A stretch of DNA of 35,268 nucleotides from Bacteroidota bacterium (GTDB taxonomy: Bacteria > Bacteroidota > Rhodothermia > Rhodothermales > UBA10348), in the NCBI GenBank assembly GCA_022571255.1, contig JACZYD010000019.1, positions 1 to 35,268 on the forward strand, in the 5' to 3' direction. A program made the translations under genes and the position numbers. This document shows positions 1 to 35,268 of the stretch, in pieces; position 1 is the stretch's first letter, and each line of letters begins with the position of its first letter. Below the pieces are notes generated by a model. That model did not search any database. It was not told the origin of the DNA and saw only the letters and a list, made by a program, of their open reading frames with translations.

Positions 1-65
1 TCGATACGATGCCTGATTAAAACGACGCCCTCAAGCTTTTTCATGAGTGGACGAAAACAGACAGT

Positions 66-572
66 TTGCGACGTCATGCCTATGCAGTGGAAGCGGCAAT
101 GGGATACTACGCGGTGCTTCTTGAAGAGGACGAGGAGCGTTGGCGAATCACCGGTCTCCTGCATGACATGGACTACGAGCGTCATCCGACACCGGAAGAA
201 CACCCGTTTACAGGGGTTAAAAAACTTGAAGAACTCGGGTACGCTGAAGAAATCCGAACAGCTATTCTTGGTCACGCGACGTATTCCGGGGTTCCGCGCA
301 CCACGCGGCTGTCGAAAACACTGTTCGCCGTGGACGAACTGGCGGGCTTTATCACGGCTGTTGCTTACGTAAGACCAACTCGTCTGGAAGGGATGAAGCC
401 CCGATCCGTCACGAAAAAACTGAAAGATCGGCGTTTTGCAGCGGCAATCAACCGGGACGACGTTCGCCAGGGTGCTCAAGAAGTGGGGCTCGAATTAAAT
501 GAGCATATTGCCAATGTCATCGCCGGAATGCAGGCGGATGCAACCCGACTGGGGCTTTCAACGTCCGAGTAG
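66..572 (+). CDS. HD-domain phosphohydrolase-like protein, N-terminus interrupted
   Basis: The protein has the core of a small HD-superfamily metal-dependent phosphohydrolase: an early histidine (RRHAYAVEAAM), then LLHDMDYE with the HD doublet, an EEHP segment and ILGHA. Later conserved-looking blocks are FAVDELAGFI and a Lys-rich KKLKDRRFAAAINRDD. Substrate unknown; members are usually soluble and annotated only as HD domain proteins. The first usable start is a TTG at 66, but the frame upstream (21-65) still reads like family sequence (NDALKLFHEWTKTDS) and is closed by a TAA at 18-20 three codons after an ATG at 9. Either the gene starts at TTG without its first helix, or a nonsense change or sequence error has broken it. 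It stands alone, 72 bases before the DUF445 gene, with no terminator seen between them. Family assignment is firm; intactness is not. Confidence 0.75.
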   Translation: MRRHAYAVEAAMGYYAVLLEEDEERWRITGLLHDMDYERHPTPEEHPFTGVKKLEELGYAEEIRTAILGHATYSGVPRTTRLSKTLFAVDELAGFITAVAYVRPTRLEGMKPRSVTKKLKDRRFAAAINRDDVRQGAQEVGLELNEHIANVIAGMQADATRLGLSTSE

Positions 573-644
573 TCCGCCTCGAGGGATTGTCCTCGGTGTT
601 TGAAAGAAGCGTGCACTTAAAACAGTCATGGTTAAAACGCTTTT

Positions 645-1853
645 ATGAGCGATCACGAGTTGTATTCGGAAGATGATTCGGATTCGTCCCGCGGTTTATC
701 GGAAGATATCCCGCATGAGACCACGATTCCTGAGGCCCGACAGATAACCCTTGCCCGGGCCAGAGACTTCCGTGCATTACTGGTAAAATATATTCGTCGC
801 TATGTACCCGACGCCACAGAGTCGGAGCCGGAGGCGACGGAGCCACCCAGTCTGAAGGGATCCCATGCTGCGCTTCTCCCGCTTCTGCGTCTTATTCCTT
901 TCGTGTTGGCCCTTCTGTTTGTCCTGTCGTTTTTCTGGGACTTCCCGGGAATGAGCGTTACCGTGTTCGGGACTTTTCTGACTCTCGACGGAGTGCTGCG
1001 CATCGTTGCTGTAAGCGGGTTGATTGGTTTTTTAACCAACTGGGTTGCAATCACGATGTTATTCAATCCTCGCAAGGAACGCCCTTTACTCGGGCAGGGG
1101 CTTATTCCGGCGCAGCGAGAACGGGTAATTTATCGCCTGGCACGAACCGTTTCGGACGAGCTGATCAACGAGGAGATCATTAAACAGAAGATCGAAGAGA
1201 ACCAGATTATTCCTCGTTACCGCGAACTGGCCATGAACGTAACAAGAGGGGTGCTGGAGGATGAAGGATTTCGACAGGAACTCAAGTCGCTGACCGCCGA
1301 TTATGTACAGACGGTGCTTTCGTCGGATAAGGTGAGGAAACGAATAGCTGAATTTGTTATAGGAAAGATAGAAGGATACGCCGGGGAAGGTGTAGGCGGG
1401 CTGGCCCTGAAAGCATATCGATATCTGAATGAGGAGGATTTCAAGAAGCGAATCGACAAGGCCGTATTTGCCATTCCGGCACAGCTTGATCTGGTTCTTG
1501 ACGATCTTGATGATCTGCTGGATCTGATTCCAGAAAAAATCGAAGAGCGATCTGAAGAGATAGAAGAAATGGCCTCAAAAATTGTAATCGGGTTCATCGA
1601 AAATCTGGACGTGTATAATATGATCATGAGTAACATGATAACATATGATGAGAGCAAGCTGGAGGACCTTTTGAAAAAGAGTACGAACGAACAGCTCAAT
1701 TACATCAAATACCTGGGAGGTGCCCTGGGCGCAATCGGAGGACTCGTAATCTGGCAACCAGTGCCTTCGCTGATTTTATTCGCCGTTTCCGGAGCGATTC
1801 TTTTTGGTGCCGACGAGCTTATTTACCGATTCAGACAGAGAAGCAGTTCCTGA
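645..1853 (+). CDS. DUF445 family membrane protein
   Basis: A 402-residue protein with an acidic, probably disordered start (about 1-70), a membrane segment near 78-98, a second hydrophobic stretch near 110-135 carrying the DUF445 hallmark GFLTNWVAITMLFNPR, a long charged helical middle (about 150-345) rich in Glu, Lys and Ile, and a C-terminal hydrophobic hairpin (GALGAIGGLVIWQPVP, then LILFAVSGAILFGA). This is the usual layout of DUF445 (YheB-like) proteins: terminal membrane segments flanking a helical domain. The biochemical function of the family is not established. The gene converges on thymidine kinase and its last 78 bases overlap that gene on the other strand. The C-terminal membrane segment lies in the overlap, so the end is probably real. 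A hairpin around 1861-1880 is too weak to call a terminator. Confidence 0.88.
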   Translation: MSDHELYSEDDSDSSRGLSEDIPHETTIPEARQITLARARDFRALLVKYIRRYVPDATESEPEATEPPSLKGSHAALLPLLRLIPFVLALLFVLSFFWDFPGMSVTVFGTFLTLDGVLRIVAVSGLIGFLTNWVAITMLFNPRKERPLLGQGLIPAQRERVIYRLARTVSDELINEEIIKQKIEENQIIPRYRELAMNVTRGVLEDEGFRQELKSLTADYVQTVLSSDKVRKRIAEFVIGKIEGYAGEGVGGLALKAYRYLNEEDFKKRIDKAVFAIPAQLDLVLDDLDDLLDLIPEKIEERSEEIEEMASKIVIGFIENLDVYNMIMSNMITYDESKLEDLLKKSTNEQLNYIKYLGGALGAIGGLVIWQPVPSLILFAVSGAILFGADELIYRFRQRSSS

Positions 1854-2435
1854 TGAACTCTCCCGGTGTTCTTCCGGGTTAAAACAATCCCTGCATCGCG
1901 GTTCGTAGGATTCCGTAGCACCCAGAACAACCCGATCTCCAGCCCGGGTCAGGCGCTGAGAATGATTCGCAGGTGCACCACAAACCATACAAATGGCGTG
2001 TAATTTAGTTACGAATTCGGCCACAGCCATTACCTGAGGCATGGGTTCAAAAGGAGCGCCGGTATAGTCCTGGTCCAGCCCTGTGACGATGACACGTTTT
2101 CCGTCCCGGGCTAACTGTTCACAGACGGAGACGAGTTCCTTGTCGAAGAACTGACCCTCGTCGATCCCAACGACATCCGCCTCCGAGGCAAGCAACAGGA
2201 TCTGTCCGGCCGTTGCCACGGGACATGAGGGAATACCGCGATCATCGTGGGAGAGTATTTTAGCACCGCCGAAACGGGTATCCATTGCGGGCTTAAAGAT
2301 TTCTACGCGCTGCCGGGCGATTCGCGCACGTTTCAGTCGGCGAATCAGTTCTTCCGTCTTTCCACTGAACATGGAACCGCAAATGACTTCAATCCATCCC
2401 GTTTGCGCCGAGCGTCTGAGAACATGGGGTTCCAT
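1776..2435 (-). CDS. tdk: Thymidine kinase (type II)
   Basis: Phosphorylates thymidine to dTMP with ATP in the pyrimidine salvage pathway, in the cytosol. The 219-residue protein has the P-loop GSMFSGKTEE at about 20-29, the catalytic glutamate in GIDEGQFF (Glu93), the GLDQDY segment near 119-124, and four zinc-binding cysteines in two pairs (CMVC at 149-152, CRDC at 181-184), as in type II (TK1-like) enzymes. The conserved fold ends soon after the second cysteine pair. The remaining 35 or so residues are a Ser/Asn/Lys-rich tail, and that tail is what overlaps the convergent DUF445 gene. The gene stands alone in its direction, with batE ending 140 bases upstream of its start. The ATG is well placed 19 codons before the P-loop. 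Confidence 0.95.
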   Translation of the reverse strand: MEPHVLRRSAQTGWIEVICGSMFSGKTEELIRRLKRARIARQRVEIFKPAMDTRFGGAKILSHDDRGIPSCPVATAGQILLLASEADVVGIDEGQFFDKELVSVCEQLARDGKRVIVTGLDQDYTGAPFEPMPQVMAVAEFVTKLHAICMVCGAPANHSQRLTRAGDRVVLGATESYEPRCRDCFNPEEHRESSSGTASLSESVNKLVGTKKNRSGNGE

Positions 2436-2575
2436 CAGGAATTATTTTAATGCAAGCTGTCCGGAAAAGTGCTTCGGAAGAAATGTCTGACGTGGGCTGC
2501 CCAAGATAAGTAATGGCGCATTAAGGCCTGTTACAGATTTCCAAAGCAAGGGCTTTCAGGGTCTGTTTACTGCTC

Positions 2576-3364
2576 CTAAATGGCGCCGAGTCCATCTCCC
2601 GTGATCCAACCCTGTGCTCCGTTGGGAAGCTGAATCAATACCCAGTCTCCGACGCGAGTGAGAAGCGAAACCACGAGACCTTCGTGTATGCGGTCGCTGA
2701 TGGAGGCATCGGAGTCAGGTTGCTCTCGTACGAGAAGTTCGGCGGTAACAACAACAGATTCATCCGGATACGCCGGCCAGACCGAAGAACTGAATCCACC
2801 GAACAAGAATAAAAATGCGTTGAGTGTGCAAAAATACTTTAATCGTCTCTGCCAGGGTCCTTCTGAGGCGCGCCTGATCCGCATGATAATGAGGAAAATC
2901 ATGGCCAGATAGAACCCCACCCCCAGTGCGATCATGGTATTCACGCCGATTGATTCAACAGCAATGCGTTGAAGCCTTTTCCATATGGGAGCTGGGAGTT
3001 CCGAATATTTGTCTTCGATTCGTGCTGAAACGATCGACAGGCTATGCTGAATTCGAGGATCATCCCCGTCCAAGGCCCTGGCACGACGCAGATACCGGAT
3101 CGACTGACCGATCTGATCGAGTCGGTAAAACGCAACGGCCCGGTTGTAGTATAATCCAGGGCTTTCGAAGCCCAGGGAATCGGCTTTACCAAAGATTGTA
3201 ATGGCTTCCGAGTACGCACCCTGATGAAGGGCCTGCGTGCCGCGATCAAAAACCTGTGTCGCATCTGTAATCTGCGCGCGCGCGGAAGAAGCATATACCA
3301 GGGTAAAAATACAGGCAAGCATAATGCACTGCGCCCTGTTTCGATATGTTTTCACTTCGCTCAC
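2576..3364 (-). CDS. batE: BatE-like TPR and SH3-domain membrane protein
   Basis: Last gene of the Bat operon. The 262-residue product has a signal-like N-terminus (about 10-30, ending SSARAQ), tetratricopeptide-type helices (about 35-110, with QALHQGAYSEAITIFGKA and YYNRAVAFYRLDQIGQSIRYLRRA), two membrane segments (about 143-162 and 176-194), and a C-terminal bacterial SH3-like domain (about 198-262, VTAELLVREQP to LPNGAQGWITGDGL). This order matches BatE proteins, thought to act with BatA-D in an envelope complex, role unproven. It starts with GTG at 3364, and GTGA overlaps the batD stop by four bases, implying translational coupling. A 140-base gap with no clear terminator separates its end from the tdk start. 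Confidence 0.85.
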   Translation of the reverse strand: MSEVKTYRNRAQCIMLACIFTLVYASSARAQITDATQVFDRGTQALHQGAYSEAITIFGKADSLGFESPGLYYNRAVAFYRLDQIGQSIRYLRRARALDGDDPRIQHSLSIVSARIEDKYSELPAPIWKRLQRIAVESIGVNTMIALGVGFYLAMIFLIIMRIRRASEGPWQRRLKYFCTLNAFLFLFGGFSSSVWPAYPDESVVVTAELLVREQPDSDASISDRIHEGLVVSLLTRVGDWVLIQLPNGAQGWITGDGLGAI

Positions 3365-5256
3365 GAATTGCCGTCCAGAGAAGCTCCGAGGGCAACAATG
3401 AGTGCCGATGCATCTTCGTAGGCACTTTCGAGTTTTCCCGAACCGATTTCACCCGGAGCAAATCTGCCTCTGTCACAAATATTCAGCAGCTCTTTCAGAC
3501 CGGTGCGCAGTGACTCGGGGACGTCTGCACGCCGCAACGAATCGTCCAGCTGATTGCGTGTCAGGCCGCGTTCAGACACGTTCAGTCGGTCTCCGATGAA
3601 GCCGAGTATGGCGCGCTCCAATTCCGCAAAAAAGTGTATCGTTTCGGCCTTTTTCATCAGAACAAGAGCCTTTTTCAGATTTTTTTTCGCCAGAGGATGA
3701 GCCCTACGATTCCTGGCAAAAGTGATATCTCCGGCCAGTTTGTTCTGATATCGCTGAATTCCGAACACGAAACCCAGGATAAGGAGGGGGAAAATCAGTG
3801 CTGCATACGGCCAGGCCATGGTGTGATAAGGCACGGGGTTGAGGCGAGTCCAGTCGCCGGCCTGTGAAAATGGAGCGGCAACGTCATCGACCGGAAGGCC
3901 GTTTGTCGTTGCAACTACAGATGCCGGCGTCGTGGCTGTACCGGTAACAGTCACCGTAACGGGATCCGATCGATTGCTCACATATTTTTTACTTCGTGGA
4001 TTATATGACGTGAATTCTACTGGGGGTATCTCAAAATTCCCGTTTGTTCGGGCGACAAGGACGTACGTAAACGATTTCGTTCCCGACAACATGCGGCCGT
4101 TTCTATTCAGATTCAGCGAGACCCGTGGTTCATATAACTCAAAGGCAGCAGGGGGTGAAAACCCGGGCGCATCGAGAGTCGCCAGGTTTCCAGCTCCGGA
4201 AATTGTTACAGTAAACTGAATCGATTCGCCAACCAGTATGGACGTTCGATCAATTCTTGTGCTGAATTCATAAGTCCCCACGGCACCACTGAAAGAGTCC
4301 GGTGCGGGATCAGGCAGAGGCGACGATTCGACACGGATGGAAGGAGATACCAGCTTTACCGGCTGAAATCGGTTTCGCATCGAAAACAGCAGTTGGAACG
4401 GATCATTCGACAAAGACGGCAGCAGGGCTTCACTTTCTATTCGAAGAGGATCTACGCTCAGATTTCCCACATACGTTGGAAAAACCGCGGCTCTTTTAAG
4501 GATAATTTTGTTATACCGGAGTCCATTCTCTACGACTATCTCAGGGATCGGCCGTGTTTCGACCTCCAGTTCTTCGCGCCAGAATCCTTCTGCATCCCAT
4601 GAATCTGTAAGTCGACTCTGACGCAACTGAATGCCTTCCCTGAAGAAAAGCTGGTATTCGATGATAACCTGCTCGTTCTGGACCACTTTCGTCCGGTTTG
4701 GAATCGCGCGTATAAAAATATCGTTCTCACGGACTCGTCTTATTTCGGGCGTGGTTTCCGGGCTCGGCGCACGGAACAGAGAAGAAAAGGGATCAAATCT
4801 GCGTTGGCTCGATTGTACACGACGCTTGGGACGTTCACTTTGCGGCACAACATGTACCGTGATTTCATTTGTTCGATACGCCTTGTTTCCAACTCGGACG
4901 GTGGTCGAGCCGAGGCGCGCGGTGCCTTCTCGTTCTGGTCGATACGTCCAGGAATAACTGAAACTCTGAGTGACCGCTCCGTTCAGAATAGATACACTGC
5001 TCTGTGTATTCGGGCTCGACTTGAGCAATTCCAGACCATCACCTTCAGGGGCAGTGGGCATTTGTGTTGCACCCGTCGTCACCCCTTCGATTGTAATCGT
5101 ATACATCAGAGCTTCTTCCGTGCCGATCGTGGAATCACTGATGCTGGCAGAGACTTTTACCTCTTGGGCAGCCACCTCCCCCGTCGCGAATAAAACCAGT
5201 GCCAGCCCGAGACCGAGCAGTGCTTCAGAGGAGGCTGAGAAGGAGAGTGATTTCAT
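3361..5256 (-). CDS. batD: BatD, large exported oxygen-tolerance protein
   Basis: A 631-residue exported protein with a signal peptide (about 1-30, ending GEVAAQ), a long region of immunoglobulin-like beta domains (about 35-470, with VGTYEFSTRIDRTSILVGES and ESIQFTVTISGAGNL), one membrane helix (about 482-505, AALIFPLLILGFVFGI) and a C-terminal cytoplasmic helical region. This is the BatD layout: most of the protein in the periplasm and a tail facing the vWA partners. It probably works with BatA and BatB. The Bat genes were first linked to aerotolerance in Bacteroides, but a direct role is uncertain. Thirty bases separate it from batC upstream, and it overlaps batE by four bases downstream. 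Confidence 0.9.
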   Translation of the reverse strand: MKSLSFSASSEALLGLGLALVLFATGEVAAQEVKVSASISDSTIGTEEALMYTITIEGVTTGATQMPTAPEGDGLELLKSSPNTQSSVSILNGAVTQSFSYSWTYRPEREGTARLGSTTVRVGNKAYRTNEITVHVVPQSERPKRRVQSSQRRFDPFSSLFRAPSPETTPEIRRVRENDIFIRAIPNRTKVVQNEQVIIEYQLFFREGIQLRQSRLTDSWDAEGFWREELEVETRPIPEIVVENGLRYNKIILKRAAVFPTYVGNLSVDPLRIESEALLPSLSNDPFQLLFSMRNRFQPVKLVSPSIRVESSPLPDPAPDSFSGAVGTYEFSTRIDRTSILVGESIQFTVTISGAGNLATLDAPGFSPPAAFELYEPRVSLNLNRNGRMLSGTKSFTYVLVARTNGNFEIPPVEFTSYNPRSKKYVSNRSDPVTVTVTGTATTPASVVATTNGLPVDDVAAPFSQAGDWTRLNPVPYHTMAWPYAALIFPLLILGFVFGIQRYQNKLAGDITFARNRRAHPLAKKNLKKALVLMKKAETIHFFAELERAILGFIGDRLNVSERGLTRNQLDDSLRRADVPESLRTGLKELLNICDRGRFAPGEIGSGKLESAYEDASALIVALGASLDGNS

Positions 5257-5286
5257 GCCAATCGCCAGGTGCAGTTTCGGGGTCTG

Positions 5287-6048
5287 TTACCAATCTTTTT
5301 CGACTCGCCTGGCTCGCACGTCCATTTTCTGAATCTGTCGAAGAAGCTGAATTTCTTCGTTTTCAAGTGCCTGTAGAAGTCGTTCAGCCTCCTCTCTTGT
5401 CAGTTCTTCCGGATTCCGTTGTGGACGCTCGTCGGATGGCGGCTGATCCTCAGAATTCTGATTCTGCCGGTCCTGCTCCTGCTGATTCTGTTTCTGATCT
5501 TTCTGATCCTGATCTTGACTCTGTTTCTGATCTTTCTGATCCTGATTCTGGTCCTGCTGTTCCTGGTTTTCGTCCTGCGAATCGCCCTGTTGTTGTTGCT
5601 GCTCCTGCTCCTGCTGTTCCTTGAGCTTCCGTTTGACAAACTCGTAATTGAATTTGGCATCCTCATTCGAAGGATCCGCGAGCAGGGTCCGGGTATACAT
5701 ATCCAGCGCTGCTTCAAGCTTGTCCTGCATGGCAGCGGCATTGCCTGCATTGTACGTTGCCCTCACGCCGTCTCCGGTATTGGATGCCATTCGGGCGGCC
5801 CCGGTGAATGCCGATATCGCTTGTTCATAATCACCCTGCTTAAAGAGTGAAGCGCCAAGATTATTAAGCAGTCCGGAGTGCGTAGAACCCGGTCCACCGG
5901 TTTGAACATCAAGCAAGGCATCCCTGTACAATATCGAAGCCTCGGCGAATTGCTCTGCACGGTACATGGCATTTGCACGCCGACCCTTCTTGTCGCCGTC
6001 GCCGGGGCCCAGCAGGGCAAAAGCCAATATCAGTGCAAATGTTTTCAT
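5287..6048 (-). CDS. batC: BatC, TPR protein with Gln/Asp-rich linker
   Basis: A 253-residue protein with a short hydrophobic N-terminus (probable signal), two or three TPR-like helical pairs (about 25-140, including LLNNLGASLFKQGDYEQAISAF and ATYNAGNAAAMQDKLEAALDMY), an extreme low-complexity linker of Gln, Asp, Glu, Lys and Asn (about 143-210), and a conserved-looking helical end (about 212-253, LTREEAERLLQALENEE, ending RRVEKDW). TPR plus charged linker is typical of BatC, which probably serves as a protein-interaction scaffold. In the linker a 26-base sequence occurs twice (5488-5513 and 5521-5546, period 33), suggesting growth by slippage or unequal crossing-over. It starts 13 bases after batB. 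Confidence 0.88.
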   Translation of the reverse strand: MKTFALILAFALLGPGDGDKKGRRANAMYRAEQFAEASILYRDALLDVQTGGPGSTHSGLLNNLGASLFKQGDYEQAISAFTGAARMASNTGDGVRATYNAGNAAAMQDKLEAALDMYTRTLLADPSNEDAKFNYEFVKRKLKEQQEQEQQQQQGDSQDENQEQQDQNQDQKDQKQSQDQDQKDQKQNQQEQDRQNQNSEDQPPSDERPQRNPEELTREEAERLLQALENEEIQLLRQIQKMDVRARRVEKDW

Positions 6049-6061
6049 ATTAGTCAGAACT

Positions 6062-7126
6062 TTAGGTTACGACATCTTCCTCGCTCAGATCCCGGTAGTC
6101 CTGGATGCCGTGACCTTGCCGACGCGATCTGTCCGGGAGAAGTCGATCGGCGAACAGCAGAAAAAGACCAGCAATAAGTGGCCACTGATACTTTTCGTCA
6201 TATTCCTCGAACTCTTCGGCACCAAACGAACTTTTGTCTAAACGATCGAGCGCGGCTTTTATTTTAGGAAGTGAACTGGAAGTTCGGGCGATTCGAAAAT
6301 AGGCACCGTCCCTGGCGAGTTCCTGAAGCGCTTTCTCTTCAAGTTTCGTAGTCACGATCCGACCGTTGCGGTCTTTTTTATAATCGACTCTTCGACCATT
6401 CGAATAAATCGGTATCGGTGTACCGACTGTTTCACCGACGCCGGCTGAGAACAGAATAATATTCTCTTTTCGGGCACTATCCAGTATAGTCTCGAGATCG
6501 GCCACGTGATTTTCGCCGTCTGAAACGAAAAGGATGACGCGCGTACGGGTCTCTCCGTTCGCGTCTGCGGAGCGAGCACGAAATGCCTTCATGGCCATTT
6601 TCAGAGATGCTCCAAAATCAGTTCCCGGTGTGGGGATCAGTGACGGATCGGCCACATCCAGAAAAAGTCGGACCGCTGAATAATCTGTGGTAAGCGGGCA
6701 CTGAATAAACGCATCTCCCGCAAATGTAACCAGTCCCACGCGATCACCGGTAAGCTCGTCAAGCATTTTTCGGATCTCATTCTTGGCTCGTTCAAGCCTG
6801 TTTGGCGCGACGTCTTCGGCCATCATGGAATCAGAAACGTCCAGGGCGATGATCAGGTCTATTCCCTCTCGACGCACCTCTCGGATTCGGGTGCCGAATC
6901 TGGGCCCGAGAGCCGCCAACACCAGAAAAAGCAGTCCCATTGTGGTCATCAGTGCTTTCCAACGCCGGCGCCGGGGACTTATCGCAGACGAAAGTCTTGT
7001 GACCATTTTCCGATCACCGAACACATCCGCAAGCCGTTGTCGAATAAAAGCCGCATAGACAAAGAGTCCCGCTGAGAGCGGTACCAGTAAAAGCAGCCAG
7101 ACGTATTGAGGATGTAACCAATCCAT
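6062..7126 (-). CDS. batB: BatB, membrane-anchored von Willebrand factor A protein
   Basis: A 354-residue vWA protein. I start it at the ATG at 7126 (MDWLHPQYVWLLLLVPL), which opens with a membrane helix and lies 13 bases after batA; the frame extends further upstream but only into batA. A second membrane helix is near residues 45-65. The vWA domain (about 75-285) has the MIDAS motif DVSDS in LIIALDVSDSMMAEDV, the later threonine and aspartate positions (PLTTDYSAVR, FVSDGENH), and a C-terminal membrane segment (PLIAGLFLLFADRLL). It should bind a divalent metal and partner ligands at the outer face of the inner membrane together with BatA. The extreme C-terminus is charged and probably cytoplasmic. 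Confidence 0.92.
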   Translation of the reverse strand: MDWLHPQYVWLLLLVPLSAGLFVYAAFIRQRLADVFGDRKMVTRLSSAISPRRRRWKALMTTMGLLFLVLAALGPRFGTRIREVRREGIDLIIALDVSDSMMAEDVAPNRLERAKNEIRKMLDELTGDRVGLVTFAGDAFIQCPLTTDYSAVRLFLDVADPSLIPTPGTDFGASLKMAMKAFRARSADANGETRTRVILFVSDGENHVADLETILDSARKENIILFSAGVGETVGTPIPIYSNGRRVDYKKDRNGRIVTTKLEEKALQELARDGAYFRIARTSSSLPKIKAALDRLDKSSFGAEEFEEYDEKYQWPLIAGLFLLFADRLLPDRSRRQGHGIQDYRDLSEEDVVT

Positions 7127-7139
7127 CGCTTCGCGGAAT

Positions 7140-8123
7140 TCAGGGAAATGTTCTGAGCAGGGTAGTTGACAGCAGAATTTCAAGAAAGATCAGACCCAGG
7201 CCGGTGAGTAAAAACTCGGCGTAACGTTCCGCATAGTCGGTATACATCCTTTCTTCGATTTTCGTTTTTTCCAGCTCGCCGATCTCTTTGTAGATCTCAC
7301 GCAGAGCCTGATTATTTGTCGCCCGGAAATATCGCCCTCCAGTCATCGATGCGATGGCTGAAAGCATCTCTTCGTCGATCTCAACCGGAACCATCCTGCG
7401 CTGTTTTCCGGCAAACGGAGTGTCAACTATAAACGGTGCTTCTCCGTGGGCACCAACACCAATAGCATATATTCGAACCCCCATCGTACGTGCTACTTCG
7501 GCAGCGGTCTCGGGGCTTAATTCGCCTCGATTATTCTGTCCATCCGTCAATAAAATTACGACCTTGCTTTCCGCCAATGTGTCTTTGAGGCGATTCACTG
7601 CCATTGCCAGAGCGGTTCCGATGGCCGTGCCGTCTTCGATCATTCCCACTTCGACTTCCGCCATCATCTCTTGCAGGAAATCATAGTCGAGTGTGAGGGG
7701 TGCCTGTGTATATGCCTTTGCAGCAAAGACGATCAAGCCAACACGGTCGGACGTTCGCCCATCTATGAATTCCGAACCCACGCTCCGGGCTGCCTCAAAC
7801 CGGTTGGGCCTGAAATCTTCAGCACGCATTGAAGTCGACGTGTCCAGCACCATCATAATATCCACGCCTTCCGCAAACCGCTCAATAACTACATTTCGAT
7901 CCTGTGGGCGCGCCATGGCGATGATGACGAATGCGAGGCCCACCATGCGCAATACCGCGGGCAAGCTTCGCAACCTGCTTCGCATGGTTTTTGGTACGCC
8001 TCGGACCGTCTCAACAGAACTGAACGTCAGTCCGCTCCTCATTCTCGAGGAATGCCACGTCCACCAGCCAAGAACGGGAATCAGCGCAAGAAGGCTGAGC
8101 AATATGGGATTTGCAAAGTGCAT
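7140..8123 (-). CDS. batA: BatA, membrane-anchored von Willebrand factor A protein
   Basis: A 327-residue vWA protein starting at the ATG at 8123 (MHFANPILLSLLALIPVLGWW), one base after the stop of the preceding gene; a longer frame exists but overlaps that gene. Membrane helices occur near 5-22, 53-72 and the C-terminus (FLLTGLGLIFLEILL), the usual three-helix BatA plan. The vWA domain has a complete MIDAS motif (DTSTS in MMVLDTSTSMRAEDF), the conserved threonine in APLTLDYDF, and the aspartate in VILLTDGQNNRG. It is a paralogue of batB, the two sharing the AEDxxPNRxExA segment after the MIDAS motif. Probably part of an inner-membrane metal-dependent complex with the other Bat proteins. Confidence 0.93.
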   Translation of the reverse strand: MHFANPILLSLLALIPVLGWWTWHSSRMRSGLTFSSVETVRGVPKTMRSRLRSLPAVLRMVGLAFVIIAMARPQDRNVVIERFAEGVDIMMVLDTSTSMRAEDFRPNRFEAARSVGSEFIDGRTSDRVGLIVFAAKAYTQAPLTLDYDFLQEMMAEVEVGMIEDGTAIGTALAMAVNRLKDTLAESKVVILLTDGQNNRGELSPETAAEVARTMGVRIYAIGVGAHGEAPFIVDTPFAGKQRRMVPVEIDEEMLSAIASMTGGRYFRATNNQALREIYKEIGELEKTKIEERMYTDYAERYAEFLLTGLGLIFLEILLSTTLLRTFP

Positions 8124-8124
8124 C

Positions 8125-9141
8125 CTAATTCTGAACGTCCTCCCGCGCCTGTTCGCCCTCAAAGGCCACCATTTCCTTCTCTGTTTCATCGATCGCGGTC
8201 CTGGTATGCGTTATGGCGTCTATGCCTGCGGTGGATTCAGGTTGTGCACGCGCAAATTTGACCAGGTCCGCCTGTAACAGAACCTGCTGTATCTCGGCGA
8301 CCATATCCGGAGGGACATGTCCTTTGTTTACTGCCGAGCGTAATCGGACGAGTAATTCCGATGTACTTGATTCAAGCGCGGGTACGCGGGTACGGCGTTC
8401 CAGGTAATTTCGCAGAATTTCAGAAAGTTCAACATAAAATGGTTTGATCAATTCAGGATCCGCGAGATCCACACGTTCCAGACGTCTGAGTCGTTGCTGT
8501 GCCTCTTCCCACGGTGGATCTTCCGGTTCGGGGACGGCATCCGGATCCTCTTCTGCTTTTTTCTTCAAATATCGTTTCCAGTACCAGAAGGCGGCTGCAG
8601 CAAGCAGCAGTACCAGAGCGATCCACCAGAACCAGGATGTTTCGGAAAACTCTGCGAGATCCGTGATATCACGTATTCCTTCAGCATCCGGAGGCACCAG
8701 AGAGGTGACCGGTACCTGCACCGGCGGCGTAGCAGCAACCAGAGTATCGGTCTCGCTGATCAGGCCTACGGGTAAAAGAGCTACAAACGCAGTATCAAGG
8801 GCAAACGTGGTAACCTCGTAAACGAGTGTGTCGCGTACCCAGCCTGATGAGATCTTTCGCTGTCCCTCGCTCACTTCGTCGAGAAACACAAAATCCCCCA
8901 GCGAAAATCCTGCAGCCTGTCGTAACGAGTCAGGAATAAAGTAGTGCGGGAATATGACCTGTCCGCGACCGTCATGCTCGACGGCGACGACAATGTGGAA
9001 TCGGTCCCCGACTGTCACGCTGTCTGCCGTAGCGTAGGCGTCATAGGTTTGTGCTGAAACCAGCGGTATGGCACTCCATGTCAATATGGTCAAAAGAAAG
9101 ACTGCGCCTGATTTTATGGTGATGATTCCTGCGTCAGTCAT
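8125..9141 (-). CDS. BatD-like/DUF4381-like single-pass membrane protein
   Basis: A 338-residue protein with a signal peptide (about 1-30, ending LVSAQ), a beta-rich periplasmic part (about 31-150, beginning AYATADSVTVGDRFHIVVAV, which resembles the BatD repeat), one membrane helix (about 169-186, WFWWIALVLLLAAAAFWYW) and a helical cytoplasmic tail (about 210-330, EAQQRLRRLERVDL, then FYVELSEILRNYLERR). A protein of this type often sits between the DUF58 gene and batA. It probably supports assembly of the vWA pair, by position only. The start ATG overlaps the DUF58 stop (ATGA, four bases) and the stop lies one base before batA, so the three genes are tightly coupled. Confidence 0.8.
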   Translation of the reverse strand: MTDAGIITIKSGAVFLLTILTWSAIPLVSAQTYDAYATADSVTVGDRFHIVVAVEHDGRGQVIFPHYFIPDSLRQAAGFSLGDFVFLDEVSEGQRKISSGWVRDTLVYEVTTFALDTAFVALLPVGLISETDTLVAATPPVQVPVTSLVPPDAEGIRDITDLAEFSETSWFWWIALVLLLAAAAFWYWKRYLKKKAEEDPDAVPEPEDPPWEEAQQRLRRLERVDLADPELIKPFYVELSEILRNYLERRTRVPALESSTSELLVRLRSAVNKGHVPPDMVAEIQQVLLQADLVKFARAQPESTAGIDAITHTRTAIDETEKEMVAFEGEQAREDVQN

Positions 9142-10010
9142 CTTTTATTTCTGTACCGGAAAAACTGCATCAAAGGCTGGACACAGTCTTCGTGAGTATG
9201 CACTGCAATTCTGTCTACCCGGGTTCGAAGCAATGTCGCCACGACATCAGATTGCTTTGCGCGTGCATTTTTCGCAAATATGCTCCGAACTGAGTCGATT
9301 GACGTGTCAACGAATATGCTTTCTCCTGTCTCTGCGTCGGTCAATTCAAGCAGACCGACTCGAGGCAGTTCCACTTCTCTCGGATCTAGAAGGTGCACAC
9401 CCACACAATCGTGCCGCCGCGATACGGCCCTCAATTCAGCCTCATAGTTGTCGTCCATGAAATCGCTGACAAGCAGGACCACGCTTCGTCGTTTTAAAAC
9501 CCGCAGGATATGGACCAGAGCCAGAGACAGGTCGGTGCGCGTTGACGATCGGTCGTGGGCATATAAATCGCGTATCAGACGCAGCACATGCCGGCGCCCT
9601 TTTTTGGGAGGCACGAACAATTCAATCTGATCAGAAAAAAGGAGCAGACCGACCTTGTCGTTGTTCTGAATGGCACTGAATGCGACGATTCCACAGATTT
9701 CGGCAGCAATTTCACGTTTGAATTTTCCCGACGAACCAAAATCTCCCGAGCCGGAGATATCAACCGCCAGGAGAACCGTTTGCTCGCGCTCTTCTTCAAA
9801 GATTTTTACAAAAGTGTCTCCATATCTCGCAGACACATTCCAGTCAATATTCTTGATGGGATCACCGAACTGGTATGGTCTGACCTCGGCGAACTCCATC
9901 CCCTGTCCCTTGAAAGCGGAATGATATTCGCCCCCGAAACTGTTGCTGACCAGACCTTTTGTCCGGATCTCCAGCCTTCGAATTTTTTTGAACAGTTCTT
10001 TGGGGATCAT
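9138..10010 (-). CDS. DUF58 (vWA-like) protein, first gene of the Bat operon
   Basis: A 290-residue soluble protein with the DUF58 signature GMEFAEVRPYQFGDPIKNIDWNVSAR split over about 38-62, followed by a vWA-like core with a MIDAS-type motif DISGS (LLAVDISGSGDFGS), a KVGLLLFSDQIELF strand and LLVSDFMDD. DUF58 proteins are commonly encoded beside MoxR AAA+ ATPases and are thought to be their partners, but here no moxR precedes the gene: the next gene upstream is the divergent purQ. The start is ATG 10010 or the GTG immediately before it at 10013; the choice changes one residue. It probably opens the operon, with a possible promoter in the 10014-10193 spacer. Confidence 0.9.
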   Translation of the reverse strand: MIPKELFKKIRRLEIRTKGLVSNSFGGEYHSAFKGQGMEFAEVRPYQFGDPIKNIDWNVSARYGDTFVKIFEEEREQTVLLAVDISGSGDFGSSGKFKREIAAEICGIVAFSAIQNNDKVGLLLFSDQIELFVPPKKGRRHVLRLIRDLYAHDRSSTRTDLSLALVHILRVLKRRSVVLLVSDFMDDNYEAELRAVSRRHDCVGVHLLDPREVELPRVGLLELTDAETGESIFVDTSIDSVRSIFAKNARAKQSDVVATLLRTRVDRIAVHTHEDCVQPLMQFFRYRNKR

Positions 10011-10073
10011 CACTTTTTGCGTATCAACTCAGCCATATAACGCCCTGAATGCCATACATGTTGTATTCATCGG

Positions 10074-10100
10074 ACAATAAAAACATGGCTTCAAGGTCAA
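10074..10100 (-). promoter_or_regulatory. Possible sigma70-type promoter for the Bat operon
   Basis: On the minus strand, TTGACC (10100-10095) and TATTGT (10079-10074) are separated by 15 bases, in the 180-base spacer between the divergent purQ and DUF58 genes. The -35 matches five of six consensus bases, but the -10 is weak and the spacing short. Start-site mapping would be needed to rely on it. No clear promoter for purQ was seen in the same spacer. Confidence 0.25.
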
Positions 10101-10193
10101 AATTCATTCAAGATCTACATCGGTTCAGAATCAAGATGGATTTCGAGCAAAGCTGGTGATCATTCACAGCTCGTATCGTAAATTGCGGAGTCC

Positions 10194-10928
10194 ATGCAAC
10201 CCCTTATCCACCCGGTAGATTCCTTGCGGTGCGGAGTAATCGTTTTTCCTGGTTCGAATTGTGATCACGATGTCTATCACGTGCTCAAGCACGATCTCAA
10301 GCAGAATGTTTCGTTTATCTGGCACAAAGAAAAAAGTGCAGGCAACGTTGACCTTGTGATCATACCCGGAGGGTTTTCATATGGAGATGCTTTGAGATCC
10401 GGTGCAATCGCACGTTTTTCGCCCATTATGAAGGATATCGTACGATTTGCGAAGGCAGGCGGCCTGGTGCTGGGAATCTGCAATGGATTTCAGGTTCTGT
10501 GCGAGAGCGGTCTGCTGCCGGGCGCCCTCATGAGGAACCGGTCGTTGAGATTTGTCTGCAAAAATGTCTCGATACGCACAGAGACGCAGTCGTCGCCGTT
10601 CACATGTGAGCTGCAGAAAGGATCGATCCTTACCATTCCCATCGCTCACGGAGAGGGTAACTATATAGCTTCCGGAGAAACGCTCAACATGTTGGAGTCC
10701 GAAGATCGAGTCGTATTTCGATACTGCGAACCCGACGGCGAAATCACGGACGCATCCAATCCAAACGGATCCGCGAATAACATCGCCGGCATTTTGAATG
10801 CGGGACGCAATGTGCTCGGCATGATGCCTCATCCAGAGCGATGTTCTGATATTCTGTTGGGTGGTGAGGACGGTTCAGGGATTTTCAACTCCGTATTCTC
10901 GCATGCCAGACGGGCGGTGCCTGCCTGA
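10194..10928 (+). CDS. purQ: Phosphoribosylformylglycinamidine synthase, glutaminase subunit PurQ
   Basis: Hydrolyses glutamine and passes ammonia to PurL in the fourth step of de novo purine synthesis. The 244-residue class I glutamine amidotransferase shows the oxyanion region [17 protein letters not shown] (about 55-71), the nucleophile Cys96 in [23 protein letters not shown] near 148-157, and the catalytic pair His213/Glu215 in [10 protein letters not shown]. Its size is typical of the stand-alone PurQ that works with PurL and PurS, neither of which is nearby. The N-terminus carries about 11 extra residues before the first strand ([12 protein letters not shown]). GGAG sits only three bases before the ATG, so a TTG slightly downstream is also possible. 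It diverges from the Bat operon. Confidence 0.95.
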
Positions 10929-10967
10929 CAGGATGTATCCATCATAACAACCATGGAGAACACTTCG

Positions 10968-11459
10968 ATGACCAGACGATTTTTATTCCTGCTGATTGCC
11001 GGCCTGATTTCAATCTCCGCGTGCACTTCTCGAGAAAATGTATCCCAGGAATCCGGTGATGACGGTGAAGTTGGTTCGGTATTGGCAGAATCCATCACCA
11101 CGAAATCCGGACTGATCTATACGGTAGTTACCGAAGGTGAGGGCACTGCAATTCAAAATGGCGAATTGGCCTCGGTGCATTACACAGGGTGGTTGTACGA
11201 CGAAAATGCACCCGAGAACAAAGGGTTACAATTTGACAGTTCGTATGACCGCGGTGATCCGATAGAATTTCCTCTTGGTGCCGGCCAGGTTATTCAGGGT
11301 TGGGACGAGGGAGTTCTCGGGATGAAAGTCGGCGGAAAAAGGACACTCACTATTCCTGCGGACCTCGCCTATGGAGCGGACGGAAGCCCTCCCATTATTC
11401 CAGGCTACTCCATTCTGTTGTTCGACATCGAACTTGTCGGGATAGGCGCTTCTCGATAG
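10968..11459 (+). CDS. FKBP-type peptidyl-prolyl isomerase lipoprotein
   Basis: Catalyses cis-trans isomerisation of prolyl bonds, here probably as a chaperone on the periplasmic side of the envelope. From the ATG at 10968 the 163-residue product begins with a lipoprotein signal peptide whose lipobox ends ISAC (Cys19). The ATG has GGAG nine bases upstream, which favours it over an in-frame ATG five codons earlier. After an acidic linker the FKBP domain runs from about 45: [82 protein letters not shown], with the usual active-site aromatics. It follows purQ by 39 bases and converges on sdhB. Confidence 0.93.
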
Positions 11460-11468
11460 GTTCTGTTG

Positions 11469-11497
11469 CGACGCATACGGTAATATCAGGCGCGTCG
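11469..11497. terminator. Weak hairpin between converging genes
   Basis: CGACGC (11469-11474) can pair with GCGTCG (11492-11497) around a 17-base loop in the 38-base spacer between the FKBP gene and sdhB, which converge. There is no convincing T-run, so it is only a possible bidirectional end signal. Confidence 0.25.
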
Positions 11498-12253
11498 TTA
11501 CGGCGATATTTTGGCTTTTATATACTCACGGCGCATGATCGCGATGGCAGAGATTGAAATGCCTTTCGGACAGACTGCTTCACATTCCGCGTGATTGGAG
11601 CAGTCACCGAATCCCTCAATCTGCATTTGTTTTACCATGGCGACCACCCGTTCTTTGCGTTCCGGTTTACCCTGCGGTAATCCTGCCAGGTGAGCGATTT
11701 TGGCTCCCGTGAACAGAGAAGCCGACGCATTGGGGCAGGCCGCCACACATGCACCGCATCCGATACAGGCGGCAAAGTCAAACGCATTTTCGAGTTCTTC
11801 TTTCGGGATGATTATCGTGTTGGCATCGGGGGCGTTTCCGGTATCCACCGAGACGTAACCTCCGGCCTCGACGATGCGGTCGAAAGCGCTCCGATCCGTG
11901 ACCAGATCCCGAATAACGGGAAATGCCGTAGCACGCCAGGGCTCAACTACAATCGTGTCGCCGTCGTTGTAGTGCCGCATGTGTAGCTGGCAGACTGCCG
12001 TTCTACGCTGAGGACCATGTGCGACACCGTCTATCACGGTGCCGCAGGAACCACAGATTCCTTCCCGACAGTCGTAGTCGAATTCAATCGGGTCGTCTCC
12101 GTTGTGAATAAGTTTCTCGTTGAGGACATCCAGCAATTCCAGGAACGACATATTGGAATTGACATTGCGAACGGTATAGGCAACAAATCTTCCTCGCGCC
12201 TCAGGTCCTGCCTGGCGCCATACCCGTAAATGGATCGTCATGGTATGTGACAT
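11498..12253 (-). CDS. sdhB: Succinate dehydrogenase/fumarate reductase iron-sulfur subunit
   Basis: Carries electrons between the flavin of SdhA and quinone or haem in SdhC. The 251-residue protein has all three cluster motifs: a [2Fe-2S] site at Cys62, Cys67, Cys70 ([11 protein letters not shown]) and Cys88, a [4Fe-4S] site in [12 protein letters not shown] (Cys163, 166, 169, 173), and a [3Fe-4S] group with Cys218, Cys224 and Cys228 ([15 protein letters not shown]). Length and spacing agree with the type B enzymes of Bacteroidota and Campylobacterota. It is the last gene of the gltA-sdhC-sdhA-sdhB cluster, 54 bases after sdhA. The reaction direction (succinate oxidation or fumarate reduction) cannot be told from sequence; the adjacent gltA favours the oxidative TCA cycle. 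Confidence 0.95.
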
Positions 12254-12307
12254 GGGCGATCTTTTGAATTCTATGTTGTTAGAAACGTATGATTTCAGAA
12301 AAGAATG

Positions 12308-14227
12308 TTATTTATAGCTTCGGGTTGTCAATTCCACATTCTCAAATTCGAGATCTTCCTTTCGCAGCATCGGCTCGCTGTCTCTGCCGCGGTACTCCCA
12401 GGCTCCCACGAAAGCAAAGTCTTCGTCGTTTCGTTCCCCTTCTCCGTCACTGGTCTGGTATTCCTCGCGGAAATGACCTCCCGCGGATTCGTTGCGCATC
12501 AGGGCGTCTCTCGCCATCAGCTCTCCCAGTTCAAGGAAATCGGCCATGCGGCCTGCAAATTCCAGGTTTTTATTGTAATACGTTCTATCACCGGGCACCT
12601 TTACATTATTCCAGAATTCTTTCCGAAGCGATGATATCAGGCCAATCGCAGATTCCAGACACTCCGCATTTCTGGACATTCCAACGTTATCCCACATGAT
12701 GCTTCCCAGGTCACGATGAAATTCAGTCACGGTCTTCGTTCCCTGAACGCTCAGAAGTTTTGAAATACGTGCGGATGCATCCTTCTCTGCCTGTGTGAAA
12801 GCGTCGTGGGTGATATCCACATCCGAAAGGGGAGTAGACGCGATATAATTGCCCAGGGTATATGGTATGACGAAATAGCCATCGGCCAGGCCCTGCATAA
12901 GGGCGCTCGCACCCAGGCGATTTGCCCCGTGATCTGAGAAATTAGCCTCTCCGAGGACGAACAGGCCCGGAACGGTGCTCATCAGTTCGTAGTCCACCCA
13001 CAGGCCGCCCATCGTGTAGTGAACAGCAGGGTAAATTCGCATGGGCACCTCGTACGGGTTTTCTCCCGTAATACGCTCGTACATCTCAAACAGATTGCCA
13101 TAACGTTCTTCGATTCGAGCTCGACCCAGACGCTGCATGGCGTCACGGAAATCGAGAAAAACAGCCAGTTTTGTGTTCCCTACACCGCGTCCTTCATCGC
13201 AGGCGTATTTTGCGTTGCGCGATGCTACATCCCGCGGGACCAGGTTGCCAAACGACGGATACCTGCGTTCCAGGTAATAGTCTCGTTCTTCTTCCGGGAT
13301 ATCTCGCGGTGCTCTGGTGTCTCCCTTTTTCATGGGCACCCAGACCCGTCCGTCGTTGCGCAGACTTTCACTCATTAATGTGAGTTTGGACTGATAGTCG
13401 CCCGAGACCGGAATACACGTCGGGTGAATCTGCGTGAACGAAGGATTTGCGAAACAGGCACCTCGTCGATGGCAGCGCCAGGCGGCCGTGACATTCGAGT
13501 TTTTGGCATTGGTCGACAGATAATACACGTTTCCGTATCCTCCTGTACACAACAGTACAGCGTCTGCCGCGTGTCTCTCGATTTCGCCGGTTACCAGATC
13601 GCGCGTGACGATTCCGCGCGCTTGTCCGTCTATCACAACCAGGTCCAACATTTCCCGGCGTTCATACATACTGATCTGTCCTGCCGCAATTTGCCTTGAC
13701 ATGGCCTGATAAGCACCCAGAAGCAATTGCTGTCCAGTTTGTCCGCGGGCGTAAAACGTTCGTGATACCTGGGCTCCGCCAAAAGATCGATTGTCGAGAT
13801 GACCTCCGTATTCTCGTGCGAACGGAACTCCCTGTGCAACGCATTGATCGATGATCTCGTTGCTGATCTCTGCCAGGCGATAGACGTTTGCTTCGCGTGA
13901 ACGATAATCACCCCCTTTGATAGTGTCGTAAAACAGGCGCCAGATGGTATCGCCATCGTTGGGATAATTTTTTGCGGCATTAATGCCGCCCTGTGCGGCG
14001 ATGGAATGGGCACGCCGCGCAGAATCCTGGATACAGAAGCTTTTTACCATATAGCCCAGTTCGGCCAGTGTCGCTGCAGCACTTCCTCCGGCCAGTCCTG
14101 TGCCAACCACGATAATCGTGTGTTTACGTTTATTGGCCGGGTTAACCAGTTTGATTTGATTTTTATAGGTATCCCATTTCTCCTGAAGTCTTCCGGGCGG
14201 GACTTTTGCTGAAAGGGTTTGTGCCAT
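12308..14227 (-). CDS. sdhA: Succinate dehydrogenase/fumarate reductase flavoprotein subunit
   Basis: Oxidises succinate to fumarate (or the reverse) with covalently bound FAD at the cytoplasmic face of the membrane. The 639-residue protein has the dinucleotide-binding motif [20 protein letters not shown] near 40-60, the flavin-attachment histidine in [12 protein letters not shown] (His74), the active-site region HPTCIPVSG, and [13 protein letters not shown] with [18 protein letters not shown] closer to the C-terminus. The long N-terminal leader of about 35 residues before the FAD motif and the overall size fit the type B three-subunit enzymes. The gene lies 72 bases downstream of sdhC and 54 bases before sdhB, in the same direction. 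Confidence 0.96.
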
Positions 14228-14299
14228 AAATCTCAGATTCTTTCTTCGGTAAAGGAGTTCCGGATGAAGCGTGCGTCAATTGTTACAGAATGACGGCGA

Positions 14300-14971
14300 T
14301 CATACGATTCCGAAATAAATTGCGAGGGGTACTATCAGGAATCCGATTGCGATTCCGAGACCTGTTAATCCTCCAATCACATAAATGAAAGGAGAGATAG
14401 AAGGCCGGGTTGCACCCAAAGACTGAAATGCACTCCAGATTCCGTGCCGGAGATGCAGGGCCAGCAATAAAACAACGGCCGGGTAGCCGAAAGCATACAT
14501 CGGATTTTGAAACTTCTCGTGCATGAGGCGCGCCAGATCCCTCATCACGACCCCGTTTACCATGGTTTCATAATAGGTTCCGTACTTAAAAGAGAGCAGG
14601 TGAATCACGAGAAAAACACCGATGATGATCCCCGTATATATCATGCTTCGGCTGCTCACGGTTTTTTTGCTCGGTGAACCGGCTGACGCTGTCACGGCAT
14701 AGTGCACACGTCTGGCTTTACGTTTACCGAGCCAGATGTTGATACCCAGAGTCATGTGAAAAATAACAAATACGAGTAATCCGAGCTCGACCAGCCAGAG
14801 TATCGGCCCCAGACTGATGAGGAAATGAGAGTACTCATTGTACTTATCCGGCCCGACCAGGTACTGAAGATTACCAGCCATGTGCATCAGCACGAAACCG
14901 CTCAGGCCCAGTCCGGTAATTCCGGTGGCTATTTTTTTTCCGACAGGAGATTGATACAGCTTTTTGAACAT
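14300..14971 (-). CDS. sdhC: Succinate dehydrogenase cytochrome b subunit
   Basis: The single membrane anchor of a type B succinate:quinone oxidoreductase. The 223-residue protein shows five hydrophobic helices (about 10-33, 52-80, 105-125, 150-172, 190-220) and histidines within or near helices suitable for two haem b groups: LMHMAGN, IFHMTLGINIW, VIHLLSFKYG and LHLRHGIWSAFQ. One five-helix subunit, rather than separate SdhC and SdhD, is diagnostic of the Bacteroidota type. It precedes sdhA and follows gltA by 56 bases, so probably all four genes share a transcript. Confidence 0.93.
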   Translation of the reverse strand: MFKKLYQSPVGKKIATGITGLGLSGFVLMHMAGNLQYLVGPDKYNEYSHFLISLGPILWLVELGLLVFVIFHMTLGINIWLGKRKARRVHYAVTASAGSPSKKTVSSRSMIYTGIIIGVFLVIHLLSFKYGTYYETMVNGVVMRDLARLMHEKFQNPMYAFGYPAVVLLLALHLRHGIWSAFQSLGATRPSISPFIYVIGGLTGLGIAIGFLIVPLAIYFGIV

Positions 14972-15027
14972 CGATTATTTAAACGCAGGTCAGAACCGGT
15001 AATGATTGAACAAACTGCTGGACTCCG

Positions 15028-16197
15028 TCAAGAGCGGTCCGTTTTCAGGCCGCGAGGCCCTTTGTAAGCTGCCCTGGGGCGAATCAGGCTGTTTTCTTTC
15101 CATTGTTCCAGCAGGTGAGCCGTCCAACCGGTTATTCTTGCCATCGCAAAGATAGGCGTAAACAGGTCTGTACTTATTTGTAATGTCGCGTACACAGAGG
15201 CGCTGAAGAAATCGACGTTGGCATACAGACCTTTTCGTTCTTTCATGACCTCCATGATCTCGATGCTCATCTCATACCATTTCCTGGTTCCTCGCTCGGT
15301 GCTCAATGTGTCTATCATCCCTCGAAGAATCGTAGCCCTCGGGTCTACAGTTTTGTAAACCCGGTGTCCGAATCCCATTACACGCTCTTTGCGGCCGAGG
15401 AGAGCGTCTATGTACTGTACCGGATCTGCACCGGATCGGTCTATATCGGTAAGCATTTCCATCACGCGGATGTTGGCTCCTCCGTGCAACGGTCCCTTCA
15501 GCGCACCCACTGCCCCGGTGATCGCAGAATACATATCGGATAAGGTCGCGCCGATTACGCGACCGGCAAACGTTGAGGCATTCAGACCGTGTTCTGCATG
15601 TAGAACGAGGCAGGTATCGAAGGTTTTTTCAGCTGCTTCGCCCGGGCGATCACCCGATAACATATACAGGAAATTAAATGCTGTTGACCCGTGATCCAGG
15701 GGGGCCACAAGATCCAGCCCTTTTCGAATGCGATCAATCGCGGCGATCAGGACCGGTATTCGGGCGGTGAGCCTGATGGCTTTTCGCATGTTGGCTTCCG
15801 GCGTCATATCGTCAGCTTCGCCATCATAAAGAGAAAAAACCGAAATACCCGTTCGTAAGGCCGCCATTGGATTGGCGTCCTCAGGCATCAGTCGCAGCAT
15901 TTCGATCACCATGGGCGGAAGTGTTCGTTCAGACGTCAGCCTCAGAGACAGGTCACCGAGCTCATTTTTTTCCGGCAGGCGTCCGTTCCATAAAAGAAAG
16001 GTTACCTCTTCGAACGTGCAGTTGGACGCCAGATCCGCAATGTCATATCCGGCATAGGTCAATATGCCCTTCTGGCCATCGATATCACATATGGCCGTAT
16101 CGAGAGCGATAACACCGGCAAGGCCTTTTCCTGTAGCTTTTTTTTCGGCCACGTTTGTGATACGTGTTTTTGGATGGTGGATCGAATCGGAAAACAC
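15028..16197 (-). CDS. gltA: Citrate synthase
   Basis: Condenses oxaloacetate and acetyl-CoA to citrate, the entry to the TCA cycle. The 389-residue protein contains HAEHGLNAS (His203), the catalytic histidines in GPLHGGAN (His238) and GFGHRVYK (His278), and the catalytic aspartate in NVDFFSASVY (Asp329), with a C-terminal ARITGWTAHLLEQW. Length is that of the short, Gram-positive/archaeal-like citrate synthases rather than the NADH-regulated long type. The start is uncertain: ATG 16197 is used here, but a GTG at 16152 (VAEKKATGKGLAGV) begins right where family conservation starts; neither has a convincing ribosome site. It is the first gene of the gltA-sdhCAB cluster. Confidence 0.95.
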   Translation of the reverse strand: MFSDSIHHPKTRITNVAEKKATGKGLAGVIALDTAICDIDGQKGILTYAGYDIADLASNCTFEEVTFLLWNGRLPEKNELGDLSLRLTSERTLPPMVIEMLRLMPEDANPMAALRTGISVFSLYDGEADDMTPEANMRKAIRLTARIPVLIAAIDRIRKGLDLVAPLDHGSTAFNFLYMLSGDRPGEAAEKTFDTCLVLHAEHGLNASTFAGRVIGATLSDMYSAITGAVGALKGPLHGGANIRVMEMLTDIDRSGADPVQYIDALLGRKERVMGFGHRVYKTVDPRATILRGMIDTLSTERGTRKWYEMSIEIMEVMKERKGLYANVDFFSASVYATLQISTDLFTPIFAMARITGWTAHLLEQWKENSLIRPRAAYKGPRGLKTDRS

Positions 16198-16534
16198 ATC
16201 GAACGATAGATAAAATACCCAAGCAATACGGTGGGATCACGGCCATTGGACGAATTTCTTACTAAGGTTATATGTCACACGTTGAAGTATCGGGGTCGAG
16301 TGCCGATTATCTTTATGTAGATGACCGGGATCATTTTGCATCCTTACACGATAAAGATTCGCAGAACTGTCTATCACAGTACCGGGACTATCCATAGTTG
16401 CTTCCATAGTTTCTATCCTCAGCCCCGCATCGCGTTTAACGTCCATTTCAGCTCACCGTCCTACTTTCTTTGAATAACCTGGAAAGATTCATTTTCTTTT
16501 TTCGGTCGACATTTGTCGTACTGTATTGCGGACT
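16198..16534. other. Spacer between divergent gltA and a rightward gene group
   Basis: About 340 bases with no convincing coding sequence. A 69-codon leftward frame (16237-16446) has no recognisable composition or motif and lies directly upstream of gltA, so I read it as non-coding. The stretch must hold the promoter of the gltA-sdhCAB cluster and probably one for the rightward genes. AT-rich blocks lie near 16200-16216 and 16485-16502, but no pair of promoter boxes is clear. I see no strong hairpin or riboswitch-like fold. Confidence 0.5.
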
Positions 16535-16732
16535 ATGGCAAGGATGGCGTCAGCAAAACAATTACGGTTTGAACGCAAGATCACCAATTTCGACGAACAG
16601 CGTGTCCGCATTCGGAGCGTCGCGGGAGTCGATTCTACTATTACCCATTATACAGAAGTTCAGCGCGCTGTTTCTCTGGCGTACAACGATCTCGTTGCAC
16701 ATGGCAAACCCGTTTCTTCCGGTTATGAATAA
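16535..16732 (+). CDS. Small basic protein of unknown function
   Basis: A frame of 62-65 codons, starting at ATG 16535 (MARMASAKQLRF) or ATG 16544. The product is basic in its first half (RFERKITNFDEQRVRIRSV) and more neutral in the second (HYTEVQRAVSLAYNDLVAHG, ending SSGYE). It has no signal peptide, membrane segment or motif I recognise. I think it is real because its codon use resembles that of neighbouring genes and it lies just upstream of the RNase gene on the same strand, with a 153-base gap. An overlapping longer frame (16470-17000) has poorer composition. A DNA- or RNA-binding role would be a guess from charge alone. Confidence 0.5.
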   Translation: MARMASAKQLRFERKITNFDEQRVRIRSVAGVDSTITHYTEVQRAVSLAYNDLVAHGKPVSSGYE

Positions 16733-16885
16733 TCCGGCAGTCCGATTGCCAATGTGTAAATGCGAAGTTGGACCTCTTTCTTCCGCGCAAACCGGGCGCC
16801 GTTTGGTGGCCATGGTCGATTCAACGCGGAGTTCCGATCCGTCTCATGTGTTCGCGAGATGGCAGCGCAGGAACACACGACTTGT

Positions 16886-19090
16886 ATGTCTAAAGAAATC
16901 ATTATCAATTGCGATCAAAAGCAGACCAGAATTGCCATCGTTGAGAATGGCAAACTGGTCGAACTCTTCATTGAAACAAAGGAATTTGAACGTACCATAG
17001 GGAATTTATTCCTTGGTCGCGTCCGTCGAATAATGCCCAGTATCCAGGCGGCATTTGTCGATATCGGACAAAAACAGGATGCTTTTCTACATTTTTCTGA
17101 CCTTGTAGACAACATTCCGGACTGGCTGAAATTCATTCAGGAAGAAACGCCTGAAATCAGTTCTTTCAAGGCAAAGTTTGCTCGTCAACCCATTAAAGGT
17201 CGCCGCTCCGGTTCGCGCGATTCGAATGCACGCACCGGCAAAGACCATGAAAATTCTGATTACGACGTAGAGCGGATCAATGACTCGAAATCGTCCAAGC
17301 GCTCCAGCTCGTCTGTGTCGGAGCGACAAAATGGTTCCGGTGGATCATCTGATGGAGGCGAGATTAACCCCGTGAACTTTCTGAAGCGGGATGCTTCCAT
17401 TCTGGTTCGTATCAGCAAGGAGCCCATTCAGTCGAAAGGAAGCAGAATTACGACGGACGTTTCTCTGGCCGGACGATTCCTCGTTCTGGTTCCCCTGGCG
17501 GGATATGTTGCAGTTTCCAAAAAAATAGTTTCCTTCAAAGAACGACGCAGACTGAAAGCGTTGGCTAAAAGTTTGGTACCGGAAGGGTTCGGCGTTATTG
17601 TTCGAACGGTGGCCGAGGGACGAAATGCCAAAGCGCTTGATACGGATCTGAGTCTTTTGATAAAGAAATGGGAGAAGGTTGAGGAACGACTCGCCGAGCA
17701 TCCTGAAATCCCCTGTGAGATACACGAGGACGTGAATATGGCGTCTTCGATTATCAGAGACTTTTTTTCAGAAGACTTTGATCGAATTGTTATCGACAAT
17801 GATCGACTATTCAGGAATATCAAGGGTTATGTACAGGCTGTAGCTCCAAAAATGGCATCCAGCGTGCAAATGTATAAAGGAGGCCAGTCTCTTTTTCGAG
17901 CGATGAAAATCGAGAAAGCCGTCGAACAGGCTTTCTCGAGCCGTGTCGATATGCCTTCGGGTGGATATCTCTTTATTGAACAGACGGAAGCGATGCACGT
18001 CATTGACGTAAACTCCGGGCGTGCAGGGCGTGGTTTAACCCAGGAAGAAAATTCGGTCAGAGTCAACCTGGAAGCGGCAACTCTTATCGCAGAGCAGGTC
18101 AGGCTGCGCGATCTCGGGGGCATTCTTGTGGTTGATTTCATCGATATGCGTCAGTCGAAAAATCGACGTAAGGTATTTGACCATCTGCGCCACGAATTCC
18201 GAAAGGACCGGGCGGTGACCAAGGTGCTCCAGATGAGCGATTTCGGTCTCATTCAGATTACCAGACAGCGTTTGCGGCCAAGTATAACGCACACATTTTC
18301 TCTTGAGGATACGGTAGTCGGGGCCGGTGAGGTCGGTCACAAGTCGAAATCGGTGTTTACTGAACGCCCCTCGTATGAAACTGTTGAACCCGATGATCTG
18401 GTCGGGAAGATCGACGATTGGCTCGCCGGATTCCGCGAAGAAGGCCGGAAAGGACCGGTAAAATTGATCGTTCATCCGTTTACGGCATCGTATTTGAACC
18501 GCAGAATACCCGGGCAGGCGATTCGGTGGTACATGAGATACCGAATCAGAGTACGTATTGATGCGGACGAACACATGGACCCGCTCTCCTTCCGGTTCGT
18601 GGATGTGAGATCTGCAAAAGGAACCAGGACCGAATCTGAGACCCCTGTCTCCAGTCCGGATTCGAAACGGGCAGAAAAGAGCACTGAACCATCTACCGCG
18701 CGATCCGGCAGGAGAAATGCAAGTCGGAGTACCGGTTCCTCGGGAGGCGCCCGCCGCTCGGACGGCGCGCGTAACACCAAGTCCGCCAGCGGCAGCGCTC
18801 GCAGCTCGGACGGCGCGCGTAACACCAGGTCCGCCAGCGGCAGCGCCCGCAATACGGGAGAAAGCCGTGAAAATGCAACTGAAGATTCTGTTTTTTCTGA
18901 GGAGAGGACAGATTCAAGTCGATCCGGGGGTACCCGGAACCAGGCAAACGAAGGCTCCGAAAAAAATGTACAGGTTCAAAAGCCGGTGGCCAGAATAACA
19001 GAGGAGACGCCCGGTTCAGAGTCTTCTGAAAAAGAGAGCCAGAAAGGACACGTATACAACATCGATCTCAGATCCAACAAAGGAAATTGA
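16886..19090 (+). CDS. rng: Ribonuclease E/G family endoribonuclease
   Basis: Cleaves single-stranded RNA in rRNA maturation and mRNA decay. I start it at ATG 16886 (MSKEIIINCDQKQTRIAIVE), which matches the family N-terminus; the 42 codons before it in frame look non-coding. The S1 domain spans about 1-200 and is split by a hydrophilic insert near 92-158. The RNase E-type nuclease core follows, with the metal-binding aspartates in VIDVNSGRAGRG (Asp374) and VVDFIDM (Asp417). The zinc-link that normally has CPxCxG after RQRLxPS lacks both cysteines here (EDTVVGAGEV, about 474-483). The C-terminal 130 residues are a Ser/Arg/Gly/Asn-rich tail with a 48-base tandem repeat, perhaps an RNA- or partner-binding region. 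At 734 residues it is longer than typical RNase G, because of the insert and tail. Confidence 0.92.
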   Translation: MSKEIIINCDQKQTRIAIVENGKLVELFIETKEFERTIGNLFLGRVRRIMPSIQAAFVDIGQKQDAFLHFSDLVDNIPDWLKFIQEETPEISSFKAKFARQPIKGRRSGSRDSNARTGKDHENSDYDVERINDSKSSKRSSSSVSERQNGSGGSSDGGEINPVNFLKRDASILVRISKEPIQSKGSRITTDVSLAGRFLVLVPLAGYVAVSKKIVSFKERRRLKALAKSLVPEGFGVIVRTVAEGRNAKALDTDLSLLIKKWEKVEERLAEHPEIPCEIHEDVNMASSIIRDFFSEDFDRIVIDNDRLFRNIKGYVQAVAPKMASSVQMYKGGQSLFRAMKIEKAVEQAFSSRVDMPSGGYLFIEQTEAMHVIDVNSGRAGRGLTQEENSVRVNLEAATLIAEQVRLRDLGGILVVDFIDMRQSKNRRKVFDHLRHEFRKDRAVTKVLQMSDFGLIQITRQRLRPSITHTFSLEDTVVGAGEVGHKSKSVFTERPSYETVEPDDLVGKIDDWLAGFREEGRKGPVKLIVHPFTASYLNRRIPGQAIRWYMRYRIRVRIDADEHMDPLSFRFVDVRSAKGTRTESETPVSSPDSKRAEKSTEPSTARSGRRNASRSTGSSGGARRSDGARNTKSASGSARSSDGARNTRSASGSARNTGESRENATEDSVFSEERTDSSRSGGTRNQANEGSEKNVQVQKPVARITEETPGSESSEKESQKGHVYNIDLRSNKGN
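18757..18852 (+). repeat. 48-bp tandem repeat inside rng
   Basis: Two adjacent, nearly identical 48-base units (18757-18804 and 18805-18852) encode a 16-residue Ser/Gly/Arg/Ala-rich unit with SDGARNT and SASGSAR in the disordered tail of the RNase. The units are more GC-rich than their surroundings and keep the frame. Confidence 0.9.
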
Positions 19091-19150
19091 GTTTCATAGC
19101 AACGAGTCCTGTTTTCTGAACCGGACGATCGCCATGGACGTTCGCGTGTA

Positions 19151-19444
19151 ATGAAGACAACCGATATCATCAGGGAACTCGAAGAAGCGATACAGCAACT
19201 GGGCGTTGTTGTCAGACGTGAGAGAGGGAATTTTCGCGGTGGATATTGCATCCGGGATGACGAGGAAATTTTAATGCTCAATCGCAGTCATCCACCCGAG
19301 GTCCATCTCAGCGTGCTCTCTATTGCACTGAAAGACCTTCCGGTAGACACTGTTTTTCTCAGACCTGCTGTACGTCGTGCTCTCGAAGATGCATGGAGTA
19401 AAAGCGTAGATATGGATCTTGAAACTGAAGACGGGGATGAATGA
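19151..19444 (+). CDS. Conserved-looking 97-residue protein of unknown function
   Basis: A small soluble protein with an N-terminal helix (DIIRELEEAIQQLG), a basic glycine turn with a cysteine (VVRRERGNFRGGYCIRDDEE), a segment LMLNRSHPPEVHLSVLSIAL, then an acidic end (DMDLETEDGDE). The RERGNFRGGYC block followed by an acidic pair and a Pro/Glu/His segment looks like a conserved core, but I cannot name a family. There is no signal peptide or membrane segment. It begins 60 bases after rng, and its last eight bases overlap the start of the metallo-hydrolase gene, so the two are translationally coupled and may work together. Confidence 0.8.
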   Translation: MKTTDIIRELEEAIQQLGVVVRRERGNFRGGYCIRDDEEILMLNRSHPPEVHLSVLSIALKDLPVDTVFLRPAVRRALEDAWSKSVDMDLETEDGDE

Positions 19445-20237
19445 TCGTTCTGTGCGCGTTACGCTCTTGGGGACGGGTACGTCAACGGGCATTCCCGTTA
19501 TCGGCTGCGCCTGCCGTGTGTGTACTTCATCGGACCCACGAAACTCCAGGCTTCGATGCTCCTGTTACGTTCAGACGCCTGACGTCAACATCCTGATTGA
19601 TGCCGGACCGGATTTTCGCTATCAGGCTCTGCGAACACCTGTCACCAGGATAGATGCCGTCCTGATCACGCACCATCACTTCGATCATGTGGTGGGTCTT
19701 GACGATTTACGTCCGTATCTGTTCAATAACAGAACCGCGATTCCGTGTTATACCGATGCGCACACTGCCGGGGTTCTGGAGAAAATGTTTTCTTACATTT
19801 TCAAGGATCGCGACTACCCGGGAGTGGCGAATCTCGATCTGATTTCCGTTGCGAAGCCCTTCGAAGTTGTCGACCGCACAACTGGAACAGGTTCAATTCG
19901 TATCACGCCGGTTCCGGTCAGACATGGTAATCTTTCCATTTTCGGATATCGAATTGGTCACTTCGCCTACCTGACCGATACAAGTTCTATTCCTGAATCA
20001 AGTTTTCGTTTGCTTGATGATCTGGATGTGCTGGTACTTGACGGGCTTCGGCATGAACCTCACACGAAACATTTGACACTGCACGATGCGGTAGAGATAG
20101 CCGGAAAAATTGGCGCGAAACAGACGTATTTTGTACATATGGCGCATTCCATTCTACATGAGGAAGAGGACGCACAGCTTCCGGAATGCATGAACCTGGG
20201 ATACGATGGCCTTACCTTCAACGCACGTCTGTCCTGA
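19437..20237 (+). CDS. PhnP-like metallo-beta-lactamase fold hydrolase
   Basis: A 266-residue cytosolic metallo-beta-lactamase-fold hydrolase, probably a phosphodiesterase. It has the early VTLLGTGTSTGIPVIGC, a cysteine-rich GCACRVCTSSDPRNSRLR typical of the PhnP-like group, the metal motif THHHFDHVVGLDDL, a conserved aspartate in FAYLTDTSS, and the closing blocks LVLDGLRHEPHTKHLTLHDA and YFVHMAHSI. PhnP acts on phosphoribosyl 1,2-cyclic phosphate in phosphonate breakdown, but no phosphonate genes are nearby, so the substrate here is unknown. It starts at ATG 19437 inside the end of the preceding gene; an upstream in-frame start lies deeper in that gene and is less likely. Confidence 0.9.
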   Translation: MNDRSVRVTLLGTGTSTGIPVIGCACRVCTSSDPRNSRLRCSCYVQTPDVNILIDAGPDFRYQALRTPVTRIDAVLITHHHFDHVVGLDDLRPYLFNNRTAIPCYTDAHTAGVLEKMFSYIFKDRDYPGVANLDLISVAKPFEVVDRTTGTGSIRITPVPVRHGNLSIFGYRIGHFAYLTDTSSIPESSFRLLDDLDVLVLDGLRHEPHTKHLTLHDAVEIAGKIGAKQTYFVHMAHSILHEEEDAQLPECMNLGYDGLTFNARLS

Positions 20238-20254
20238 ACCTGACCAGTACTGAA

Positions 20255-21124
20255 ATGAAAAAAGTCATTCTTCTTATTCTCCGTATCGCAGGAGTGATAA
20301 TAGTACTTCTCGTGCTTCTGGGAGGGTATCTCAACTGGAAAGGAGGGAGCAGGTTGTCTGAGCCGTACTCTCTTGATTACGACGACGCTTTCATTCCGGG
20401 AGACTCTCTCTCGATTGCAAACGGCGAATATCTGACTGCGATTCACGCTTGTGCGACGTGCCATGGAACCGTTCTGGAAGGAGACCTGCTGATGGATGCT
20501 CCGCCGTTTCGAGTGTCGGCCACGAATCTGACCGGGGGCGCTGGTGGGATCGGGAATTCGTATACGGATGGGGACTGGCTTCGCGCAATTCGTCATGGTG
20601 TAAACCCCGATGGTCAGGGGATTATGATCATGCCCTCAGACGTTTATTACGCGCTCAGCGACGAAGACGTCGGAGATATGATCGCATACATAAAGACTCT
20701 TGCGCCCGTTGACAACGAGCTTCCGACTACCGTAATTAAATTGATGGGTCGGATGATTGCAGGCATCGATGAGAATTTTGGATCTCCGGCTTCTCTGGTG
20801 CCGGAAGAACCAAGAATGAGTATGCCGGAGCGTGGACCTGCCTCCGAATATGGAAAATACAGATCGGGTACTTATTGCGCCGCCTGCCACGGCGCTGACC
20901 TGTCGGGCGCACAACCCCCTGATCCTTCCAGTCCGTTTGCCCCGGGCCTGCTCCCCTATGCGGCAGGAAGTCTGGAATCCTTTACGGCAGCGGTTCGATT
21001 GGGCTCAACTCCTGATGGCAGACGATTGGATCCCGTGTATATGCCATGGCCATCGCTCGGCCAGATGACGGACCAGGACGTTGAAGCGATATATCTGTAT
21101 CTCAGGACGCTGGCGGATCATTAA
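20255..21124 (+). CDS. Membrane-anchored dihaem cytochrome c
   Basis: A 289-residue electron-transfer protein. It starts at ATG 20255 with MKKVILLILRIAGVIIVLLV, an uncleaved anchor or signal, so the haem domains face the periplasm. Two class I cytochrome c domains follow: CATCH (Cys66, Cys69, His70) and CAACH (Cys208, Cys211, His212). Likely sixth-ligand methionines lie in GIMIMPSDVYYALSDEDV (about 124-128) and VYMPWPSLGQMTDQDVEAI. This layout resembles small cytochrome c subunits of membrane dehydrogenases, but no dehydrogenase or oxidase gene is adjacent, so partners are unknown. It follows the metallo-hydrolase by 17 bases and ends the rightward group; no terminator is clear in the 179 bases that follow. 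Confidence 0.92.
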   Translation: MKKVILLILRIAGVIIVLLVLLGGYLNWKGGSRLSEPYSLDYDDAFIPGDSLSIANGEYLTAIHACATCHGTVLEGDLLMDAPPFRVSATNLTGGAGGIGNSYTDGDWLRAIRHGVNPDGQGIMIMPSDVYYALSDEDVGDMIAYIKTLAPVDNELPTTVIKLMGRMIAGIDENFGSPASLVPEEPRMSMPERGPASEYGKYRSGTYCAACHGADLSGAQPPDPSSPFAPGLLPYAAGSLESFTAAVRLGSTPDGRRLDPVYMPWPSLGQMTDQDVEAIYLYLRTLADH

Positions 21125-21303
21125 GTCTCTATCACTTGCAGCGCCAGAGGCTTTCAGGGGTGTCTGCGGGGTTCAGAAAATGCGGGTACGCTCTGCGAGG
21201 GCGTTTCAAGAAGTGTATTCCAGTCTGTGGTCACCCGTTATTTCCGTCTGAATAATATCTGTAACTGTCAGTTTTCCAAAACGATACAGGAAAATGAGGT
21301 GGG

Positions 21304-22308
21304 TTATAAACCAAAAACTTCAAGCGCGGAAGCCACTCCGAAGCCATTTTCGCGAATCATTGCCGCTTCGGCCGATTCCGCGTCCGATGCCGGGTTTGTG
21401 TGATTCAGGTGGATGAATCTGATTTTAGAGCGCTGAGCCGAAGAAAGTGCAGACAGCCGATCCATCGTAACGGTGATGAGAGGGTGGGGAAACGAACTCA
21501 TATCCCGGCCGGGAATTTCACCCTCTGCGAAAAAAGTACCATCCAGATAAGCGACAGCTACTGTTTCAAGGATCGCCTCAATTCGGTGACCCATCCGGTC
21601 CCAGTCATCCCAGCTGTCAATGTCCGGAATAAAGAGCGCAGTACGACTGGGTCCCTCGATTCGATATCCTGCCACTTCGGAATACTCCTGTCGGTGTGGA
21701 ACCAGAAAGGGTATGACCCGGAGATCGTCTGAAAGTCTGATGGGTACACTCGGTCTCAGTTTACGAATCGAAATGTTGTTGAGACGGACCAGTTGATCCC
21801 ACGGACCGTTGAGAGCCAGAAAGTCGGCCATTCTTTCCATGGCATATACGGTGACACCAGTGGTGCCCATCGATTCCTGGCCAAGAAACATCAAGCCCGT
21901 GTAATGACCTATGTGTGCATGGGTCAGGAAAATGCCATCCGGTACGGCCCGTCGGGTGGTGGTCCCGGGAGAAGCATTGTCCCGCGCCATGTTTCCGGCC
22001 GCCGAATCCAGATCATACCACTGCTGTCTGAAGTCTGGTGTAGCTTCAAACATCCACGTCTTGCCGGTATTGGGATCTACCAAGCCCAGACTGGTAGCAA
22101 GTTTACGTTTAGACGGGTCCTTCCAGGCCGGATGCTCGTGACTGCCGGCCTGGGGCGTTCCCGCATCCTGCGAGGTTCCCAGTACGATCAGGTACGGTGC
22201 TTCAGTCGTCTTCTGGATTTGCGCCGAGCCTTCTTCGACCAATCCGAATAAAAAAGCCGGTAACAGAAGCGGGACCCGGCGAATGAAGGCAATAAGAACT
22301 GATCTCAT
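21304..22308 (-). CDS. Exported PqqB-like metallo-hydrolase
   Basis: A 334-residue protein with an N-terminal signal peptide (about 1-29, ending EEGSAQ) and a metallo-beta-lactamase-like fold of the PqqB type: YLIVLGTSQDAGTPQAG at about 39-55, a glycine-bearing metal motif THAHIGHYTGL (130-139), and later SRTALFIPDIDSWDDWD, AYLDGTFFAEGE and IRFIHLNHTNP. PqqB takes part in pyrroloquinoline quinone synthesis, but no other pqq gene is present and an exported PqqB is unusual, so a different hydrolase role is more likely. The HxHxDH aspartate is a glycine here. It starts 10 bases after the dehydrogenase gene, so the two form an operon. Confidence 0.85.
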   Translation of the reverse strand: MRSVLIAFIRRVPLLLPAFLFGLVEEGSAQIQKTTEAPYLIVLGTSQDAGTPQAGSHEHPAWKDPSKRKLATSLGLVDPNTGKTWMFEATPDFRQQWYDLDSAAGNMARDNASPGTTTRRAVPDGIFLTHAHIGHYTGLMFLGQESMGTTGVTVYAMERMADFLALNGPWDQLVRLNNISIRKLRPSVPIRLSDDLRVIPFLVPHRQEYSEVAGYRIEGPSRTALFIPDIDSWDDWDRMGHRIEAILETVAVAYLDGTFFAEGEIPGRDMSSFPHPLITVTMDRLSALSSAQRSKIRFIHLNHTNPASDAESAEAAMIRENGFGVASALEVFGL

Positions 22309-22318
22309 TATTCACGTT

Positions 22319-23131
22319 TTACAAAAGGGATTTTACCGCACCACCATCAACGGTAAGTGCAACTCCGGTAATAAAACTGGCGCGTCGGCTGAGCAAGAAT
22401 ACAGCGGCGGCGGCAAATTCGTCCTCCGTTCCAATACGTTTCAACGCACTGCTGCTCGACCAGCCTGCCTCAATTTCTTCTATGGATTTACCGGTTTGTT
22501 CATTCAGTGATTCGGACAGGTGCGCGAGGCGATCCGTCAGTGTGTAACCCGGAAGTATGGTATTGACAGTGATGCCCTCCGGTCCGAGCTCTTCAGACAG
22601 GCTTTTTGCAAATCCCTGGACTCCTGCACGTGATACATTGGAGAGATAGAGCCCAGGGACAGGTTGTTTGGCTGACAGGGAAGAGATCATAAGAATGCGG
22701 GCAAGTCCAGACGGTGAAGCCACCGCCTTTCTGAGGTAGGGCAGCGCGTGGCGGCATAAATTGATTGTACTCATCAGGTTCAACTCGAGAGCTGCCCGCC
22801 AGTCTGTGGCGGAGTGATCGCCGATCATGCCCGTTGCCGGGCCTCCTGCGTTGGACACCAGAAGATTCAAGCCACCGAAAGCATCGACCGTCTGATCCAG
22901 CGCGGACTCGATCTGAGCTTCATCCGTCACATCACACACAACAGGCAATATGGTGTCTGCTTCGGGGACGTCTTTTTTCAGTTGCTCCGCAGCGGCGAAA
23001 ATTCGCTTTTTGCTTCGAGAACAAATTGCCACCCGCGCACCCTCGCGCAATAATTCCCGCGCAACGGCTTTTCCCAGGCCACTGCTGGCCCCGGCAATAA
23101 ACGCTGTGGCCTTTGTCAAACCCAGATCCAT
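22319..23131 (-). CDS. Atypical short-chain dehydrogenase/reductase
   Basis: A 270-residue NAD(P)-binding Rossmann protein starting at ATG 23131 (MDLGLTKATAFIAGASSGLG); a longer frame runs back under the divergent ridA and is not coding. It has the cofactor loop AGASSGLGKA, the NAG motif (LVSNAGGPATG), the catalytic serine region MISSLSAKQPVPG, and the C-terminal FITGVALTVDGG. The usual YxxxK is replaced: in YLSNVSRAGVQGFAKSL the positions fall on Ser and Arg. This variant (SNxxR) belongs, as I recall, to a FabG-like subgroup labelled only SDR family oxidoreductase. Substrate unknown. It is the first gene of a two-gene operon with the PqqB-like protein. Confidence 0.88.
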   Translation of the reverse strand: MDLGLTKATAFIAGASSGLGKAVARELLREGARVAICSRSKKRIFAAAEQLKKDVPEADTILPVVCDVTDEAQIESALDQTVDAFGGLNLLVSNAGGPATGMIGDHSATDWRAALELNLMSTINLCRHALPYLRKAVASPSGLARILMISSLSAKQPVPGLYLSNVSRAGVQGFAKSLSEELGPEGITVNTILPGYTLTDRLAHLSESLNEQTGKSIEEIEAGWSSSSALKRIGTEDEFAAAAVFLLSRRASFITGVALTVDGGAVKSLL

Positions 23132-23199
23132 ATTCCTGTTACCTTTTTCTTTGAGTAATATTCGCTTGTGAAGCGCCGATTTCGTTATGACCTTTCCTA

Positions 23200-23227
23200 T
23201 TGATTTCAATAAGCCGCAATATATAAT
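23200..23227 (+). promoter_or_regulatory. Sigma70-type promoter upstream of ridA
   Basis: TTGATT (23200-23205) and a perfect TATAAT (23222-23227) are separated by 16 bases, with ridA starting 18 bases after the -10 box. This is the clearest promoter in the window and implies a short leader of about 10 bases. It lies in the 114-base spacer between the divergent dehydrogenase and ridA genes. Confidence 0.6.
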
Positions 23228-23245
23228 ACCAGCGAGTAAGATCTG

Positions 23246-23647
23246 ATGGATAGGAAAGAGGTTTCGGTGGAGCGTTCGCGTGTGAAGTCGCGAAGGGCTC
23301 CTGCTGCAATCGGGCCGTACAGCCAGGCGATTCTTGTGGGCGATACGTTGTATTGTTCGGGGCAGATCGCGATAGATCCGGATACCGGGCATCTTTTGTC
23401 TGACAGTGTCGAGGCGGAGACCGAGCGCGTGATTGAGAATCTTGCAGCCGTTCTTGCCGAGGCCGAGATGGGCCTTCAGCACGTGGTTCAATGCCGCGTT
23501 TATCTGGTTGATATCAATGACTACGGCCTGGTAAACGAGGTTTATGCCAGGTACTTCGACGAAAATTCGCCGGCCCGTGAGGCGGTCGGTGTTGCAGCTC
23601 TGCCGCGTGGCGCCAGGGTGGAAATTTCCTGTGTCGCGGTTCGTTGA
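23246..23647 (+). CDS. ridA: RidA family enamine/imine deaminase
   Basis: Hydrolyses reactive enamine/imine intermediates such as 2-aminoacrylate made by PLP enzymes. The 133-residue protein has the family landmarks RAPAAIGPYSQAILVGDTLY, the strand GQIAIDPDTG, and the signature ENSPAREAVGVAALPRGARV with the conserved arginine followed by VEISCVAV at the C-terminus. The family is a cytosolic trimer. The ATG at 23246 gives about 10 residues before the family start, which is slightly long; no ribosome site is obvious, and the transcript leader would be short. It is monocistronic, converging on the lipoprotein gene with a 26-base gap. Confidence 0.94.
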   Translation: MDRKEVSVERSRVKSRRAPAAIGPYSQAILVGDTLYCSGQIAIDPDTGHLLSDSVEAETERVIENLAAVLAEAEMGLQHVVQCRVYLVDINDYGLVNEVYARYFDENSPAREAVGVAALPRGARVEISCVAVR

Positions 23648-23673
23648 GACGCACAGGACTCTGAATCTGCAGC

Positions 23674-24240
23674 TCAGAACCCTTCCAATTCGAGTTCGAT
23701 TGTCATGTCAATACCCAATTCATATTGGGTATCAGGTGTCACATTGGACGGGTCAATCCTGAGATCGACCGAAAACTGAGGTCGAACGAGCAGTGCAGAG
23801 ATCGATCTTCCCTGAAAGACGGAAAGAGCGATTTCCCGGGATGATGGGAAGGTGTCGTCTTCGGCGACGGTTACGGCTCCGGTTCCGTTTTCGTCCAGAA
23901 CCAGTTCTACTTCATGGAGAAAATCGAGTTGCTGGCCGATCGGAAAAAAAGACTTCAACCGAACCGACGTTACGCGGGCCTCCAACAATTCTGCCTTGCT
24001 GAAGCTGCGCGACGACAGGAAGGGCCCAATGTCAAGCAAACAGTTGCAGGAAATGGTTCTGAGCTCTCCGCTTTGAACGTCGTCGGAAGAAAAAGAAAAC
24101 CGAATCGGGTCGCCGCTACGATCTGCTGAGAATGTAAAAGTCAGAATAATCCGGTCGTCCATGGAATTCGTATCGCATCCAGACAGAGAAAACAGACCGG
24201 TCATGAGTAACAGAATCAAGATGCGATTCGAATTCTTCAC
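23674..24240 (-). CDS. Lipoprotein of unknown function
   Basis: A 188-residue product with a lipoprotein signal peptide (NRILILLLMTGLFSLSGC, lipid-modified Cys22) and a beta-rich mature part with alternating hydrophobic residues (IILTFTFSADRS, ELRTISCNCLLDIG, SVDLRIDPSNVTPDTQYELG, ending MTIELELEGF). A CNC pair near 64-66 could form a disulfide or bind metal. I recognise no family. It is the last gene after the amidase and apt, with a three-base gap to apt, so it is co-transcribed; position gives no further hint of function. Confidence 0.8.
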   Translation of the reverse strand: MKNSNRILILLLMTGLFSLSGCDTNSMDDRIILTFTFSADRSGDPIRFSFSSDDVQSGELRTISCNCLLDIGPFLSSRSFSKAELLEARVTSVRLKSFFPIGQQLDFLHEVELVLDENGTGAVTVAEDDTFPSSREIALSVFQGRSISALLVRPQFSVDLRIDPSNVTPDTQYELGIDMTIELELEGF

Positions 24241-24243
24241 CGG

Positions 24244-24765
24244 TCAGAAGTGCAATACGGAAATGATTGTAATGTCAGTTTCCAGTCGTGACCGGCCGTC
24301 AAGGTCGTCCAGTTCGATAAGAAAGGAGAACCCCGCGATTTTGCCGCCGAGGCGTCTTACGAGGCGGGCCGTGGCGGCAGCCGTTCCACCGGTCGCAATC
24401 AAGTCGTCGTGTATGAGAACCCGCTCTCCGGGTAAAATCGCATCTTCGTGAATTTCGATGTGATCCGAGCCGTATTCCAGATCATACGTTTCGCTTAACG
24501 TCCGAAACGGCAGCTTCCCCGCTTTTCGGATCGGAATAAACCCCGCCGCCAACTCGTCGGCAATCATGGCTCCGAGAATAAATCCTCGTGCCTCAATACC
24601 CACGACGCGCGTAATTCCGCTGTCTCGAAACGGATCGGTCAGTGCATTGACGGCAATTCGGAGGAGTATCGGATCTGAGAGGATAGGCGTAATATCTTTG
24701 AACTGAATACCCTTGTCAGGGAAATCAGGAATGGTGCGCACCGCCCGTGCAAGGCGTGTGATCAT
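24244..24765 (-). CDS. apt: Adenine phosphoribosyltransferase
   Basis: Converts adenine and PRPP to AMP and pyrophosphate in purine salvage, in the cytosol. The 173-residue protein shows the Apt N-terminus [18 protein letters not shown], the [13 protein letters not shown] segment, the hood region [11 protein letters not shown] followed by [11 protein letters not shown], and the PRPP-binding loop [16 protein letters not shown] near 117-132. Length and every motif match the family. It lies three bases downstream of the amidase and three bases upstream of the lipoprotein gene, in the same direction. Clustering with a cell wall hydrolase has no evident metabolic reason. Confidence 0.96.
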
Positions 24766-24768
24766 GGA

Positions 24769-26232
24769 TCAGAGTTCAGTCACGTTCAGGGGTTTTTCGT
24801 AATCATCTTTGAACAGGGAAATCGCCTGAAAGATCGCTCTCGCCATTTGAACCTGCCCTTCACGAGTTCGCAGGTAATCCGCTTCTCGATTATTAGAAAG
24901 AAATCCGAGTTCCACGAGAACGGACGGCATGGAGGCACCGAACAAGACGTAAAAACCTGCCTGTTTAACACCCCGATTTTTACGGCCAGCGTGGTCGGTG
25001 AACTGTGTCTGAATCAACGCAGCCAGTTTCTCGCTTTGCTTCAAATAAGCACTCTGCGTCAGCCGCTTTGTTACCAGCTTGTCTGCATTCATCAGCAGAT
25101 ACGTGTCAGCGTCATTTTCGAATTCGACAACTTTATTCTCTCGTTCCATCACGACGCGGGCAGAATCACTTCGATGAATTCCGAGAAAGTATGTTTCGGT
25201 TCCTCGTGCGCTCCTTGCTCTGGATTGATTGGCGTGGATTGAGATGAATAATTTTCCCCCGGAACTGTTGGCGATCCGTCCACGCTCTGCGAGAGGAATA
25301 AACACGTCTGAGGTCCGCGTATACTCCACATGTATTCCCAGTTCCTTTTCGACCATTCTTCCCAGTATTTTGGCCAGCGACAACGACAGGTCTTTTTCCT
25401 TGAGGCCGGCGCGACTTACGGCACCTTCGTCCCATCCACCGTGTCCAGCATCCAGAACAATCGTATCGAGATGCCATCTTTCGGCCGACTTCAAGGATTT
25501 TGTAGGCTTTGACACGGCCTGTTGTGACGTGTTGGTGTTGAACCCGGTGCTTTGAGAGCCCTTGTTCCGGGACGTGGCGGTGTTGAATCCGGTGCTTTGA
25601 GAGTCCTTGTTCCGGGACAATTGGCGGGTTGCCGAAAGCAGTGCCTCCCGGAACGAGAGGACGGGTTTGGCTACTCCGGAATCCGTCGGAGTTGGAGGAA
25701 TCGTTCCCGATGAAGCTTTAAATGAGTCATCCGTGGACGATCTCACAAATCCGGGACTCTGCGGGACGACCGGCTCGACAGAGGTCTCGGTGAACCGGAT
25801 CAAAATATCGTTGCTGGTACTGTCACGGAATATGTACGTCACGACGGATTCTGAGATAAAACTTACCCGCAGGACGATGTCACCTTCCATGACACCGATA
25901 TTGTATGCCATTACGGGGCCGGCAGCGTCTGCCTGGGAAAAACCCTCAGAGAATGCAGAATCGTAAAAAATGAGAGTCGTTTCCATCGTACCCCTGGGGG
26001 TCGGTTCGCTGAACAGCGGTTGACCACCAGCCGTGTGAATGCGTATTGTGCAGGTGTTTTCGCCAGAACGAAAGTCCATACTGAGACGGGTAATGACCGA
26101 CCGGTCGCGGACGGAAAATCGTGTCCTTGATTCCACAACGCGGCCAGCGCCTGCGTGTCGTGCAGCGTGCGCGGGCGGGGCGGGAGAAAAGGGTGAGAAT
26201 AAAAGCAGGAGGGTCAGAAACGCGATGTTCAT
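24769..26232 (-). CDS. N-acetylmuramoyl-L-alanine amidase (AmiC-like, Amidase_3)
   Basis: Cleaves the amide bond between N-acetylmuramic acid and the peptide stem of peptidoglycan in the periplasm, usually during cell separation. From ATG 26232 the 487-residue product starts with a signal peptide (IAFLTLLLLFSPFSPAPPAHA); an earlier GTG at 26277 adds 15 residues. The N-terminal half is a beta-rich, AMIN-like region (about 25-160) and a Ser/Thr/Asn-rich linker with a 45-base repeat. The C-terminal Amidase_3 domain has the zinc and catalytic residues in VLDAGHGGWDEGAVS, EKDLSLSLAKIL, LFISIHANQS and MPSVLVELGFLSNNREA. The gene lies downstream of the hairpin terminator of the ECF operon, so it should have its own promoter. 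It is followed by apt. Confidence 0.92.
   Translation of the reverse strand: MNIAFLTLLLLFSPFSPAPPAHAARHAGAGRVVESRTRFSVRDRSVITRLSMDFRSGENTCTIRIHTAGGQPLFSEPTPRGTMETTLIFYDSAFSEGFSQADAAGPVMAYNIGVMEGDIVLRVSFISESVVTYIFRDSTSNDILIRFTETSVEPVVPQSPGFVRSSTDDSFKASSGTIPPTPTDSGVAKPVLSFREALLSATRQLSRNKDSQSTGFNTATSRNKGSQSTGFNTNTSQQAVSKPTKSLKSAERWHLDTIVLDAGHGGWDEGAVSRAGLKEKDLSLSLAKILGRMVEKELGIHVEYTRTSDVFIPLAERGRIANSSGGKLFISIHANQSRARSARGTETYFLGIHRSDSARVVMERENKVVEFENDADTYLLMNADKLVTKRLTQSAYLKQSEKLAALIQTQFTDHAGRKNRGVKQAGFYVLFGASMPSVLVELGFLSNNREADYLRTREGQVQMARAIFQAISLFKDDYEKPLNVTEL
25529..25618 (-). repeat. 45-bp tandem repeat in the amidase linker
   Basis: Two adjacent 45-base units (25529-25573 and 25574-25618) differ at a few bases and encode a 15-residue unit containing SRNKGSQSTGFNT. 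It sits in the linker between the AMIN-like and catalytic domains and keeps the reading frame, so it alters linker length only. Confidence 0.88.
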
Positions 26233-26319
26233 ACCTCTTTTCGACCTGTATCCGATATGGGATTGGTGATTCGACACATACTGATGGTATCGGCAATCGG
26301 AAAGTCGTGATAAAGCAAA

Positions 26320-26347
26320 ACCCCCGGCGCAGTGTTGCGCCGGGGGT
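26320..26347 (-). terminator. Strong intrinsic terminator of the ECF operon
   Basis: A perfect 12-bp inverted repeat (26320-26331 with 26336-26347) around a GTGT loop, GC-rich (CCCCCGGCGC). Read leftward it is followed by TTTTGCTTTA. It lies 54 bases after the stop of the last gene of the ECF operon, isolating it from the amidase gene. Confidence 0.88.
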
Positions 26348-26401
26348 CACGTGTTACCATTTCAGTAATAAATCAAGACAAACACATCATCGCACCGGAG
26401 A

Positions 26402-27106
26402 TTACCACGCAAGGGCATCTTTTTCGCCTATGAGTTCCCTATTCCGGCGCGACACGATGTCCTCCCTGCTCAGATGCCTTTCTTCCACACGCAGTGTCAG
26501 CTGGCCAAGTTCTTTTGTCATTCTCTCCAGACGTTCGTTCATCGACTTTTCTTTCAGGTCGAAAATCTTTTCGAGAATTCGTCTCAGGTCATCTGCAAGG
26601 CTGGCGCGCTCGGTTTCCGTGGCACTTCGATAAGAACGAGCCAGCTCATGTGACTTCATCTCCAACTGGCGGATTTCGTCCGTTTCACCGCGACTGGAAT
26701 AGTATAAGTTGTTCGGTGCGGCCGACGGCCACATGAGGTTGTCCGCAACCCGGAATATATTGGAAGCAACGTCGAAATTGCGCATTCCGTCGAATTCGAA
26801 AGTGTTACCATGTCTGCCGACACCCCGGAATGCAAACATGTTTCCTGAATCGTGCTCGTTGGAGAAGAAGGACATTTTGTGACCTGCTTCGTCGTTTCCA
26901 TTGATGAGGAGAAGGGGACGGTTGGCGTCTTCAAGTTCTTTAACCATTTCCCCGTTGACATACACTTTCCCGTCTTTGACTTCGATCTTGTTGACAGCGT
27001 TCTCCTGCGCTGTGCTTGAAGACACCAGCGTGAAAGCCATCAGAAATATGGCGACCAAGCCGAAGGCGGCAGACTGAAAAAGGTGATTTGTACTTCGATT
27101 GTTCAT
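26402..27106 (-). CDS. Exported helical protein, second paralogue of the ECF operon
   Basis: A 234-residue exported protein of unknown function. A signal peptide (about 1-34, ending SSSTAQ) is followed by a short beta motif (KIEVKDGKVYVNGEMVKEL), a variable middle rich in Phe, Asn and Gly (about 60-135), and a long charged helical region (about 140-225) that ends in EKDALAW. The last 95 residues align with the neighbouring 303-residue protein, sharing EMKxHxLA, RSATE, a LExIFxLK block, a Leu/Arg heptad stretch, and a terminal ELxGExD with a final Trp; the beta motif after the signal is also shared. It is therefore a paralogue. It ends the operon with a strong terminator 54 bases on. It probably resides in the periplasm or on the surface as a helical oligomer. 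Confidence 0.85.
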   Translation of the reverse strand: MNNRSTNHLFQSAAFGLVAIFLMAFTLVSSSTAQENAVNKIEVKDGKVYVNGEMVKELEDANRPLLLINGNDEAGHKMSFFSNEHDSGNMFAFRGVGRHGNTFEFDGMRNFDVASNIFRVADNLMWPSAAPNNLYYSSRGETDEIRQLEMKSHELARSYRSATETERASLADDLRRILEKIFDLKEKSMNERLERMTKELGQLTLRVEERHLSREDIVSRRNRELIGEKDALAW

Positions 27107-27141
27107 GATTCGATCCTTGTTGAAAAGTGATTTGCGGCGCG

Positions 27142-28053
27142 TTACCAGTCGAGCTCGCCCAGTAATTCTTTCAAGCGGCTTTCAATAATGCGATCTCTGA
27201 GAGTTGCTCTTTTGTCCATCAACCCGGTAAGGTCCTGAAGTCGCACGGACAACTGATTGATTTCGTCTTCCCGATTCTGTTGTTTCAATTCAAAAATCTC
27301 TTCGAGCTGAATACGGAGCTCTCCTGCAAATTTTTTCCTCTCGACGGGCTCTGTCGCAGAACGCGCCTGCATGGCGAGCGCATGTGTTTTCATCTCCAGG
27401 ATGTTCTCCTCGACAAGCCGATTGTAAAGCATCGAATCCTTCTCATTTATACTGCGCAAATACCCTTCGTATTCTACACGGGGAAAATCACCTGCGATTC
27501 GCGCCGTATTTTCTGCTTCCATGCGAAGTTGTTCTGCCAGAAGGAGATTATCCTCGATGTTCTGCGTATTCATACTCATCTTCGAATGAATTTTTTCAAA
27601 TTCAACCGCCTTTTCTTTCAGCTTGCCGACATAATTTTTCATGAGCACATCATAGGGGCCGTCGCCGGAGACGATACGTCTTGAATAGGTCGATCGTGGG
27701 CTCAAAATGCGTACGGACTGCTCGGGCGCACTGGTACTGGTGAAGTACACCATTACATCGTAGAAACTTTTTTTCCCGCCACCTGCCTCGACGATTTTAC
27801 CGTCCTGAAGCTGAAACATGATTCCATTCAACTCGATGATCGAATGGCCTGTCAGATTGAGGGTCGTCGTGATATTTGAAAGGTCAAAGGAGTCTGGCAG
27901 ATCATTATCGGCGACCTCCTTGCCGTCAATCAACACCCGTCCGGGTTCAATCGTAATGACGTGATGCATTCCCCTGCTTTCCTGAGCGGTCGCATCGCGG
28001 GCAGGTATAAGTACAAGTCCGAGCAACATGAGGTTTATTATCAATCGTTTCAT
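27142..28053 (-). CDS. Exported helical protein, first paralogue of the ECF operon
   Basis: A 303-residue exported protein. Signal peptide (about 1-24, ending DATAQ), then the beta motif ITIEPGRVLIDGKEVAD, a beta-rich region (about 45-125), and a long helical stretch (about 135-300) rich in Glu, Arg, Leu and Gln with coiled-coil character, ending RLKELLGELDW. The C-terminal 88 residues align with the 234-residue neighbour (see that entry). The middle helices (NTQNIEDNLLLAEQLRMEAEN, read in parts) have no counterpart there. I recognise no named family. It lies 30 bases after the anti-sigma candidate and 35 before its paralogue. A role as a periplasmic sensor or effector controlled by the sigma factor is inferred only from position. 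Confidence 0.85.
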   Translation of the reverse strand: MKRLIINLMLLGLVLIPARDATAQESRGMHHVITIEPGRVLIDGKEVADNDLPDSFDLSNITTTLNLTGHSIIELNGIMFQLQDGKIVEAGGGKKSFYDVMVYFTSTSAPEQSVRILSPRSTYSRRIVSGDGPYDVLMKNYVGKLKEKAVEFEKIHSKMSMNTQNIEDNLLLAEQLRMEAENTARIAGDFPRVEYEGYLRSINEKDSMLYNRLVEENILEMKTHALAMQARSATEPVERKKFAGELRIQLEEIFELKQQNREDEINQLSVRLQDLTGLMDKRATLRDRIIESRLKELLGELDW

Positions 28054-28083
28054 CTGTTTCTGTCGTTTAAATTCCGGGTCCGC

Positions 28084-28731
28084 TTATCTCCTCGGAGCAG
28101 AGGCGCGCTGGACTGTTTTACCCGCGACCGTCTGATTTTGAATAAGTTCGAGTGGCATGGCCCGGTCATCCCAGTCCAGCACGTTTGCCGGTAAAAGAGA
28201 CTCGATTCGTCGGTACAGCTTGCGTACGTCCCGTGAGTCATCCCATGCGAGTTCGGGGTCGGTACTGAAAGAGACAAGTTGTTCTGCAACGCCGAGTGGC
28301 ATTGGTGTCGGTTTCAGCAGTGATTCGGCCCGCGTGATCACTTCGTCGGCTCTTGCAATGGACGAATCAAGAACGCTCTTTTCTACCGGTTCTGCAGAAA
28401 AAAGGCTGATGTTGACAGCAAATACAACCGCCGCGGCAATGGAAAGTACAGGAATCAGCACACGGCGCAAGGTGCGTGAACGCCACATCGGCACTCGATC
28501 CCGGCGGTCCCCGGGTCGGGCCAGCCTTCTGGCCAGCCGAGCTTCATTCATTATCGAATCTATGGTTGCCGGGTCAGGTTTCTGAGCAGAAAGAAAGTCC
28601 AGTTTGAATCGGGCTTCACTGAGCGCCTGATGTTCACGCCGGAGTTCTTCGCTCTTCAGGGAAGATCTGAGGTTTCCGTCAGCGTCCGGGTCACCGTAAA
28701 GATGGAGTAGAATATTTTTTTTATCGTTCAT
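28084..28731 (-). CDS. Probable anti-sigma factor, one-pass membrane protein
   Basis: A 215-residue protein starting at ATG 28731 (MNDKKNILLHLYGDPDADG), five bases after the sigma gene; longer in-frame starts lie inside that gene. The first 85 residues are charged and helical and would be cytoplasmic, where sigma factors are bound; there is no zinc-type HxxxCxxC motif. One membrane helix follows (about 91-112, LIPVLSIAAAVVFAVNISLF), then a periplasmic part with an acidic, Trp-containing segment (DPELAWDDSRDVRKLYRRIE, VLDWDDR) and a basic tail. Orientation and position immediately after an ECF sigma gene are typical of membrane anti-sigma factors. No sequence match to a named anti-sigma domain was recognised, so the role is inferred. 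Confidence 0.78.
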   Translation of the reverse strand: MNDKKNILLHLYGDPDADGNLRSSLKSEELRREHQALSEARFKLDFLSAQKPDPATIDSIMNEARLARRLARPGDRRDRVPMWRSRTLRRVLIPVLSIAAAVVFAVNISLFSAEPVEKSVLDSSIARADEVITRAESLLKPTPMPLGVAEQLVSFSTDPELAWDDSRDVRKLYRRIESLLPANVLDWDDRAMPLELIQNQTVAGKTVQRASAPRR

Positions 28732-28736
28732 ATCAC

Positions 28737-29381
28737 TTAATTGACTTTGGTCAAATCGGTACGGGTAGACGCATTCATCGTGCGTCTGAGGTTCAGCAGG
28801 GCGTATCGCATTCTCCCGAGAGCAGTGTTGATCGAGCATCCGGTGAGATCTGCGATTTCGCGAAAAGTGAGTTCTGATTCATGTCGGAGCAAGAGCACTT
28901 CACGCTGGTCATGCGCGAGCGTATCGATACAGGACCATAAAAAATCTGATTGTTCTGATCGGTGGATCGATGCATCCACCGGAGGTTGTTCATCGGGTAA
29001 TCTGTCCCAGTACGAGCAGTCGTCTTCGGCATCCGAAAGAGAAGAGACATCCTGCCATCGTTTTCTTGTCCGGAGATAGTCCAGGGTAGCATTTCTGGCG
29101 ATCCGCAGTACCCATCCGAGCCAGCGATCCTGTTGGGAATAGGAACCTCGCTGCTTCTGCAGCGCAGCGATAATTCGAATGTATGTGTCCTGAAATAAAT
29201 CATTGGCGACATCCCGGTCCCTGACCATACCGAAAATAAATCCAAATACGCGCTCCTGATGGCGTTCTACAAGAGTCCGGAACGCGCGGTCGTCGCCGTG
29301 TTCGACGTACTGTAATACCAGTACCTCGTCTGCCGGGTCAATCCGACTGATCTGGTCCGACAAGCGCTCCTGAAGCGGCAT
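28737..29381 (-). CDS. ECF-subfamily RNA polymerase sigma factor
   Basis: A 214-residue extracytoplasmic-function sigma factor that would direct RNA polymerase to a stress regulon. Region 2 spans about 35-105 (FRTLVERHQERVFGFIFGMV, DVANDLFQDTYIRIIAAL, then DRWLGWVLRIARNATLDYLR); a low-complexity acidic linker follows (about 108-140); region 4 (about 145-205) contains DTLAHDQREVLLLRHES, LTFREIADLTGCSINTALGR and MRYALLNLRRTM, a helix-turn-helix. It is the first gene of a four-gene operon with a membrane protein and two exported paralogues. The 140 bases before it contain an inverted repeat and a weak GGAATT-type box, which could be an autoregulated promoter. Confidence 0.93.
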   Translation of the reverse strand: MPLQERLSDQISRIDPADEVLVLQYVEHGDDRAFRTLVERHQERVFGFIFGMVRDRDVANDLFQDTYIRIIAALQKQRGSYSQQDRWLGWVLRIARNATLDYLRTRKRWQDVSSLSDAEDDCSYWDRLPDEQPPVDASIHRSEQSDFLWSCIDTLAHDQREVLLLRHESELTFREIADLTGCSINTALGRMRYALLNLRRTMNASTRTDLTKVN

Positions 29382-29426
29382 GTATTTATTCTATCCTTTG
29401 AATTCGGTAATAAAACGGTACAGAGC

Positions 29427-29442
29427 CATACATTATTGTATG
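29427..29442. repeat. Inverted repeat upstream of the ECF sigma gene
   Basis: CATACA (29427-29432) pairs with TGTATG (29437-29442) around a 4-base spacer, 46 bases upstream of the sigma start. The flanks GCCA and TGGC are also complementary, giving a hyphenated palindrome. It may be an operator or a small hairpin in the leader. There is no T-run, so it is not a terminator for the transglycosylase gene on its other side. Confidence 0.4.
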
Positions 29443-29521
29443 CTGGCAGAGAATTGTAATTCCAGGTCCAGTCCGGTTACTGCGTACCCAAAGGCCTGTT
29501 CGGCTCGGCTCGTGACGCCGT

Positions 29522-31675
29522 TTACCGGAATACAGTCAGTTGTTGTCCGACCCGGATGGTATTGCCCCGAAGGTTGTTCCACGACTTGATGTCGGCGACC
29601 GTGACGGCATATTTGCCGGCGATACGGATGAGCGTGTCCCCCGATCGTACGGTATGAGTCAGGGATGGACGCCCACTTTGTGTATAGATCACAAGGCGCT
29701 GCCCGATCCGAATTTTCGATCCACTGATTCCGTTCCACTGGCGCAACTGATTGACGGTGACACGATGTCTGGACGCGATTTTGCCGAGTGTGTCGCCGGA
29801 AGTCACTCTGTAGGTGATTGTGGATTGCCCAGATCCGGTCTTACTGACATTCTGGTCTGAATACACAGTCAGACGATCGTTGACGTGAATCCGGCTCCCG
29901 GAAATATTATTCCAGTTCTGGAGTTGGGCGACAGTCACTTTGTAACGAGATGCAATGCGGCCCAGTGTGTCACCGCTTCGAACGGTGTAAATGATACGAG
30001 GTTTTCCACCCGTATCGGTACGTGTCGCCGCGCTCGGTCCGGATGGTTGTCTTGAACTTGCAAACACGATATTTCCGCCCGACGCAATCGGCGGGATTGC
30101 TTTTTTGGAAACGATTGGACGCTGCGAACGTCGGCCGTACTCGATGACTGCACCGTTTGAACTTGCAAGAGCCGGGTCCGGAAGCGAGTTGGAATAATCC
30201 GAAACGGGTACAACAAGCCGCTGACCCGTGCGAATCCGGGTTGTTTTCAGGCCGTTTCTCTGCATGAGTTTGGAAACACTTACGCCATAGTCACGACCGA
30301 TTTTACCGAGCGTATCTCCCGACCTGACAATGTATTCGCCTGATGGTTTTTTGGCAGATTCAGGCAGAGCGTCGTACCTGGCCACAAATGAATCGTACGA
30401 GCCTACCGGGATTCGAAGGTAAAACACGCCGGTCGACGGAGGCAGCGATCCCCGTCTGAGATTGGGATTCAGCGCTTTCAGAGTGGCCTGGTCGGTGGAT
30501 GCCATATCAGCCAGTTTCGCCAGAGAGAGCATTCCCTGAACGGGGACCTGGTGGTATTCGTACGAGGGCCCGGGTTGCACGGGAGGCACGTCAAATGCCT
30601 CCGGGTTCGATGCGACGAGCGCCGCAGCAATAAACATCGGGATGTACCCCCGCGTTTCCCGGGGCAAGTACGGGTACATATCCCAGTAATCGGGATCGCT
30701 GTGTCCGTTGTTTTTTGCGCGGCTGATAGCCCGTTTGATACACCGCGGACTGCAGTTGTATCCGGCCATTGCAATATGCCAGTCGCCGTACCGGGTATAA
30801 AGATCTTTTAAATGCCGGGCCGCTGCGCGAGTAGACTTTTCCGGATCCATTCTCTCGTCGACCCACGAATTTATCTCCAGTCCGTAATGCCGCCCCGTGG
30901 CGGCAATGAACTGCCACATGCCTACGGCCCGGGCCCAGCTTCGTGCGCGCGGGTTCAATCCTGATTCAATCATGGCCAGGTATTTGAGTTCATCAGGGAT
31001 TCCGACTTCTGCAAAAATCTTCTCAATCATCGGCAAATACGTGTCTCCACGACTGAGCCAGCGGTTCAGATGTTTGTCGGGGTTCCGGAGAAGAAATCCG
31101 ATACTGCTCTCCACCAGCCGATTCATCGGTACTGGAACCGTAGTCTCGATCGGTTGAAACTGCCTGGACATGACATCCTCAAGCAACGGATCACGAACCG
31201 ATTCCAGTGCAGCAAATACATCTTCGCGGAAACTGTAAATATCACCAAAGGCCACAAGCATACTGTCGGACGGTCCGTACGTGAATTCATGTTCTGCCAC
31301 GAGCACGCGGTAGGCAGCCTGTACGCGCACCTCGTTTCTCAGATAATCGTGTTGTATCAATCGGCCCAGACCTGCCATTGATTCTGCAAGAATCAGATCC
31401 ACGGCTTCCTGGTCATTTTCGGAGCGAGCCTGAAGCAGCTCTGCTTGCAGGCTGTACAGCGCAGCGAGTCTCGACAGGAGTTGAGCTTCATTCAGCGAAT
31501 CAGGATTTTCTATCTCACTGTACAAGCTGCTCAGTTCTGTCAGTGAGGCCGGTGGTCTTGCATCCATACGCCGGGGCACATCAGACTGGATCTGGCGCGC
31601 AGAAGCTGGAGAAATCAAAAGAGCAGCGTAAAAAAGTGCACTGATCACGGTGATTCCTGAGAAATATCGATTCAC
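29522..31675 (-). CDS. mltD: Membrane-bound lytic murein transglycosylase D with four LysM domains
   Basis: Cuts glycan strands of peptidoglycan, releasing 1,6-anhydro products, in the periplasm. From GTG 31675 (NRYFSGITVISALFYAALLI after the first residue) it has 717 residues; an earlier TTG at 31699 adds eight. After the signal peptide comes a helical region (about 35-210), then an SLT domain with the catalytic glutamate in YLAMIESGLNPRARS (about residue 237) and WQFIAATGRHYGL, GDWHIAMAGYNCSPRCI. A degenerate LysM-like segment follows (about 372-430), then four LysM repeats (about 447-491, 562-606, 620-665, 673-717), each beginning with a variant of YTVRSGDTLGRIA. Such MltD/DPY proteins often have two or three LysM domains. 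It lies 45 bases after the carboxylase gene. Confidence 0.92.
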   Translation of the reverse strand: MNRYFSGITVISALFYAALLISPASARQIQSDVPRRMDARPPASLTELSSLYSEIENPDSLNEAQLLSRLAALYSLQAELLQARSENDQEAVDLILAESMAGLGRLIQHDYLRNEVRVQAAYRVLVAEHEFTYGPSDSMLVAFGDIYSFREDVFAALESVRDPLLEDVMSRQFQPIETTVPVPMNRLVESSIGFLLRNPDKHLNRWLSRGDTYLPMIEKIFAEVGIPDELKYLAMIESGLNPRARSWARAVGMWQFIAATGRHYGLEINSWVDERMDPEKSTRAAARHLKDLYTRYGDWHIAMAGYNCSPRCIKRAISRAKNNGHSDPDYWDMYPYLPRETRGYIPMFIAAALVASNPEAFDVPPVQPGPSYEYHQVPVQGMLSLAKLADMASTDQATLKALNPNLRRGSLPPSTGVFYLRIPVGSYDSFVARYDALPESAKKPSGEYIVRSGDTLGKIGRDYGVSVSKLMQRNGLKTTRIRTGQRLVVPVSDYSNSLPDPALASSNGAVIEYGRRSQRPIVSKKAIPPIASGGNIVFASSRQPSGPSAATRTDTGGKPRIIYTVRSGDTLGRIASRYKVTVAQLQNWNNISGSRIHVNDRLTVYSDQNVSKTGSGQSTITYRVTSGDTLGKIASRHRVTVNQLRQWNGISGSKIRIGQRLVIYTQSGRPSLTHTVRSGDTLIRIAGKYAVTVADIKSWNNLRGNTIRVGQQLTVFR

Positions 31676-31720
31676 GATCTGTTGAGGTGCTGATGGCAAA
31701 AAAAATGCAGGCGTGTACGG

Positions 31721-33250
31721 TCAGAGAGGAATATTGCCGTGTTTCTTGTGCGGATTGCGAGCCACCTTGTTTCGTAACATCGACAAGCCGGCAATCAGCT
31801 TGTCTCGCGTTTCATGCGGCTCAATAACGTCATCTATATAACCGTATTCGGCAGCTACGTACGGATTCGCAAGGTTATCACGGTATTCGCTGATGAATTC
31901 ATCTTTTAAATCGTCCGGATTCTCAGCCTCCTTAATTTGCCGTTTGAATATGATTTCCACGGCTCCCTGGGGTCCCATGACTGCAATTTCGGCTTTTGGC
32001 CAGGCAAAATTCAGATCGCCCCGTATGTGCTTCGAATTCATGACGTCGTATGCTCCGCCGTAAGCTTTTCGCGTAATTACCGTTATTTTTGGTACTGTTG
32101 CCTCGCAAAATGCATATAGCAGCTTGGCGCCGTTCCTGATAATACCGTTCCACTCCTGCTCTGTGCCAGGCATAAAACCGGGTACATCTTCAAAAACGAC
32201 AAGCGGGATGTTGAATGCGTCACAGAATCGGACGAATCGGGCACCTTTTATTGAAGTATCTATATCGAGAACGCCTGCAAGCACTTCAGGATTGTTTGCC
32301 ACAATTCCGATCGACTGACCGCCGAGGCGAGCGAATCCGACGATCATATTGGCAGCAAACTCTTCATGTATTTCGAAGAAATCGCCCCCGTCGATAATCT
32401 GTTCGATCAGTGAATGCATGGGGTACGGCTTGTTCGGATTATCCGGGATAATTTCGTCAAGCACGGCTGAGGCGTTTTCCGGTGCTTCCGCGGTTGCAAT
32501 ATCCGTCGCCGGTTCTTCGCAATTCTGTGGGAGGTAATTCAACAGTTCCCGGATTTTCATCAGACATTCCGCGTCGCCGTTGCATGCCATGTGTGCGACG
32601 CCGCTACGGGAAGCGTGCGTTTCCGCCCCGCCCAATTCCTCGAGTGTAACATCCTCGTGCGTGACCGTTTTGACCACATTAGGACCGGTTACGAACATAT
32701 GGCTCGTATTCCTGACCATGAAAATAAAATCAGTGATAGCGGGGCTGTACACGGCACCTCCTGCACACGGACCCATTACGGCCGAAATTTGTGGAATAAC
32801 ACCCGAGGCCAGGGTGTTTCGGAGAAATATGTCTGCATAGCCTCCAAGTGAAACGACACCCTCCTGGATGCGGGCACCTCCAGAATCGTTAAGTCCAATC
32901 AAGGGGGCTCCATTCTGCATCGCCAGATCCATGATGTTGACGATTTTTCGGGCATGCGCCTGGCCAAGAGAACCCCCGAAAACGGTAAAGTCCTGGCTGA
33001 AAACATAGACCAGGCGACCATGTATGGCACCATATCCTGTAATTACACCGTCGCCATATGGCCTGTTTTTCTCAAGGCCAAAAGACGTAGCCTGATGGCG
33101 AACGAACATGCCCAGCTCCTGAAAAGAGTCGTCGTCGACAAGGATTTCGATTCTTTCACGCGCAGACAGTTTTCCTTTGGCGTGTTGCTTCGCCTGGCGT
33201 TCTTCACCACCACCTTTTCGAGCTTCCTGCCGCCTTGAATGTAGATCCAA
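31721..33250 (-). CDS. pccB: Acyl-CoA carboxylase carboxyltransferase (PccB-like) subunit
   Basis: Transfers a carboxyl group from carboxybiotin to an acyl-CoA, probably propionyl-CoA. The 509-residue protein has the N-terminal [21 protein letters not shown], two crotonase-like halves with [37 protein letters not shown], the acyl-CoA pocket [16 protein letters not shown], then [20 protein letters not shown] and [20 protein letters not shown]. It matches propionyl-/methylmalonyl-CoA carboxyltransferases (PccB, MmdA); substrate cannot be decided here and no biotin carboxylase or carrier gene is adjacent. The only start that gives the full N-terminus is TTG 33250, eight bases after the preceding gene. 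It is probably co-transcribed with the 458-residue gene and mltD. Confidence 0.93.
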
Positions 33251-33258
33251 TCTTGAGC

Positions 33259-34635
33259 CTAATTAGTATTGAATTGCTTGATATGATCTTCTACTGCGTT
33301 GGTAAAGGCGATGGCCGACTCGCTGTATATATCTACACGGTACTTGACAAAGACCTCTGTTTTCAGAATTTTCGCTGCTTTATCCCATCCATTGCTGCGA
33401 GAAAGTAATTCAATTACGGATTCATACGCATCGGTATTGCCGCTGAACAAGTCACTGATAAAACGACTTCGCAAATTTCTGGCTTCTCCAAGTACCCGTG
33501 CCTCTAATCCTTCAACCAGAGTGGGGTTCTCCGGCACGGAGGGTTCATTCTGCGGCACGGAGGGTTCATTCTGCGGTGCGGAGGGTTCATTCTGCGGTGC
33601 GGAGGGTTCATTCTGCGGTGCGGAGGGTTCACTTTCCGGTGTTGCATACGTTTTCCACAATGGCCGGCTGTCGGATGGATCAGCGGTAATGGTCGTGGCA
33701 GTCACGTGAGCAGCTTCTTCAGTGTATTGTTTCCAGAGAGGCAAATCTGGACCCGCTTCACTGGCAGAATTCACCTCTTGTGATTTGTCGACCGGGACGG
33801 ACGGAGGCGGAGGTCGAAATGCATCCTGAAGAAGCCGAACCAATGTCTCGATATGTATCATTTCACCCTCAACGGCTTCGCACCGGCGAAGAGAGTCAGC
33901 CAGTTCAAGAAGACCTCGCTCTTCGATAAATCGCACCGGTAAATCGAGAGGAAATTGCCCCGGCAATCCCGCGCCAAAAGAATAGAGCTTGCAAAGAGGC
34001 TTCAGCGTATCCATCCAGTCACCGGCTGAAAAACAGGATCCTGCTGAACGGTCACAGGCTGTGAGTCGCTCGCGAAGGACCACTCGACTGATTTCGGAGG
34101 TGGCACTGCCCATGCGGTCTGCTGAGGCATCGGCGACCACGTCATTCACCTCGGTTATAAGGTGAGGATAGACTGTGAAATAGACCAGGCGCCGCTCGAT
34201 GTCTGCGGCTCTCGACATGTCGGCATCTCGAATAAATAAAAAGTCGATGAGTGTATCAACCGGGAAATACAGATAATCGACAACGAATTCAACGGCCCTT
34301 CCAAAATACAATTCAACGTCATCGGCGGGAAATTGCCCCAGATCACTCAACACTTCTTTCAGACCTGTATATGCGTCGCCATAAAGCTTTGAGGTCGAAT
34401 CGATCCAGTCGGATTTCGGGGAGTGAATGTGCTTCAGTTCCTGTCTCACCCGACGAGAAAGAGCCTGATAGAGGAAGTGCCTGAGTGCCGGAGGTATATC
34501 AGCCTTTGAGAGGTCGTCTGCCGATACGGGTTGCCCAGATGGAAATTGATTCAGAATTCTGGTGAGGATCTGTTTTTTCAAAGCCACTGTGTATTCGATG
34601 TTCGGATTCTCCGGGGCGTATTTTAATTTATTCAA
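33259..34635 (-). CDS. Unrecognised 458-residue protein with heptapeptide repeats
   Basis: A soluble, mostly helical protein of unknown function. The first 250 residues are rich in aromatic and acidic helices ([38 protein letters not shown]). Then come a proline-rich stretch, two copies of a short motif LWKxY (PLWKQYTEE and PLWKTYATP), five copies of a heptapeptide of the form EPSAPQN, and a C-terminal helical domain (about 365-455, [20 protein letters not shown]). No signal peptide or membrane segment is seen. The start is TTG 34635; a GTG at 34587 is also possible. Eight bases separate it from pccB, so the two are coupled, but that does not reveal the job. I could not assign a family. Confidence 0.8.
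33533..33637 (-). repeat. Five 21-bp tandem repeats encoding EPSxPQN
   Basis: Five contiguous 21-base units (33533, 33554, 33575, 33596, 33617) differ by a few bases and stay in frame, coding for seven-residue EPSAPQN or EPSVPQN units; the leftmost copy, last in the protein, reads EPSVPEN. The array is a flexible spacer of a length that may vary between strains. Confidence 0.92.
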
Positions 34636-34840
34636 GCTGCATACGCGGAACGGGGCAGGCAGGTTTTGATCGTTGCCGAATAATCCATGTCTGCGTTCGA
34701 ATCAATTCAAAATGCAACTATCCGAAGGCGACCCGTATCGGCGGTCTGCAAGACCTGTCATGTTCGCCGCGAAGTTCATCGAAGAAGTACTTTTTAAGTG
34801 GATTTATTATTGTGGTGAGATTTAAGGGACTGTTCTCTTC

Positions 34841-34902
34841 GTCGATATCACGGACAGGTGACACGCTGCGTCTCAGCCGTCACCTTGTGGTTTGTCCTCG
34901 AC
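34841..34902 (+). ncRNA. Candidate structured RNA leader or small RNA
   Basis: Nested complementary segments form one long interrupted hairpin on the plus strand: GTCGA (34841-34845) with TCGAC (34898-34902), GGACA (34852-34856) with TGTCC (34893-34897), GGTGAC (34857-34862) with GTCACC (34879-34884), and GCTG (34865-34868) with CAGC (34874-34877) around a 5-base loop, with bulges TATCAC and TTGTGGTT. An intrinsic terminator begins seven bases later. No known riboswitch class is recognised. It could be a transcription-attenuating leader of the gene at 35008 or an independent small RNA. Confidence 0.45.
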
Positions 34903-34908
34903 CAGGAG

Positions 34909-34932
34909 CCCGGCCCCGTAAGGCCGGGTTTT
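34909..34932 (+). terminator. Intrinsic terminator in the leader region
   Basis: CCCGGCC (34909-34915) pairs with GGCCGGG (34922-34928) around a six-base loop, followed by TTTT (34929-34932) and further T-rich sequence on the plus strand. No plus-strand coding gene lies upstream for over 10 kb, so it must act on a short transcript starting nearby. Confidence 0.7.
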
Positions 34933-34952
34933 CCTGTTTAATACGGGTTTCA

Positions 34953-35012
34953 ATTGCCGTAATGCCGATGAGATTGCCATAATGCCGATGAGATTGCCAC
35001 AATGCCGATGAG
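34953..35012 (+). repeat. Three 20-bp direct repeats, each with an ATG
   Basis: Three contiguous 20-base copies (34953-34972, 34973-34992, 34993-35012) differ only at one or two bases. Each contains ATGAG, so ATG codons occur at 34968, 34988 and 35008. The first two open tiny frames that stop after 4 and 7 codons; the third opens the partial gene. Confidence 0.92.
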
Positions 35013-35268
35013 ATTTTCCCTTCACACTGTGCAGATTCTGTTTGTCATGTCTCTGCTGGGCCTCGTCCGCCCGGAGAAAAGTCAAGCCCAGGAATATCTC
35101 GCAGAATCGCTGGATCTCTTTCTGGATTTTCGTTTATCTCCGGCAATCAACTTCTCCAGACTCGGCCTCATGTCTGAGAGCGGAATTACAACCCCTCACA
35201 GTTGCAGGTCTAATCGTGGCGTCGGTGGGACACCCGGCCGCTCGCACATGGAACCGACCTGGTGGCTG
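35008..35268 (+). CDS. N-terminal part of an exported protein, cut by the window edge
   Basis: From ATG 35008 the frame stays open to the window end (87 codons). It begins with a good signal peptide (MRFSLHTVQILFVMSLLGLV, then a cleavage-like SQAQ). After about residue 50 the composition turns unlike a typical mature protein (HSCRSNRGVGGTPGRSHM), while another frame from about 35170 reads a hydrophobic LTVAGLIVASVG. So there may be a frameshift or sequence error near there. Family cannot be stated. Its ATG sits in the third of three direct repeats, downstream of a possible attenuator. Confidence 0.5.
   Translation, partial: MRFSLHTVQILFVMSLLGLVRPEKSQAQEYLAESLDLFLDFRLSPAINFSRLGLMSESGITTPHSCRSNRGVGGTPGRSHMEPTWWL

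Follow-up and report, generated by a model that had tools for sequence, protein, structure and literature searches.

A candidate sigma-28-type leader RNA, conserved upstream of a predicted outer-membrane protein gene in uncultured Rhodothermales

Small RNAs that depend on sigma-28 have been described in two settings. In E. coli, MotR is a sigma-28-dependent small RNA of about 95 nt that lies in the 5' UTR of motA, with readthrough into the downstream gene (PMC10578931). In Campylobacter, CjNC1 and CjNC4 are likewise transcribed by sigma-28; they were reported to be Hfq-independent in an E. coli reporter test, and the paper deals with flagellar 5' UTR targets of sigma-54 genes (PMC4626219). There is also precedent for alternative sigma factors at pilus genes, namely cyanobacterial SigF (PMC7690835) and WhiG of Rubrobacter, which controls type IV pili from GCCGATAA-type promoters, a non-flagellar use of a FliA/WhiG sigma; the available text of the latter paper gives the FliA/WhiG consensus as TAAA (-35) and GCCGATAA (-10) and contains no mention of a small RNA that we could find (PMC8325347). 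Within the literature searched, small RNAs of Rhodothermales appear undescribed apart from one incidental co-mention, and "Rhodothermota" together with "noncoding RNA" returned none.

The window, i.e. the whole stretch of DNA analysed, is an entire contig of 35,268 bases (G000:C27) from a 3.29-Mb draft genome. The locus considered here is made up of the following features.

33259-34635, - strand: gene A, a conserved divergent neighbour outside the RNA (homologous divergent ORFs in L003, L004 and L007)
34821-34827, + strand: predicted -35 box TTTAAGG of a sigma-28 (FliA/WhiG)-type promoter, conserved among aligned relatives
34822-34847, + strand: match to the exact promoter pattern TTAAG-N14-GYCGATA
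34841-34848, + strand: predicted -10 box GTCGATAT (relatives GCCGATAA, as in the published -10), GYCGAT in nearly all aligned loci
34856-34885, + strand: 5' hairpin AGGTGAC..GCTG..CAGC.GTCACCT, folding in 18/18 loci (z -2.1 to -5.3)
34886-34897, + strand: near-invariant linker TGTGGTTTGTCC (relatives AAGGCGGTTTGTCC) by alignment, unpaired in the consensus model
34903-34936 (core 34905-34932), + strand: intrinsic terminator hairpin with T-rich tail (terminator scan, fold, two-sided changes in 10 of 14 pairs)
34953-35015, + strand: tandem repeat of a 20-bp unit (3.2 copies) in the interval from terminator to gene B, repeating the ATGCCGATGAG start region
35002-35128, + strand: 5' end of gene B as judged from orthologues; it encodes a signal peptide and the start (..SLDLFLD) of a conserved protein predicted to be an outer-membrane barrel

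Like MotR, the element combines a sigma-28-type promoter that, judging from its boxes, the enrichment of the motif and the presence of a sigma homologue, would be shared with the downstream gene, a predicted 5' UTR RNA and a strong 3' stem-loop terminator, and the short distance from this terminator to gene B leads us to infer readthrough. The likeness is one of layout, and it has limits: the phylum and the downstream gene differ, flagellin was found only in genus g10, which has no strong element match at gene B, and an Hfq search of the 27 genomes of the family gave no match (the control detected Hfq in E. coli and B. subtilis), so that any pairing of the RNA with an mRNA would be Hfq-free. 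With CjNC1 and CjNC4 the element shares predicted transcription by sigma-28 as a small RNA, but it is the leader of a protein gene. Terminator-based leader attenuators likewise have, in the interval from promoter to gene, a hairpin and then an intrinsic terminator; unlike them, the element has no conserved alternative fold.

Structure of the element and its relatives

The initial annotation of this DNA had described a long imperfect hairpin of nested complementary segments, closely followed by an intrinsic terminator, with no coding gene upstream. The segments and the terminator are indeed where it placed them. The + strand between 34830 and 34940 folds at -48.1 kcal/mol, compared with -32.6 +/- 3.4 in dinucleotide shuffles (z = -4.6; matched by 1 of 200 shuffles), and a terminator scan agrees, the hairpin at 34905-34932 (11 pairs, 7 of them G-C) being the strongest + strand site in the region; the structure is thus real. 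The - strand folds equally well, as is expected of inverted repeats, and the T-rich tail 3' of the terminator stem lies on the + strand. The absence of a + strand gene immediately upstream also holds, gene A diverging on the - strand. Absent from that annotation was a + strand ORF downstream, which starts at 35002 and runs off the contig end; since a gene on the same strand follows, the element is in a 5' leader position.

The extended stem fared less well. What relatives keep is confined to the inner hairpin (34856-34885), linker and terminator, whereas the outer pairings GTCGA/TCGAC and ATCAC/GTGGT are not conserved; moreover, the 5' strand of the outer segments overlaps the predicted -10 box and is therefore probably not transcribed. 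The proposal that ATCAC and GTGGT offer a switch-like alternative fold is not supported, as all five pairs form in the window only (one to four of five across 17 relatives) and the 5' half lies within or adjoining the -10 box.

A DNA search showed that further genera of this Rhodothermales family have homologues of the linker-terminator part, between the same genes A and B, in public records named as Rhodothermales or Bacteroidetes MAGs. When the DNA upstream of gene B orthologues was read, a conserved block was present in every locus carrying GTTTGTCC. The 18 aligned loci were chosen by this motif, which in part accounts for its being invariant in the alignment; a whole-genome covariance-model search that did not require it returned the same 18 genomes. 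That search took in 114 genomes of the order and found a single strong copy (55-109 bits), always at gene B, in each of 18 genomes out of the 27 that make up the family. The carriers belong to six of the ten genera of the family (g1, g2, g3, g6, g7 and g9), and the genome of the window holds no second copy. Most of these genomes are draft MAGs, and the copies missing from G001, G005, G017 and G026 may reflect assembly gaps. In g4, g8 and g10 gene B is present with no strong element match upstream, so that gene B does not need the element there. Weaker model hits in other families of the order (26-43 bits) were mostly terminators alone and were set aside; an exact 19-mer in records of Acetivibrio, Lachnospiraceae, Eubacterium and Chromatiales was taken as chance.

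In relatives the order is TTTAAGG, about 14-15 nt, G(C/T)CGAT(A), 7-8 nt, hairpin, linker, a few nt, a strong terminator and gene B, and the promoter consensus over copies is TTAAG-N14/15-GYCGATA. The base of the 5' hairpin falls at the predicted transcription start, 7-8 nt past the -10 box, and from there to the terminator the predicted RNA would measure about 80-95 nt. The hairpin arms of the window differ on both sides from the GAGAC/GTCTC of relatives. The linker reads GGYGGTTTGTCC in relatives and TGTGGTTTGTCC in the window and L003; as RNA it is GGYGGUUUGUCC (window version UGUGGUUUGUCC), with GGUUUGUCC as the stretch that would pair with partners.

Covariation was the evidence by which the structure was to be judged, and among relatives both conservation and compensatory changes were found. 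In a plain alignment 12 pairs had changed on both sides with pairing kept, ten of them among the 14 pairs of the terminator and two in the 5' hairpin; none of 500 shuffles scored as high, and slid controls reached at most 7. A model-fitted alignment, which leans towards structure and includes one spurious partial opposite-strand hit, gives 17 such pairs, and the 5' hairpin accounts for seven of these. When representatives of g3, g6 and g9 are aligned, identity is 90% over hairpin and linker and 45% over the terminator, compared with 26% in upstream DNA, the chance level for an ungapped comparison. Taken together, identity and covariation indicate that the terminator is kept as structure and the hairpin-linker part as sequence.

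The window has no match to the Rfam 15 covariance models at gathering thresholds and no tRNA match, and at relaxed E-values the window and L016 gave sub-threshold matches only, none of them credible. With homologues that covary, a conserved promoter and no Rfam family, the earlier suggestion of an attenuated leader or a small RNA of about 100 nt belonging to no known class stands, and the element appears, on comparative sequence grounds, to be a conserved and previously unnamed RNA, about 80-95 bases long, that belongs to one uncultured Rhodothermales family.

A different arrangement was seen at about position 1501 of L107 (G041) and L109 (G051), on the element strand, in f2, another family of the order: a sigma-28-like promoter, a hairpin CCGCTCAA..GCGG that differs from that of the element, and a terminator. 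There the downstream conserved gene is convergent, i.e. this is a free-standing candidate RNA gene, possibly a distant relative of the element or an analogue.

The predicted promoter and its regulon

Both promoter boxes resemble the FliA/WhiG consensus as given in PMC8325347. All 27 genomes of the family have a FliA/WhiG-family sigma match, 15 of them above the curated cut-off, including that of the window (202 bits, G000:C122:18840-19496, L047). The exact promoter pattern occurs at 188 sites in the 27 genomes and its reversal at 29 (both summed from the table of sites). Four sites fall in the genome of the window: the element, a T2SSE-type (PilT/PilB-like) ATPase gene, a gene for a Big_1-domain protein whose signal resembles that of a lipoprotein, and a gene for a small protein. 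In relatives the pattern precedes small-protein homologues in g2, g3, g6 and g9 and, in g4, g6, g7, g8 and g9, genes beginning MGQQQLLLLV..., which we call pilin-like from their sequence (the single one scanned had no convincing Pfam family). Several flagellin genes of g10, the only flagellin-bearing genus among the 27 genomes, have similar boxes upstream. Apparently, in the genomes that keep a FliA/WhiG-family sigma and have no flagellin, a flagellar-type sigma has been reused for surface structures.

The motif was also seen before LysM-like genes. A small conserved protein (83-98 aa, M(R/Y)IDEH.LAGY..G.L...DR; no Pfam family for the one scanned) is found behind a sigma-28-type promoter in several genera (L054, L058, L064, L076, L081 and L082), and is possibly a feedback regulator, e.g. 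an anti-sigma factor.

Gene B and its neighbourhood

Gene B is split by the contig end. Its remainder is on contig C26 (L027), the end of which equals window positions 35110-35128 (19 nt). Window positions 35129-35268 diverge from C26 and have no second copy in the genome; the cause is a chimeric assembly at the contig end or else an insertion or strain variant in gene B. The protein has no match in Pfam or among PDB sequences. A low-confidence structure model (mean pLDDT 52) has 12 long strands after an alpha/beta domain at the N-terminus, and its best PDB structure matches, weak as fold matches, are outer-membrane barrels; strand pattern and fold matches thus suggest a beta-barrel-like protein. 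Gene A matches neither Pfam nor NCBIfam, and contains a 21-bp tandem repeat of about five copies (33524-33631) that encodes repeated NEPS(A/V)PQ.

In relatives the start codon of gene B lies some 10 to 60 nt past the U-tract, as close as about 10-20 nt, and in the window about 65 nt past it because of the 20-bp tandem repeat, whose changes in copy number could alter spacing or start choice for gene B. The spacing in relatives can hardly accommodate a separate promoter, save one overlapping the terminator, and gene B is therefore most likely to be expressed by readthrough of the terminator.

Action in trans, control in cis and other explanations

On balance we think that the element is a MotR-like, small-RNA-bearing leader in a sigma-28-type regulon, with readthrough into gene B and a short RNA that acts in trans. 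RNA polymerase with the FliA/WhiG-family sigma would initiate near 34856 and copy the 5' hairpin and then the single-stranded linker; most polymerases would halt at the terminator, releasing the short RNA, and a fraction would pass into gene B. The short RNA would probably act through its unpaired linker, by base pairing or by binding a protein, and its targets may be surface-structure or pilus genes of the same regulon. Three observations lead us to prefer action in trans: the leader is nearly invariant while the sequence of the terminator is free, there is no co-evolved antiterminator, and most carriers have no NusG paralogue. An exact 12-nt search for the linker or its complement elsewhere in the genomes stayed at chance level and showed no conserved second site; one pair of orthologous extra sites (L145/L154) is confined to two genomes. 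Should the candidates in L107 and L109 prove homologous to the element, the trans-acting reading would gain.

The main rival, which we consider possible though rather improbable, is a purely cis-acting attenuator, in which a protein or other factor binds the nascent linker or 5' hairpin and sets readthrough into gene B, the short RNA being a by-product. The fixed position before gene B fits such a role equally well: in every carrier the terminator stands between promoter and gene B, little or no room is left for a separate gene B promoter, and only a few nt separate the near-invariant linker from the terminator stem. What speaks against it is that no mutually exclusive antiterminator exists, since pairing of the leader with the 5' arm of the terminator is as stable for native as for swapped combinations (-13.07 and -12.95 kcal/mol), that ATCAC/GTGGT varies as described above, and that NusG paralogues are rare among carriers. 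The two roles could also coexist. A classical terminator-antiterminator attenuator was rejected on the same arm swaps and for want of a conserved exclusive fold. Antitermination of the ops type by RfaH or another NusG paralogue, prompted by the GGCGGT of the linker, was rejected as well, because the genome of the window and most carriers have a single NusG (second copies occur in g3 and g8 only), and so was a leader peptide, because no conserved start codon precedes the conserved segment (ATG, TTG, CCG or GCG stands before TCTC in the alignment).

One may also consider that only the DNA matters, as a promoter with a transcription-factor operator, the hairpins being incidental inverted repeats and no functional RNA being made. 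In its favour are the conserved promoter and the fact that an inverted repeat also forms a palindrome in DNA. Conservation peaks, however, downstream of the predicted start; the linker forms no palindrome, G-U pairs persist in the stems, as suits an RNA, and the terminator has drifted in sequence while keeping its pairing. We regard this explanation as very improbable. Less credible still is a metabolite riboswitch of a new class controlling gene B: a structured, conserved leader that ends in a terminator before an outer-membrane protein gene and has no Rfam match would fit, but an aptamer would be expected to be larger than one short hairpin with a 12-nt linker, no alternative pairing is conserved, and the genes under riboswitches are usually metabolic or transport genes.

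A more specific statement, which we offer tentatively and would not yet call probable, is that this is a new RNA family, a sigma-28-dependent, Hfq-independent leader small RNA that couples production of an outer-membrane beta-barrel protein to a regulon for pili or surface motility, under a flagellar-type sigma, in bacteria without flagella. The element is a clear and testable RNA family, and it suggests that a lineage most of whose members lack flagella has redeployed a flagellar-type sigma at pilus-like surface genes. If the proposed reading is true, the presence of a MotR-like layout in an unrelated phylum without Hfq would suggest that small-RNA leaders with readthrough terminators recur in sigma-28 regulons.
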